DNA of 64,000 bases from Lancefieldella sp. Marseille-Q7238 (GTDB taxonomy: Bacteria; Actinomycetota; Coriobacteriia; Coriobacteriales; Atopobiaceae), in the NCBI RefSeq assembly GCF_949152215.1, contig NZ_OX424407.1, positions 624,530 to 688,529 on the forward strand, read 5' to 3'. Under the pieces are notes generated by a model. The model saw only the letters and a program-made list of their open reading frames with translations. It ran no database searches and was not told where the DNA came from. Of the stretch, positions 1-64,000 are shown piece by piece. The stretch's first letter is position 1. Each line of letters begins with the position of its first letter. The position numbers and the translations under genes are program-made.

Positions 1-2352
<2,352 letters not shown>

Positions 2353-2691
2353 CTGATACAGACACATGTGCCTGTAGAGGTTAAAAGAGGTGAGTATAAA
2401 TCCTCGCTTAGATCACGCTGATCTCGGATTCGCTGAAATATATAAGAATTGGCGTGAATTTGCATTCACATTCGATTATTTCGCTAGTCTGTCTTTGTCG
2501 ATCTTTTACGATCTCAGTATCCGGTTTTCAAGGTTCGCTGCGCTGCGCTTTTAGTAGGTCTGTCAGCGTCGCGCGGGGAATAACTATAGTCTCTACCCAC
2601 CTTCGAAAGACCCGAAAAGGCCGTCTTCACAAATCCTCCACAATTCGAGAACGAGAGGGTAGGTGGAAGGGAGGCTGACGGGTGGAAAACG
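2353..2691 (-). promoter_or_regulatory. rRNA operon leader and promoter region
   Basis: About 340 bases without a protein gene lie between the glycosyltransferase stop and 16S. A -10-like TATAGT is at 2583-2588 (minus strand), but no convincing -35 lies 17 bases above it. A CCTTGAAAACC box near 2522-2533 resembles boxes found in the leaders and spacers of Gram-positive rRNA operons. The adjacent 2514-2525 segment pairs with the 16S-23S spacer and should form the 16S processing stem. The promoter is inferred from position more than from sequence. Confidence 0.5.
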
Positions 2692-3681
2692 CTACTTGAG
2701 TGGCGGCATGGGCTTCCATGTAGGATCTCGATAGATAACACGCGCATCACGCCAACCTTGGTAGAGCTTGGCCCACCCTGAGCGGAAATGTTTACGGTCG
2801 ACAAGCGCAATGCGTATCAGCTCTTTCGCAAATGTCAAAAACGTTCCCAACCCAAACATCCAACGGTTGTAATCGCCCTTTTCTTGAAAATAGCGAGCCA
2901 TATAGCCGCGGTTGCGCGTGATGTAGTAGCGCGTCATATCGGATGTGGAATTGAGCTGCCGCACAGAGCCAATCCCTTGACCAGGTACTTCTCGGCAACG
3001 CCTCAGTATGAAATCGGGAATGAGAATTGGTTGCGTCACCTTGCTGGCAAGGTATCCGTACAGAGCGTCGTCCCAGTAAATGAAGAAGCGGGCGTCCGGC
3101 AGACCGATTTGCTCAACGATCGTGCGGCGAAAGAATGCTCCTTCAAAACACATGACATTGCACTTACGGTACGCGACACCTTGAAAGCCGGCTTTAGCGA
3201 GCGGGTTGTAAATACCCATTGACGTGCTGAAACGATACTGCCAAAAGAATGGTGATCCGTCGACGTCATAGCGCTGACCTTGGATAACGTCGGCCTTGTC
3301 GCACCACGCGTCCAAACGCTCCAGACCTTCAGGCACGACGGCAACATCATCGTCCATCACCCAAAACCACTCGGCGCCAAGTTCGTACGCCTGCCGTACA
3401 CCCTCGGAAAAGCCGCCGGAGCCACCGGTATTTTGAGCCATTGGCACGTACAGCACGCGGGATGTACCTCCCCGCGCGTCAGGATCGTCCTTAGTGGCGC
3501 CCCATTTCTTTTCCACTTCCGCTGAAAAACGCTCTACCAAATCGGCGGTCAGACGGGAATGTTCATTGTCGACAACGATAATGCGCCACGGAGCGCGCGT
3601 AAGCTCCACAACAGACTTCAGCAAACCGCTCAGCAGTTCCTGGCGCTTATAGGTCACTATCACAAGGGCAGGACGATTCAT
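2692..3681 (-). CDS. GlfT2-like galactofuranosyltransferase-family glycosyltransferase
   Basis: A family 2 (GT-A fold) glycosyltransferase of 329 residues that should transfer an activated sugar in cell-envelope glycan synthesis. The N-terminus has the nucleotide-sugar fold opening (VTYKR, residues 9-13). NTGGSGGF at 84-91 and a metal-binding DDD at 110-112 inside WVMDDDV are typical of the galactofuranosyltransferase GlfT branch. A WDD motif near 204 may supply the catalytic base. No transmembrane segment is obvious. It is divergent from the plus-strand glycosyltransferase at 3759, with 77 bases between them, so the two may serve one glycan pathway. The family is clear; the sugar and acceptor cannot be told. 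Confidence 0.85.
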   Translation of the reverse strand: MNRPALVIVTYKRQELLSGLLKSVVELTRAPWRIIVVDNEHSRLTADLVERFSAEVEKKWGATKDDPDARGGTSRVLYVPMAQNTGGSGGFSEGVRQAYELGAEWFWVMDDDVAVVPEGLERLDAWCDKADVIQGQRYDVDGSPFFWQYRFSTSMGIYNPLAKAGFQGVAYRKCNVMCFEGAFFRRTIVEQIGLPDARFFIYWDDALYGYLASKVTQPILIPDFILRRCREVPGQGIGSVRQLNSTSDMTRYYITRNRGYMARYFQEKGDYNRWMFGLGTFLTFAKELIRIALVDRKHFRSGWAKLYQGWRDARVIYRDPTWKPMPPLK

Positions 3682-3704
3682 AATCCCCCAAAAGACGAAT
3701 CCGT

Positions 3705-3732
3705 TTGGTGCGTATGTATCTGTCGGTATAGT
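3705..3732 (+). promoter_or_regulatory. candidate promoter for the plus-strand glycosyltransferase
   Basis: TTGGTG at 3705-3710 and TATAGT at 3727-3732 are separated by 16 bases, placed 27 bases before the start codon and upstream of an AAAGGAG ribosome binding site. It lies between two divergent glycosyltransferase genes. Transcript mapping is not available. Confidence 0.5.
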
Positions 3733-3758
3733 ATAGAACAGCTACAAAAGGAGTCAGC

Positions 3759-4928
3759 ATGAGCAATTCAAAGACAAGCACTCATCTTGTTTCCATCATC
3801 GTTCCTATATACAACGCCGAGAAGTACCTTGCGCAATGTCTGGACAGCGTACAGGCGCAGACCTATACGAACCTTGAGATTCTCTGCATAAACGATGGTT
3901 CAAAGGACAACTCGCTCGACATCCTTCATGCGCGCGCGGCTCACGATAATCGTATCACCGTTATCGACAAAGCAAACGCGGGCTATGGAGCCGCCTGCAA
4001 CCTTGGTCTTGCCACCGCCCGCGGCGACTGGATCTCAATCGTAGAGCCGGATGACTACCTTGAACCGCGCATGTATGAGGCGCTTCTCGCGCAGGCCGAC
4101 GCTCTCGGAGGAAACGAACACGTTGATATCGTCCGCTCTGCATACTGGCGGATATTTGATAGCGAGAAGGGCGCTCACGACCCTGGTGCCGCCTCACAAA
4201 AGCGCGAATCTTCCCGTAATCGTCCGCTGCCCTGCGCCTATAAGGACCGCGTCAAACCGGCCGGCCAGCCGTTTTTTATCGGCGATGGCATTGAGCTTTT
4301 GCTCCACCACCCCTCGATTTGGTCGGCAATCTACCGCAGAGAATTTCTCCTTGAAAACAAAGTCCGTTTCAAAGAGATTCCCGGTGCGGGATGGGCGGAT
4401 AACCCGTTTCTTGTGGCTTCTCATTGCGCGGGGGCTCGCCTTGCCTACGTTGATGAGGCATTCTATTGCTACCGAGAAAACGGCATCGCGGAAGCGCGTG
4501 ATTTTGCTAGGCGTGCTCCCCTTGTTCCCCTTGAGCGCTGGAACGACATGATGGATGAGGCTGAACGCCGCAACATAACCGATGAACGTGTGCTGCGAGC
4601 GCTGACGGTGCGCGGCGTTAATTATGCGCTGCTTACCAAAGAGGCTCTTGAAGAGCGCGCGGTGCACGGAAAAACAGAGACGATCGATGTGTGCGCGCAC
4701 AAGCTCCTTACCCAAAGCACACATCGCCTGCGAGCTGACTTGGTCTTTTCGGACGCGCGTATTGGCAGAGCGGGAACAGTGCTGGTAGCGGAAGCGCAGG
4801 GCCTGCGGGTACCAAAAAGACACGCACTGTCACATATGCTGTATCTGATTAGTGAAGGCTGGTATCGCACGAAAACCGGCGGCGCGGCAACGGTGCTCAG
4901 CCTGCTCAAGAGTCGCCGCTCATCGTAA
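3759..4928 (+). CDS. Family 2 glycosyltransferase
   Basis: A 389-residue GT-A glycosyltransferase, one of only two plus-strand protein genes. The opening VSIIVPIYNAEKYL (11-24), the INDGS segment (45-49) and the metal-binding EPDD (96-99) are the standard marks of the family that uses nucleotide-diphospho sugars to extend polysaccharides or teichoic-acid-like polymers. The C-terminal 200 residues are less conserved and probably hold the acceptor site. ATG at 3759 is preceded by AAAGGAGTCAGC, a good ribosome binding site. It is divergent from the GlfT-like gene and converges on the LCP-like gene at 5012. The specific sugar is unknown. Confidence 0.87.
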   Translation: MSNSKTSTHLVSIIVPIYNAEKYLAQCLDSVQAQTYTNLEILCINDGSKDNSLDILHARAAHDNRITVIDKANAGYGAACNLGLATARGDWISIVEPDDYLEPRMYEALLAQADALGGNEHVDIVRSAYWRIFDSEKGAHDPGAASQKRESSRNRPLPCAYKDRVKPAGQPFFIGDGIELLLHHPSIWSAIYRREFLLENKVRFKEIPGAGWADNPFLVASHCAGARLAYVDEAFYCYRENGIAEARDFARRAPLVPLERWNDMMDEAERRNITDERVLRALTVRGVNYALLTKEALEERAVHGKTETIDVCAHKLLTQSTHRLRADLVFSDARIGRAGTVLVAEAQGLRVPKRHALSHMLYLISEGWYRTKTGGAATVLSLLKSRRSS

Positions 4929-5011
4929 CCGGAGCGTCGCTCGTGCCTAAACCGGCCAAACAGGTCTCATTGCGCGCGGGCTAGTTTCGTACAGGTCAAT
5001 TGTGGACAGAT

Positions 5012-5767
5012 CTAATTGCGTACCAAGAGCCCGACACTTTGTCCGAGGCTTACCTGATCGAGTGTAGTGCCTGCTTCATCCTCGGACGTCTCTATGTCCA
5101 CGCGGTTAAGATTTTCGATGCCAATAGGTTGTACTGTTTCAGCAAGTTCCAACAGCTGGCTGGGTTTCATATCCGTGTAAAGCGTCGACAGAAGCTTGCC
5201 TGAATTATTGACGAGCGCCTGCGCACCTGATCCCGACAAATTCGCAATCTGCTCCCATGTGTCCTGCGTCGCCAGGATAACGTGGGTGATTTTTATATTT
5301 GACGCCGCGGCGAGAGGAGCAACGCAGGCTTCAGCGCCTCCTTTAGTAAACAATTCCGCCAAGGTAGTGGTATTTCCGGCGGCATCCGTAACCACCGTGT
5401 TAAGCGGCAGCTTTACCAGCGTTCCACTACCGGCTGTCTTATCGACTACCAAAAGGGACGCTGATTGCAGATTCGGAGCGTCACCGCGCAGCTGATCTGT
5501 TGTCAAAAGAAGCACGCTGGTAAACTCATCTTGCGAACGCGTATACCCGTCTACATCGTCCGATGAAACTTTTTGCTGAGCCAGCGCCGAGTGGAGCGCA
5601 TGATCTCCCAAATGAGATTCAAGTTGCACCCGATTCCAAAGCGTTGAACATACAAGGGCTACCACAATGCAGACGGCAACCACAACAGCGCCGCCAATAA
5701 TGTTGCGATACGGATTGTTGTCGCGAGGCACGTCAATGCGTTCAAATTTCTCGCGTTTCTTCAACAT
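5012..5767 (-). CDS. Membrane-anchored protein with a degenerate LCP-like domain
   Basis: A 251-residue protein with a basic N-terminus and one transmembrane segment (about 22-43), followed by an extracytoplasmic domain. The extracytoplasmic part follows the order of LytR-CpsA-Psr (LCP) phosphotransferases: a hydrophobic LLLTTDQ strand near 85, an ASLLVVDK strand near 103 and a KLPLNTVV strand near 119. The arginines that bind the polyprenyl pyrophosphate in working LCP enzymes are not visible. It may be a degenerate member with a structural role in the envelope. It lies downstream of truA and converges on a glycosyltransferase, which fits an envelope role. Family assignment is tentative. Confidence 0.5.
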   Translation of the reverse strand: MLKKREKFERIDVPRDNNPYRNIIGGAVVVAVCIVVALVCSTLWNRVQLESHLGDHALHSALAQQKVSSDDVDGYTRSQDEFTSVLLLTTDQLRGDAPNLQSASLLVVDKTAGSGTLVKLPLNTVVTDAAGNTTTLAELFTKGGAEACVAPLAAASNIKITHVILATQDTWEQIANLSGSGAQALVNNSGKLLSTLYTDMKPSQLLELAETVQPIGIENLNRVDIETSEDEAGTTLDQVSLGQSVGLLVRN

Positions 5768-5937
5768 ATACGCTCCCCGCTCACCCTATCTTCGCAATGT
5801 TTGTTCTTATCCCATTTTGACGGCAAGGCAAAACCATTGAAAAGGCTTACCGCGCGAATGGTAGCAACAAAACGGCGAGTGGAGTCATTGCGCCACAGCG
5901 CAAAAGAGAAATTGGCTTGTCAGACCCTAAAGGGTGG
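5768..5937 (-). other. Intergenic region truA to LCP-like gene
   Basis: These 170 bases contain no gene I can support. No clear hairpin terminator for truA and no strong -35/-10 pair was seen, so the LCP-like gene may be expressed by readthrough from truA or from a weak promoter here. Confidence 0.4.
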
Positions 5938-6771
5938 TCATTGCTCCCACGGTTGCAACATCCCCTGCGGATATGAAACGTCAACAAAGGTCAGTCCCTT
6001 CGCCGGCGCGGTTGGCCCAGCGGCGCACCTATCGCACGCGAGAAGTACCTCGTGTACCCAGCTCTGCGCTCGATGTCCGCGTCCAACCTCAACAAGCGTG
6101 CCAACAATAGTTCGCACCATCGTATGCAAAAAGGCGTTTCCCTTGATGTCGAAAGCGATGATTTTCTCGCCTGCCTCGTCAATTTCCACAACCGAAATAT
6201 GCTCGACATAACGGTGCGTCGGTTTGTCGACGGCTGAGACAGCCTTGCAAAAACTCTTAAAATCATGTTCGCCAACAAGTGCCTGAGCAGCAGCGTTCAT
6301 AGCCGAAACGTCAAGGGCGCCGCTGTACCACCACGCATGATCCCACGCCAATACCGGGCGCGGCCCCGCGGCAACGCGATACCGGTAGCTTCGTGACAGA
6401 GCGTCGAAACGTGCCGAGAAACCCTCGGGAGCCCGATAGAGATCGCGGATGGAAATATCATCATCGGTAAGCGCGTTCAGCGAACGCATGAGGCGCGTGG
6501 CAGGAATTGCCGCTTCCTCTGTCAAAACAGGCACGCTTATGTACTGCGCCAACGCCGATACGCCCGCGTCAGTCCTTCCCGCACAGGCGAAATCAACCTC
6601 ACGTCGAAACATCGTTTCCAGGGCGCGGCGCAGCTCTCCAGCAACGGTACGCTCTCCAGGCTGCTCGGCGAAACCGGAAAACGCGGCGCCGCGGTAGCCA
6701 AGCTTTATTCCAAGCGTACCTGCTGAAAAGACAGATTCGCGACACTCGACAGCCTCATCCGTTTTGCACAT
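5938..6771 (-). CDS. truA: tRNA pseudouridine synthase A
   Basis: TruA converts uridines 38-40 in the anticodon stem-loop of many tRNAs to pseudouridine. The 277-residue protein has the catalytic aspartate in the invariant CAGRTDAGV segment (Asp68) and the family's RSYRYR segment in the middle. An N-terminal extension of about 20 residues precedes the usual GIKLGYRGAAFSGF start of the fold, so the true start could be slightly internal. It is the last gene of the rplQ-ecfA-ecfT-truA string, an order also conserved in Firmicutes. Confidence 0.95.
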   Translation of the reverse strand: MCKTDEAVECRESVFSAGTLGIKLGYRGAAFSGFAEQPGERTVAGELRRALETMFRREVDFACAGRTDAGVSALAQYISVPVLTEEAAIPATRLMRSLNALTDDDISIRDLYRAPEGFSARFDALSRSYRYRVAAGPRPVLAWDHAWWYSGALDVSAMNAAAQALVGEHDFKSFCKAVSAVDKPTHRYVEHISVVEIDEAGEKIIAFDIKGNAFLHTMVRTIVGTLVEVGRGHRAQSWVHEVLLACDRCAAGPTAPAKGLTFVDVSYPQGMLQPWEQ

Positions 6772-6805
6772 ACCCGCTCCCTAGTCCCTCTCGCTTCTCT
6801 GCCAC

Positions 6806-7588
6806 CTACAAGATTATGCAAGCCGCTGCGACAATTGCCAACACCAACCCTAACACTATCCAGCCGCATGCGCGCGGCGCCGAAAGCAGGCTCGTGCGCG
6901 GAGCCGCTCCAAAGGCTCGATCTGACAGAGCTCGCGCGAGCTCTTCAGACCGACGGAAAAGCGATACCACCAGAGGTACCAGCACGGAAAACCAGGATTT
7001 GAGCTCTGAAAGAACTGTACGCCGGGCTGTCGCGCCGCTTCTGATCAGCTGCGCCGTACGGATGCGGTCAAGCTCTTCCATAGTAATCGGGATGAAGCGC
7101 AAAGCGATTGAGACCATCATCGAAAACCCGTCAACATCCAGCCCGAACTTTGAAAGTGGCTTCAAGACACGAGTAAGCGCCGCGCTTACCTCAGTCGCCG
7201 ATGTTGTCGCGGAGCAAACCAGAACGAAGCCGAGTGCAAGCGTCATACGAGCAACGGCCCAAACTCCACGCAGAGCTCCCGCGTACGAGAGACCCACCGC
7301 GCCTAGGCGCACATCGGGAGCTCCTACGACTACCAACGTATTTGCCGCAAGTGAAGCTATCAGCACCACAGTCAGAGGCTTGAGCGCGCGAACCACGGTA
7401 AGCGGGGCGGTTTTTGACGACGCAAGCGCTACGGCCAAAAGCGCTGTCATGCAGGCTATGCCCAAAGGCGGACGGGCAGCAAACGACCCCACCACACAGA
7501 CGCACAAGGCGAGCAATTTGATACGGGGATCAAGCTGATGAAGAGGGGTGTTGGCGATGCGATAGACACCGAGACCGTTCTTAGTCAT
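6806..7588 (-). CDS. ecfT: ECF transporter transmembrane component EcfT
   Basis: EcfT is the membrane scaffold of energy-coupling-factor transporters, linking the two ATPases to interchangeable substrate-binding S components for vitamins or metals. The 260-residue protein has several hydrophobic segments, and its C-terminal cytoplasmic part contains the coupling-helix region with short Ala-Arg-X motifs (ARA near 207, APR near 222). I chose ATG at 7588 (MTKNGLG), which overlaps the ecfA end by 8 bases. A longer frame upstream is a reading of ecfA in another frame. No S component gene lies nearby, so this is the shared-module type (group II). Confidence 0.88.
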   Translation of the reverse strand: MTKNGLGVYRIANTPLHQLDPRIKLLALCVCVVGSFAARPPLGIACMTALLAVALASSKTAPLTVVRALKPLTVVLIASLAANTLVVVGAPDVRLGAVGLSYAGALRGVWAVARMTLALGFVLVCSATTSATEVSAALTRVLKPLSKFGLDVDGFSMMVSIALRFIPITMEELDRIRTAQLIRSGATARRTVLSELKSWFSVLVPLVVSLFRRSEELARALSDRAFGAAPRTSLLSAPRACGWIVLGLVLAIVAAACIIL

Positions 7589-9212
7589 AGGCATCAACGC
7601 CGCCTTTCTCGGCATCCGTAAGACAAGACAGGAGCTGCACCGAAAGCGGCGCCTCAAGACCTGCTGCCTGATACAGGTCTTCTCTCGTCTGCGCCTCAGA
7701 GGCGCTTACCGAGGCAACAGCATGTCCATCGGCCATAAAGACAATGCGGTCGGCAAACGCGAGCCACTCCCCCACGTCATGCGAAATAACCACTACCGGA
7801 CTGCCATCGTCCGCCAGTTTACGAACCGCGGCGCGGATACGCTGGCGAGAAGTACCGTCAAGTCCGGCTGTCGGCTCATCCAGCACGAAAGAGGTGAAAT
7901 GGCAGGCCATAAGACCCGCGAGCGCCACACGCCGCAGCTGCCCGCCGGAAAGCTCAAAGGGAGACCGCTCCAGAAGAGCATGTTCGAGATCGACAGTCTG
8001 CGCTGCAGTGAAAACGCAGTTTTCAAGAGAGGCTCCCGCCAGACCGCGGGCCTGAGGACCGAAAGCAATATCGTTAAAGACTGTATCGGCAAAAACCTGG
8101 TTTTCCGAATTCTGAAACGCAAGACCTACGCTGCCCAGACGAACTGCTTCTCCGTCAAGAAGCGCCCCTCCCTCCTGTGGTTGGATAACTCCTGCTATAA
8201 CCTGAGCCGCCGTAGTCTTTCCGGAGCCGGAGCGTCCCGCTACAAGCACCAGCTCACCTTCCGCCTCAAGAGAGCACCGGGAGAGCGCTGTCATGCCGTC
8301 GTGGGTAACCGTTGCACCAATAAGCGCGAGCTTCTTCGCCTGCGGTTTAAGGCTCGGTATTGCTGTTGCATGCGCGTTTGAAAGCAGACGACGTCCCTCT
8401 GCCACAAGGCCCTTCTCGCGCATAAATGCGGCAAGAGCGGGCAGAGAGCATCTGCTGGAAAGATTAAAACCCTTGGCAACCGCGCTCTGCAGGACTCGGG
8501 AGAATTCCGTAGACAACATGCCCGCACGAGCGGCTAAAGCGGAGTTGGAAAGAAAGTCGTTCGGAGAGCCGCTCCACGCGATACATCCGCCATCGAGCCA
8601 GATTACACGGTCGGCGCCCCACAGCGATTCCACGGAATGCGAAAGTTCCAGCACTCCCATGCCTTCATCGACCAAAGCGTCAACGCGAGAGCGGATTTTG
8701 GCGCGCGTGTATCCATCAAGTTGCGCATAGACTTCATCAAGCAAGAGATAGCGCGGCGACAGCGCGAGAGTTGACGCAAGCGCTACAAGCTGCTGCTCGC
8801 CGCCGGAAAGCCCATGCGTTGCGCGATGGCGCAGGCAGGTAATACCGCACAGAGCAAGCGCCTCGTCAACGCGACTGTCAATCTCTTTCTTCGCAAGGCC
8901 AAGATTCGACGGACCAAAAGCAACTTCCTCATACACAGCAGCGCTGACCAGCTGATTTTGAGGATCTTGCCGAATCATGCCCACCCGCGAAGAGATGCTC
9001 GCTGACGGCGCCGTTGTAACAGTGCCGTCAACGCGCACTTCTCCTGAACTCGGACACAAAGACGCATTCATTAGTCGCGCAAGCGTAGTCTTGCCCGATC
9101 CGTTTGCACCGAGAAGAACAACGCGCTCTCCTCGATGTAGCTCACAAGAGACATCGGTTAGTACCGCTTCTGTATGAGGATAGGCAAAGCCTGCCTGAGA
9201 TACCGCAATCAT
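7581..9212 (-). CDS. ecfA: Fused ECF transporter ATPase (two ABC cassettes in one chain)
   Basis: This 543-residue protein holds both ATP-binding cassettes that are separate EcfA1 and EcfA2 chains in Bacillus. The first cassette has Walker A GANGSGKTT (about 36-44), signature LSGGEQQ and Walker B YLLLDE. The second has GRSGSGKTT (about 320), LSGGQLRR and FVLDEPTAGLD. It drives vitamin or metal uptake through EcfT. ATG at 9212 follows AAAGGTGG; a GTG nine bases upstream is less well placed. It lies between rplQ and ecfT, the normal position for this module. The fusion is known in some lineages but uncommon in this gene context. Confidence 0.9.
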   Translation of the reverse strand: MIAVSQAGFAYPHTEAVLTDVSCELHRGERVVLLGANGSGKTTLARLMNASLCPSSGEVRVDGTVTTAPSASISSRVGMIRQDPQNQLVSAAVYEEVAFGPSNLGLAKKEIDSRVDEALALCGITCLRHRATHGLSGGEQQLVALASTLALSPRYLLLDEVYAQLDGYTRAKIRSRVDALVDEGMGVLELSHSVESLWGADRVIWLDGGCIAWSGSPNDFLSNSALAARAGMLSTEFSRVLQSAVAKGFNLSSRCSLPALAAFMREKGLVAEGRRLLSNAHATAIPSLKPQAKKLALIGATVTHDGMTALSRCSLEAEGELVLVAGRSGSGKTTAAQVIAGVIQPQEGGALLDGEAVRLGSVGLAFQNSENQVFADTVFNDIAFGPQARGLAGASLENCVFTAAQTVDLEHALLERSPFELSGGQLRRVALAGLMACHFTSFVLDEPTAGLDGTSRQRIRAAVRKLADDGSPVVVISHDVGEWLAFADRIVFMADGHAVASVSASEAQTREDLYQAAGLEAPLSVQLLSCLTDAEKGGVDAYD

Positions 9213-9289
9213 AGTCACCACCTTTGCCTTTTGTCGCGGTCATATCCTGTGCGTTAATCACGCCCGCCAGCAATCACGCTTCATAGCAC

Positions 9290-9317
9290 AGAGGCCCCAG
9301 CGAACGCCGGGGCCTCT
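9290..9317 (-). terminator. Hairpin after rplQ
   Basis: A perfect 9-base-pair stem (AGAGGCCCC with GGGGCCTCT, 10-base loop) lies 22 bases beyond the rplQ stop. The following transcript is not U-rich, so termination may be partial. Confidence 0.6.
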
Positions 9318-9338
9318 GAAAGTTGCTGTATCAGCGAG

Positions 9339-9875
9339 TTACTCAGCAGGTTTCTCGTCTGCAGGAGCCTCTTCGGCCTTTGAAGTCTCTTTAGCCGGAG
9401 CATCACTCTCCGCCTTCTCGGCCTCCTCATCCTTCTCGACTTTTTCAGCCTTGGCAGGCGCAACCTTGGTGGCCTTCGCCTTTGCTTTCTTCGGAGCAGC
9501 CTTGGCGGTCACCGGCTCGGTTACGAGCTCAATGATAACGACCTCAGCAGCGTCTCCCTTGCGAGGACCGAGCTTCATGATGCGGGTATACCCGCCCTGG
9601 CGATCCGCCCACATACCCTGGGCAGCCTTCTCAAAGACCTCGCGGACAAGCTCAGCGTCGCCAACCTTGGCAATGGCAAGACGGCGCGCATGAAGATCGC
9701 CACGCTTTGCCCATGTGATAACGCGATCAACCTCAGGGCGAATCGCTTTGGCGCGCTCTGAAAGAGTCTTGATACGATCATTCTTAAACAGGGCTTGCAC
9801 CAGGCTCTTCTTCATAGCCTTGGTGTGGCTGGCGTCAGTGCCCAGCTTCATGCCCCTCTTTTTATTGTGCCTCAT
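9339..9875 (-). CDS. rplQ: 50S ribosomal protein L17 with an Ala/Lys/Glu-rich tail
   Basis: L17 sits near the peptide exit tunnel of the large subunit. Residues 1 to about 120 match the whole usual protein (MRHNKKRGMKLG start). They are followed by a tail of about 55 residues that is almost entirely Ala, Lys, Glu and Pro. Such tails occur in several actinobacterial L17 proteins and are probably disordered. The gene follows rpoA by 35 bases in the usual order and is the last gene of the infA-to-rplQ unit. Confidence 0.96.
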   Translation of the reverse strand: MRHNKKRGMKLGTDASHTKAMKKSLVQALFKNDRIKTLSERAKAIRPEVDRVITWAKRGDLHARRLAIAKVGDAELVREVFEKAAQGMWADRQGGYTRIMKLGPRKGDAAEVVIIELVTEPVTAKAAPKKAKAKATKVAPAKAEKVEKDEEAEKAESDAPAKETSKAEEAPADEKPAE

Positions 9876-9910
9876 AATATAGCTTCTCCTATGCGTATGT
9901 GCGGCGTTGG

Positions 9911-10852
9911 TTAAGCCTTAAGGGACAGACCCATAGCCTCAAGCTTTTCTTTCACTTCTTCGATGGACTTAACGCCGAAATTCCTGATGTTCAAAAGATC
10001 GTTCTCAGAGAAATCAACGAGCTGACGCACCGAATGGATGCCCGCGCGCTTAAGGCAGTTGTAGGAGCGGACAGAAAGGTCCAAATCCTCAACCTGCTTA
10101 TCAAGCTCGCTGTCATCTTGGACGTCCTCATTTGCGAAAATGGAGACTTCCTCAAGGGGCTCTTCAACCTCAGTCAAGCCCATAAAGGCATTCATGTGCT
10201 GGTTGATAATGTTCGCCGCTTCGACGACAGCCTCACGAGGACTTACAGCGCCGTTGGTCTCTACCTCAAGCACCAGACGGTCGTAGTCGGTATGACGCCC
10301 AACGCGGCAGGGCTCCACCGCTTTGGCGCAGCGACGTACCGGAGAGAAGATCGAGTCGACGCTGATAAATCCAATGGGATCACCGTCATGCTCGTTATCC
10401 TCGCCAGAAACATAACCGCGACCCTCGCCAATACGCAGTCTCATGGAGAGATGAGCTCCCTCAGAGAGCGTGCAGATGTGCTGCTCGGGATTGACAAGCT
10501 CAAAGCCGGCAGGCACCTCAATATCAGCGCCCGTAATGACCTTGGGTCCATCAACAGTGATGGAAGCCTCAGCCTCATCAAAGTTCTCAAGCGAACGGAA
10601 CACAAGTCCCTTGACGTTTAAGACAATATCGGTGACGTCCTCATAGACGCCATCAACCGTCGTAAACTCATGCTGAACACCATCAATCTGAATGGCCTCG
10701 ACTGCCACGCCCTCAAGAGAAGAGAGCAGGACACGGCGAAGAGAATTGCCCAGCGTATCGCCATAGCCACGCTCAAGCGGCTCAACACTTACGCGCGCGA
10801 CGTTTGCGCCAATTTCCTCAACCGACACGGACGGCCGGATAAATTCGGACAT
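9911..10852 (-). CDS. rpoA: RNA polymerase alpha subunit
   Basis: Alpha dimerises to start RNA polymerase assembly (N-terminal domain, about 1-230) and touches UP-element DNA and activators through its C-terminal domain (about 250-313). The C-terminal domain contains the Arg and Asn of LSVRSYNC, equivalent to the E. coli DNA-contacting Arg265 and Asn268, and a GVKSIEE helix. ATG at 10852 has GGAGG eight bases upstream; an upstream ATG (10864) overlaps that site and is rejected. Length 313 is typical. The C-terminal domain has a close relative at the end of beta' in this same window. Confidence 0.97.
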   Translation of the reverse strand: MSEFIRPSVSVEEIGANVARVSVEPLERGYGDTLGNSLRRVLLSSLEGVAVEAIQIDGVQHEFTTVDGVYEDVTDIVLNVKGLVFRSLENFDEAEASITVDGPKVITGADIEVPAGFELVNPEQHICTLSEGAHLSMRLRIGEGRGYVSGEDNEHDGDPIGFISVDSIFSPVRRCAKAVEPCRVGRHTDYDRLVLEVETNGAVSPREAVVEAANIINQHMNAFMGLTEVEEPLEEVSIFANEDVQDDSELDKQVEDLDLSVRSYNCLKRAGIHSVRQLVDFSENDLLNIRNFGVKSIEEVKEKLEAMGLSLKA

Positions 10853-10875
10853 TGCTACCTCCAAACGGTGTCGGC

Positions 10876-11469
10876 TTACTTAGAGTAAAGCTCGACGATC
10901 AGCTGAGCGTCGATGTCGAGGTCAATCTGATCACGATTGGGAAGCTCAAGTACCGTACCCTGGAGCTTGTCAAGATCAAGCTCAATCCAACCGGGAACCG
11001 CCGTATGCTCGGAAGCAATGAGAGATTCCTTGATGGGGAGAAGATCTTTGGCCTTAGAGGCAACCGCGATGACATCACCCTTCTTAATACGATACGAAGG
11101 AATATCAACGCGCTTTCCGTTGACGGTAATGTGGCCGTGACGGACGGTCTGACGTGCCTCTTTGCGCGTGCGGGCAAAACCAAGGCGGAAGACCACGTTG
11201 TCAAGGCGGGTCTCAAGAATGCTCATGAGATTGTCGCCTGTAATACCCGGAGTCTTCTTAGCAAGTTCGTAATAACCATGAAATTGGTTCTCAAGGACGC
11301 CGTAGATGAACTTGGCCTTCTGCTTCTCACGAAGCTGCATACCGTATTCGCTCTCCTGGCGACGACGGTGACGCGGCTCACGGTGAGATTCCTTATTGAT
11401 ACCCATCACGATGGGATCGATGCCAAGCTGGCGGCACCTCTTAAGGACCGGGGTCCTATCAATTGCCAT
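10876..11469 (-). CDS. rpsD: 30S ribosomal protein S4
   Basis: S4 nucleates 16S 5'-domain assembly and helps unwind mRNA at the ribosome entry site. The 197-residue chain has the S4 RNA-binding domain (RLDNVVFRLGFA onwards, about 90-150). The N-terminus lacks the four-cysteine zinc motif, so this is the zinc-free type. It lies between rpsK and rpoA, as usual. Confidence 0.96.
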   Translation of the reverse strand: MAIDRTPVLKRCRQLGIDPIVMGINKESHREPRHRRRQESEYGMQLREKQKAKFIYGVLENQFHGYYELAKKTPGITGDNLMSILETRLDNVVFRLGFARTRKEARQTVRHGHITVNGKRVDIPSYRIKKGDVIAVASKAKDLLPIKESLIASEHTAVPGWIELDLDKLQGTVLELPNRDQIDLDIDAQLIVELYSK

Positions 11470-11486
11470 TGCTTGTCCTTTCCTGG

Positions 11487-11888
11487 CTAGTTGCGACGGC
11501 GCTTTTTAGGACGGCAGCCGTTATGCGCAATAGGGGTCTTATCCTGAATGCCCGAAACCTCGAGGCCTGCGGCCTGGAGGGAACGGATAGCGGTCTCGCG
11601 GCCGGAGCCGGGACCCTTTACAAAGACAGCAACCTTATGAAGACCATGCTCCATAGCTGCCTTCGCAGCAGCCTCCGCGGCAAGCTGTGCCGCAAACGGC
11701 GTGGACTTACGGGAACCCTTAAAGCCAACGGTGCCGCCGGACTGCCAGGAAATGACGTTACCCTGGGGATCAGAAATAGACACGATCGTGTTGTTGAACG
11801 TGCTCTTAATGTGGGCCTGGCCCACTGCGATGTTCTTACGCTCCGAGCGGCGGACGCGCGTCGTGCGAGCGTTTTTCTTTTGTGCCAT
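11487..11888 (-). CDS. rpsK: 30S ribosomal protein S11
   Basis: S11 forms part of the platform that holds the mRNA in the E site. The 133-residue protein has the conserved [13 protein letters not shown] strand near residues 27-39 and ends in the basic [10 protein letters not shown] tail. It is 14 bases downstream of rpsM and followed closely by rpsD. Confidence 0.96.
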
Positions 11889-11902
11889 ATGACTTCTCCT
11901 GC

Positions 11903-12271
11903 CTACTTCTTCTTGCCGCCCACCTGACGCTTCTTACCCTTGCGGGTGCGAGCGTTGGTGTGGGTACGCTGACCGTGGACAGGAAGCCCCTTACGATGGC
12001 GAAGACCGCGATAGCAGCCAATCTCCATCAGGCGGGCGGTGTTTTGACGCACTTCACGGCGAAGATCGCCCTCAGTGGTGTAATGTGCATCAATAAAATC
12101 ACGAATCTTGGTGACCTCATCTTCGGTCAGATCCTTGACACGCGTATTTACATCGATACCAGTCTCTGTGCAAATCTTAGTTGCACGGGTCTGGCCAATG
12201 CCGTAAAGATAGGTGAGTCCGACCTCAACGCGCTTGTCGCGCGGCAGGTCGACGCCGTTAATACGGGCCAA
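11903..12271 (-). CDS. rpsM: 30S ribosomal protein S13
   Basis: S13 lies in the head of the small subunit and contacts the P-site tRNA with its basic tail. The protein is 122 residues, starts [14 protein letters not shown] and ends in a lysine-rich tail ([11 protein letters not shown]). It is in the usual order rpmJ-rpsM-rpsK. Confidence 0.97.
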
Positions 12272-12286
12272 CTTGGTGCTCCTTCC

Positions 12287-12400
12287 TTAGCCCTGACGCT
12301 GCTTGTGGCGCGGGTTCTCGCAAATCACGTAAACCTTACCGTGGCGACGAATAACCTTGCACTTGTCGCACATCTTCTTTACCGAAGGACGTACCTTCAT
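12287..12400 (-). CDS. rpmJ: 50S ribosomal protein L36 (zinc type)
   Basis: A 37-residue protein starting [17 protein letters not shown] and ending HKQRQG. Two cysteines (11 and 14), a third (27) and a histidine (about 32) form the zinc site of the C+ type L36. ATG at 12400. It lies between infA and rpsM with short gaps, exactly where this very short gene is expected. Confidence 0.96.
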
Positions 12401-12498
12401 TTGTGTTCCTTTCGGTCTGCTGACACGAACTTATATATACTCGCCCAGCCGCAGGCGTGAAATACAGACGTATCGTCTTACTTGTACTGCTGTATCAC

Positions 12499-12717
12499 CT
12501 ATTTGTAACGATAAGTGATGCGTCCCCTCGTGAGGTCATACGGAGAAATCTCCACAACGACCTTGTCACCAGGGAGAATCCGGATGTAATTCATGCGGAT
12601 TTTGCCGGAAATCGTGCAGAGGATGGTCTTGCCGTTCTCGAGCTCAACGTTAAACATAGCATTTGGCAAGGGCTCCAGGACCTTACCTTCCAGCTCAATA
12701 GCGTCTTGTTTGCTCAA
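12499..12717 (-). CDS. infA: Translation initiation factor IF-1 (TTG start)
   Basis: IF-1 covers the A site during initiation. I place the start at TTG 12717, giving exactly 72 residues ([11 protein letters not shown], first residue read as Met), the normal length. AGAGGA lies seven bases before it. A GTG at 12735 gives an extra six residues that no family member has. The protein is one S1/OB-type barrel. It begins the infA-rpmJ-rpsM-rpsK-rpsD-rpoA-rplQ unit and has its own promoter at 12753-12782. Confidence 0.94.
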
Positions 12718-12752
12718 TGTACATCCTCTCGACACAATGACAGCGATATGAA

Positions 12753-12782
12753 ATCATACCAAAACACCCGCTTCTCGTCCAA
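12753..12782 (-). promoter_or_regulatory. Promoter for infA-rpoA-rplQ unit
   Basis: On the minus strand TTGGAC (12782-12777) and TATGAT (12758-12753) are 18 bases apart, with TG two bases before the -10 (extended -10 type). It lies 35 bases above the infA TTG start and after the map stop codon. Confidence 0.7.
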
Positions 12783-12863
12783 CGGAAATTGCAAGAACAC
12801 ATAGTACACCATATATGGCTCCTGAAAGCCGCATATCCAAGGCGAGAAGTACCTTGCACCCGC

Positions 12864-13652
12864 CTATGCTTCTCCGCCCTGCATGGAGCACCAGGGGCCT
12901 TCGGCATCCTCGGTAAGGACAACCGGTCCATCAGCCGTAATGGCAATAGTGTTCTCATAGTGAGCGGCAGGCAGTCCGTCATCGGTAACAACGGTCCAGC
13001 CGTTATTCAACACCGTGCACTCATAGGTGCCCATGGCAATCATCGGCTCAATAGCAATGACCATACCCGCCTGAAGCTTCACGCCACGGCCGCGCTTGCC
13101 GTAGTTTCTCACTTCCGGATCCTCATGCATAACATGGCCGACGCCATGCCCAACAAAGTCGCGAATAACCCCGTAGCCATGAGACTCCGCGAGTTCCTGA
13201 ACGGCGGCTCCGATATCGCCTAAATGATTGCCAGGAACGGCGGCTTCGATGCCCGCCTTCAGGCAGTCGCGCGTAACCTCGCAAAGCGCACGGGTCTTCT
13301 CGTCAACTTCTCCGACATAAAACGTCCAGGCGTTGTCGCCTACCCAACCGTTGAGCGTCGCGCCGGTGTCAATGGAGATGATGTCCCCTTCCTGCAATAC
13401 GACATTGCTTGAGGGAATACCATGAACAATCTGCTCGTTCACGGATGCGCATACGGTACCGGGAAATCCACCATACCCCTTAAACGTGGGTACCGCGCCG
13501 TGGAGGCGGATAAAAGCTTCAAGAGCCTGATCAATCTCAAGTGTTGTGACACCCGGCTTAACCATGCGGCCGGCACGGCGAAGAGCCGCCTTTGAAAGCG
13601 CGCCGGCGGCCTTCATTTCTTCAATCTCTTGAGGAGTCTTAATGTTAATCAT
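12864..13652 (-). CDS. map: Methionine aminopeptidase, type I
   Basis: Removes the N-terminal methionine from new proteins, using two metal ions. The 262-residue enzyme has the five expected metal ligands: the two aspartates in SIDTGATLNGWVGDNAW, the histidine of HGVGHVMHEDP, and the glutamates of AIEPM and of the C-terminal HYENTIAIT. It lacks the N-terminal SH3-binding extension of some actinobacterial types. Its ATG overlaps the adk stop by four bases (ATGA), so the two are translationally coupled. Confidence 0.96.
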   Translation of the reverse strand: MINIKTPQEIEEMKAAGALSKAALRRAGRMVKPGVTTLEIDQALEAFIRLHGAVPTFKGYGGFPGTVCASVNEQIVHGIPSSNVVLQEGDIISIDTGATLNGWVGDNAWTFYVGEVDEKTRALCEVTRDCLKAGIEAAVPGNHLGDIGAAVQELAESHGYGVIRDFVGHGVGHVMHEDPEVRNYGKRGRGVKLQAGMVIAIEPMIAMGTYECTVLNNGWTVVTDDGLPAAHYENTIAITADGPVVLTEDAEGPWCSMQGGEA

Positions 13653-14275
13653 AGGGCAAGGATCTCCTTGACATCGTTATAAACCGCATCGACAGGACGA
13701 TCTCCGTCAACCTCTTTCAGAATGCCATGGCCCCGATAATACTCAATCAAAGGGCTTGTCTGGCTTTCGTAAATGTCAAGGCGCCGTTTGATAGTCTCGG
13801 GCTTATCGTCATCGCGCTGGTACATCTCACCGGAGCAATTCGGGCATACGTCAATGCCGGCCGGCGCTGTATAACCACAATTCCTGCAGGTACGCCGCGC
13901 GCTCAGGCGATCGATGATGATCTTGGGATCAACGGAGACAAGCAAAGCGGCGTCAAGGGAAAGGCCCATGGCGGACAGCTCAGAGTCAAGCGTCACCGCC
14001 TGAGCAGTGTTGCGCGGAAAGCCGTCCAAAATAAAACCCCTCTGCGCGTCGTCGGCGCTGAGGCGCTCTTTTACCAAATCAATAACGAGCTGGTCGGGAA
14101 CGAGCCGGCCTGCATCCATGTAGCCCTTTGCCTCGATTCCCAAAGGAGATTGGGCTTTAGCTGCCGTGCGGAGTAAGTCCCCGGTAGAAATGTGAGCAAG
14201 ACCAAAATCAGCAACAAGGCGCTGTGCCTGCGTTCCTTTTCCCGCGCCTGGCGCACCGAGAAGAACAATGTTCAT
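13649..14275 (-). CDS. adk: Adenylate kinase
   Basis: Catalyses ATP + AMP to 2 ADP. The P-loop GAPGAGKGTQ is at residues 7-16 and the DGFPRN segment in the middle binds nucleotide. The lid carries CRNC and CPNC, the four-cysteine zinc site found in Gram-positive adenylate kinases. ATG at 14275 gives the usual 208 residues; an upstream ATG would add ten non-conserved residues. The order secY-adk-map is standard. A hairpin separates it from secY. Confidence 0.96.
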   Translation of the reverse strand: MNIVLLGAPGAGKGTQAQRLVADFGLAHISTGDLLRTAAKAQSPLGIEAKGYMDAGRLVPDQLVIDLVKERLSADDAQRGFILDGFPRNTAQAVTLDSELSAMGLSLDAALLVSVDPKIIIDRLSARRTCRNCGYTAPAGIDVCPNCSGEMYQRDDDKPETIKRRLDIYESQTSPLIEYYRGHGILKEVDGDRPVDAVYNDVKEILAL

Positions 14276-14303
14276 GATTTGCCTAGCCTTTCTATTCTTA
14301 AAC

Positions 14304-14327
14304 AAGAGGCCCGTTGCCGGGCCTCTT
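14304..14327 (-). terminator. Hairpin between secY and adk
   Basis: AAGAGGCCC pairs with GGGCCTCTT across a 6-base loop, followed in the transcript by GUUUAAG. It sits 20 bases beyond the secY stop and probably lowers transcription into adk-map. Confidence 0.6.
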
Positions 14328-14346
14328 TAATCTGCTTGCATCCGAC

Positions 14347-15627
14347 TTACTTAAAGAAGCCTTCGTAATTATGCATCTTCAGGTGACTCTCTATCGATGC
14401 CAGCGTATCCATTGCAACGCCAACCATAATCAAGACTGACGTTCCGCCAAAGGCTTGAATGAGCTGATCTCCGGTAAACCAGAAGATGATTGACGGGACA
14501 ACCGCGAGCACCGCCATAAATATAGCACCAGGAAGGGTAACGCGGTCAATAACAGACTTAATGTAGTTTGCCGTAGCCGCTCCGGGACGGACGCCTGGGA
14601 TAAAGCCCCCCTGCTTCTTCAGCTGATCAGCTGTCTCCTCCGGGTTGAACACCATTGAGGTGTAAAAGTACGCAAAGAACACAATCAGAAGGATTGAAAG
14701 CACCCAGTTGACCCAACCTCTGGAAAGCGCCGTAGCAAACGCCTGGACTCCCCCAACATTCGGGAAGAACACCGCTATCTGAGCCGGAAGATACAGGATG
14801 GCGGACGCAAAGATAATAGGAACGACGCCAGCCGTATTGACCTTGATAGGAAGATAGGTTGACTGTCCACCCATCAGCTTGCGGCCAACGACGCGCTTCG
14901 CGTATGTAATAGAAATGCGGCGCTGTCCACGCTCGACATATACGATGATGGGCACGATGATGAGCATGATAACAACGGTTGCCACAGTCAAAATAGCATT
15001 CCCGCGTGTGGTAACAGAAGAAATCAGAGCCGTCGGCAGACCCGCCATAATATTGGCGAAGATGATAAGCGACATGCCGTTTCCGACGCCGCGCTGCGTA
15101 ATAATCTCGCCAAGCCACATGATGATGATAGCGCCGACCAGCATAGTAAAGATGACCAGCACATGCTCAAGCGCCTCGGGAACTCCGTCCATAGCCGCAA
15201 AAGAAACATGATAGCTCTTGAACAGGAAGAGGTAGCCGATAGCGTTAAGAAGCGCAAGGGCGACCGTAAGGTAGCGCGTGTATTGCGTGATCTTGCGCTG
15301 GCCGCTTTCGCCGTCCTTTGCAAGCTCGCCAAGGGACGGAATGACCGACTGCATCATCTGAAGAATAATCTGCGCCGTGATGTAGGGCATAATGCCAAGG
15401 CTGAAAACAGACATGCGGGAAAGAGCGCCGCCTGAAAACAGGTTCAAAACCGCCATGGCACCATTAGAGGAAAGACCGTTTTGGTATCCCTTAAGCATTT
15501 CCTGGAACGGAGCACCCGGTACCGGAAGATAAGCTCCAAAACGATACAGAAGAAGAATCAGTATCGTCAAAAGGATCTTATTTCTTAGTTCTGAAACGCG
15601 AAACGCGTTGGCGATTCCCTTAAGCAC
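14347..15627 (-). CDS. secY: Protein translocase subunit SecY
   Basis: SecY is the channel of the Sec translocon, working with SecE (also in this window) and SecA. The 426-residue protein has about ten hydrophobic segments and the conserved plug and cytoplasmic loops (ALGIMPYIT-like segment near 78-86, and the MPGxRPG-type loop GGFIPGVRPG near 340). It starts with GTG at 15627, sharing one base with the rplO stop (TAGTG), so translation is coupled. Confidence 0.97.
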   Translation of the reverse strand: MLKGIANAFRVSELRNKILLTILILLLYRFGAYLPVPGAPFQEMLKGYQNGLSSNGAMAVLNLFSGGALSRMSVFSLGIMPYITAQIILQMMQSVIPSLGELAKDGESGQRKITQYTRYLTVALALLNAIGYLFLFKSYHVSFAAMDGVPEALEHVLVIFTMLVGAIIIMWLGEIITQRGVGNGMSLIIFANIMAGLPTALISSVTTRGNAILTVATVVIMLIIVPIIVYVERGQRRISITYAKRVVGRKLMGGQSTYLPIKVNTAGVVPIIFASAILYLPAQIAVFFPNVGGVQAFATALSRGWVNWVLSILLIVFFAYFYTSMVFNPEETADQLKKQGGFIPGVRPGAATANYIKSVIDRVTLPGAIFMAVLAVVPSIIFWFTGDQLIQAFGGTSVLIMVGVAMDTLASIESHLKMHNYEGFFK

Positions 15628-16073
15628 TACTCTGCCTCAACCTTTCCGCCGGCCGCTTCAATCTTGGCTTGCGCAGAAGCGGAGACCTTGTCCACTTTGA
15701 CGGTGAGCTTCTTGGAGAGCTCACCTGCGCCGAGGACCTTGACAGGAATGTAGTTGTGCTTGATAACTCCCTTTGCGACAAGCGCATCTGCGTCAACGGT
15801 ATCGCCGTCAGCAAAAAGCGCATCAAGGCGAGCTACGTTAACAGGAGCGTACTCACAACGATTATGACTAGTAAAACCAGGGAGCTTTGGAAGACGCATA
15901 GCCAATGGCTGCTGGCCGCCTTCGAAGCCCGCGCCCTTTCCGCCACCAGAGCGGGAGAGCTGGCCGTTCATACCACGTCCGGCAAAAGTACCCTTGCCGG
16001 AAGAGTTGCCGCGACCGACGCGCTTACGATTCTTGCGCGAGCCCTCAGCGGGGCGAAGATCTTTGAGCTGCAT
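15627..16073 (-). CDS. rplO: 50S ribosomal protein L15
   Basis: L15 is a late-assembling large-subunit protein near the peptidyl transferase region. The 148-residue protein starts [22 protein letters not shown] and has the glycine-rich arm ([13 protein letters not shown]) typical of the family. The gene ends in overlap with secY. Confidence 0.96.
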
Positions 16074-16084
16074 ATCACTTACCT

Positions 16085-16270
16085 CTAGTTCTCTTCAACC
16101 TCGACAAGGTGCTTGACCTTGAAGATCATTCCACGAATGCTTGGATTATCAGGCTGTTCAACGGTGCTGCCGATCTTGTGAAGACCGAGAGCTTTCACGG
16201 TAGCCGTCTGATCCTTCTTGACGCCTGCTACCGCGCCTCGAACCAGCTTGATGGTCAGACTCTTAGCCAT
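16085..16270 (-). CDS. rpmD: 50S ribosomal protein L30
   Basis: A 61-residue L30, starting [16 protein letters not shown] with the conserved [14 protein letters not shown] segment. It lies two bases after rpsE and before rplO. This small protein is absent in some bacteria but present here. Confidence 0.95.
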
Positions 16271-16272
16271 CG

Positions 16273-16794
16273 TTAGTTCTCCTTCCCGACGAACATCTCG
16301 CGGGTAGTAATGCCGCGACGCTCGGCAGCCTGCTCGGGGCTTGAGAGCTCTTTGAGGCCCTCTGCAGCCGCCTTAATGATGTTAAGGGCGTTGCTGGTGC
16401 CCAAAGACTTGGAAAGTACATTGGTGATGCCGGCAAGCTCGAACAGCGGACGGATAGGACCGCCAGCGATAACGCCGGTACCTTCAAATGCCGGCTTAAT
16501 CAAAACGCGGCCGGCGCCAAAGTGACCAATCACTGCGTGAGGGACAGAGCCGGACTCAGTCAAAGGAACCTTAAACATGTTCCTCTTTGCGTCCTCAACG
16601 CCCTTTTGAATTGCGAGGGGCACCTCAGCGGAACGTCCCTGACCAATACCAACATTACCCTTGCCGTCGCCGACGACCACGAGGGCCACCAGAGACATAC
16701 GACGTCCACCTTTGACGGTCTTAGAAACGCGGTGAATATAAACGACGCGCTCCTGAAGATCCGTATCCTGCTGGCGCTTACGATCTCGTGCCAT
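16273..16794 (-). CDS. rpsE: 30S ribosomal protein S5
   Basis: S5 helps maintain decoding fidelity and mRNA unwinding. The 173-residue protein has the double-stranded RNA-binding-like N-terminal domain (residues about 15-80, [13 protein letters not shown]) and the ribosomal fold C-terminal domain ([17 protein letters not shown] onwards). It follows rplR by nine bases. Confidence 0.97.
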
Positions 16795-16803
16795 TGAATC
16801 CTC

Positions 16804-17172
16804 CTAGAACTTCAGGCCCGCGTTGCGGGCACCGTCTGCTAAAGCCTTGACGCGACCGTGATAGATGCGACCGCCGCGGTCAAACGTGACCTCAGCGATG
16901 CCCTTCTCGATAGCGCGCTTGCCAACGAGCTCACCCACAAACTCCGCCGCCTCCTTGTTGGAACCGACAGCGCCCTTGGCGCGGAACTCGGAATCAAGCG
17001 TAGAGGCAGAGCAGAGCGTTCTGCCGGATGCGTCGTCAATGACTTGAGCGTATATGTGTGCGTTCGTGCGATGCACGGTGAGACGCGGGCGCTCGGCGGT
17101 GCCAAAGACTTTGGCGCGAACGCGGCGCTTGCGACGGGCAAGACCCGCCTTTTTCGCCTGCAACTTGTTCAT
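16804..17172 (-). CDS. rplR: 50S ribosomal protein L18
   Basis: L18 binds 5S rRNA. The 122-residue protein has the conserved [18 protein letters not shown] segment and the C-terminal [17 protein letters not shown]. It lies between rplF and rpsE in the usual spc order. Confidence 0.96.
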
Positions 17173-17234
17173 TACTTCTCCTTAGACGTTGCCGCCACCT
17201 GACGGGGTGACGGTCTTTTGCCTGTCAAGACGCT

Positions 17235-17771
17235 TTACTTAGCAGCCTTGCCGAGCTTCCTGCGAATATGCTCATCTTCATAGTGAATACCCTTGCCCTT
17301 GTATGGCTCAGGCGGGCGCTTCATACGAATTTCTGCAGCAACCTGACCGACCTGCTCTTTAGAGATGCCCTTGACCGTAATGTGAGTATTGTCAGGAACC
17401 TCAAACGTAATGTTTGCAGGCGCCGCATACACAACAGGATGGGAATATCCCAGGGAAAGATCCAGGTCTTTGCCCTTGAGTGTAGCACGGTAACCAACGC
17501 CGGTAAGCTCAAGCTTCTTCTCAAAGCCTTCGGATACTCCGACAACCATGTTGTGAAGAAGGGTGCGAACGAGTCCCTGCTGAGCATTGGACTCGCTTGA
17601 CTCATCAACGCGGGAAACGAGAAGCTCCTCGCCCTCCTGCTTGATGGAGACAAGCTCTGAGAACGTGCGGTCAAGCTCTCCCTTAGAACCTTTAACGGTT
17701 ACGTGAGTGTTATCAACTGTCACAGTGACTCCGGCTGGAATCTGGACAGGCTTCTTACCAATACGAGACAC
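17235..17771 (-). CDS. rplF: 50S ribosomal protein L6
   Basis: L6 sits near the factor-binding site of the large subunit. The protein is 178 residues with two repeated RNA-binding domains, starts MSRIGKKPVQIP and has the C-terminal signature RPPEPYKGKGI (about 155-165). It follows rpsH by 28 bases. Confidence 0.97.
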   Translation of the reverse strand: MSRIGKKPVQIPAGVTVTVDNTHVTVKGSKGELDRTFSELVSIKQEGEELLVSRVDESSESNAQQGLVRTLLHNMVVGVSEGFEKKLELTGVGYRATLKGKDLDLSLGYSHPVVYAAPANITFEVPDNTHITVKGISKEQVGQVAAEIRMKRPPEPYKGKGIHYEDEHIRRKLGKAAK

Positions 17772-17799
17772 AACAGTCTCCTTTCATTCCTGCCGAGAG

Positions 17800-18198
17800 T
17801 TACCAGATATAGGCGATGACCTCGCCGCCGATGCCTACCTTACGAGCATCACGGTCGCACATCATGCCTTTAGAGGTGGACACCACTGCCGTGCCAAGAC
17901 CGCCGATGACGCGAGGAAGCTTCTCGGCGGTGGAGTAAATGCGCAGACCGGGCTTGGAAATACGGCGAATGCCACGGATGATGCGTGCGCGCTTCTCGCC
18001 ATACTTAAGCGTAATGTGAAGCGTCTTTTGGGGCTTCGTATCCTCAACAGAATACCCCTCGATGTAGCCCTCTTCAGAAATGACGCGGGCAATCTCAACG
18101 AGCACCTTGCTCGACGGCATAGAAACACTGTCCTTGCCTGCTGAGTTTGCGTTACGAATGCGCGTCAGCATGTCCGAAATGGGATCGGTAATCTTCAT
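17800..18198 (-). CDS. rpsH: 30S ribosomal protein S8
   Basis: S8 binds the central domain of 16S rRNA and in E. coli represses its own operon. ATG at 18198 gives 132 residues starting MKITDPISDMLTRIRNA, preceded by AAGGAGAAGGATCA; the longer open frame upstream is not part of the gene. The C-terminal signature (STSKGMMCDRDARKVGIGG) is intact. Confidence 0.96.
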   Translation of the reverse strand: MKITDPISDMLTRIRNANSAGKDSVSMPSSKVLVEIARVISEEGYIEGYSVEDTKPQKTLHITLKYGEKRARIIRGIRRISKPGLRIYSTAEKLPRVIGGLGTAVVSTSKGMMCDRDARKVGIGGEVIAYIW

Positions 18199-18287
18199 TG
18201 ATCCTTCTCCTTTGTTAATGATGAAACTGCGTGTCCGGTTCGTCCGCGCCCTTAGCGTGAACGCCTGGACGCCAGAGCTCCCTGTCC

Positions 18288-18473
18288 TTACCAGCTTGCC
18301 TTGCGGACACCAGGAAGCTCGCCCTTGTTCGCTAACTCGCGGAAGCACACACGGCACAGACCAAACTTGCGGTACACGGAGTGGGGACGCCCACAACGCT
18401 GGCAGCGGTTCTGTGTACGGGTAGAGTACTTCGGCTCGCGCGACGCTTTGACGATCATCGAAGTCTTAGCCAC
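18288..18473 (-). CDS. rpsZ: 30S ribosomal protein S14, zinc type
   Basis: A 61-residue S14 of the short zinc-binding form, with CQRCGRP and CRVC supplying four cysteines. The longer zinc-free S14 that many actinobacteria keep elsewhere is not in this window. It lies between rplE and rpsH as expected. Confidence 0.96.
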
Positions 18474-18533
18474 AAATCCTCCTTCAAATGCAACTAGGCG
18501 GACGCCTAGAAGATTTCTTGCTCGTAGTTGTAC

Positions 18534-19094
18534 TTAGTCCTGTTTAAACGGGAAGTGGAAGGCCTCAAGCAGTGCCTTGCCCTCCTCGTCGGTGTTGGCG
18601 GTAGTAACGATAGTAATATCCATACCGCGCGTATGATCAACCTTGTCAAAGTCAATCTCCGGGAAGATGAGCTGTTCCGTTACGCCCATAGAAAAGTTGC
18701 CGCGCCCGTCAAAGCTCTTGGCGGAAATGCCACGGAAGTCGCGGATACGAGGGATTGCAATGGCAATCAGACGATCCAAAAACTCCCACATGCGCTCCCC
18801 GCGAAGCGTAACTTTAGCGCCAATCGGCATACCTTGGCGAAGTTTGAACGTAGCAATCGACTTACGCGCGTGCGTGATGAGCGGCTGCTGGCCGGTAATC
18901 GTACGCAAGTCAGACACGGCGCCATCGATGGCCTTGGCGTCAGTTGCCGCCTCACCAACGCCCATGTTGACAACGATTTTCTCAAACTTTGGAATCTGGT
19001 TGACGTTTGCGTAACCAAACTGCTTCTGCAGCGCATCACGAACCGTCTTGTAGTACTCCTCTTTCAGACGAGGAACATACTTTTTCTCTGCCAT
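18534..19094 (-). CDS. rplE: 50S ribosomal protein L5
   Basis: L5 binds 5S rRNA and bridges the subunits. The 186-residue protein starts [16 protein letters not shown] and has the conserved [13 protein letters not shown]-type segment (about 38-50) and [11 protein letters not shown] near the C-terminus. It is the first gene after a terminator and a 306-base gap that separates it from rplX, so it starts its own unit here. Confidence 0.97.
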
Positions 19095-19214
19095 GACTGT
19101 CTCCTTGACTCTTGGGGATTTACGTGCGGGGATCGCCTCGCACCTCCTGGTTTGGCACGCCAGGAGCCATACGCGCTCTCGACAGAACTAGCCTATAGAA
19201 AGACGCAATGAACT

Positions 19215-19245
19215 ATATTAGCCTTTATCTCCCACAATTGAAACA
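19215..19245 (-). promoter_or_regulatory. Weak promoter candidate for the rplE unit
   Basis: TAATAT on the minus strand (19220-19215) would serve as a -10 in an AT-rich patch between the rplX terminator and rplE. The -35 is poor (TTTCAA with 17-base spacing). A promoter is expected here because a strong terminator lies just upstream. Confidence 0.4.
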
Positions 19246-19321
19246 ACAATTTTAGGCTTTGTGCAAATTGTGGACACATCGCGCCTGTAGTCGATGCGCG
19301 CTGCGCGCCGGATGCCGTGCG

Positions 19322-19358
19322 ACATAAAAAACGATCCGACATATACGCCGGATCGTTT
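19322..19358 (-). terminator. Intrinsic terminator after rplX
   Basis: A perfect ten-pair stem (AAACGATCCG with CGGATCGTTT) is followed by a run of six T in the transcript direction. It lies 43 bases after the rplX stop and divides the spc genes from the S10-rplX unit. Confidence 0.9.
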
Positions 19359-19400
19359 AAACGTACCTTGTACGAAGAGCGTGGCACAAGCGAGAAGAAC

Positions 19401-19718
19401 TTAGAGCTCCTCGCCGGAACGCTTGGAAACGCGGACCTTCGTGCCATCATCCTTGACGCTATAACCAACGCGAGTCGGTTTGTCGTCTTTAGGGTCAATG
19501 AGAGCGACGTTGGAGGCATCAATTGCCGCCTCGTGCTCAACAATACCGCCCTGCTGGTTTGCCGCATTGGGCTTCATGTGGCGCTTTACCACAGCGACAC
19601 CCTCAACAACAACCTTGTTGTCTTTGGGGATAACACGCAGGACTTCTCCGCGCGTACCCTTGTCCTTACCAGTGAGGACCTCGACCGTGTCGCCTTTCCT
19701 GATCTTCATCTTGGGCAT
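19401..19718 (-). CDS. rplX: 50S ribosomal protein L24
   Basis: L24 starts assembly of the large subunit. The 105-residue protein starts [21 protein letters not shown], the KOW motif, and has the usual RHMKPN segment near residue 66. It is followed by a strong terminator, whereas in most bacteria transcription continues straight into rplE. Confidence 0.96.
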
Positions 19719-19731
19719 GTGTCAGTCCTCC

Positions 19732-20100
19732 TTACAGCGTCTCGGGTGCGAGTGAGACGATCTTCATGTACTTATGGTCGCGCAGCTCGCGAGCGACTGG
19801 TCCAAAGATACGGGTACCCTTGGGCTCACCCTCTTTGTCGACCAAAACGCACGCGTTCTGGTCAAAGCGGATGTAGCTACCGTCCTTGCGACGGGTGTCC
19901 TTAGCAGTGCGAACGATGACGCAGCGAACGATGTCGCCCTTCTTCACCGAACCGCCGGGAGTTGCCTCCTGGACAGCGCCAATGATGACGTCGGCAAGGC
20001 CGGCGTAACGACGCTTGGAGCCACCAAGGACCTTGACGCACTTGACGCGTCGGGCGCCGCTGTTGTCAGCGACGTTAAGCATGGTCTCCATCTGAATCAT
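19732..20100 (-). CDS. rplN: 50S ribosomal protein L14
   Basis: L14 contributes to subunit bridges. The 122-residue protein starts [18 protein letters not shown] and has the conserved [20 protein letters not shown] segment. GGAGG lies nine bases before ATG 20100. It is between rpsQ and rplX. Confidence 0.97.
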
Positions 20101-20165
20101 GTGACGTTCCTCCGGAACTTGGTTTCTTAAGAGCGCGCAGGCTCATAAGAAACGACGAATGTTAC

Positions 20166-20432
20166 TTACTTAGCGCGCTCAACGATCTCAGCGAGACGCC
20201 AGCGCTTGGTCTTTGACAAGGGGCGGGTCTCCATAACGCGAACCGTATCGCCCAAACCAGCCTCGTTCTTCTCGTCATGAACGTGAAGTTTCTTGCCGAT
20301 AGTCATCATCTTGCCGTACTTAGGGTGGTGCTTGCGGTAGGTAATCTCAACCGTGATCGTCTTCTCGCCAGAGATGGAGACGACGGTTCCGGTACGAACC
20401 TTACGCGCATTCCTGCTTTCGGTCTCTGCCAT
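20166..20432 (-). CDS. rpsQ: 30S ribosomal protein S17
   Basis: S17 binds helix 11 of 16S rRNA. The 88-residue OB-fold protein has the signature [15 protein letters not shown] and the C-terminal [11 protein letters not shown]. An AGGAG site precedes the ATG. It lies between rpmC and rplN. Confidence 0.96.
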
Positions 20433-20448
20433 AACTTATCTCCTGCGA

Positions 20449-20664
20449 CTATTTCTGATCTGCGGCTGATTCCGCAGCAATTTGACGGGAACGCATCTCG
20501 GTCTGAACGCGAGCAATGTCGCGCTTGACCGTCTTCACGCGGGCCGTGTTGTCCAGCTGGCTGGTTGCCATCTGGAAGCGAAGGTTAAAGAGCTCTGCAC
20601 GGCCTTCTTCGAGCTTCTTGGAAAGCTCTTCATCGCTCATCGCCTTGATGTCCGTGTATTTCAT
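20449..20664 (-). CDS. rpmC: 50S ribosomal protein L29
   Basis: A two-helix protein of 71 residues near the exit tunnel, starting [20 protein letters not shown] and containing the LFNLRFQMATSQL signature. Its ATG shares one base with the rplP stop (TAATG), so translation is coupled. Confidence 0.96.
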   Translation of the reverse strand: MKYTDIKAMSDEELSKKLEEGRAELFNLRFQMATSQLDNTARVKTVKRDIARVQTEMRSRQIAAESAADQK

Positions 20665-21089
20665 TATTCCTCCCCGTCCTGGTCGGCGCGGGTGACAATC
20701 TTGGTCTTGATGGGAAGCTTGTGCTGTGCCAGACGAAGTGCCTCGCGAGCAACCTCTTCGGAAACGCCGTCAATCTCAAACATGATACGGCCAGGCTTAA
20801 CTACAGCGACCCACTCTTCAGGATTACCCTTACCCTTACCCATGCGGGTTTCTGCCGGCTTCTTTGAAACAGGCTTGTCGGGGAAGATGGTAATCCAGAC
20901 CTTACCGCCACGCTTCATTTCGCGGGTAATAGCGATACGGGCAGCCTCAATCTGGCGGTTAGTAATCCAGTGAGCCTCCTCTGCACGGATGCCCCAGGAG
21001 CCGAAGTGCAGCTGGGTATTACCCTTTGCATGGCCCTTCATGGAACCGCGCTGAACCTTACGGTGCAAAACACGCTTAGGTGCAAGCAT
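20664..21089 (-). CDS. rplP: 50S ribosomal protein L16
   Basis: L16 organises the A-site tRNA binding region. The 141-residue protein starts [19 protein letters not shown] and has the conserved [15 protein letters not shown] segment. ATG 21089 overlaps the rpsC stop by one base, and the stop overlaps rpmC in the same way, giving a three-gene coupled chain. Confidence 0.97.
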
Positions 21090-21796
21090 TAACGGCCCCT
21101 CCTCTCATTGCGACGGCGAGGACGCGAGGAGCCTTCAAGCGCCGGATTTGGCGCAGGCTGACCCGGCATCTTTTCGCCAAGGTAAATCCAAACCTTGATA
21201 CCGCAGGCACCCATGGTGGTGCGAGCAGTTGAAGTGCCGTAAGCGACAACAGCGCGAAGGGTGTGCAGAGGCACGCGACCCTCACGGTACCACTCACGAC
21301 GGCCCATCTCGGCGCCGTTCAGACGGCCGGAGCACTGAATACGGATTCCCTTTGCTCCCGCTTTGCGGGCGGACTGAACCGCCTTACGCATAGCGCGGCG
21401 GAATGCGACACGCTGCTCAAGCTGCTCTGCGATGGACTGGGCAACGAGGGTTGCGTCAAGCTCAGGACGCTTGACCTCGATGACGTCAACATTGACCTGA
21501 CCCTTGCCAACCTTGGCGACACGCTCAAGGTCAGTGCGAAGTCCGTCAATCTCCGCACCCTTTTTGCCAATGACAATGCCGGGGCGGGCAGAGAAAATCG
21601 TGACCTTGATTTTGTCGCCAGCGCGCTCGATATCGATGCGGGCGATGGCCGCCTTCTCAAGACGCTTCTCGAGATACGAGCGGATAACAAGGTCATTGCC
21701 AAGATTCTCGGCGTAGTTCTTATCGGCGTACCAACGGGAGCGCCAGTTCTCGGTTACACCAAGACGAAAGCCGGTAGGCTGAACTTTCTGACCCAT
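21089..21796 (-). CDS. rpsC: 30S ribosomal protein S3
   Basis: S3 forms the mRNA entry pore. The 235-residue protein has a KH domain ([12 protein letters not shown], about 74-85) and the C-terminal S3 domain with the [17 protein letters not shown] segment. The tail is arginine-rich. Seven bases separate it from rplV. Confidence 0.97.
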
Positions 21797-21802
21797 ATGT
21801 TC

Positions 21803-22165
21803 CTACGCCTCCTTTCGGGGTGCAACGACAACAGTGATATGGCTCGTACGCTTATTGATGCGCGAAGCCGATCCCTTTGCGCGGGGACGGATGCGCTTGA
21901 GCGTCGGGCCCTCATCAACATAGGCACTCTTGACAATAAGGTCGTTTGCGTGCAGGTGATTGTTGTACTCAGCGTTAGCGACAGCCGAGCTCAAAACCTT
22001 TGCGACATCCACAGCGGCCGCACGCGTTGAAAACTGAAGGACCTCGAGGGCCTTCTCGACAGACTTGCCACGCACCAGCGCGATAATTGCGCGAGCCTTG
22101 CGAGGAGCAACGCGTACATACTTTGCGGTAGCGCGAACCTCAATTGAATCGGTTTTTTTAGCCAT
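21803..22165 (-). CDS. rplV: 50S ribosomal protein L22
   Basis: L22 lines the exit tunnel through a beta hairpin. The 120-residue protein has the conserved [10 protein letters not shown] start and, in the hairpin region, the [18 protein letters not shown] segment near residues 85-105, without any insertion suggesting macrolide resistance. It lies between rpsS and rpsC. Confidence 0.96.
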
Positions 22166-22179
22166 TTACTACACTCCCC

Positions 22180-22440
22180 CTAGTTGGCCTTGTGACCACG
22201 GAAGGTGCGGGTCAGCGCGAATTCGCCCAGCTTATGACCGACCATGGATTCGGTGATGTACACAGGAACGTGCTTGCGGCCGTCGTGAACGGCGATTGTA
22301 TGGCCAACCATCTCAGGGAAGATGGTGGAGGAACGTGACCAGGTCTTGATAACGTCCTTCTTACCAGCCTCGTTCATTGCAGCGACACGCGCAAGGAGGC
22401 GAGTCTCCACAAACGGGCCTTTTTTGAGACTTCTGCTCAT
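22180..22440 (-). CDS. rpsS: 30S ribosomal protein S19
   Basis: S19 is a small-subunit head protein that pairs with S13. The 86-residue protein starts [12 protein letters not shown] and contains the signature [16 protein letters not shown]. Order rplB-rpsS-rplV is standard. Confidence 0.97.
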
Positions 22441-22461
22441 AAATCTACTCCTACTCGTGTC

Positions 22462-23298
<837 letters not shown>

Positions 23299-23325
23299 AA
23301 AACTTTTCCCTTTCTTTCCGTTGGC

Positions 23326-23423
23326 CAGTCCGTTTGGGAATTGGCGGACTGACACCGGACAACCACGGCGCCGCGCGTATCTATCGAGGCGCCCTTAACA
23401 CCCGTGCAGGATTCTACACGGGT
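23326..23423 (-). other. Two hairpins in the rplW-rplB gap
   Basis: The gap of 137 bases, long for this operon, contains a 7-pair stem at 23326-23351 (CAGTCCG with CGGACTG) and another at 23400-23423 (ACCCGTG with CACGGGT). Neither is followed by a U run, so they look like processing or translational-control structures rather than terminators. Confidence 0.5.
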
Positions 23424-23435
23424 GGAAAAACCTAC

Positions 23436-23735
23436 TTACTCAGCCGATTGATTGGCAAAAATCTCGATCTGCTCGCCGGCGGCAAGCGTCACGATTGCCT
23501 TTTTCCAGCTGCGAGTCTTGCCCTTTTGCTGATAACGAACACGCTTGCTCTTGGGCTTGACCGAGATAGTATTTACCTTGGTCACATGGACATTGAAGAG
23601 TTTCTCGATAGCCGCAGCTATCTCTTCTTTGCCAGCGGACTTGGCAACCTCGAAGGTGTACTTGCCCTCGCCCATCAGATCGTAAGCACGCTCCGAAACG
23701 ATCGGGCGAATGATGACCTCATATGCGGAGTTCAT
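23436..23735 (-). CDS. rplW: 50S ribosomal protein L23
   Basis: L23 is the docking site for trigger factor and SRP at the tunnel exit. The 99-residue protein starts MNSAYEVIIRPIVSERAYDLM and has the conserved NVHVTKVNTISVKPKSKR segment. The ATG overlaps the rplD stop by one base. Confidence 0.96.
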   Translation of the reverse strand: MNSAYEVIIRPIVSERAYDLMGEGKYTFEVAKSAGKEEIAAAIEKLFNVHVTKVNTISVKPKSKRVRYQQKGKTRSWKKAIVTLAAGEQIEIFANQSAE

Positions 23736-24361
23736 TATGCGAGCACCTCCTCAAAATGCTTTGCGACATCTGCGGACATGATAAGCGCAGCGTTGTCGAT
23801 AAGTGAACGAGTAGTTGCCTCGGAAACGCCATAGATGGCAGCCTTCTGAATGTTGCGGAAGGACAGATAGGTGTTGATGTCATCATCGGGAACGATGACG
23901 GTAACACGCTTGTCTTCAAGGCCGAGAGCCTTAAGGACAGACACCGCCTGCTTCGTGGAAGGAGCGTCAAACTCAAGGCTGTCAACGAGGACGAGCTCAG
24001 AGTCAGCGACCTTGCCGGAAAGAGCGGAGCGCATCGCAAGCTTTACCATCTTGCTGTTCACCCGGCGAGCGTGGCTGCGCGGCGTAGGTCCAAAGATAAC
24101 GCCGCCGCCGGTCCACTGACCTGCGCGGATGGAGCCCTGACGGGCGCGGCCGGTGCCCTTCTGGCGATACGGCTTGGTGCCGCCGCCGGATACCTCATGA
24201 CGATTCTTAGTTGAATGGGTACCCTGGCGCAGAGAAGCAGCCTGGCAGGTCACAACCTGGTGCACCACGGGGATATTCGGCTCAATGCCGTACACGTCGG
24301 AAGAAAGATCGGCGTCGCCAACCTTCTTACCTTCCATGTTTTTAATCTCATACTTGGACAT
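23735..24361 (-). CDS. rplD: 50S ribosomal protein L4
   Basis: L4 lines the exit tunnel; in E. coli it also represses the S10 operon. The 208-residue protein has the tunnel-loop region RQKGTGRARQGSIRAGQW (about 68-85) and FGPTPRSHA. No extra-ribosomal motif is visible. It is in the order rplC-rplD-rplW. Confidence 0.97.
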   Translation of the reverse strand: MSKYEIKNMEGKKVGDADLSSDVYGIEPNIPVVHQVVTCQAASLRQGTHSTKNRHEVSGGGTKPYRQKGTGRARQGSIRAGQWTGGGVIFGPTPRSHARRVNSKMVKLAMRSALSGKVADSELVLVDSLEFDAPSTKQAVSVLKALGLEDKRVTVIVPDDDINTYLSFRNIQKAAIYGVSEATTRSLIDNAALIMSADVAKHFEEVLA

Positions 24362-24405
24362 GTTGTCTCCTTGTTAGCCTAAGTGTTTGCCTGTAAAAGC
24401 GGCCC

Positions 24406-25026
24406 TTAGGCCATGCGGACTTGGACGAGAGCGTTCTTGCCGCCGGGGACAGCACCCTTGATAAGCATGAGGTTCTGCTCAGCGTCAACGCGAACAAGCT
24501 TGAGGTTCTTAACAGTAACGCGCTCTGCGCCCATATGGCCGTACATGTGGAGGCCCTTACGAACACGCGCAGGATAAGCGCACTGACCAATGGAACCGGG
24601 GCGGCGCTGGTTGCGGGAACCATGCGTCATAGGACCACGGGAGAAGTTCCAACGCTTGATGGTGCCCTGGAAGCCCTTACCCTTGGAAGTGCCGATGACA
24701 TCAACAGCCGCAACTTCAGCGAAGTCAGCGACGGTAACCGTGTCGCCGCACTTGTGCTCCTCGCCAGCGGGAACGCGAACCTCGCGAAGGTAGCGCACAG
24801 GCTCAACACCCTGAGCCTTAAAGTGACCGGCCATAGGCTTGTTAACATGCTTCTCGGAGATATCGCCGAACCCAATCTGCACGGCATCGTAGCCGTCCGT
24901 CTCCGTCGTCTTTACCTGCGAGACGGTGCAGGGGCCTGCAAGAATGACGGTAACAGGAACGACGTTGTCGTTCTCGTCCCACACCTGGGTCATGCCCAGC
25001 TTGCGGCCGAGGATGGTATTCACCAT
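24406..25026 (-). CDS. rplC: 50S ribosomal protein L3
   Basis: L3 initiates assembly of the large subunit and reaches the peptidyl transferase centre. The 206-residue protein starts MVNTILGRKLGMTQVWDE and has the GKGFQGTIKRWNF segment with the residues that approach the active centre. Here it is the first gene of its unit, separated from rpsJ by 343 bases carrying a hairpin, a promoter and a structured leader. Confidence 0.97.
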   Translation of the reverse strand: MVNTILGRKLGMTQVWDENDNVVPVTVILAGPCTVSQVKTTETDGYDAVQIGFGDISEKHVNKPMAGHFKAQGVEPVRYLREVRVPAGEEHKCGDTVTVADFAEVAAVDVIGTSKGKGFQGTIKRWNFSRGPMTHGSRNQRRPGSIGQCAYPARVRKGLHMYGHMGAERVTVKNLKLVRVDAEQNLMLIKGAVPGGKNALVQVRMA

Positions 25027-25034
25027 GCTCTTTC

Positions 25035-25145
25035 CTCACTCTCGGTGGTCATGGGACCCTTGAGGGCACATCGGATGCCCTTCCCCAGCGGACCACTTCC
25101 TCTATATGCTGCCTCGAGACATACCTGTCCCGTTTGAGCAGCTTG
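25035..25145 (-). promoter_or_regulatory. Structured 5' leader of the rplC unit
   Basis: Between the candidate promoter and rplC the transcript leader of about 115 bases can fold: GGGCATC pairs with a GTGCCC-containing segment near 25056-25075, and GCTGC pairs with GCAGC near 25105-25141. Leaders of r-protein operons often carry binding sites for an encoded protein (L4 in E. coli). No match to a known leader class was recognised. Confidence 0.4.
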
Positions 25146-25148
25146 TCT

Positions 25149-25177
25149 ACTTTACGCTTGTTCACAACGTTTTACAA
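25149..25177 (-). promoter_or_regulatory. Promoter for rplC-to-rplX
   Basis: TTGTAA (25177-25172) and TAAAGT (25154-25149) on the minus strand, exactly 17 bases apart, lie in the 343-base gap after rpsJ. The same -10 (TAAAGT, 17-base spacing) occurs in the rpsL promoter. Confidence 0.6.
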
Positions 25178-25288
25178 GGAAATTTTTGAAATTCGTGTGC
25201 AAAATGTGGCCGTGAAACGTCAGCGAATTTAGACGCGGTTTGGAACGCAATCTGAAACGCGATTCGGAACTCGAAATCGCGTACAGAA

Positions 25289-25317
25289 CAACCCTCCGGC
25301 GCGTGTCCGAAGGGTTG
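25289..25317 (-). terminator. Hairpin after rpsJ
   Basis: An 11-pair stem (CAACCCTTCGG with CCGGAGGGTTG, one wobble) follows the rpsJ stop by about 50 bases. The transcript continues UUCUG, so it is only weakly U-rich. A second, shorter inverted repeat of CGAGAAG/CTTCTCG lies at 25335-25350 between rpsJ and this hairpin. Confidence 0.55.
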
Positions 25318-25369
25318 CAGGGTTAACGCTGGGACGAGAAGGGCTTCTCGCCATGCCTTTTGAAAAAGC

Positions 25370-25678
25370 TTAGAGCTTGATCTCGATGTCAACGCCAGCA
25401 GGGAGGTCAAGACGCATGAGCGAATCGACCGTGGTGGAGTTGGGATCGAGGATGTCGATGAGACGCTTGTGCGTGCGCATCTCAAACTGGTCGCGGGAAT
25501 CCTTGTCCTTGTGCGGAGAGCGGATAACCGTATACAGGTTGCGCTCGGTTGGCAGAGGAATAGGGCCGGACACGCGTGCGCCGTTCTTCTGAGCCGTATC
25601 GACGATCAGCTTTGCGGACTGATCAACAACCTCGTGATCATAGCCCTTGAGGCGGATCCTAATCTTTTGATTTGACAC
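25370..25678 (-). CDS. rpsJ: 30S ribosomal protein S10 (NusE), GTG start
   Basis: S10 is a small-subunit head protein and, as NusE, links NusG and ribosome to RNA polymerase. GTG at 25678 gives 102 residues starting with [20 protein letters not shown] after the initiator. GGAGG lies eight bases upstream, and an ATG at 25693 overlaps that site and is rejected. Here it is the last gene of the str unit instead of the first of the S10 operon. Confidence 0.95.
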
Positions 25679-25719
25679 TTTGGGTACCTCCATACATGAG
25701 CTTGAGCTCGTGGTTGTTA

Positions 25720-27816
25720 CTAGGACTCGGAACCGCCGTTTTTGGCGACGATTTCATCACGGACTGCTTTAGGAACAGGCTCGTAAGAATCAAACTGCAT
25801 GGTGTAGCTTGCACGACCCTGGGTCTGGGAACGGAGATCGGTTGCATAACCGAACATCTCGCCGAGAGGCACTTTTGCACGGATGACCTTAGTATCGCGA
25901 CGATCCTCCATGCCCTCAATCTTGCCGCGGCGAGAAGAAAGGTTGCCCATAACGTCGCCCATGTACTGTTCCGGAGTTTCAACCTCAACGGATTCGACGG
26001 GCTCCAGAAGAACAGGGTCGGACTTCTTGAGAGCATCCTTGATTGCCATGGAACCGGCGATCTTAAACGCGGCTTCAGAGGAGTCGACCTCGTGGTATGA
26101 ACCGTCAACAAGAGTGACCTTGATGTCTACGACAGGATAGCCGGCGATAACGCCACTATTGAGCGCCTCGCGGATACCCTTATCGATAGAGGGGATGTAC
26201 TCCTTGGGCACGACGCCACCGACGATAGCGTTGACAAACTCGTAGCCCTTGCCCTGCTCGTTGGGCTCCATGTCGATGACAGCATGGCCGTACTGACCAC
26301 GACCACCAGACTGACGGACAAACTTGCCCTCGGCGTGAGTGACGGCTTTACCGGCAGTCTCACGATAAGCGACCTGCGGCTTACCAACGTTGCAGTCGAC
26401 CTTGAACTCGCGGCGGAGACGGTCAACGATGATCTCAAGGTGCAGCTCGCCCATGCCGGCAATGATGGTCTGGCCGGTCTCATGATCCGTGTGAACCTGG
26501 AAGGTTGGATCCTCCTCGGCAAGCTTGGCAAGGCCAACGGACATCTTCTCCTGCTCAGCCTTGGTCTTAGGCTCAACAGCAACGTCGATGACGGGGTCAG
26601 CAAAGCTGATGGACTCAAGCACAATGGGGTGCTTCTCGTCACAAAGAGTATCGCCGGTTGTGGTGTTCTTGAAGCCTACACAGGCGACGATGTCGCCGGC
26701 GGAGCACTCTTCACGGTCCACACGGTCATTGGCATTCATCTCAAGGATGCGGCCCAGACGCTCGCGACCGTCCTTGACGGAGTTGTACACATAGGAACCC
26801 GCCTCGGCCTGGCCGGAATACACGCGGATGTAGGTCAGCTTACCAACATACGGGTCGGTCATAATCTTGAAGGCAAGCGCGGAGAAGGGCTCCTTGACGT
26901 CCGCGTGACGAACCTCTTCCTCGCCCTTGAGGTTGGTGCCGTCAATCTCGGGCACGTCGAGAGGGCTGGGGAGATAGTCAATGACGGCGTCGAGAAGTTC
27001 CTGGATGCCCTTGTTCTTATAGGCGGAACCCACAAAGACGGGGTTCATCTTGCCCGCGAGGACTCCGGCGCGGATGGCGCGCTTAAGCTCGTCGACATCG
27101 ATTTCCTCGCCTTCAAGGATAGCCATCATGAGATCCTCGGAGAAGTCGGAGGCCGCCTCAAGGAGCTCCTCGCGCTTCTCGGCTGCAATCTCTGTGAACT
27201 CGGAAGGAATCTCGTCGAGAGGCTCAGGGTAAATCATGCCCTTTGCGTCTTCCTTGAAGTCCCACGCGGTATTGGTCACAAGGTCAATCAAGCCCCAGAA
27301 GTTGGACTCGGAACCCATAGGAACCTGAGCTGCAATAGCCGGAGCGGAAAGACGCTCTTTCATGGTCTCGATAGCGCGGAAGAAATCAGCGCCCACGCGG
27401 TCGAACTTGTTGATGAAAGCGATGCGGGGAACGTTGTACTTAGTTGCCTGACGCCACACGGTCTCGGACTGCGGCTGAACGCCTGCAACGGCGTCAAAAA
27501 CAGCAACAGCGCCGTCGAGAACGCGAAGCGAGCGCTCGACCTCAGCGGTAAAGTCAACGTGACCCGGGGTGTCGATGATCTGGATAACGTGATCTTTCCA
27601 GAAACACGTAGTAGCAGCGGAGGTAATGGTAACACCGCGCTCCTGCTCCTGGACCATCCAGTCCATGGTTGCCGCACCGTCGTGAACCTCGCCAATCTTG
27701 TGGGTCTTGCCGGTGTAGTAAAGAATGCGCTCCGTAGTGGTGGTCTTACCGGCATCGATGTGAGCCATGATGCCGATGTTGCGGAGGTCTTTAAGGTTGT
27801 ACTTGGTCTTAGCCAT
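25720..27816 (-). CDS. fusA: Elongation factor G
   Basis: EF-G moves tRNAs and mRNA after peptide bond formation, using GTP. The 698-residue protein has the P-loop AHIDAGKTT (18-26), DTPGHVDF switch 2 and NKFD, then domains II-V. The domain IV tip and the C-terminal domain are complete. It follows rpsG by 24 bases and is followed by rpsJ; tuf, which often comes next, is at 47089-48294 instead. Confidence 0.98.
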
Positions 27817-27840
27817 TGTGTTGAACTCCTGATTTCCGAC

Positions 27841-28311
27841 TTAGAAGCGGTAATGGGAGAAGGCGCGGTTGGCCTCTGCCATCTTGAACAGGTCTTCACG
27901 GCGCTTGACAGAGGCACCGACGCCATTGGTTGCGTCGATAATCTCATTGGCAAGGCGCTCGGCCATGGTCTTCTCTTTGCGAGTACGGCTGAAGTTAACA
28001 ATCCAGCGGATAGCAAGGGTGGTTGCACGACGGGAGTTAACCTCCATAGGCACCTGATAGGTGGCGCCGCCTACACGCTTAGGCTTGACCTCAAGGGTAG
28101 GACGGATGTTATCCATAGCCTTCTTGAAAACAGTAAGGGCATCTTCGCCGGTCTTCTCGGCAACGATATCAAAGGCACCGTAAACGATGCGCTCTGCAGT
28201 TGCCTTCTTACCGTCAAGAAGAACCTTGTTGATAAGCTGGGTGACCAGTCGATTGTTATAGACGGCGTCAGGCATAACCTCACGACGTACTGCTGCTGCG
28301 CGACGCGGCAT
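27841..28311 (-). CDS. rpsG: 30S ribosomal protein S7
   Basis: S7 starts assembly of the 16S 3' domain and contacts E-site tRNA. The 156-residue protein starts [20 protein letters not shown] and has the conserved [14 protein letters not shown]-type segment near residues 78-90. It lies between rpsL and fusA. Confidence 0.97.
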
Positions 28312-28344
28312 GTTTATCTCCTAAGAACTAAATCGAGTAGTGGG

Positions 28345-28716
28345 TTACTTCGCACGCTTGGTGCCGTAACGGGAACGAGCCTTTGCGCGGTTCTGAACCG
28401 CAGCGCAGTCATACGCGCCACGGACGACCTTATAACGAACGCCAGGAAGGTCGCGGACACGGCCGCCACGGACAAGCACGATGGAGTGCTCCTGAAGATT
28501 GTGGCCCTCGCCAGGGATATAGGCGGTAACCTCAATGCCGTTGACAAGGCGCACACGAGCAACCTTACGAAGCGCCGAGTTAGGCTTCTTAGGGGTCGTG
28601 GTGAAAACGCGGGTGCAAACGCCGCGCTTCTGGGGGTTGTGCTGCAGGGCGGCGTTCTTGGACTTGGCCTGAACACTCATGCGGCCCTTGCGGACAAGCT
28701 GGTTGATAGTAGGCAA
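28345..28716 (-). CDS. rpsL: 30S ribosomal protein S12 (TTG start)
   Basis: S12 monitors codon-anticodon pairing. TTG at 28716 gives 123 residues with [11 protein letters not shown] after the initiator, preceded by AAGGAGAAGATC. The longer in-frame start upstream adds 19 residues no S12 has. The lysines at the usual streptomycin-resistance sites ([12 protein letters not shown] and PGVRYK) are wild type. It begins the rpsL-rpsG-fusA-rpsJ unit with its own promoter. Confidence 0.95.
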
Positions 28717-28805
28717 GATCTTCTCCTTCTTATACCTATCTACGTGCACATTTACAAATTCAAAAGGCGACACAGCACTGTCCCCTTGGAATTACGCAAG
28801 GAAGA

Positions 28806-28834
28806 ACTTTACGCCGATGTTTGCTGCTCGTCAA
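28806..28834 (-). promoter_or_regulatory. Promoter for the rpsL-rpsG-fusA-rpsJ unit
   Basis: TTGACG (28834-28829) and TAAAGT (28811-28806) lie 17 bases apart on the minus strand. The -35 overlaps the stop codon of the upstream acetyltransferase gene. The leader to the rpsL TTG would be about 85 bases. Confidence 0.75.
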
Positions 28835-29460
28835 CACACCACGTTGCCGGGCGTATCCATACCATGGGGAGAAAATGTTTTGTCGTTGGCGAGAAGTGCC
28901 TCAGTGTTGGACATTCCTTCAGGTATATCTGAGGCTAACTTCAAAACGGCGATCAATTCCTCGCCGTCCTTCTCGCCCGTTTCAACAAATCCAAACGAAC
29001 GATAGAGATTTTGAGCAGCTTCATTTTCAGGCTCATAGGAAAGCCAACAATAATCTGCCCTCCCACAGGGGGAGGTGCGTATAAACTCCAGCGCGAGCTT
29101 GAGGGCTTCTTTCCCATATCCTTTACCCTGATGCTTTGCGTCTATCATCAGACGTCTGAGATCGTAGCTGTCATAAGCTATCGCCGGAGCGTCGTCCCAG
29201 AAGTCGTCCGCACCAAACCCAATCATCAAAAAACCTACCGGTACAGTACCCTCGTAGATACCAAAAGGAAATACCTGTCCGTTTCCTGTTATGGAGGTAT
29301 AGGCCTCGATAATGCTTGTATCGTTTCCGGCGACAAAGCTTTGTTGTTCCTCGGACACCTTGAGCTTAAGAATGTCCCATACATTTTTTCCGTTTATGCG
29401 TTCCAGTCTTAGCACGGGTTCACCATTCGATCGGGCAATTGCTTGTTGAAGGACAGTCAC
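28831..29460 (-). CDS. GNAT-family N-acetyltransferase
   Basis: A 209-residue protein of the Gcn5-related acetyltransferase fold, transferring acetyl from acetyl-CoA to an amine. The acetyl-CoA loop is HQGKGYGKEALKLAL (motif Q/RxxGxG/A, about 109-122), followed by the C-terminal NEAAQNLYRSFGFVETG, as in polyamine acetyltransferases. About 35 residues at the C-terminus lie beyond the domain. The start is uncertain: GTG 29460 lacks a good ribosome binding site. It sits between hypA and rpsL, with no clear functional link to either. Substrate unknown. Confidence 0.75.
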   Translation of the reverse strand: MTVLQQAIARSNGEPVLRLERINGKNVWDILKLKVSEEQQSFVAGNDTSIIEAYTSITGNGQVFPFGIYEGTVPVGFLMIGFGADDFWDDAPAIAYDSYDLRRLMIDAKHQGKGYGKEALKLALEFIRTSPCGRADYCWLSYEPENEAAQNLYRSFGFVETGEKDGEELIAVLKLASDIPEGMSNTEALLANDKTFSPHGMDTPGNVVC

Positions 29461-29512
29461 ATTTTACAATAGTAGAGTTGTTAATACGCGGCGGACAGAT
29501 GCCACAAATCTC

Positions 29513-29857
29513 TCATGTGGCTTCAATCTCATCAAGTTCAAGCTCTTGACCTTGGATAAGCTCGGTCTTCTCGCTTGCACAATACGGACACGTACGGCCA
29601 TACTCAACGGTGGCATAGGTGCGATTGCAATCAAGACAGCGCGTTATTGCCGGTACGCTCTCAATCTCAAGCTCGGCCGCGCGCATCAACTCCGTGCGGT
29701 CGGCCGCCCAACGCCATACGTCTTGAAGATACGACGGAATGACACCGGAAACCTCCCCCAGCCGCAGCTTTACGCGGGCGACTGAGGTAAGGTCATTTTG
29801 GCGCCCAAGGTTCTCGACCATATCAATGATATAAAATGCAATGCCCAGCTCGTGCAT
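29513..29857 (-). CDS. hypA: Hydrogenase/urease nickel insertion protein HypA
   Basis: HypA delivers nickel to [NiFe]-hydrogenase (or urease) together with HypB. The 114-residue protein has the N-terminal MHELG nickel-binding start (His2) and a C-terminal zinc site from CLDC and CPYC (about 73-93). It is separated from hypB by the large iron-sulfur flavoprotein gene; all three have the same orientation. No hydrogenase structural gene is in the window. Confidence 0.93.
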   Translation of the reverse strand: MHELGIAFYIIDMVENLGRQNDLTSVARVKLRLGEVSGVIPSYLQDVWRWAADRTELMRAAELEIESVPAITRCLDCNRTYATVEYGRTCPYCASEKTELIQGQELELDEIEAT

Positions 29858-29959
29858 GAACCGTCCGCCCTTAGCATGTCCGTTACTTTGACTGCGCCAT
29901 CATCTCGGCCCTAGTCCGTTACCTTAACTCAGCCGTCGCCCCGCCTGGCGCAATCAACG

Positions 29960-32900
29960 TCAGCTTGAAATGTCCATACTACCAGCCGGCACCGGGTTAC
30001 CAAGCTCATCGGTGGTCACGTGCGACTCGGGCTTTGCGGATTTCACGCTGCGCTTCTTGTTCTTGATAATCTTAACGGCGCGTTTGCCAATATATCCCAA
30101 GATCTTTGTTTTCTTGTCTTCCGCACGTACCATCGTGGAGCACTCGGGGTTGTCTCGGAAAAGATGGATGGCGTCAAATTCGCAGCGCGTCGTGCACAAG
30201 CCGCAGCCGATACATTTGTTGGCATCAACCACGGACGCACCACACTTAAGGCAGCGAGCAGTCTCAATGCGCACCTGCTCAGGCGTGAATGTCTTGCGAA
30301 CATCGCTCCAGTTATGGCGAATACTCTCAACTTTTCCGCACGCAGGAACCTGTCTGCCTGCATGATCGTACGAATCAGGATTAAGTTCAATCTCGCTTTT
30401 ATCCAGCTCAACGTAATGGCGCTGATTGCGGCCGATGGTAAGCGATGATCCCGCTTGCACAAAACGATGCAGCGAAACCGCAGCTTCATGACCCGCGGCA
30501 ATAGCGTTGATAACAAAACTCGGACCGGTATATACATCGCCGCCGACAAAAATGTCAGGCTGCGCCGTCTGGTACGTCTTGGGATTAGCCACAGCCCCCT
30601 TGCCGCGACCAAGCTCCACCGCCTCGCCCTCAAGCAGATTTCCCCACTCGATGGACTGGCCAATGGAAAGCACCACGTTATCGGCTTCAACAAAGACTGT
30701 GTCGGTCTCGTCATAGCGTGGCGAGAAGCGCTTGTTTTCGTCAAACACCTGTGTGCAGCGCTTAAACGTAACGCCACGGACACGGCCGTCTTCCGTGGTT
30801 TCTATTGCGGCCGGTCCCCAGCCGTTATTGATGGTAATACCGTCTTCGTGAGCCTCGGCAATCTCTTCGGGAAGCGCGGGCATTTCATCAGGCTGCTCAA
30901 GACAGTACATAGCTACCGACTCAGCGCCGCAGCGCATAGACACGCGAGCGGCATCGATAGCAACGTTGCCACCACCGACGACCACGGTCTTTCCGGAAAC
31001 GACATGCTCCGGATTATCCAGAGCCGTTCGCAAAAACTCAACGGCGGTGGTAACGCCGTCAGCGTCTTCACCTGAAACGCCAGCCTTACGGCCCCCTTGA
31101 CAGCCGATAGCCACATAGAATGCCTTGAAGCCGTCACGGCGCAAGTCGCTCAAAGAGATGTCCTTGCCCACTTCAACGCCGCAGCGAATCTCAACGCCCA
31201 TTTCGCGCAAGACGTCAATTTCCGCGGCCACAACGTCTTTTTGAAGCTTATAGGCGGGAATGCCGTAGACCATCATGCCGCCCGGCAGTGGATTCTTTTC
31301 GAAAACCACCGGCTTGTATCCACGTTCCGCAAGATAGAAAGCGCAGGAAAGGCCGGCGGGACCGGCGCCGATAATGGCAATCTTTTCTTTGAAGCCGCCA
31401 CGGTTTGAGGGGATAACCGGCTCGGGAACAAAGCGATGCTCTGCCTCAAGGTCCTTCTCGGCAATGAACTTCTTGACTTCATCGATGGCGATAGCTTCGT
31501 CAACGGTACCGCGCGTACAGGCTGCCTCGCAGCGGCGATTGCACACGCGCCCGCAGACTGCCGGGAACGGGTTTTCCTTCTTGATGAGTTCAAGGGCATC
31601 GCGATAGCGACCCTCGGCTGCCATACGGAGATATCCCTGCACCGAAATATGAGCCGGGCAGGCAACTTTACAGGGAGCGGTACCGGTATCATGACACTCA
31701 ATGCGGTTGTTGTTCTTGTAATTCCAGTCCCAGTCGGCTTCGCCCCAGAACTTGTCGTCCGGAAGGTCCTGTGTGGGATAGGTAAGCTGGCCGTTGACGG
31801 TTGAAAGCTTTTGTCCCAGCTGAGGGGCGCCTGCCGGACACACCTCCACGCAGCCGCCACAGGCCACACATTTTTCCGCGTCCACATGGGCCACAAAAGA
31901 CGAGCGGGAAAGATTGGGCGTATTGAACAGCTGCGAGGTACGCAGCGCATAGCACACGTTCACGTTGCAGTTGCAGATAGCAAAGACTTTGTCCTCGCCG
32001 TCAATGTTGGTGATCTGATGGACAAAGCCGTTCTTCTCGGCACGCTGGCAAATATCAATGACCTCGTCGTAGGTGATGTAGTGGCCTTTGCCAGTTTCCA
32101 CGCAGTAATCGGCCATGTCGCCGATGGCAATGCACCAGTCCTCGGGATCGTCGGCGCACCCGTCACCACGAACGCGTTCGGCAAGCCGGCACGAACAAGG
32201 CGTCGCGGCATAGCGGTCGTATTTTTTGAGCCAATGCGAGATATGCTCTACCGAAACCGTATGATTGACCTGCTCAATGGAACGCTCGACGGGAATTACG
32301 TGCATGCCTATGCCAGCGCCTCCGGGAGGCACCAGCTTTGTCGCCATCTTCAGCGGCAGATACGTCATGCGCTCAAACAGCGTACCTATCTCCGGATGCT
32401 CCTCGAGCTGGCGCTCGTTCATCACGGTAAACTCAGCGGAGCCGGGCACAAACATGGGAAGCACGTATTGTTTTTCACGCGCGGCATTTTCCCAGTTGTA
32501 CTCGATGATGCCTTTAATGGACATGCTGTCGAGAAGCTCCTGCAACCGCGCCGCTTCAAGACCGGTAGCGCTTTGAAGTGCCGAGAAGGTCATGGGTACA
32601 CGCACCTTCATCTGCTTGGTAACAGCAGCTTCTTCTTCGGTCATGACGGAAGCTATGCCCCAATACTCGGGGTCATCCTTGGTGACTTTATGGCCCAGGC
32701 GGTCGGTAATCTTTTGAACCTCATCGCGAACACCGGGCTTAAACGGCTCGGCAGCGGCAGGGCCGGGCTCATTTGGATCCGGCTTGCGATACAGAACCAC
32801 GTCTTCATTTTCAGTAATGTGATTCTCTGCGATTACGCGGATAGCCTCACCCGCAGGATTTGTCGTGGGCAATACATTTCGAGCCGTAATCTCCGCGTCA

Positions 32901-32965
32901 GTCAAATTTCCGCGCATGGGATTGCCGTCAGACGGAGTTACTCGAACCGGAATCTCCTCAGCCAT
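29960..32965 (-). CDS. Multidomain iron-sulfur flavoprotein with GltD-like NAD(P)H module
   Basis: A cytoplasmic redox protein of 1001 residues between hypB and hypA. In order: a winged-helix-like segment (about 115-155); a cysteine-rich domain with CSC, GC and ICNCNVNVC motifs (about 255-350); a 4Fe-4S motif CVACGGCVEVCP (about 366-377); a GltD-type module whose N-terminal Fe-S domain (CHDTGTAPC onwards, about 425-500) leads into an FAD site (GAGPAGLSC, about 532) and an NAD(P)H site (GGGNVAIDAARVS, about 667); and a C-terminal ferredoxin domain with CLKC and CIGCGLC (about 910-935). The parts suggest electron transfer between NAD(P)H and ferredoxin or a hydrogenase partner. The start ATG has GAGAGG in front. 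The reaction is not known. Confidence 0.75.
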   Translation of the reverse strand: MAEEIPVRVTPSDGNPMRGNLTDAEITARNVLPTTNPAGEAIRVIAENHITENEDVVLYRKPDPNEPGPAAAEPFKPGVRDEVQKITDRLGHKVTKDDPEYWGIASVMTEEEAAVTKQMKVRVPMTFSALQSATGLEAARLQELLDSMSIKGIIEYNWENAAREKQYVLPMFVPGSAEFTVMNERQLEEHPEIGTLFERMTYLPLKMATKLVPPGGAGIGMHVIPVERSIEQVNHTVSVEHISHWLKKYDRYAATPCSCRLAERVRGDGCADDPEDWCIAIGDMADYCVETGKGHYITYDEVIDICQRAEKNGFVHQITNIDGEDKVFAICNCNVNVCYALRTSQLFNTPNLSRSSFVAHVDAEKCVACGGCVEVCPAGAPQLGQKLSTVNGQLTYPTQDLPDDKFWGEADWDWNYKNNNRIECHDTGTAPCKVACPAHISVQGYLRMAAEGRYRDALELIKKENPFPAVCGRVCNRRCEAACTRGTVDEAIAIDEVKKFIAEKDLEAEHRFVPEPVIPSNRGGFKEKIAIIGAGPAGLSCAFYLAERGYKPVVFEKNPLPGGMMVYGIPAYKLQKDVVAAEIDVLREMGVEIRCGVEVGKDISLSDLRRDGFKAFYVAIGCQGGRKAGVSGEDADGVTTAVEFLRTALDNPEHVVSGKTVVVGGGNVAIDAARVSMRCGAESVAMYCLEQPDEMPALPEEIAEAHEDGITINNGWGPAAIETTEDGRVRGVTFKRCTQVFDENKRFSPRYDETDTVFVEADNVVLSIGQSIEWGNLLEGEAVELGRGKGAVANPKTYQTAQPDIFVGGDVYTGPSFVINAIAAGHEAAVSLHRFVQAGSSLTIGRNQRHYVELDKSEIELNPDSYDHAGRQVPACGKVESIRHNWSDVRKTFTPEQVRIETARCLKCGASVVDANKCIGCGLCTTRCEFDAIHLFRDNPECSTMVRAEDKKTKILGYIGKRAVKIIKNKKRSVKSAKPESHVTTDELGNPVPAGSMDISS

Positions 32966-33039
32966 TTCCCTCTCCTATCTGGCCGAATCTGCTGTTTTGG
33001 ACAAGAAGCGGTCTTGTCCTTGTTTTGTTCTTGTAAAAA

Positions 33040-33714
33040 CTACCGCTCTGCCTTCCATGCAGCCACGCGCTCGCAGAGCCACTCATACCACGCATCCATT
33101 CCCTCGCCGGTCTTGGCGGAAAGAGGAATAACTCTCGCATGAGGATTGCGTGCCGCAACATTTTTACGCAGCTTATCAAGGTCGAAATCAAAGTAAGGCG
33201 CAACATCGATCTTATTAACGAGCACCAGGTCGCAGACCTGATACATAAGCGGATACTTCAGGGGCTTATCGTCGCCTTCGGGCACTGAAAGTATGGTGAC
33301 GTTGACGCCTGCTCCCGTGTCAAATTCTGCGGGACACACCAGATTACCAACGTTTTCAAGGAAGATGAGGTCAGAGTCGCCTGCCGCGAGACCTTCAAGC
33401 CCCTGGGCACACATGGCCGCGTCAAGATGACACATGCCTCCCGTATGGAGCTGTATCGCCCGGGCACCCGTTGTTGCAATGGCGGCGGCGTCAACGTCGG
33501 AATCGATGTCCGCCTCCATAACGGCGATGCTTAGCCGATTCTTAAGCGCGTCAATGGTACGCAAAAGTGTGGTCGTTTTGCCGGAACCAGGAGACGACAT
33601 GAGGTTAATCAGCAGGGTTCCCTTTTCCTTCATGTCGGCGCGGAGCTTGTCCGCCTCTTTCTCGTTGGATGCAAAGACGCTTTGCTTGACCTCCAGTACG
33701 CGATATTCGCCCAT
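33040..33714 (-). CDS. hypB: Hydrogenase nickel incorporation GTPase HypB
   Basis: HypB hydrolyses GTP to drive nickel transfer during [NiFe]-hydrogenase maturation. The 224-residue protein has a P-loop SPGSGKTT (about 41-48), switch regions and NKID. The GGMCHLD segment carries the conserved metal-site Cys and His at the G-domain dimer interface. It lacks the N-terminal CxxCGC site and the poly-His stretch of some HypBs. I place the start at the second of two ATGs (33714), five bases after AGGAGG. Upstream lies an inverted repeat of GTATGC. Confidence 0.93.
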   Translation of the reverse strand: MGEYRVLEVKQSVFASNEKEADKLRADMKEKGTLLINLMSSPGSGKTTTLLRTIDALKNRLSIAVMEADIDSDVDAAAIATTGARAIQLHTGGMCHLDAAMCAQGLEGLAAGDSDLIFLENVGNLVCPAEFDTGAGVNVTILSVPEGDDKPLKYPLMYQVCDLVLVNKIDVAPYFDFDLDKLRKNVAARNPHARVIPLSAKTGEGMDAWYEWLCERVAAWKAER

Positions 33715-33736
33715 CATTCCTCCTGGAATGTTTCTC

Positions 33737-33809
33737 GTATGCAAACGCATACCTTATGGCAGGTATCCGTATCCATAAAATCTACCAATGTTTAATTCTA
33801 TAAGCATAC
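33737..33809. promoter_or_regulatory. GTATGC half-sites upstream of hypB
   Basis: A perfect inverted repeat GTATGC-N4-GCATAC lies at 33737-33752, just above the hypB ribosome binding site. A further GCATAC is at 33804-33809 in an AT-rich, promoter-like stretch. The placement would suit an operator. The neighbouring gene encodes a metal-sensing ArsR protein; the half-site also resembles the GTATGA half-site of NikR, with different spacing. Confidence 0.45.
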
Positions 33810-33894
33810 TTGAAACGAAGCGTAAAGTACGCCGGTTTTCTCGCCAATCGATAAGCGGCGCAACGTTTTAGTGCACCGTTTCGGTGAAACCGCT

Positions 33895-34266
33895 TTAGTG
33901 CAGATGCGCAGCGTGCGCGAGACCAACGCTGATAAGCGTGATAACGTGCTCGTCTGCAAGAGAATAAATGACACGGCGGCCGTCTCTTTTAGCAGTCACC
34001 AGTCCCCTATCGCGCAAAAGCCGCAACTGATGCGACGTAGCCGACTGAGAGACCGGCAAAAGATCCTGCAGCTCAGTCACGCTTTTTTCGCCCAGAGTCA
34101 GAGCGCCGAGGATTTGAAAGCGCGTAAAGTCCGATAGCGCGTCAAAAATTTGCGTGGCGTCACAGATAACGTTGTCATCGTTCAAAAAACCACGGAGCGC
34201 TTCATCGGAAATGGGACCGCATTCCGCATTCATATCGTTTATATCTTTCTCATCTACGTCGCTCAT
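33895..34266 (-). CDS. ArsR/SmtB-family metal sensor repressor (alpha-5 site)
   Basis: A 123-residue winged-helix repressor. The DNA-reading helix lies in VTELQDLLPVSQSATSHQLRLL-type sequence (about 62-84). The C-terminal helix contains Asp105, His107, His118 and His121, with exactly the D-x-H-x10-H-x2-H spacing of the alpha-5 zinc/cobalt/nickel site of CzrA and SmtB. Cys16 and Cys35 near the N-terminus could form an additional alpha-3N site. Apo-protein should bind DNA and release it with metal. Its position next to hypB suggests nickel-dependent or zinc-dependent control of the hyp block; the metal is not proven. Confidence 0.88.
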   Translation of the reverse strand: MSDVDEKDINDMNAECGPISDEALRGFLNDDNVICDATQIFDALSDFTRFQILGALTLGEKSVTELQDLLPVSQSATSHQLRLLRDRGLVTAKRDGRRVIYSLADEHVITLISVGLAHAAHLH

Positions 34267-34284
34267 TGCAACCCTTTCGTCGAC

Positions 34285-34313
34285 ATATCAGCAAAAGTGT
34301 ACTCCAAACGCAA
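34285..34313 (-). promoter_or_regulatory. Promoter candidate for the ArsR gene
   Basis: TTGCGT (34313-34308) and TGATAT (34290-34285), 17 bases apart on the minus strand, end 19 bases above the ArsR start codon. It directly follows the hairpin behind rpoC. Confidence 0.5.
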
Positions 34314-34314
34314 G

Positions 34315-34340
34315 GGAGCCCCGACCAAGGCCGAGGCTCC
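34315..34340 (-). terminator. Hairpin after rpoC
   Basis: GGAGCC pairs with GGCTCC and the stem extends by C-G and wobble pairs to ten positions. It lies about 115 bases beyond the rpoC stop. The transcript then reads CUUGCGUUU, so termination may be incomplete. Confidence 0.5.
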
Positions 34341-34454
34341 TCTCCCTATGAAAGCATTCGCATACCAAGGTATGTTTGCCGAATCTCCTGTGCTCGCCAA
34401 GCTTACTGGACTTACCAAATCTGCCAGGCTTACCGGTTTACCATGCTTGCTGGT

Positions 34455-37400
34455 TTACTCAGTATCACCCTCCGCGTCAGCCTGCGCGTCGAGACGCACA
34501 ACCTGAGAGAGAAGATCATCGAGAGAACCGAGATCCTCATTGATAACGTCGGCATTTTGACCGTCAGCGCTGTTGCCGCCGATAAGCTCCAAATCAGAAT
34601 CACTATGAGTGGTCGGAGCGGCGGTGCCCAACATCAGACCTCCATCGGCATCTGGCGAGAAGACCATATTGAGCAGCTGAGAAAGATCTTCAGCATCGGC
34701 CTCATCATCATCAGGCTCAAGGATGTACAGAAGGCCGCGAGCATCAAGTCCCTCGCGGAGCTCTTCTATAGCCTTTGCCCCAATGCCGTCAATGCGCAGC
34801 AGGTCATCTTCGGTCTTACCGATAAGATCGCCGACCGTCTCAATGCCGACCTCCGAGAACTTATTGGTCCAGCGCTGTGACACGCCAAGATCATCAAAGA
34901 GGTACAGCTTGGCGTCTTCGCTGGAGAGTGTCCGGCCGTTTTTGGAGAAGATTCCTCCGTTGCCGTACTCATCGCCCACCCAGTCAAGCTGCTTGGGAAG
35001 TTTCTCCTCGATGTCCTTGAGACTCTGAGGCGCCCAGTCGGGCAGCGTCTTAGCCTTGTCGGTAGTGGGGCCGTCGATCTTCTCGCCGTGATAGGTGAGC
35101 TCGACGTCGTGGTAGGCGGAAAGACCGGTACCCGCCGGAATCTGTTTGCCCACAATGACGTTGGACTTGAGGTCGAGCAGGTGGTCCACATCGCCCCCGA
35201 TAGCGGCGGCCGTCAGAACGCCTGCCGTACGAATGAACGACGCGCTTGACAGCCAGGAATCGATGGAGCTCGCGACTTTAAGCGTGCCGAGAATAGCAGG
35301 CTCAGCCTCAGGCGGCGTGCCTCCTGCAAGAGCGATATTGCGAACGGTATCCGCAAAGATATAGCGGTCGACATACTGACCGAGCAGATACTGGGAGTCG
35401 CCCGGGTTGGTAACCTGAACGCGGCGAAGCATCTGGCGGGCAATAACCTCGATGTGCTTATCGTTCAAATCGACGCCCTGGGAGGTGTAGACATCCTTGA
35501 CGGACTCGACAAACGTGTGCATGGTGGATTCGATATCCGTAAGCTTGCGCAGCAGGCGGAAATTGACGAAGCCGCGGGTAATCTGATCGCCCGCGCGAAC
35601 CTCGACGCCCTCCTCAATGCCAGGCATGAAGCGAACGGACGCCGGAACGCGCCACTCCTCGAGGATGCGTGATGTATCGTCAGAATCGACAATACGCAGC
35701 AGGTACTCGGTAGTTTCCGGCGTAATCATCAGCGTACCGGAAACAGGAGCAAGATCGGCCTCGCGGCCAAGGATCTTCTCGTTAACATTGCCAACGACAT
35801 CGAACATGCGGGCAACGGTCGGAAGACCCTGCGTAATATCGTCCGCACCGGCAACACCGCCGGAGTGAATGGTACGCATCGTCAGCTGAGTACCCGGCTC
35901 GCCAATGGACTGAGCGGCGATAATGCCGACCGCCGTGCCAATGGTGACGGGACGACGGGTGGAAAGATCCCAGCCGTAGCACTTCTGGCAAACGCCATAC
36001 TTAGATTTGCAGGTCAGAAGCGCGCGGAGCTGAATCTTCTTGAGACCGTGCTCAACCAGGCGCTTGAGGTCGTCAACGGACTCCACGTAGTTGCCCGCGG
36101 CGATAAGAACCTCGCCGGTCTCAGGGTCAACGATATCCTCAAGCGTGCAACGACCGACAAGATCGGCGTCGACTGAGGTCTGACCGGGCTTGATAAGAGG
36201 ATAGGTGACCGCCTCATCGGTGCCGCAGTCCTCCTCGCGAACGATGACGTCTTGAGCTACGTCAACAAGACGGCGAGTCAGATAGCCCGAATCGGATGTG
36301 TGCGAAGCCGTATCGACAAGGCCCTTACGGGCGCCGTAGGTAGAAATGAAGTACTCCAGCGGCTGCAAGCCTTCGCGGAAGTTAGCCTTAATGGGAAGGT
36401 CGATGGTTTCACCGGACATGTCAGCCATAAGACCGCGCATGCCGGCGAGCTGTCGAAGCTGCGTTTTGGAACCACGGGCACCGGAATCAGCCATCATGTA
36501 AATGGGGTTATTCTCGGCAAAGCCCTCAAGCATCTCAGAGCCAAGCATATCGGTGCACTCGGTCCACGCGTTAACGACCTCGGTGTGTCTCTCGCGCTCC
36601 GAAAGGAAGCCGTCCTCATAGTACTCGTTGATTTGGTCAACGCGCTTCTGAGCCTCAGCCAAAAGCTGAGTCTTATGCTCGGGGATTACCGCATCCCACA
36701 CGGATACCGTCAGACCGGCAATAGTCGCGTAGTGGAAGCCGGTCGTCTTAATGGCGTCAAGAATGGGCTCCACGTCAGCCATCGGATAGCGGTCGCAGCA
36801 GTCATTGACCAGCGTACCGATATCGGACTTGACCATCTTATAGTTGATGAACGGATAATCCTCAGGCAGGCACTGGCGGTTGAAGATGATGCGTCCGACC
36901 GTAGTCTCAAAGCGCTGCGGGTGCTCGGAAACATCGAGATCCTCAAACTGCCCGCGGCCGCATACGATACGGAAGACCGGACGGCCCTGCTCGTTATGCG
37001 CGTTTGCGTCCGCCGCGCTGACGCGAACGATTACCTTCGCCTGGATATCCTGATCGGGATGCGTATCGATAGCGAGAAGTGCATCGTTGAAGCTGGCAAA
37101 TGTCAGCGTCTTGTCCTGCTCGCCCGATTTCTCTGAAGTCAGGAAGTACACGCCGAAGACCATGTCCTGTGAAGGAACGGTCAGCACCTTACCCGACGCG
37201 GGGCTGCGCAGGTTGTTGGAGGAGAGCATGAGGACGCGCGCCTCGGTCTGAGCCTGAGTAGAAAGAGGCACATGGACCGACATCTGGTCGCCGTCAAAGT
37301 CCGCGTTAAACGGTGCGCAAACCAGAGGATGCAGGTGAATTGCCTTACCTTCGACAAGGACGGGCTCAAATGCCTGAATGGAAAGACGGTGAAGCGTAGG

Positions 37401-38900
37401 TGCGCGGTTCAACAGCACAAGACGGTCTTGGATAACCTCATCCAGAACGTCCCACACCGCGGGAAGACCGCGGTCGATGGCACGCTTGGCTCCCTTGACG
37501 TTTTCAACCTTGTGCAGCTCAACCAAGCGGCGCATGACAAACGGCTTGAACAGCTCAAGAGCCATGGCAGAAGGAAGACCGCACTGGTGCAATTTCAGAT
37601 AGGGGTCGACAACGATAACCGAACGACCGGAGTAGTCGACGCGTTTACCCAAAAGGTTCTGACGGAAGCGACCTTGCTTGCCCTTCAGAGCCTCGGCAAG
37701 GGACTTCAGCGGACGACCGCCGCGACCCGTTACCGGACGCCCACGGCGCCCGTTGTCAAAGAGGGCGTCAACGGATTCCTGAAGCATGCGCTTCTCGTTG
37801 TTAACGATAATAGCCGGCGCATCCAAGTCGAGCAGACGCTTCAGACGATTATTGCGGTTGATAACACGACGGTAGAGGTCGTTCAGGTCGGAAGCAGCGA
37901 AGCGGCCGCCGTCAAGCTGAACCATAGGACGAAGGTCAGGTGGAATGACGGGTACAACATCCAAAATCATATTGGCAGGATCGTTGCCGCCTTTCAGGAA
38001 AGCGTCCACAATCTCAAGGCGCTTAATGGCTTTCTCGCGCTTCTGCTTCTGAGCGTCTTCATTGGCGATAATCGCGCGGAGCTCCTCGGCTTCCTTTTCA
38101 AGGTCAACGCCGCGGATAAGCTCACGAATGGCCTCGGCTCCCATGCCGCCTTTGAAGTAAATGCCGTAATAGCGCTTCAACTCGGAAAAGAGTCCTTCGT
38201 CGGTAATCAGCTCACGAGCTTCAAGCTGCATGAACTTCTCGTAGGCCTCGCGGCGGAGCACCTTTTCTTCTTCATACTCTTCTTCGAGGTCAGCGATACC
38301 AGCGCGAATCTCGTCCTCGGAAAGAGGTTCAAAATCGTCAAACTCATCGCCGGCGGGCTTGCCCTGCTCCTTGAGACGAGCAATCTGGTCGTCGCGCTCA
38401 GCGTCAAGCTCCTCAAGATCAGCCGCGAGCTCCTCGCGGAGGTCGTCAGCGTCAGCCTCGCGAGCCTCGGTGTCGACGCTCGTGATGATATACGAGGCAA
38501 AGTAAAGGACCTTCTCGAGATCTTTGCTCTTGATGTCGAGAAGACGCGCGAGCGGGAAGCTCGTCGGACTCTTGAAATACCAGATGTGGCTAACCGGAGC
38601 GGCAAGCTCAATGTGGCCCATGCGCTCACGGCGAACCTTGGCGGTAGTTACCTCAACGCCGCAGTTTTCGCAGACAATACCCTTAAAGCGGATGCCCTTG
38701 TACTTACCGCAGTTACACTCCCAGTCCTTGACCGGGCCAAAGATCTTCTCGCAGAAAAGACCGTCGCGCTCCGGCTTCAAAGAACGGTAATTGATAGTCT
38801 CGGGCTTCTTTACCTCGCCGTGGGACCATTTGCGGATATCTTCAGCGGACGCCAAAGAAATTTTGATGGCGTCAAAATCAGTGGAATCGAAATCTGCCAC
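34455..38900 (-). CDS. rpoC: RNA polymerase beta' subunit with an alpha-CTD-like C-terminal domain
   Basis: The catalytic subunit of RNA polymerase, 1481 residues from GTG 38900 (AAGGAG just upstream, overlapping the rpoB stop). It has the N-terminal zinc-site cysteines (CNCGKYKG and CENCGV, about 60-80), an acidic coiled-coil insertion at about 145-240 as in Actinobacteria, the active-site NADFDGDQM, and the bridge/trigger region ([12 protein letters not shown]). The usual beta' ends near residue 1290. Here a linker leads to a helix-hairpin-helix domain at about 1335-1390 ([31 protein letters not shown]) that aligns with the C-terminal domain of alpha. About 85 more acidic residues follow. 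The extra domain is the unusual feature. Confidence 0.97.
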
Positions 38901-38905
38901 AGTCG

Positions 38906-42439
<3,534 letters not shown>

Positions 42440-42490
42440 CAGGTTGTCCTCCTTCATAAGGGTGGAAGGTGGCAATTATCGCAACGTAAT

Positions 42491-42519
42491 AATTTAGTCA
42501 AGTCTTGTTTTAGAGTCAA
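42491..42519 (-). promoter_or_regulatory. Promoter for rpoB-rpoC
   Basis: TTGACT (42519-42514) and TAAATT (42496-42491) lie 17 bases apart on the minus strand in an AT-rich patch. A second overlapping pair (TTGACT 42501-42496, TAATTG 42478-42473, also 17) is possible but would leave a very short leader. Confidence 0.7.
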
Positions 42520-42776
42520 TGAAAAATACTTGATTTCCTGAGGTTAATTCGCTATCTTGTTTATTTTCATTATTCAACTGCAGTTTTACGTTTTCGCATA
42601 TAATTTATGTGTAGAAATTGTGGAGAAATGGTTTGTCTTCCTCTCCCCTTTTGTATCTGTCTGTATCTCTATCAACAGTAAGCTCCCGCCGCCTTACGAA
42701 AGCGCATAACACCGGCTTCCCGCAAAGCGCCCCGTATGCTGTAAGCACACCTGTCCGGCGCAATAGCACGTCCATC
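42520..42776 (-). other. rplL-rpoB intergenic region
   Basis: Between the rplL terminator and the rpoB promoter there is AT-rich sequence with no supported gene. Short open frames here lack ribosome binding sites and family similarity. Confidence 0.5.
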
Positions 42777-42807
42777 AAAAAAGAGGCCGGACAAACGCCC
42801 GGCCTCT
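42777..42807 (-). terminator. Intrinsic terminator of rplJ-rplL
   Basis: A perfect nine-pair stem (AGAGGCCGG with CCGGCCTCT, 8-base loop) is followed by six T in the transcript direction. It lies 58 bases beyond the rplL stop and separates rplJ-rplL from rpoB. Confidence 0.9.
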
Positions 42808-42818
42808 GATGTCAAAAA

Positions 42819-42846
42819 CAGGAGCGAGAAGTACTTCTCGCTCCTG
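42819..42846. repeat. 28-base perfect palindrome built from two GCGAGAAGT words
   Basis: CAGGAGCGAGAAGT meets its own complement with no loop, between the rplL stop and the terminator. The centre is a head-to-head pair of the recurrent word GCGAGAAGT described in the findings. It may form a hairpin, bind a dimeric protein, or be a paired recognition sequence. Confidence 0.85.
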
Positions 42847-42864
42847 CGTATGTGAAACCCTCGT

Positions 42865-43248
42865 TTACTTAAGGGTAACGGAAGCGCCAGCCTCTTCGAG
42901 CTTAGCCTTAGCAGCCTCAGCATCTTCCTTCTTCGCGCCCTCGAGGACGGCCTTAGGAGCGCTCTCGACAACCTCTTTTGCCTCCTTGAGGCCAAGGGAA
43001 GTCAGCTCACGGACAACCTTGATGACGGCAATCTTGTTGTCGCCGAAGCCCTCGAGAACAACGTCAAAGTTGGTCTTCTCCTCAGCAGCGCCAGCGTCAG
43101 CGCCACCAGCTGCAGGAGCAGCGGCAACCGCTACAGGAGCAGCGGCGGAAACGCCGAAGACATCCTCAAGCTCGTGAACGAGCTCAGAAAGCTCGAGGGC
43201 GGGCATCTCTTTCAGGGCCTCAATGATCTCATCTTTAGTGACAGCCAT
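42865..43248 (-). CDS. rplL: 50S ribosomal protein L7/L12
   Basis: The flexible stalk protein that recruits translation GTPases. The 127-residue protein has the N-terminal dimerisation domain ([15 protein letters not shown]), an alanine-rich hinge (about 35-52) and the C-terminal domain ([20 protein letters not shown] onwards). It follows rplJ and is followed by a palindrome and a terminator. Confidence 0.97.
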
Positions 43249-43346
43249 GTCATATCTCCTTTTTGAATGGCGTGGTCTTCACGCCTGGGCGCAAGCGCCC
43301 GCTTGTACATCAATCGACACCTACGTGCCGTGTTCTTATGCTGCTG

Positions 43347-43868
43347 TTACGCAGCGTTTTTCTGGTCTGCGATTGCAGACAGAGCTGTTGCAAGAGCCCT
43401 TGCGGGACCTGCGGTAACCTGTGCAATACCGGAAAGCGGGCTTGCGGCGACAAACACAAACTTCGCGATAAGCTCCTCGCGAGAAGGAAGATCCGCGTAC
43501 GCTTGCGCGTCACTTGCAGACAGAGCCTGGCCATCGGCGATGCCGCCAATAAACTCAAGCTTCTTGAGCGTCTTGGCCTTCTCCTTGATAACCTTCGCTG
43601 CATCAACAGGATCATCCTCGAAGAAAACGTATGCGCATGTACCGGCGAGCATATCGTCGATCTCGGGCATGCCGGCGTTTTTGAGGGCAATCTTGACGAT
43701 ATTGTTCTTGTACACCTTCATCTCGGAGTGCGCCTCGCGAAGCGCGCGACGAAGCTCCTGGGTCTCCTTGACGGAAAGACCGCGGTAGTCGATGACAAAA
43801 ACACCCTTGGAGCCCTCCAGAGACGCGGAGACCTTCTCGAGCATATCAACTTTAGACTGTGCTGGCAT
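43347..43868 (-). CDS. rplJ: 50S ribosomal protein L10
   Basis: L10 anchors the L7/L12 stalk and binds its own mRNA leader to control rplJ-rplL. The 173-residue protein has the conserved GVFVIDYRGLSVKE segment (about 19-32) and a C-terminal helix for L12 dimers. GGAGG lies upstream of ATG 43868. The leader described at 43929-44040 fits autoregulation. Confidence 0.96.
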   Translation of the reverse strand: MPAQSKVDMLEKVSASLEGSKGVFVIDYRGLSVKETQELRRALREAHSEMKVYKNNIVKIALKNAGMPEIDDMLAGTCAYVFFEDDPVDAAKVIKEKAKTLKKLEFIGGIADGQALSASDAQAYADLPSREELIAKFVFVAASPLSGIAQVTAGPARALATALSAIADQKNAA

Positions 43869-43928
43869 TCAGTACACCTCCTTCATTCACGCATCAGGCA
43901 CGAACGCCACGCGGTTAGCCCTCTACAT

Positions 43929-44040
43929 GAAAAGACCTCGCTCTGCAACCAAAGCGAGGTCTGAGGATACTATCTTCAAGACCACCTCGGCAGGCGGGAG
44001 AACCCTTTAAGCCTTATCGGCACCGGCTGTCTTTGGCAGC
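43929..44040 (-). ncRNA. L10 leader (ribosomal protein leader with attenuator hairpin)
   Basis: The transcript contains the L10 leader hallmarks AAGACAGCCGGTG (44033-44021) and CGCCTGCCGAGGTG (about 43996-43983), which form the L10-L12 binding fold. They are followed by a perfect ten-pair hairpin (AGACCTCGCT with AGCGAGGTCT, 43933-43962) and TTTT. It lies 60 bases before rplJ. Excess L10 binding the leader should favour the terminator; this is the Firmicutes-type mechanism. Confidence 0.8.
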
Positions 44041-44101
44041 GGACGTGCAAATGCAAGACAGGCGTCTTGCGGATGATATTCTCCCACGCAATCCCCTGTC
44101 G

Positions 44102-44125
44102 CGTCAACCCAAAACGGCATTTTCT
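44102..44125 (-). promoter_or_regulatory. Candidate -35 of the rplJ-rplL promoter
   Basis: TTGACG (44107-44102, minus strand) lies in front of the L10 leader and behind the rplA terminator. The -10 is weak: GAGAAT at 18-base spacing, or TATCAT at 22. A promoter is required here by the terminator upstream. Confidence 0.4.
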
Positions 44126-44154
44126 CATGATTTCTTTCGTACGCGATGCCGTAT

Positions 44155-44184
44155 AAAAAATGAGGCCCGAAATATCGGACCTCA
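44155..44184 (-). terminator. Intrinsic terminator of rplK-rplA
   Basis: A ten-position stem (TGAGGTCCGA with TCGGGCCTCA, one wobble) is followed by six T. It lies 90 bases beyond the rplA stop and separates rplK-rplA from rplJ-rplL. Confidence 0.9.
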
Positions 44185-44273
44185 TCTGCACGTACTTCTT
44201 TATTGCCTTTGTCGCTCGTATCGAGAAGAACACACGCGAAGCGTACAAGCCGCACACGCGCCCGTCTGAGGCG

Positions 44274-44981
44274 CTAGTCCTCCATGAAATTGCGAACCTT
44301 GGTGGGGTCAACCTTGATGCCAGGGCCCATCGTGGAAGAAATGACAACGGACTTGACGTATTTACCCTTTGCAGAAGAAGGCTTCACACGCAGAATCTCA
44401 GTCAAAAGCGCGCCGTAATTCTCGACAAGCTGCTGAACCTCAAAGGAAGCCTTGCCCATAGGAACATGGCAGATACCATAGCGGTCGGCGCGATACTCAA
44501 CGCGGCCGGCCTTGAGTTCGGAAACCATCTTGGCGACATCCATAGTCACCGTGCCAAGCTTGGGGTTAGGCATAAGACCACGAGGTCCAAGGATGCGGCC
44601 AAGCTTGCCGACCTTACCCATCATCTGGGGAGTCGCAATCGCCGCGTCAAAGTCAAGATTGCCCTTTTCGACCTCGGCTACAAGCTCGTCGCCGCCAACA
44701 AGATCAGCGCCGGCAGCCTCAGCCTCACGCGCCTTCTCGCCCTCAGCGAACACGGCTACACGAACAGTCTTGCCGGTGCCGTGAGGAAGGGAAATGGAAC
44801 CACGGACGTTCTGGTCCGCTTTGCGGGTATCGACGCCAAGACGAATCGCGACTTCAACCGTCTCATCGAACTTCGCGCTTGCAAGCTCTTTGGCAAGAGT
44901 CATTGCTTCTTTAGGGGTGTAGAGCTTTGCGCTCTCGACCTTTGCTGCGGCGGCAGCATAATTCTTTCCGTGCTTTGGCAT
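44274..44981 (-). CDS. rplA: 50S ribosomal protein L1
   Basis: L1 forms the mobile stalk at the tRNA exit side and can repress its own operon. ATG 44981 gives 235 residues starting [16 protein letters not shown], with CAGGAGGTG upstream; 14 residues of the longer frame are excluded. The signature segment ([20 protein letters not shown], about 123-142) is intact. Followed by a terminator. Confidence 0.97.
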
Positions 44982-45105
44982 AGTAGCACCTCCTGTGGTC
45001 AACGAGCTCACGCTCTCCCACATCTTGACCGCGCTGTATGCGCAGTCGCTTTCAGAGAAGCATCAGGCCGGCTACGCAGACGCGCGGCCGGCGAGAAGAA
45101 CAACG

Positions 45106-45534
45106 TTACTCGGCGATGGTAACGCCCATGGAACGGGCGGTGCCAGCGACGACTTTCTTTGCCGCCTCAATGTCGTTGGCATTGAGATCGGGCATCTTGA
45201 TCTCAGCAATCTTAGTAAGCTGCTCACCGGTAAGCTGGCCTACTTTATCACGCTGAGGAACGCCTGAGCCGCTCTTGAGCTTGAGCTCTTTCTTGATGAG
45301 CTGAGCCGCGGGCGGAGTCTTGGTAATAAAGTCAAACGAGCGGTCCTCATAGACTGAAATCTCAACTGGGATAATATCTCCGGCCTTGTCCTGCGTAGCG
45401 GCGTTAAACGCCTGGCAGAACTGCATGATATTGACCTGAGCGGCACCCAGAGCCGGTCCTACCGGAGGCGCAGGGTTTGCCTGACCTGCAGGAATCTGAA
45501 GCTTTATGAAGTTAACAACCTTCTTAGCGGGCAT
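45106..45534 (-). CDS. rplK: 50S ribosomal protein L11
   Basis: L11 forms the GTPase-associated centre and is needed for RelA sensing. ATG 45534 gives 142 residues starting [20 protein letters not shown], with AGGAGG upstream. The N-terminal proline-rich segment ([11 protein letters not shown]) is the thiostrepton site. It follows nusG by about 100 bases and precedes rplA. Confidence 0.97.
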
Positions 45535-45637
45535 GTTACTCCTCCTGAATATCCTGAATACGTACGTTTGCGATCTATCATCGCGCTCTTCCTGAGAAGC
45601 AATCCTCAAAGAGGCAGGTCAAGCGGATTTACCACAG

Positions 45638-46192
45638 TTAATCCTTTACGGAAATCTGATCAAGCGTAAGCTCAACCGGAGTTTCTCGTCCAAAGATGGT
45701 AAGCATGACTTTAATCTTGCCGGATTCGGCGTTGACCTCAGACACGATACCGTCAAAATCTGCCAGCGGTCCTGAAAGCACATGAATTGACTGACCAACT
45801 TCAACATCGGTAGTCACGCGCTTTACGACAGCTGCGTCAGTCTTGCCGCCGGAACGGCGCATCATCTTATTGAACTCTTCACGACGAAGCGGCGAAGGCT
45901 TCCCGTTGACGCCCAAAAAACCGGTAACGCCAGGGGTATTGCGAACGACCGACCACGTGTTGTCATCAAGCTCCATGCGCACGAGAACATATCCGGGATA
46001 GAACTTGACCTCTTTTGTGGAAGTCACGTCCTTCTCGCCACGCTTTTTAACTTCAGTGACCATTTCGCCGGGAGCCTGAACGTCCACAACCGCGTCCTGA
46101 AGGCCGTACGCCTCTACGCGATGCTCAAGATCATTCATAACCTTGTTCTCGTACCCGGAATAGGTGTGAAGAACATACCAATGCTTTGCCAT
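45638..46192 (-). CDS. nusG: Transcription termination/antitermination factor NusG
   Basis: NusG binds RNA polymerase through its N-terminal domain (KHWYVLHTYSGYENKV start) and S10 or Rho through the C-terminal KOW domain (VLSGPLADFDGIVSEV, about 125-140). The 184-residue protein has no long N-terminal extension, unlike many Actinobacteria. It starts two bases after secE. Confidence 0.97.
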   Translation of the reverse strand: MAKHWYVLHTYSGYENKVMNDLEHRVEAYGLQDAVVDVQAPGEMVTEVKKRGEKDVTSTKEVKFYPGYVLVRMELDDNTWSVVRNTPGVTGFLGVNGKPSPLRREEFNKMMRRSGGKTDAAVVKRVTTDVEVGQSIHVLSGPLADFDGIVSEVNAESGKIKVMLTIFGRETPVELTLDQISVKD

Positions 46193-46194
46193 AC

Positions 46195-46563
46195 CTATCC
46201 CCTCAGCCCCGTGAACGCAACAAGACCGGCCACAATGCCGGTATCTACCAGGAAGGTAACAAGACCGAAGAAGATGATCATGCCGATAACAGCAACCGAC
46301 CAGTTAGCGAGCTCAGTTCTGGTTGGCCACACAACACGGTGCATCTCAGTGCGGACGCCGGCAAAATAGTTTTTGATCCGTCCGAAAAAGCCAGGATTGT
46401 TCTTACGCTCAAGCGCCTTTTCCTGCTTTGCGGATGCTTTTGCAACTTTGGCGGGCTTAGCCTCCGCGACAGAAGCGTGTTCGGCCTGCGTTGCTTCACG
46501 CTCTGCGCGCTGCGCGGCACGGGCTTTGCGGGCGCTTCTTTTGTTACGCTCTCGGTTTGCCAT
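46195..46563 (-). CDS. secE: Protein translocase subunit SecE
   Basis: SecE clamps SecY. The 122-residue protein has a charged, alanine-rich N-terminal extension (1-57), the conserved amphipathic helix (FAGVRTEMHRVVWPTR, about 67-82) and one transmembrane segment (about 88-112). It lies between tRNA-Trp and nusG. Confidence 0.95.
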   Translation of the reverse strand: MANRERNKRSARKARAAQRAEREATQAEHASVAEAKPAKVAKASAKQEKALERKNNPGFFGRIKNYFAGVRTEMHRVVWPTRTELANWSVAVIGMIIFFGLVTFLVDTGIVAGLVAFTGLRG

Positions 46564-46634
46564 CCCTTAATTCCTTTCGGAGTCTCAAACATGCAAACCG
46601 GCCCACCCTTACGGGTAAGGCCGGTGGTCTTATC

Positions 46635-46710
46635 TGGCAGGCCAGGAAGGACTCGAACCCTCAACAAACGGTTTTGGAGACCGCCGCTCTACCATTGGAG
46701 CTACTGGCCT
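46635..46710 (-). tRNA. trpT: tRNA-Trp (CCA anticodon)
   Basis: A 76-nucleotide cloverleaf with acceptor AGGCCAG/CTGGCCT, anticodon loop CTCCAAA (anticodon CCA), T loop TTCGAGT, discriminator G and encoded CCA. It sits between rpmG and secE, a position seen in many bacteria. Confidence 0.97.
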
Positions 46711-46725
46711 AGATGACTCACTGGC

Positions 46726-46875
46726 CTAGCGAGTCTCACGGTGTACCGTGTGCTTGTGGCACCACGGGCAGTACTTCTTCAACTCCATACGATCGGGGTT
46801 GTTGGACTTGTTTTTGTCCGTAGTGTAATTACGACGCTTGCACTCAGTGCAGGCGAGAGTAACGAGTGTACGCAT
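46726..46875 (-). CDS. rpmG: 50S ribosomal protein L33 (zinc type)
   Basis: A 49-residue L33 starting [19 protein letters not shown] and ending [14 protein letters not shown] and CPWC supply four cysteines for zinc, so it is the C+ form. ATG 46875 is preceded by AGGAGG. It lies immediately before tRNA-Trp and secE and has its own promoter. Confidence 0.95.
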
Positions 46876-46927
46876 TATGCCTCCTGAACACGGTCACGTG
46901 TTAATCCGAAATGTGACGCGATTGATA

Positions 46928-46957
46928 AGTCTATTACCTAGCAGCGTCCTCTGTCAA
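46928..46957 (-). promoter_or_regulatory. Promoter for rpmG-tRNA-Trp-secE-nusG
   Basis: A consensus TTGACA (46957-46952) is followed after 18 bases by TAGACT (46933-46928) on the minus strand, between the tuf terminator and rpmG. Confidence 0.75.
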
Positions 46958-47015
46958 TAAAAACTATTTCTTCAATAACAAAACATGTATAACTGTCTGA
47001 TCAAACACTGTCTGA

Positions 47016-47047
47016 CATAAAAACCCGGCACCTTGAGGGTGCCGGGT
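47016..47047 (-). terminator. Intrinsic terminator of tuf
   Basis: A perfect 12-pair stem (ACCCGGCACCCT with its near complement AGGTGCCGGGT, short loop) is followed by TTTTT. It lies 41 bases beyond the tuf stop. Confidence 0.93.
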
Positions 47048-47088
47048 CACTAGTACCAATGGTTGTGTAAACCCGTTGATAGCTCAGG

Positions 47089-48294
47089 TTACTCAATAAT
47101 GGTGGAAACACGGCCGTCGCCGACAGTGTGGCCGCCCTCGCGGATAGCGAACTTGAGGCCTGCCTCCATAGCAATCGGGTGAATGAGCTCGCAGCCAACG
47201 GTGATGTGGTCGCCAGGCATAGCCATCTCAACCTTGCCGCCATTAGCGTCGGTGAGCTCATAGATATCACCGGTGACGTCAGTAGTACGGAAGTAGAACT
47301 GAGGACGATAGCCGGAGAAGAACGGCGTGTGGCGGCCGCCCTCGTCCTTGGTCAGAACGTAAACCTCACCCGTGAACTTCTTGTGTGGGGTAACGCTGCC
47401 GGGCTTGCAGAGAACCTGACCGCGCTCGATGTCCTCGCGCTTAACACCACGGAGAAGGATACCGACGTTGTCGCCTGCCTCACAGAAGTCCATGGTCTTA
47501 CGGAACATCTCGATGCCCGTAGCAACAGACTGCTGCGTGGGTTTGATGCCGACAATCTCAACGGGCTCGTTGAGCTTAAGCTCACCACGCTCAACACGGC
47601 CGGTAGCAACGGTACCACGACCAGAAATGGTCATAACATCCTCAATTGCCATCAGGAAGGGCTTCTCGTTGTCGCGAGCAGGCGTTGGGATGTAGGAATC
47701 AACGGTGTGCATGAGCTCGCGGACGGACTCCATCCACTTCTCCTCGCCGTTGAGGGCGCCGAGAGCGGAACCACGGACGATAGGAAGATCGTCTCCGGGG
47801 AAGTCATACTCGGACAGAAGGTCACGGGTCTCCATCTCAACAAGGTCAATGAGCTCTTCGTCATCAACCATATCGCACTTGTTCAGGAAGACGATGATGT
47901 AAGGAACGCCAACCTGACGTGCAAGAAGAATGTGCTCGCGGGTCTGAGCCATAGGACCATCGGTAGCAGCAATAACGAGGATTGCGCCGTCCATCTGAGC
48001 TGCACCAGAAATCATGTTCTTGATGTAGTCTGCGTGACCTGGGCAGTCAACGTGAGCGTAGTGACGCTCCCATGTCTCGTACTCAACGTGAGCAACGGAA
48101 ATAGTAATACCGCGCTGACGCTCTTCGGGAGCCTTATCGATGTTCTCGAAGGCAGTGAAGTCTGCCTTGCAGCCTTCGGTCTCAGAGAGAACCTTAGTGA
48201 TAGCTGCGGTAAGGGTGGTCTTACCGTGGTCGACGTGACCAATGGTACCGATGTTTACATGTGGCTTAGAGCGGTCAAACTTTTCCTTGGCCAT
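47089..48294 (-). CDS. tuf: Elongation factor Tu
   Basis: EF-Tu brings aminoacyl-tRNA to the ribosome with GTP. The 401-residue protein starts [14 protein letters not shown], has the P-loop GHVDHGKT (19-26), DCPGHADY and NKCD, and complete domains II and III. ATG 48294 has AAGGAGG seven bases upstream; an ATG six bases earlier is too close. It is cotranscribed with three upstream tRNAs, as in the E. coli tufB operon, and is not next to fusA. Confidence 0.98.
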
Positions 48295-48399
48295 TGCCAT
48301 TCCTCCTTCTGGAACTAACCCTCGGGCTAGACCGTGGTAAAACTTCCTTTTATACTCCAACGGCGTATATACATTGCTGTATGTACCCCGTAAAGAATC

Positions 48400-48476
48400 T
48401 GGTACCGGTGACTGGATTCGAACCAGTGACATCGCGGGTATGAGCCGCGTGCTCTAACCAGCTGAGCTACACCGGC
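48400..48476 (-). tRNA. tRNA-Met (CAT anticodon)
   Basis: A 77-nucleotide cloverleaf with acceptor GCCGGTG/CACCGGT (G1 facing U72, a wobble), anticodon loop CTCATAC (anticodon CAT), T loop TTCGAAT and encoded ACCA. The paired first position argues against an initiator. A lysidine-modified Ile tRNA with a CAT anticodon cannot be excluded. Confidence 0.9.
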
Positions 48477-48495
48477 ATCGGTGCGCGCTTGAGAG

Positions 48496-48571
48496 TGGAG
48501 CCCGCGACCGGATTTGAACCGGTGACCTCTTCGTTACCAACGAAGTGCTCTACCTACTGAGCTACACGGGC
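48496..48571 (-). tRNA. tRNA-Thr (GGT anticodon)
   Basis: A 76-nucleotide cloverleaf with acceptor GCCCGTG/CGCGGGC, anticodon loop TTGGTAA (anticodon GGT), T loop TTCAAAT, discriminator T and encoded CCA. It lies two bases from tRNA-Tyr. Confidence 0.96.
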
Positions 48572-48572
48572 G

Positions 48573-48656
48573 TGGTGGGGATACTTGGACTCGAACCAAG
48601 GAACCCAGAGGGAGCGGATTTACAGTCCGCCGCAGTTGCCGCTGTGCCATATCCCC
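48573..48656 (-). tRNA. tRNA-Tyr (GTA anticodon)
   Basis: An 84-nucleotide class II tRNA with acceptor GGGGATA/TATCCCC, anticodon loop CTGTAAA (anticodon GTA), a long variable arm and encoded ACCA. It is the first gene of the tRNA-tuf unit. Confidence 0.96.
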
Positions 48657-48730
48657 ATGTGCTCTTTTCAAGCTCCTACTAGGCAAGATATACAGAAAAT
48701 ATCTCCGTTCTCCACCTCGTAAGCGGGAAA

Positions 48731-48759
48731 ATAATACGTTGCTTCTTTGCTCTTGTCAA
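48731..48759 (-). promoter_or_regulatory. Strong promoter for tRNA-Tyr/Thr/Met-tuf
   Basis: A consensus TTGACA (48759-48754) and TATTAT (48736-48731) with ideal 17-base spacing on the minus strand lie 75 bases above tRNA-Tyr. It is the best match to the consensus in the window. Confidence 0.85.
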
Positions 48760-48839
48760 CGTAAACCACGCGCCCGGGCGTATCTTATCAAAAAATCTCC
48801 ATTTCTTAACGAGAAGTGCTTTGGTATATTGTGCGCTTC

Positions 48840-49622
48840 TTATTTCTTCCCCACTAGGAGTTTTGAATCCGTGAGCATGAGCCAACGACTTTCGCGCATA
48901 CTCATGAACTTTCCTGAGGCCGTATCTAAAAGCTCCACACTCTCGTAACCCTCATCTTTCAGGCTCTGTATAAATGTCTGCATATCGCCATAGCGCCGAG
49001 GACTCATAAGATCATGTATGGCAAAGGTACCGCCTTTTTTAAGTACGCGGAGCGTTTCGCGCAGAAGCTGCTGTCGATCAACACGAGCTATATTGTGGTA
49101 AACGTAATTGCTGACAACCGCATCGAAAGTCTCGTCAGCAAAATCAAGTTTTACGGCATCGCCTGCTTGAAACGAAGCATTGCCGATCTTCTCGGCACGA
49201 GCATTGTTCTCGCACAGACGCTTACTGAACGAAGCGTACTCCTTTCCCCAGCGGTCAATCCCGATCATTGACGCTTGAGGATTTGCTTTTGCACAAGCTA
49301 TGGTCAAAGCTCCGCTTCCGCAGCCAACATCAAGTCCCAAACCACCCTGAGGAAGCTGCACGTATGCGGCCACGCCTTCAACGATGTCTTTTGAAAGATG
49401 TCGCCTGCCACGATACGAAAACGCACGATATGCAAAGGCTGCCCATAAGAAGAACAAGCTGAACGCAACAAATGCCGCTCCAAAAAGAATCAGTGCGCCG
49501 AGACGAATGCCCTGTATAGTCCCACTCATTTTGCATATCACCACGCCGACAAGCGCCACGAGAGCTCCGCCTCCCAAAGCTGCCAACATACCCCGTGGAA
49601 TCCAATTCTTATAGTCAGACAT
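48840..49622 (-). CDS. Membrane-anchored SAM-dependent methyltransferase
   Basis: A 260-residue class I methyltransferase with two N-terminal transmembrane segments (about 10-30 and 40-62) tethering a cytoplasmic domain. The SAM motif is LDVGCGSGAL (97-106); an acidic GIDRW follows at about 122, and FDAVVSNYVYHNI at about 165-177 is motif IV. ATG 49622 has AAAGGA upstream; an ATG 15 bases earlier overlaps that site. The fold resembles UbiE/type-11 methyltransferases. The substrate is unknown; a membrane lipid or quinone is possible. It stands alone between tRNA genes. Confidence 0.8.
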   Translation of the reverse strand: MSDYKNWIPRGMLAALGGGALVALVGVVICKMSGTIQGIRLGALILFGAAFVAFSLFFLWAAFAYRAFSYRGRRHLSKDIVEGVAAYVQLPQGGLGLDVGCGSGALTIACAKANPQASMIGIDRWGKEYASFSKRLCENNARAEKIGNASFQAGDAVKLDFADETFDAVVSNYVYHNIARVDRQQLLRETLRVLKKGGTFAIHDLMSPRRYGDMQTFIQSLKDEGYESVELLDTASGKFMSMRESRWLMLTDSKLLVGKK

Positions 49623-49690
49623 CCTATTTCCTTTCATATTTCATATGAATAGTTCATAGAGCCTCATACGATATCGACCTGTACAGGGCG

Positions 49691-49750
49691 CTGGTTTACG
49701 CTAGCTAGTAATGGCTAGCGCTGGTTCGTGATGGCTCACGCTAGCTAGTG
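49691..49750. repeat. GCTAGC-rich imperfect tandem repeats
   Basis: GCTGGTT followed by GCTAGCTAGT occurs twice (49691-49710 and 49721-49750), the copies of CGCTAGCTAGT being 40 bases apart, with ATGGCT variants between. It lies between the methyltransferase gene and the tRNA-Thr terminator. Function unknown. Confidence 0.6.
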
Positions 49751-49802
49751 CTAGGCATATATTGTAAACGATGGCTAACTTATTGGAAGCACACAGAAGT
49801 AA

Positions 49803-49830
49803 TAAAAACCTGCCGGGAAACCCAGGAGGT
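49803..49830 (-). terminator. Intrinsic terminator after tRNA-Thr (TGT)
   Basis: In the transcript ACCTCCTGGG pairs with CCCGGCAGGT (one mismatch, one wobble), followed by TTTTTATT. It begins ten bases beyond the tRNA. Confidence 0.8.
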
Positions 49831-49840
49831 CAAAATGCAA

Positions 49841-49916
<76 letters not shown>

Positions 49917-49932
49917 TTTTGATGCGTGAGTA

Positions 49933-49961
49933 ATGATACCGAGTTTTATCGGAGGAGTCTA
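49933..49961 (-). promoter_or_regulatory. Promoter candidate for tRNA-Thr (TGT)
   Basis: TATCAT (49938-49933) with TAGACT 17 bases upstream (49961-49956) on the minus strand lies about 17 bases before the tRNA. The -10 is good and the -35 is moderate. Confidence 0.5.
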
Positions 49962-50489
49962 GGGGCATTTTATTGAAAGTTACTTCTCTTGGAAAACTCA
50001 CAAATAATAGTGCTCAAGCTGTTCCATTGAACGCCTGTGAGGACACGGCCACGGTGTACAGGGCAGAATGCTCTTCTCGCCACTGACCGAGGTACTGCCG
50101 TTAGCTGTGGCCCGGCAAGCCGAGGGTTGTTGCCAACCGCGATTGCCGACAATTGAAATCGCCACTAAACGAAGTTACGGCGAGCCAAATCCACCACTAA
50201 ACGAGAATTTCTGGAATCTGCCGGAAATCGACTGTTTAGTGGTGGTTTTAAGAGACGGATGGTCATGAAAACCACAAGTAAACGATTGCTGCGGGGCATT
50301 TCGGACGAGTACTCCAAGCGGATACTCCAAGCGAGCGAGCTAATAAGCAGACGAGCAACAGCGCATGGTAGCCGCACGTGGTACAGCTGCAAGCAGGTGT
50401 TTTAGGCAAGAACAACGCTGGGATACCTGAGATTCCTGGGATAGCTGGGATAGCTTGAGTCGCTGGAACAGCCGGGACAGCTACAACCC
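49962..50489. other. Gene-free region with repeats between tRNA-Thr and the NYN gene
   Basis: About 530 bases without a supported gene. It holds one copy of the recurrent CTTCTCGC word (50073-50080), a long inverted repeat (50192-50246) with related CACTAAACGA pieces nearby (50163-50172), and a nine-base tandem repeat next to the NYN stop (50418-50490). It looks like an accumulation of small repeats or a decayed region. Confidence 0.6.
50192..50246. repeat. 55-base two-part hairpin (CCACCACTAAAC inverted repeat)
   Basis: Outer arms CCACCACTAAAC (50192-50203) and GTTTAGTGGTGG (50235-50246) are perfect complements. Inside, ATTTCTGG and CCGGAAAT pair around a six-base loop. Partial copies of the arm occur at 50162-50172 and near 50270-50282. 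It may be a REP-like or MITE-like element, a terminator or a structured RNA. Confidence 0.7.
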
Positions 50490-50490
50490 C
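50418..50490 (-). repeat. Nine-base tandem repeat beside the NYN gene
   Basis: Units such as CTGGGATAC, CTGAGATTC, CTGGGATAG, CTGGGATAG, CTTGAGTCG, CTGGAACAG and CCGGGACAG follow each other with a strict period of nine. On the minus strand they would encode an Ala-Ile-Pro/Ala-Val-Pro repeat in a frame shifted from the NYN gene. Confidence 0.7.
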
Positions 50491-51077
50491 TACTGATCCA
50501 GCAGATCCCAAAGGCGTTGTCGCTGCTCGGGAGACAGACGATCCTCCAAAGTCATACGCGTACGACCTGTTTCACGCTGTAAATCATCAATAGCCGTATC
50601 ACTCACCTCAACATCACGAACAAGCGCAGCACTTGAAATGCGTGTCACCTCACCGGGACCAAAACCGACCGTTGAACGAACATCCTTATCGGAAGTGACA
50701 AGAGAAACGGATCGACCGGCTTCCCGCGCTTCCGTAACCAGTTTTTCGATAACGGTATCCGCACTCTGATTAGGCTTTGAGAAAATGAGTTTGACGCCGG
50801 CTCGCGAACGATCGGGGCGTTCAGGGTTTACGTTACCTGCCCCGTCAAACACAATGACCGCCTTGTATCGATGATGCGCAAACGTCGCCACATCGGAAAT
50901 GAGTGCCTCACGAGCGCGAATAAAGGGATCGCTGTCCATATGATATGCAGCATCCGCCGAGCTCAACAAGCCGTCGGCTTGATTTGCCTCATCAATCAGA
51001 CCTTCATAGCGAGCGGTGGCGTGCATCACGTTATAGCCGTCAACGATGAGAAGTTCGCGTTCTTCTCGCACAGACAT
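50490..51077 (-). CDS. NYN-domain endoribonuclease (Rae1/YacP family)
   Basis: A 195-residue protein of the NYN/PIN-like nuclease fold. The N-terminal LLIVDGYNVMHA (about 9-20) carries the first catalytic aspartate and VIVFDGAGN (about 74-82) a second; a third acidic site is VTSDKDVRSTV (about 130-140). In Bacillus the same gene after rlmB encodes Rae1, which cuts mRNA inside ribosomes. ATG 51077 overlaps the rlmB stop by one base (TAATG), giving coupled translation. A tandem repeat just past its stop is in another frame. Confidence 0.88.
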   Translation of the reverse strand: MSVREERELLIVDGYNVMHATARYEGLIDEANQADGLLSSADAAYHMDSDPFIRAREALISDVATFAHHRYKAVIVFDGAGNVNPERPDRSRAGVKLIFSKPNQSADTVIEKLVTEAREAGRSVSLVTSDKDVRSTVGFGPGEVTRISSAALVRDVEVSDTAIDDLQRETGRTRMTLEDRLSPEQRQRLWDLLDQ

Positions 51078-52018
51078 TATGAAACGCCACCCATGCTCAC
51101 ACGACGCAACCATTCGTAACACATAACGGTCGTAGCCTGTGCCACGTTCAGCGATTCAATCTTTCCACGCTGCGGAAGCTTACAGGTGAAGTCGCATGTT
51201 TCAAGCACGAGGCGAGAAATGCCTGTACCCTCGGAACCCATCACGAGCGCAAGGCGGCCGCCCAAGGGTGCGCCCCACACATCGTCCGTGGCATGCTCAG
51301 TAGCGCCACATGTCCAAAATCCTGCGGATTTCAGTTCTTCAAGCGCTCGTGATACGTTAGAAACCCGCGCTATCGGCACATGCAAAACAGCACCGGCAGA
51401 GGTTTTGTATGCTCCTACGCCTACCTGAGCAGCACGTGCATTGGCAATCACCACCCCTGCAGCACCAACTACCTCAGCAGATCGGACAATAGCGCCAAAG
51501 TTACCTTCATCGGTCACATGGTCGAGCACCACTACCAGCGCGTCTTTTGAACCCGCTTTCTCAAGAATATCGGAAAGTTCCGCGTATTCAAAGGGTCGGG
51601 TCCGCACAATAACACCCTGATGAGCGCCATGACTTGAAAGGGCGTCCAAAACCTGCCGAGGCACCCGCTCAACAGGAACGCCTTCGGATGAGAACTGTTT
51701 GGCAAGCGTTTCAATCTCTTGATCACGCTCGCCAGACGCAACCTGCACCAGCGCATTCTTAAGCGGAATGTTTAAGGCAAGCGCCTCTGCGACTGCACGG
51801 CGACCCTCAATCAAATCGGAAACGCTCCGTTGGCGAGAAGGACGGGGGGCGCCGCTCAGAGCGCCTTTACCGCCGCGACTGGCACCACGGCCAGCCCGAC
51901 TGCCCCGTGCTGAGTTGTCATGGTCATGTTCACGGCCACTGCGTCGATCTTTCGGCCCAAACGCCTCGTTCCAGCTAACACGCTTCTTACCTTTGTTCGA
52001 TTTCTGTTGACGCGCCAT
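51077..52018 (-). CDS. rlmB: 23S rRNA 2'-O-methyltransferase, RlmB/TrmH (SpoU) family
   Basis: A 313-residue SPOUT methyltransferase that probably modifies a 23S rRNA guanosine. The first about 60 residues are a basic, Arg/Gly-rich extension. An L30-like substrate domain follows, then the SpoU motifs: NFGAIVRSAE (about 170), LVMGSEGTGI (about 255) and IESLNVAQATTV (about 285). It lies between cysS and the NYN gene, as in Bacillus. Confidence 0.92.
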   Translation of the reverse strand: MARQQKSNKGKKRVSWNEAFGPKDRRSGREHDHDNSARGSRAGRGASRGGKGALSGAPRPSRQRSVSDLIEGRRAVAEALALNIPLKNALVQVASGERDQEIETLAKQFSSEGVPVERVPRQVLDALSSHGAHQGVIVRTRPFEYAELSDILEKAGSKDALVVVLDHVTDEGNFGAIVRSAEVVGAAGVVIANARAAQVGVGAYKTSAGAVLHVPIARVSNVSRALEELKSAGFWTCGATEHATDDVWGAPLGGRLALVMGSEGTGISRLVLETCDFTCKLPQRGKIESLNVAQATTVMCYEWLRRVSMGGVS

Positions 52019-52022
52019 ATGC

Positions 52023-53564
52023 TCAGTCCTTGTCGTGCGCTCGCTTCAAGCGCGCTCCCGAAGCTGTGTCTTCAATCAGAAGTCCCAGACCGGCAATGCC
52101 ATCACGGATGGCATCTGCAGCCGCCCAGTTCTTCTCAGCACGTGCGCTTTGGCGAGCAGAAAGAAGAGCTTCTGCCGCTTGCATGACGCTTTCCCCCTCA
52201 TAACCTGCTTGAGACTTTGCCAAATCAATAAGTTCATGAGGAAGTTCGTCGGACGCTTTGTCCGTGTTGACGCTAATTCCCAACACTCCAAAAAGTTCTG
52301 TCAACGTATCCGCAGCATGAATCGTCAATTTTGCGTTAATTGCATCGGCCGCATCGGCAAGATAGGTATTTGCAGCAGTAACCAGCGTGAACATCGCGGC
52401 AAGGGCTTCTGCCGTATTGAAATCATCCGCCATGGAACGCTCAAAGTTCTCGCGTGCAGTGCCAATGGCTGAGGTAAGCTCATTTTCGCAGTCAGATTGC
52501 TTGTGATTTTGTGCCGCATCTCCGGTATTGGCAGAGCCCCCAGCGTCAACAGAACGCTCAGTACTCTCGGCGTTTTTGGCGGCCCAGCGCAAATTAGCCA
52601 CACAGGTCTTCATACGCTCAAGCGTACCGACAGCACCGTCCAAGCGCTCGAAAGAAAAATCAAGCGGCGCACGGTAGTGCGTCTGAAGCATCAAAAGTCG
52701 GACCGCATCTGCTGAGTAGGAATCCAGCACCTCTTTGAGCGTATAGAAGTTGCCCAGGGACTTGGACATCTTCTCGCCCTCCACGCGAAGCATGCCCGCA
52801 TGCATCCAATAGTTTGCCAAGGGCTCATGCCAGCAGCAGCTTGCCTGAGCCGTTTCGTTTTCATGATGCGGAAACACGAGGTCTGCCCCACCGCCGTGGA
52901 TATCAATTGGCGTTCCAAGGTAGCGGTGAATTATGGCACAGCACTCAGAATGCCAGCCGGGACGTCCTTCTCCCCATGGACTCGGCCAGCTGGGTTCACC
53001 GGGCTTTGCGGCCTTCCAAAGGGCAAAATCAAACGGGTCGCGCTTCTCGGTATTGACCTCAACGCGCTCACCTGCACGCAGCTGATCCAGATCACGACCA
53101 GACAACACGCCATAATTGTGATCCGCTCGCACCGAGAAGTACACGTCTCCCGACGGCACTGCGTAAGCAAATCCCTGTTCAATGAGGGATTGGATCATCT
53201 CAACCATGGCATTGATCTCATGCGTGGCGCGCGGGCGAATATCGGGGTCAAGAATATTAAAACGATGCATTTGCTCAATGAAAGCGGCAGAGTATTCCTC
53301 TGCAACCTCCTGCGCTGTACGAGCCTGCTCAAGAGCACGATTGATAATCTTATCGTCAACGTCCGTCAAATTTTGTGCAAAGGTAACCTCGTATCCTGCA
53401 TGCATGAGGTACCGGCGTATTACATCAAACGACAAGAACGTGCGTGCATTACCGATATGTATCTGGTCATACACCGTAGGACCACAGACATACATCCGAA
53501 CTTTGCCCTCATCAATAGGTGTAAAAATCTCTTTGCGATGCGTCTGAGTATTGTAAACGAGCAT
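52023..53564 (-). CDS. cysS: Cysteinyl-tRNA synthetase
   Basis: Attaches cysteine to tRNA-Cys. The 513-residue class I enzyme has the HIGN motif (36-39), the first zinc cysteine Cys27, KMSKS (about 264-268) and the C-terminal anticodon-binding domain. ATG 53564 follows TAGGGAG; a GTG six bases earlier overlaps that site. A low-complexity stretch (about 325-360, Ser/Ala/Asn/Gln-rich) looks like a lineage-specific insertion. No T-box leader was recognised upstream. The mini-RNase III gene that follows cysS in Bacillus is absent. Confidence 0.97.
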   Translation of the reverse strand: MLVYNTQTHRKEIFTPIDEGKVRMYVCGPTVYDQIHIGNARTFLSFDVIRRYLMHAGYEVTFAQNLTDVDDKIINRALEQARTAQEVAEEYSAAFIEQMHRFNILDPDIRPRATHEINAMVEMIQSLIEQGFAYAVPSGDVYFSVRADHNYGVLSGRDLDQLRAGERVEVNTEKRDPFDFALWKAAKPGEPSWPSPWGEGRPGWHSECCAIIHRYLGTPIDIHGGGADLVFPHHENETAQASCCWHEPLANYWMHAGMLRVEGEKMSKSLGNFYTLKEVLDSYSADAVRLLMLQTHYRAPLDFSFERLDGAVGTLERMKTCVANLRWAAKNAESTERSVDAGGSANTGDAAQNHKQSDCENELTSAIGTARENFERSMADDFNTAEALAAMFTLVTAANTYLADAADAINAKLTIHAADTLTELFGVLGISVNTDKASDELPHELIDLAKSQAGYEGESVMQAAEALLSARQSARAEKNWAAADAIRDGIAGLGLLIEDTASGARLKRAHDKD

Positions 53565-53994
53565 GTACACTCCCTATTTGAAAAAGACTTCATTCAAAAT
53601 TTCATTTGTCTTTGTATGAATTAGAAAAGCACGAAAAAACGATACTATAGTATGATGCTACTCACAAGATTTGAAATTTAATACAAAAAGATAGTAAGCA
53701 CAATACCACTCGGCCGATAGTAACATTATCGAAATACACACTTCTTATCTGCGTATTTACTACTTATTTTTAAATCGTTTCACAAAATCGGTACCGTTCA
53801 CGTAATACCTCTTTTGTATTCTTTCCAACGGAAATAATAGAGGTGTAGTTTTTAGACAGCAAATGAATCATATTGCTTTACTAAGTCCCTAAATTAAGGT
53901 TCTCGCACTTGATGTAACCCGGGACTGAAAGTGCAGACTCAACATAGGATTCGTTTGAAGATCTGCACAGTAACGATTGAGGGTACAAAAGACT
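53565..53994. other. AT-rich region between cysS and the ABC exporter
   Basis: About 430 bases with distinctly lower GC than the surroundings. It must contain divergent promoters. A 12-base palindrome ATACTATAGTAT (about 53642-53653) provides a TATAGT -10-like element for cysS. In front of the exporter, GCACTT (53905-53910) and AAGTGC (53929-53934) form an inverted repeat that could be an operator or hairpin. No small peptide gene was convincing. Confidence 0.5.
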
Positions 53995-55641
53995 ATGCGT
54001 AAGTTAATTCTATATTGCTGGAATTCAATAAAGAACAAAGCAACGTATACAGGATATATGGCTCTAAAGTTGCTTAAAGCCCTTACAGATGCGTCCCTTC
54101 CTTTTATTACCGGGTGGGTTATTAATCTACTTGTTGCCCAAACGAGCTTCTACGAAACTTTTGTTCCCTGTGCCCTCATTGCTTTTTTGGGAGTATTGTC
54201 AGCTCTTTTGGAATACTTTTCTGACCTTATATATACCTATCTACAGTCAGACTCATCATTTGTGCTAGAAGCTGATGCTATTAAAAGGATACAGTACACG
54301 AGGCAAGACTTTTTCTCTTCCTATGATCCTGCTTACTATCATCGCAGTGTTAACAACGATGCAAGTACCATATCAATTTTCTTTTTAATATCCGGTTCGC
54401 AAGTCATAACAAGCACAGTAACTGTTGTGGTCATTATTGGAATAGTTGCCTCAATCAATATCCTTCTCGCCTTCGTTTGTTGTCTTCTGACGCTTTCAGT
54501 GGGATTTGTATACAGTTATTTCCATAATGAGATTTTTAAAAAGAACTATGAGTGCAAAGAAGAGCTTTCTAAATATGCTTCCTGTGAGTTCAGCCAATTT
54601 AGCCAAGTTGATTTCATTAGGCGCCATGTATTATTTAGCCACTTCGCCCATGCACTCAAGGAAACCTATCAAAAACTTCGCGCCGCTGTTTACAGCAGCA
54701 ATAAGTTGATTGCAAAAGTCAAAGCCCAAAATGGTGCATTAACCGCCTTTTGCCAAGCAATACTGTTTGCACTAGGAGTCTACCAAATTTCTATAGGGAA
54801 TATGCAGGTAGGATATCTTGCTACTATAGCCAGCTACTATTCAATGCTTACCTCTGCCGCAATGTATTTCACGGAATTCGGTCTTGAATATCAGAGCAGC
54901 CTCGTGAGCTACGAGCGTCTTATGAAAATTTCCACACTGCCAACAGAACCAAACGGAATGCAGGTACTTGATACTAAGATCGAATCTCTTGTTTGTACAG
55001 ACGTAAGCTTTACCTATCCCAATAATACAAAGCCAGTTCTTACCAAAACAAACGCTGCCTTTGAACCGGGAAAATTATATGCACTCACGGGTCACAATGG
55101 CTGTGGAAAATCTACTCTACTTAAACTTATAGATGCTGAATGGAGCGGACTATACGATGGAGCAATAGATTACAATTCGACCGAACTAAGTAAGCTTGAT
55201 CATTATGTACTCAGAGAGGACATAGTTGGATTCACCGAGCAAGAACCGATGATTCTTGAAGATACAATCTGGAATAATCTTACGCTTCTTTGCAAAGATG
55301 AGCCCTCTAAAGAGAAGGTCGTGAGCCTTGTTGAGCAGTTAAATCTCAATCATCTGATAGATTCTGCTCCTCAGGGATTTAATACGATACTTGATGATTC
55401 CCATCCAAGTCTTTCAGGTGGCGAGAAACAAAAAGTTGCCATTATTCGTATGATATTGAAGAACCCACAGGTAATGCTCCTTGATGAACCAACTTCGGCT
55501 TTGGATAAAAAGAGCATAGGGCAGCTTATTTCGTTACTCAATAATCTCAAACAAAATCATATCGTTATCGTAGTTACACATGATCAAAGGCTACTAGATT
55601 CTTGTGATTCCATTGTTGAGTTTCCTGTGAAGAAAGCTTAA
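53995..55641 (+). CDS. ABC exporter, fused membrane and ATPase domains
   Basis: A 548-residue half-transporter of the type I exporter family. Up to six transmembrane segments occupy about 15-300, and the ATPase domain about 325-548: Walker A GHNGCGKST (about 365), signature LSGGEKQ (about 473), Walker B MLLDEPTSALD (about 495) and VTHD (about 527). ATG 53995 has GAGGG upstream. Base composition is clearly more AT-rich than its neighbours and it is on the opposite strand, so it was probably acquired. No protease domain or adjacent precursor peptide is visible. Substrate unknown: a peptide, lipid or drug. Its stop overlaps the ispF stop (TTAA). Confidence 0.88.
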   Translation: MRKLILYCWNSIKNKATYTGYMALKLLKALTDASLPFITGWVINLLVAQTSFYETFVPCALIAFLGVLSALLEYFSDLIYTYLQSDSSFVLEADAIKRIQYTRQDFFSSYDPAYYHRSVNNDASTISIFFLISGSQVITSTVTVVVIIGIVASINILLAFVCCLLTLSVGFVYSYFHNEIFKKNYECKEELSKYASCEFSQFSQVDFIRRHVLFSHFAHALKETYQKLRAAVYSSNKLIAKVKAQNGALTAFCQAILFALGVYQISIGNMQVGYLATIASYYSMLTSAAMYFTEFGLEYQSSLVSYERLMKISTLPTEPNGMQVLDTKIESLVCTDVSFTYPNNTKPVLTKTNAAFEPGKLYALTGHNGCGKSTLLKLIDAEWSGLYDGAIDYNSTELSKLDHYVLREDIVGFTEQEPMILEDTIWNNLTLLCKDEPSKEKVVSLVEQLNLNHLIDSAPQGFNTILDDSHPSLSGGEKQKVAIIRMILKNPQVMLLDEPTSALDKKSIGQLISLLNNLKQNHIVIVVTHDQRLLDSCDSIVEFPVKKA

Positions 55642-56114
55642 GACTCCAAAATCACAACTGCCCAGGCGGCGATTCCCTCGCCTGCGCCGACAAAACCAAG
55701 CCCTTCGGTGGTGGTGGCCTTCACACCCACACACGCCTTGGATACCTCCAAAGCCTCAGCCATCCGCGAACGCATGGCATCACGATATGGCATAAGCTTT
55801 GGTGCCTGAGCAGCGACTGTACAGTCGCAATCCACAATATGATAGCCTGCTTTTCTCACCCGCCGGGCAACAGCAGCGAGAAGATCCATGGAATCCGCAC
55901 CCGCATACGCGGGGTCGCTGTCAGGAAAAAGCTGGCCGATATCACTCTCACGAAGTGCTCCCAAAAGCGCGTCCATCAGAGCGTGCGCAAGGACATCTGC
56001 ATCCGAATGACCCAAAAGTCCCCGCTCAAAGGGTATCTCTACACCGCCCAGCACGAGCTTTCGCTCCGGCACAAGTCGATGCACATCATATCCGTGTCCA
56101 ATGTGAAGTGCCAC
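55638..56114 (-). CDS. ispF: 2-C-methyl-D-erythritol 2,4-cyclodiphosphate synthase
   Basis: Fifth enzyme of the MEP isoprenoid pathway. The 158-residue protein has metal ligands Asp10 and His12 in GHGYDVHRL and a third histidine in LLGHSDADVLAHAL. GTG 56114 lies one base after the ispD stop and seven bases after GGGGAGG; a longer frame upstream overlaps ispD. It converges on the ABC exporter, the two stop codons sharing bases. Confidence 0.95.
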   Translation of the reverse strand: MALHIGHGYDVHRLVPERKLVLGGVEIPFERGLLGHSDADVLAHALMDALLGALRESDIGQLFPDSDPAYAGADSMDLLAAVARRVRKAGYHIVDCDCTVAAQAPKLMPYRDAMRSRMAEALEVSKACVGVKATTTEGLGFVGAGEGIAAWAVVILES

Positions 56115-56115
56115 C

Positions 56116-56925
56116 TTATGCCTCCCCGCCGTCAAACAAAATACAGGAGTCGGCACCATCCATGAGATGCTTGCCGAGAAGCGCTTCACAGATGGTAAGG
56201 TCAGAAGGATAGGTTACCTTGATGTTGTCATTTGATGACTCCACCACTTCAACCACGCCACCCAAATGCTCAACAAGCGAAGAATCATCCGTTGCCGCTA
56301 TCCGTTCTTGAAGAGCTCTTTCATGGGCTTCAATCAAAATCTTCTTGCGAAAAACCTGCGGTGTTTGAGCAGCCCACAAAAACGAACGGTCAGGCGTACT
56401 TACAATGGTAGAACCTTCAACGCGCTTGAGCGTATCCACGGCACGAGTCGCACAAATAGCTCCTGCAAGAGCAGCATCTGAGCGCACGCGAGAAATAACG
56501 CGTTCAATGGTCTCCACTTCAATGAGCGGACGTACCGCATCGTGTACGGCCACCAAATCAAAGCCGCGTGGAGTTGCCTTAAGCGCAGAATATACCGATG
56601 CTTGGCGCGTCTTTCCTGATGCAGCAAAGGTAATTGGCTTATGCAGCTTAAGGCCTGAAAGCACTGACTCTCGCACGGCATCCACTTTTTCCGGAGAACA
56701 TGCAATGACCACGTACGCAATACTCGGCGCATGATCAAACGCCAAAATGGACCAGCTCATCAAAGGCAGTCCGCAAAGGTCAATGAACTGTTTACCACCC
56801 GGATAGCCAAAGCGCTCACCGATACCGCCGGCAACAATCACGGCCACGGTATCGGGGCCATTGTTCTTCTCGACAACTTGGGCGCAAGAATTCTTGGTTT
56901 GTGTGCAGGCGCCGGAAACTCTCAT
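56116..56925 (-). CDS. ispD: 2-C-methyl-D-erythritol 4-phosphate cytidylyltransferase
   Basis: Third enzyme of the MEP pathway, joining MEP and CTP. The 269-residue protein has the nucleotide-binding VIVAGGIGERFGYPGGKQF (about 29-47) and VHDAVRPLI in the middle. An N-terminal extension of about 25 residues precedes the fold. ATG 56925 overlaps the disA stop by four bases (ATGA). The pair ispD-ispF after disA is as in Bacillus. Confidence 0.94.
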   Translation of the reverse strand: MRVSGACTQTKNSCAQVVEKNNGPDTVAVIVAGGIGERFGYPGGKQFIDLCGLPLMSWSILAFDHAPSIAYVVIACSPEKVDAVRESVLSGLKLHKPITFAASGKTRQASVYSALKATPRGFDLVAVHDAVRPLIEVETIERVISRVRSDAALAGAICATRAVDTLKRVEGSTIVSTPDRSFLWAAQTPQVFRKKILIEAHERALQERIAATDDSSLVEHLGGVVEVVESSNDNIKVTYPSDLTICEALLGKHLMDGADSCILFDGGEA

Positions 56926-58001
56926 TCGGACTTCCCCCACATGCGGCGCAGCGCATTGGCCAGAGCGCCGGGATTTTCTATACCCAAATCACCAAGGCGG
57001 TTGGGATTGGTTTCAGCGACGTTCAGAAGCTCCTGCAAAGAATCGTATTCGTCAACGATCTTTGCTGCCATATCGTCTCTGACCATCGAGACACGCGAAA
57101 GCGTTCGAAGTCCCAAAGGAACCATAGCCGCATCGGTTGGAAGATCCTCGCTGTAGCCAAGAATATGGCCTACAACCTGAGATGATCTGAGCTCCGTGTT
57201 CTCTGTTTCATGGAACGCACGGCGTATCGTCCGCGCGTTTTCAACCGAGGAGTCCTTAGCATAGTCACGAATCATAAGGTCATACGCTTCGTTCACACCG
57301 CCCAGGTATTCTTCACGCTGCATGGACGTTATCTTGCCCTCGGTACCAAGCTCAAGAATACGCGCATCGAGCTGCTCCGCCACTTTCATGAGCACCTCAA
57401 AGAGATAAAATGTCTCGGCGACATCTCCAAGTGTTACATAATTGTCCAGCTCAAGAGCGGTAAGACGCAAAAGTTCACGGTCAAGCGCTTGGCGCGTGTT
57501 TTGCATGGCAACCGAAAGCTGGCTGACGGCCGTCATAATCGCAGGAACAGCCTTTAGTTGAATGGCGCGACCATCAACGTAAACCGTAATCAGTGAGCGA
57601 CGAGAAGAAACGGCCACCACAATCGATTTGGTCAGCAGGCTCATGCGAGCTGCTGTGCGATGCCTTGTGCCTGTTTCGGCAGTCGGCAGCGAGGCGTCCG
57701 GGTTCAGGTGAAAATTGGCGCGCACGATGCGGGTAAGGTCCTTATCGATGACCACGGCACCGTCCATCTTGCAGAGCTCAAACAGGCGGTTTGCGGTAAA
57801 TGAAACGTCCAGAGCGAAGCCGTCACTGCCCGCCGCAAGCACGTTCTCACGATCCCCCACGCAAATGAGAGCGCCGAGATGTCCCGCGAGAATCATGTCA
57901 AGCGCCATGCGCAGCGCCGTTCCCGGAGCGGTCATCTTGATAGCAAGCGCCTGCCGAGCGTCCGTATCATCAAGTGTTTGTGTAAGCTGTGAAGACTCCA
58001 T
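56922..58001 (-). CDS. disA: DNA integrity scanning protein, diadenylate cyclase DisA
   Basis: DisA scans DNA and makes cyclic di-AMP from two ATP. The 359-residue protein has the DAC domain with MDGAVVID (about 75-82, catalytic DGA) and GTRHRTAARMS (about 107-117, RHR), a helical spine, and a C-terminal helix-hairpin-helix DNA-binding domain. It follows clpC after 148 bases; the radA gene that usually lies between them in Bacillus is absent. Confidence 0.96.
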   Translation of the reverse strand: MESSQLTQTLDDTDARQALAIKMTAPGTALRMALDMILAGHLGALICVGDRENVLAAGSDGFALDVSFTANRLFELCKMDGAVVIDKDLTRIVRANFHLNPDASLPTAETGTRHRTAARMSLLTKSIVVAVSSRRSLITVYVDGRAIQLKAVPAIMTAVSQLSVAMQNTRQALDRELLRLTALELDNYVTLGDVAETFYLFEVLMKVAEQLDARILELGTEGKITSMQREEYLGGVNEAYDLMIRDYAKDSSVENARTIRRAFHETENTELRSSQVVGHILGYSEDLPTDAAMVPLGLRTLSRVSMVRDDMAAKIVDEYDSLQELLNVAETNPNRLGDLGIENPGALANALRRMWGKSE

Positions 58002-58017
58002 AACGCTCTCCCGTATG

Positions 58018-58040
58018 AAAGCCGGCTCCGAAGAGCCGGC
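58018..58040 (-). terminator. Hairpin in the clpC-disA gap
   Basis: GCCGGCTC pairs with GAGCCGGC around a four-base loop, followed by TTTC in the transcript. It lies just 17 bases before the disA start, so it may end clpC transcripts or act as a leader attenuator for disA. Confidence 0.6.
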
Positions 58041-58149
58041 AGTCCGTTACAGTAAAGTATACGGGTTTTTATCAATCACGCCGCGAGAAGTGCAAGCCGC
58101 TTAGACATCAGGTTCTTCTCGCCCCGTCAAAGCGCTTCTCGCCGTATGT
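58041..58149 (-). promoter_or_regulatory. clpC-disA intergenic region
   Basis: It contains three copies of the recurrent GCGAGAAG word (58083-58090, and as complement at 58115-58122 and 58135-58142). A -10-like TATACT near 58057-58062 and TTGATA near 58070 may provide a disA promoter, but spacing is not ideal. Confidence 0.45.
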
Positions 58150-60771
58150 TTAGTCGGCAGACGATGCCAGACCGGAACCTTGCGCAGGCGTCTTTGGCTC
58201 GGGCATTGCAGGAAGGTTGAACGTATCCTCAACGCGCGCCATGCTTTCACGCTTGCGCGGCGCGGGAATCTCTCCTTTGGTCTTCACAAACGAGAGGCTT
58301 TCCCCCGTATCGTCCACATCAACCAGTACGATATCGCCGGCCTGCCACTTTCCTTCAAGCAGCTCTTCTGAAAGAGGGTCTTCAATCATTGCCTGAATGG
58401 CGCGGCGAAGCGGACGAGCTCCATAGACGGGGTCGGTTCCGTTTTTAGCGATAAGGTCCGCAGCGGCATCGGTAAGCTCAATGGACATGCCGTTCGCAAT
58501 CAAACGATCGCGGAGCTCAAGAACCATCAGGTCAACAATGCTACGAAGCTGTTCTTTCGTAAGCGACTTAAAGACCACGATCTCGTCCACGCGGTTCAAA
58601 AACTCAGGACGGAAACTACGCTTGAGCTCACTCATCACGCGACTTGAAATCTCTTTATCGGAAAGACCACCGGAGCCTTCAGCCGAGAAACCCATGGTGT
58701 TGGTCTTTGCGATTTCTCGCGCGCCGATGTTGGACGTCATGATAACGACCGTGTTAGAAAAGTCCACATGGCGGCCTTGACCATCCGTCAGACGACCCTC
58801 GTCCAAAATCTGGAGCAGTACATTGAACACATCGGGATGAGCCTTTTCAATCTCGTCAAAAAGGAGAACGGAGTACGGACGACGACGCACCGCTTTAGTA
58901 AGTTCGCCGCCTTCGTCGTATCCCACATATCCTGGAGGCGCGCCCACGAGCTTAGCCACGGTATGGCGCTCCATATATTCAGACATATCAAAGGATATGA
59001 GCGTATCCTCGCTACCGAAGAGGAACTCCGCCAGCGATTTTGCAAGCTCCGTCTTGCCAACGCCCGATGGCCCCAAGAAGATGAACGAACCGCCGGGACG
59101 GCGCGGATCCTTGAGCGGACTGCGGGAACGCCTGATTGCCTTGGCAACCTTTGCCACGGCTTCTTCCTGACCAATAACGCGCTTGTGCAGGATATCTTCC
59201 GTGCGCAGCAGGCGCGAAGCTTCGGTTTCAGTCAAGCTCGACACCGGAACGCCTGTGATGCTGGAGACTACTTTGGCTATATCATCTTCATCAACGGTTA
59301 CGATATGCTCATCAAGCTCCGCACGCCAATTCTTCTCAAGTTCGTCACGTTGAGCGAGAAGTTTTTTTTCTTCATCGCGGAGCTGCGCTGCGCGTTCAAA
59401 TTCCTGAACGGAAGCGGCTTTTGCCTTGTCTTTGCTCACGCGCTCAAGATCGGCGTCTACCTGAGCAATTTCAGGCGGCAGCGACATCTTGTGAATGCGG
59501 GCGCGGGCGCCAGCCTCATCCAAGACATCAATAGCTTTATCAGGCAGGAAACGATCTTGAATGTAGCGATGGGAAAGCATGACCGCCGCATTGATAGCGG
59601 CTTCGGTATAGCGCACATGGTGATGCTTCTCATAACGATCCTGCAGACCGTAGATGATGCTGATGGTGTCGTCCGTACTCGGCTCACCGATGTTCACAGG
59701 TTGGAAACGGCGCTCGAAGGCCGCGTCCTTCTCGATATGCTTGCGATATTCTTCCGCTGTAGTTGCGCCTATGACCTGAATCTCTCCGCGCGAAAGAGGC
59801 GGCTTCAGAATTGAAGCAGCATCAATGGAGCCTTCCGCTGAACCGGCACCGATAACGGTATGAATCTCATCTATAAAGAGAATGTCGTTTTGAGATTGCT
59901 CCAGCTCCGCGACGACCTTCTTCATGCGGTCCTCAAACTCACCGCGATATTTGGAGCCTGCTACGAGACTGGCAAGGTCAAGCGTCCATACCTGCTTACC
60001 ACGAAGAATATCTGGCACATTACCTGAAGCGATAAGCTGCGCTAACCCTTCAACAATGGCCGTCTTGCCTACTCCCGGGTCGCCAAGGATAAGCGGATTG
60101 TTCTTTTGGCGGCGCGCCAACACCTGCATAACGCGCTCAATCTCGCGGTCGCGGCCGATTACGGGATCAAGCTTTTCGTCTGACGCAAGTTTGGTCAAGT
60201 TGCGGCCAAACTGTTCAAGCATAGAACCATCACCGGAACTGGAAGTAGCACGCTGGGGTCCTCCAACGGGCATGCCAAAAATGCTCGGATCCATGCGAAC
60301 ATCTTGTATGGCCGGACCTGACCCGTCAGGTGCGCCGGACTCAATCAGATTTTCAACGGCGGTACGCACGGCATCACCAGAAACGCCCATCGTACGCAGG
60401 GCGTCCATAGCGCGGCCGTTGCCCTCGGATACGATGCCTAAAAGAAGGTGCTCGGTGCCGATATAGGTTTGCCCATGCGTCATGGTCTCACGATACGCGT
60501 CTTCAAGTACGCGTTTAGTGCGCGGAGTAAAGGGAATGTGTCCTCCGGGAACAGGATCGCCCGAACCTGTGGTCAGCTCTTTTACCGTTGCAAGGGTCTC
60601 CTCGTACGTCACGTCAAGCTTGGCGAGCGCTTGAGCCGCAATACCCTCACCCTCTTTTATCAGAGCAAGAAGCAGGTGCTCCGTACCAACATACAGCTGG
60701 TCAAGATTGCGCGCCTCATCTTGCGCAAGACTCATGACCTTACGGGCTTTGTCTGTGAATTTATCAAACAT
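58150..60771 (-). CDS. clpC: ATP-dependent Clp protease ATPase ClpC
   Basis: An AAA+ unfoldase that feeds proteins to ClpP. The 873-residue protein has two N-terminal Clp repeats (1-145), first AAA domain with GDPGVGKT (about 228), a middle region with the UVR-type pair helix ([17 protein letters not shown], about 455), second AAA domain with [10 protein letters not shown] (about 570) and a C-terminal D2-small domain. A glycine/serine-rich linker occurs at about 155-190. No ctsR or mcs gene is next to it. Confidence 0.97.
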
Positions 60772-60963
60772 TGCAGATAAACCTCTCTGTCGCTTTTCGG
60801 AGGTTTATGTACCCAGTATCGTCGGATGCAAACATAGCGCCGGTTGTCGGGTCAGGTTAGGTCAGTTCCACTTCCTGATATCCCATACGCTTCAGCTTCT
60901 GTTGTAGTTTCTGTTTCAGTTCTGCGCACATTGAGCTTCTACTTCAGTCCTGCGCACATTGGC
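60772..60963 (-). promoter_or_regulatory. Upstream region of clpC
   Basis: About 190 bases hold the clpC promoter. An imperfect direct repeat (TTCTGCGCACATTG near 60923-60936 and TCCTGCGCACATTG near 60948-60961) lies 25 bases apart and could be a regulator site. No CtsR heptad or HAIR element was recognised. Confidence 0.45.
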
Positions 60964-61956
60964 TCACACCGCCCGCGTATCATTTTCCGCTGCATCGTAT
61001 TCTTGGTGCAGCTGCTCCCAGGTAGGCATCATGTTTCGCAGCTGATCAAAGGTTGTCATGGAAAAGGACGGGTTCTGCTCCCGTAGCCTATTAAATTCCT
61101 GATCCAAAAACTGCATTTCTGTGACAGCATTCCTGCAATGGTCGCTGGCGGCAAGATCTCCAAACTTCGTTTTAGCGGCAATCCACATGACCACCGTTAG
61201 TAGCAATCCACGTATTCCGGAAAAATTCCGATCCTCATGTTTAGGACGAATTGTAGTTCCGATAGACTTCAAAAAATCATACGCTTCCGCTCCGGCACGG
61301 ATGTATGCTTTCGTATCGCGGTAGGTACAGGTTCGCAGATTGCAATGATGCAGATAACAAAGGTATGCAATTGGAAGAACGAATGCCACATGGCAGCGAT
61401 ACCAGCTTTGCATATCGTCCATAAACGTTACCTTCATGTCGGAGGTGGCAAATATCTGCTGAAAGAACTCTTTTTCTTTGCCACTTACATCACTGCTTAC
61501 ATGACCAATGGTTAGTTCCGGAGTACCGAAGGTAATTACCTCCGTATAGTCTTTATGGCGCACGCCCGCACTGGTCTGAAAACCAAATACAATTTGATTC
61601 GCATTCCAGCCGTAATCAATCAGCCGCTGCTGCATTTTTTCACTCTGCAGATTGTTTCCTACAAGCACAACATACTTTGCCTGAACACGAGCTAGTGTAT
61701 CCACTATTTCGGTCTGCTGCTGATTTTGCATGATGGAAAAAACAACATCATAGGTATTTCCATCGTACTCACCCAGCACCTCGGGATAATCTGTCCACTC
61801 TTTGTTACCAGAGTATGTATGAATTCGAAGTCCCTGTTGCTCCAGAACCTCTTTCCACCGGCCTCTTGCGATAACCGTAACCTCATTTCCAGCGCGGCAA
61901 AGCTCATGCGCTGTTAATGAACCGATTACACCAACGCCATAGAGTAAGACCTTCAT
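60964..61956 (-). CDS. Ketopantoate reductase (ApbA/PanE) family protein
   Basis: A 330-residue NADPH-dependent reductase with an N-terminal Rossmann fold (KVLLYGVGVIGS, residues 2-13) and a helical C-terminal domain. 2-Dehydropantoate 2-reductases of this family make pantoate for coenzyme A. The conserved substrate lysine and glutamate of bona fide PanE were not identified, and the middle region is divergent, so it may act on another 2-keto acid. ATG 61956 has AGGAGG seven bases upstream; a TTG 21 bases earlier is rejected. It stands between lysS and clpC, 43 bases after the lysS stop. Confidence 0.82.
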   Translation of the reverse strand: MKVLLYGVGVIGSLTAHELCRAGNEVTVIARGRWKEVLEQQGLRIHTYSGNKEWTDYPEVLGEYDGNTYDVVFSIMQNQQQTEIVDTLARVQAKYVVLVGNNLQSEKMQQRLIDYGWNANQIVFGFQTSAGVRHKDYTEVITFGTPELTIGHVSSDVSGKEKEFFQQIFATSDMKVTFMDDMQSWYRCHVAFVLPIAYLCYLHHCNLRTCTYRDTKAYIRAGAEAYDFLKSIGTTIRPKHEDRNFSGIRGLLLTVVMWIAAKTKFGDLAASDHCRNAVTEMQFLDQEFNRLREQNPSFSMTTFDQLRNMMPTWEQLHQEYDAAENDTRAV

Positions 61957-61998
61957 AGCCTGCCTCCTCTGGTACAAGTTTGATGCGCCTCTGTCGGA

Positions 61999-63993
61999 TT
62001 AGTACAGTTTGGCGCCTGCCGGAATGCGGTTATCCACCATCAGAAGATGCAGTTCTTCCTCGCCGTTTCGCTCGTTCACGGCAGAAAGCAGCATGCCACA
62101 AGAATCAATACCCATCATGGCTCTGGGCGGGAGGTTTGTGATAGCAATCAAAGTCTTTCCAACCAATTCGTCCGGCTCGTAATAAGCGTGAATTCCGCTT
62201 AAAATCACGCGGTCCGTATCCGTTCCATCATCCAAGACGAACTTGAGGAGCTTCTTACTCTTTGGTACAGCCAAGCACTCCTTGACCTTGACGGCGCGGA
62301 AATCACTTTTGCTGAACGTATCAAAATCCACAAAATCAGTGAACAACGGTTCAATTTTCACTCCGGAGAAGTCAATCTTTTCGTTTGGCGCGAAGAAGCC
62401 GCTTGCCTCAGAAGCAGTCTCTGCCGCGACCTCAGACGTGGCCTCAGACGCGGTTTCAGATGCGCCCTCTTCTTTGGCTCCTGCATCCTCATGCGCTTCT
62501 TTATTGTTCGGCCTTGAGGGTCTCATTTGCGGGAAGAGCAGAACGTCGCGAATCGAAGGTTGATCACAGAAGAGCATAATCATGCGATCGATTCCGTAAC
62601 CGACACCGCCTGCGGGGGGCATACCGTACTCAAGAGCGCGGATGAAGTCGTAATCGTACTCCATGGCCTCATCATCGCCCTGACGCTTGGCCTCCATTTG
62701 AGCGGCAAAACGCTCTTCCTGATCCACGGGGTCATTAAGCTCAGAATAGGCGTTTGCATATTCGGCACCCTTGATAACCAGCTCAAAGCGATCAGTCAGA
62801 CGAGGATCATCGTCTTTACGCTTGGTTAAAGGAGATACTTCTGCCGGATAGTCACATACAAATGTCGGATTTATGATGCTTTTCTCGCCAAGCTCATCGT
62901 AGATCTCAAAGAGAAGCTTTCCGGCTCCCCACTCAACGTTCCACTCGATATCAAAGCGATCAAGCACCTCACGCAATTTTTCAACGGGGGTGTCAATGGA
63001 GAGATCCTCACCCGTAACCTCAGACGCTATCTCTGAAAGAGGCGCCACACGCCACTCACCCGACAGGTCAATCTCGGTACCCTGGAAGGTAATAACCTCG
63101 TGGCCAGCTTCGTAGCCGCAGGCACGGCGAGCGATATCCTGGAAAAGCTCTTGAGAAAGTTTGCGCATACCGGCCAAATCAGAGTAGGCAGCATACGCTT
63201 CCATGGAGGTAAACTCGGGGTTGTGCGTAAGATCCATACCCTCGTTTCTGAATTGACGACCAATCTCAAAGACGCGCTCAAGGCCGCCAACAATCAGACG
63301 CTTGAGCGGTAGCTCGGTAGCAATGCGCAGATAGTTTTCGGTGTTTAAGGCGTTGTAGTGCGTGATAAACGGCTTGGCATTAGCGCCACCGAGAATCTCC
63401 TGCAAAACGGGAGTCTCTACCTCCATATAACCGTCGTCTTCCATATGCTGGCGGATGATGGAAATGATTTGAGAGCGCTTACGGAATACCTCGCGTACCT
63501 CAGGATTCATAATAAGATCAACGTAGCGCTGGCGATAGCGGACTTCGCGATCAGTAAGACCGTGGAACTTCTCTGGCAGCGGGCGCAGCGACTTAGACAA
63601 CCACCTCAGGCGAACAGGCGCGATGGAAAGCTGGCCGCGGCGAGTGCGCATCACCGTACCGGTGGCACCGATAATATCGCCCAAATCAAGCATGCCGAGA
63701 AGATCCCAACTTGCTTCATCGAGATTATTGATACGGCAGAACAGCTGCAGCTGACCGGTATGGTCTTCGATAACGACAAAGGCAATCTTGCCCTGATTGC
63801 GAATGGCGCGGACGCGGCCCGCAACAGCGTATTCGTCTTCAGTGCTCTCGCCGTTCTCAAGCGCGGCGTAGCGTTCTTCCAGTTCGGAAACGTGCGCGGT
63901 AACCTCAGACTGTATAGGATACGGATTGATCCCGGCATCAAGTAAGGCTTGGCGGCGAGCCCTGCGCTGGGCGCGCTCGTCATTGACTGACAC
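61999..63993 (-). CDS. lysS: Lysyl-tRNA synthetase fused to a C-terminal tRNA-binding domain
   Basis: A class II synthetase of at least 664 residues. The anticodon-binding OB fold is at about 55-150. Motif 1 is near 185-215, motif 2 (FRNEGMDLTHNPEF) near 255-270, and motif 3 (GYGIDRMIMLF) near 475-485. After about 490 comes a low-complexity Glu/Ala/Ser/Thr linker (about 505-545) and then an EMAPII/Trbp111-type domain (about 555-664: DFRAVKVKECLAVPKSKKLL, NLPPRAMMGIDSCGMLL). This extra domain, typical of MetRS and of stand-alone Trbp111, may raise tRNA affinity. GTG 63993 is provisional: the frame stays open to the window edge, so the true start may lie outside. Confidence 0.92.
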   Translation of the reverse strand: MSVNDERAQRRARRQALLDAGINPYPIQSEVTAHVSELEERYAALENGESTEDEYAVAGRVRAIRNQGKIAFVVIEDHTGQLQLFCRINNLDEASWDLLGMLDLGDIIGATGTVMRTRRGQLSIAPVRLRWLSKSLRPLPEKFHGLTDREVRYRQRYVDLIMNPEVREVFRKRSQIISIIRQHMEDDGYMEVETPVLQEILGGANAKPFITHYNALNTENYLRIATELPLKRLIVGGLERVFEIGRQFRNEGMDLTHNPEFTSMEAYAAYSDLAGMRKLSQELFQDIARRACGYEAGHEVITFQGTEIDLSGEWRVAPLSEIASEVTGEDLSIDTPVEKLREVLDRFDIEWNVEWGAGKLLFEIYDELGEKSIINPTFVCDYPAEVSPLTKRKDDDPRLTDRFELVIKGAEYANAYSELNDPVDQEERFAAQMEAKRQGDDEAMEYDYDFIRALEYGMPPAGGVGYGIDRMIMLFCDQPSIRDVLLFPQMRPSRPNNKEAHEDAGAKEEGASETASEATSEVAAETASEASGFFAPNEKIDFSGVKIEPLFTDFVDFDTFSKSDFRAVKVKECLAVPKSKKLLKFVLDDGTDTDRVILSGIHAYYEPDELVGKTLIAITNLPPRAMMGIDSCGMLLSAVNERNGEEELHLLMVDNRIPAGAKLY

Positions 63994-64000
63994 TTCAGCG

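Follow-up and report, generated by a model that had tools for sequence, protein, structure and literature searches.

An inverted pair of a genome-wide, uptake-sequence-like word in a terminator-like palindrome behind rplL of Lancefieldella sp. Marseille-Q7238

The palindrome behind rplL and its hairpin

The window, by which we mean the whole 64-kb stretch of the Lancefieldella sp. Marseille-Q7238 genome that was analyzed, carries on its minus strand the gene for 50S ribosomal protein L7/L12 (rplL, 42865..43248). Eighteen bases behind the stop codon of rplL, the gene preceding it in transcription, lies a 28-base perfect palindrome (42819..42846, with no strand of its own), CAGGAGCGAGAAGT followed directly by ACTTCTCGCTCCTG. 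This is exactly where a preliminary description of the sequence had placed a perfect palindrome made of two facing copies of a recurrent word. No other perfect palindrome of the window is as long, and the chance expectation for one of this length in 64 kb of uniform sequence is approximately 0.00024. The runner-up, AGAGCTCGCGCGAGCTCT at 6927-6944, has 18 bases and no relation to the word. Upstream of rplJ, at 43921-44054 on the minus strand, a classical L10 leader was recognized (Rfam L10_leader, RF00557, with 55.7 bits, which exceeds the gathering score).

Two overlapping copies of a word found throughout the genome, GGCGAGAA-R-NN-C, meet head to head in the palindrome and are framed by a 5-bp outer extension (CAGGA/TCCTG). 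The plus-strand copy, GCGAGAAGTAC at 42824..42834, fits the 12-base consensus GGCGAGAARNNC from position 2 and has A rather than G at position 1; the minus-strand copy occupies 42831..42841, and the two share the four bases GTAC at 42831-42834. Within this overlap the C at position 12 (C12) of either copy is the complement of the G at position 9 (G9) of the other, and both arms consist of the word from position 2 onward, C12 included. A gap of two bases between the octamers satisfies both copies because they overlap by four bases with C12 complementing G9, and the absence of a loop is incidental since the two central bases are the unconstrained NN of the word. The recurrence of GCGAGAAGT that had been claimed earlier is real, the window having 10 copies where dinucleotide shuffles give 0.87, but the full word is longer and gapped. 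The window holds two further pairs: GCGAGAAG-N24-CTTCTCGC at 58083..58122, 27 bp behind a stop codon, and a pair with one mismatched arm (GCGAGAAGCCCTTCTCGT on the minus strand) at 25334..25351, 18 bp past the end of a minus-strand gene; neither feature is assigned a strand.

On the strand of rplL, a TTTTT run directly adjoins the palindrome on its 3' side, and a second hairpin, which ends in a T tail, comes next. When folded as RNA, the pair formed a stem of 13 bp closed by a GUAC loop (-23.1 kcal/mol, z -6.3), a result that does not support the earlier view that a zero-loop palindrome would favor a dimer or cruciform over an RNA hairpin. An operator or cruciform was likewise rejected as a reading of the zero loop: the center is the free NN of the word and varies among the nine pairs of the same spacing in the genome (see below). 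The stem comprises 12 Watson-Crick pairs and an outermost G-U pair, which takes the first U of the UUUUU run. The locus hence displays a stable G+C-rich hairpin with a direct U run behind a gene end, as in an intrinsic terminator, and the element at 42814..42847 (minus strand) is a probable first intrinsic terminator of rplJ-rplL. The second, at 42777..42807 on the same strand (hairpin 42807-42782), is an ordinary terminator with an 11-bp stem and a T tail that does not contain the word. The rplL pair is therefore probably a co-opted first member of two tandem terminators, with predicted termination. A strong terminator does follow the palindrome, as had been described, but the palindrome with its TTTTT is terminator-like in itself. 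A simple scan for terminators reported the second hairpin but left out that of the palindrome, perhaps on account of the outer G-U pair. Rfam returned no match above threshold at the palindrome; sub-threshold matches to SorY and SorX spanning both hairpins (34.2 bits where the gathering score is 111, and 18.2 bits where it is 46.6) were taken as chance.

A gapped word enriched throughout the genome

The form of the word was derived by comparing samples of four genomes: this one, G001, G018 and G006 (Olsenella sp. An188). The CGAGAA core is strict and the GG before it semi-strict. A purine usually occupies position 9, positions 10 and 11 are free, and position 12 is mostly C. We write the gapped 12-base consensus as GGCGAGAARNNC. 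Single changes inside CGAGAA reduced the enrichment from 20-fold to 0- to 5.5-fold in the sample of the study genome, which comprised 464 kb (20 stretches of 20 kb and the window). A few changed words with tiny expectations are still enriched in the relatives, such as GGGGAGAA with 8 copies in G001 and 18 in G018. C was found at position 12 after GGCGAGAA in 158 of 197 copies in the study genome, 74 of 79 in G001, 147 of 152 in G006 and 109 of 118 in G018; at position 9, A was slightly more frequent than G in the low-GC G001, and G predominated in the other three.

The most overrepresented 7-mer of the 464-kb sample under a third-order Markov model was CGAGAAG (518 copies, 121 expected), and by the same model GCGAGAAG occurred 250 times against 39.5 expected. 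Over the whole genome GGCGAGAANNNC was counted 537 times, 267 forward and 270 reverse, and the reversed pattern 56 times; the recurrent word noted earlier is hence real at the genome scale, with uptake-sequence-like statistics. The density of the strict word is about 0.34 per kb. The uptake words of Neisseria or Haemophilus reach approximately 0.8-0.9 per kb, and the density observed here is lower. The word was present in every stretch of the genome sampled, with Poisson-like spacing (variance/mean 1.05 in 2-kb bins, masked bins included); an apparent word desert in one stretch was an artifact of masked bases. Elements of the REP/MITE type have a longer conserved sequence and are mainly intergenic; here, by contrast, 118 of the 157 strict copies in the sample are inside genes, and beyond the 12-base word only weak flank preferences were seen in three relatives.

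Neither the codons nor the strand account for the word. In the sampled genes of the study genome, GGCGAGAANNNC occurred 118 times, against 15.0 (sd 3.0, max 22) over 30 synonymous-codon shuffles, and in antisense 64 times against 5.6. The same shuffle test gave 57 vs. 4.0 in G001, 91 vs. 23.9 in G006 and 68 vs. 21.2 in G018. Moreover, the share of GCGAGAA copies followed by C12 was constant across contexts in the study sample: 84 of 112 in frame (75%), 29 of 39 in other frames (74%), 116 of 154 antisense (75%) and 64 of 90 intergenic (71%). The synonymous shuffles in all four genomes tested, together with the constant C12 share in the study sample, refute a codon origin of the strict word. Density was higher between genes than within them (0.50 vs. 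0.30 per kb in the study genome; 1.29 vs. 0.54 in G006); gene calls were made with our own script (84% coding) rather than taken from the annotation, and masked bases in one stretch of the study genome, one of G018 and a few short contigs of G006 make the densities slight underestimates. When the orientation of replication was taken from the GC skew of each stretch, 135 copies of GCGAGAANNNC were leading and 159 lagging (p 0.18).

Several other repeats were encountered. The 464-kb sample holds the repeated 12-mers CCAAAAAAGTGC (11 copies) and AGTTGTGATAAA (9 copies), and one copy of a repeat of this type adjoins an inverted word pair (L078, just after 18080). One word copy lies within an apparent tandem repeat of unit gtacttgcatgtaggtgcacgcgaggcgagaa (L017, near 523444 of the genome), and GCGAGAA forms a head-to-tail 7-base repeat of at least three copies in L069 (~6537-6558). 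Repeated 12-mers unrelated to the word, possibly from CRISPR or tandem repeats, were seen in the samples of G018 (CCTTCGTGTGAG, 15 copies; AATTGGGGACGT, 10 copies) and G006 (TGCAGGTTGCGG, 13 copies).

Inverted pairs, related genomes and prophages

The preliminary description had asked whether inverted pairs of the word occur behind genes elsewhere in the genome, and a genome-wide listing of pairs with their distances to stop codons showed that they do. The genome contains 23 pairs of the form GCGAGAAG-N(0-30)-CTTCTCGC; word abundance leads one to expect about 3.8, and the reversed control gave none. Four of the pairs are within genes and 19 are intergenic, 14 of the latter lying no more than 100 bp past a stop codon. 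Nine pairs have a gap of exactly two bases, against an expectation of about 0.12; their centers are TA (two), TG/CA (four), TT (one) and CC/GG (two), and of these nine the TA pairs alone are perfect palindromes. A T run of at least four within 12 bases, on the strand read from the upstream gene, accompanies only 4 of the 23 pairs, and the longest such run among the four belongs to the rplL pair. Most pairs in this genome are not classical terminators.

We also counted GCGAGAA pairs spaced 2-30 bases apart in ten other word-rich genomes: 64 in G018, 44 in G002, 43 in G006, 35 in G060, 32 in G003, 31 each in G001 and G077, 28 in G032, 12 in G089 and 8 in G014. The reversed controls of these genomes gave 0-3 pairs, and six word-poor genomes 0-2 pairs. 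In the sample of the low-GC G001, five of seven pairs are intergenic, all five followed by T runs on the transcribed strand. Behind rplL, G003 carries GCGAGAAGATCTTCTCGC, which is the same pair with a different center but lacks both the 5-bp outer stem and the T tract. Among 30 rplL loci of the study genome and its relatives (29 examined by script, and L059 read by eye over 130 bases), a pair lies no more than 220 bases past the gene only in the study genome and in G003, and among 80 named rplL loci there was one with a variant pair. The rplL pair is not deeply conserved.

The word itself is widespread among relatives. We counted GGCGAGAANNNC and its reversed pattern in 111 whole genomes. The same-species genome G060 gave 562 vs. 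58, and the same-genus genomes 688 vs. 43 (G002, Atopobium sp. BS2), 499 vs. 28 (G001) and 559 vs. 38 (G003). Copies ranged from 422 to 1653 across the 12 genomes searched of genus g4, the highest count standing against 50 reversed, and from 651 to 1033 in genera g16, g29, g30 and g12. Several genera were near background, for instance G030 with 26 vs. 29. The form GSCGAGAAGNNC gave 1426 vs. 86 in Olsenella sp. An285 and 1147 vs. 55 in Olsenella sp. An290. In 23 genomes from other families of the order, a G-variant, GGCGAGAAGNNC, occurred 2-80 times, and 179 times in G051, with controls of 3-45.

Retention of the word was compared in the rplL regions of three same-genus species, over 39-45 kb of the window that could be aligned. 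All seven fixed letters of CGAGAANNNC were kept in 44 of 58, 23 of 48 and 29 of 52 aligned copies, whereas control words with one letter changed were kept in 75 of 192, 42 of 176 and 46 of 195 (p 7e-7, 0.0014 and 1e-5 for CGAGAANNNC against these single-substitution controls). An earlier and looser control, with random positions in the same gene and phase, points the same way. For prophages, a portal-family search found a phage portal gene in 2 of 22 word-rich genomes, with the proviso that other prophages with different portals may exist, and the comparison rests on these two (G003 and G107), whose limits were checked with PHROGs, using 10 chosen proteins each, after the word counts per 4 kb had been seen. 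CGAGAARNNC occurred 15 times in one prophage against 54.0 expected from the flanks (p 2e-7) and 6 times in the other against 28.3 (p 8e-6). The strict word was scarce in the G107 prophage (1 vs. 12.5 expected, p 6e-4); in that of G003 its scarcity was not significant (4 vs. 7.6, p 0.17). Since the core word is scarce in the two prophages and the word is kept by the host, neither base composition nor a cell-wide mutation bias offers an easy explanation for it.

A candidate DNA uptake sequence and its competitors

The observations correspond to those made on DNA uptake sequences: (i) a short word is strongly overrepresented genome-wide (537 vs. 56), (ii) it occurs in both orientations, inside and between genes, and does not stem from codons, (iii) it is common to related species, with variants, (iv) inverted pairs are found near gene ends (23 pairs, with 14 of the 19 intergenic ones behind a stop codon), and (v) the host possesses DNA-uptake machinery, namely ComEA, ComEC, Tad-type genes and DprA. 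As far as the portions of the sources available to us go, the uptake sequence (DUS) of Neisseriaceae is a short word that recurs hundreds to thousands of times, inside genes as well as between them, extends across the clade with variants and forms inverted pairs where genes end (Frye 2013, PMC3630211; Kingsford 2007, PMC1852404), and the word described here resembles it on each of these points: it is abundant, lies in and between genes, is clade-wide with variants, and forms inverted pairs at gene ends. Its sequence is nevertheless unrelated and gapped, with a distant C, and its hosts belong to a different phylum with a different cell envelope. The uptake signal sequence (USS) of Pasteurellaceae is, in the extracts consulted, a host-specific overrepresented word found partly in terminators (PMC1852404; TerminatorNet 2026, PMC13020248), and the likeness extends to both properties; however, the USS is AAGTGCGGT and its hosts are Gram-negative. 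The USS is also reported to have A/T-rich flanks (PMC1852404, in part), whereas none were seen at the word in the flank columns of G006, G018 and G001.

As regards the machinery, comEA (SLBB and helix-hairpin-helix domains) and comEC are present in the genome, as is DprA. Elsewhere in the genome lies a tad/flp-type cluster encoding a SAF-domain protein (CpaB-like), a ParA-like protein (TadZ-like), T2SSE (TadA) and two T2SSF proteins (TadB and TadC); the SAF, ParA-like, T2SSE and T2SSF genes scored above the Pfam cut-offs, and Flp- and TadE/G-like matches below the curated ones. ComEC was found in 57 of 60 genomes, word-rich and word-poor alike, and DprA in 10 of the 10 searched. No apparent correlation of the word with ComEC, with DprA or with how many T2SSF genes a genome has was seen, all being near-universal in the genomes searched; their presence in word-poor relatives as well demonstrates capacity and not specificity. 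In Micrococcus luteus, also an actinobacterium, transformation is mediated by Tad/Flp pili together with ComEA/EC, according to the accessible part of that study (PMC4322843), and the study genome similarly combines ComEA/ComEC with a tad cluster. M. luteus, as described there, requires two tad loci, whereas only two adjacent T2SSF genes were found in the study genome, and the term "uptake sequence" is absent from the M. luteus paper.

On balance, we favor the view that the word is DNA uptake-sequence-like, that it is preferred by a receptor of a Tad/Flp and ComEA/ComEC machinery, and that the rplL pair has been co-opted as a terminator. With slightly less assurance, we lean toward a broader proposal as well, in which the Atopobiaceae, as monoderm Actinomycetota of mouth and gut, would have independently evolved an uptake-sequence system wherein a receptor associated with a Tad/Flp pilus or with ComEA reads GGCGAGAARNNC; transformation among conspecifics would spread the word, and overlapping inverted pairs of it would have been co-opted in transcript 3' ends, that of rplJ-rplL among them. 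That DNA with the word is taken up preferentially, that a receptor recognizes it and that transcripts end at the rplL pair in the cell are inferences, the uptake step being drawn from the likeness to DUS and USS. A surface DNA receptor of the Tad/Flp-pilus and ComEA/ComEC competence machinery would prefer DNA bearing the word, and conspecific DNA with the word would be imported more often. Recombination following repeated within-clade transformation would then spread, repair and maintain the word, and copies would accumulate in every frame, on either strand and in the spacers between genes, being kept in relatives and scarce in prophages. Close inverted pairs would arise often and might be recruited as 3'-end hairpins; behind rplL, such recruitment would be well advanced, the hairpin there having five more base pairs as well as a U5 tract.

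Three other explanations are possible and were ranked below the uptake reading. The word might be Chi-like, recognized by an enzyme of the AddAB, RecBCD or AdnAB type that protects or recombines host DNA, with the prophages not having accumulated it. It is short, abundant and host-enriched as Chi is, scarce in the two prophages and found inside and between genes. Chi words are typically strongly oriented, and the leading- and lagging-strand counts (135 vs. 159, p 0.18) revealed no such orientation with replication. We know of no Chi word that is gapped over 12 bases with a distant fixed C or that forms head-to-head pairs at gene ends, and these untypical features add to the reasons for which we judge a Chi-like role unlikely. 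Equally unlikely, in our estimation, is a binding site of a nucleoid-organizing or chromosome-segregation protein, although the strict gapped motif, the symmetry of the strands, the Poisson-like spacing (variance/mean 1.05) and the retention in relatives would suit one. The known sites of such proteins occur in small numbers or are restricted to the ori or ter regions, whereas the word numbers approximately 500-1650 per word-rich genome and occurs in every stretch sampled of the study genome; the pairs behind stop codons would also be left unexplained. That the word marks self DNA for defense or modification, either sparing host DNA from a nuclease or serving as a methylation site, would agree with its host enrichment and its scarcity in prophages. 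Modification sites are normally not overrepresented in genomes, and the overrepresentation of the word would tell against this role, which we consider improbable.

The rplL element might alternatively be a plain terminator hairpin or the operator of a dimeric protein, its likeness to the genome-wide word being coincidental. We regard this as very improbable despite the strong hairpin and U5 tract behind rplL: both arms fit the word including C12, the architecture with a 2-base gap recurs nine times where about 0.12 would be expected (and pairs overall 23 times where about 4 would), and behind rplL of G003 the pair recurs with another center and with neither the outer stem nor the T tract. That a codon or amino-acid effect (Gly-Glu-Lys, GGC GAG AAG) produces the word can practically be dismissed, given the synonymous shuffles (15.0 vs. 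118 observed; antisense 5.6 vs. 64) and a C12 equally fixed outside the coding frames, even though in-frame GAG-AA copies form a sizeable class (112 of 396 GCGAGAA in the sample), shuffled genes of the high-GC G006 and G018 still contain 21-24 copies, and outgroup genomes show a mild excess.

With regard to the uptake reading, two genome-wide terminator surveys mention, in the passages at our disposal, no families with uptake words besides Neisseriaceae and Pasteurellaceae (PMC1852404, PMC13020248), and the available text of two further papers (PMC1939737, PMC6370729) adds no other family with uptake words. Our search of the literature outside subscription journals and preprints found no uptake sequence for Actinobacteria/Actinomycetota, Coriobacteria, Olsenella or Atopobium, and the same literature yielded no relevant work on natural transformation or competence in Coriobacteriia or Atopobium. 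Provisionally, then, the word has not been described before as an uptake-type sequence. If the uptake reading is true, it would be the first uptake sequence for this branch of bacteria and, going by the partial texts cited, a third and independent case, in a monoderm phylum, after the Gram-negative Neisseriaceae and Pasteurellaceae. A third case would separate general traits, such as self-marking by repeated transformation and re-use as terminators, from the particulars of ComP-type pili. Oral and gut Lancefieldella and Olsenella would be predicted to be naturally transformable, which would offer a practical handle for their genetics, and the gapped consensus makes the question of the receptor directly testable.

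Lastly, near rplL in three relatives, namely Olsenella An290 (L135), an Atopobiaceae MAG (L154) and Olsenella An285 (L156), CC replaces GC before GAGAAG, and such CC-type copies, for example GCCGAGAAGTGC, hint at dialects of the word in their branch.
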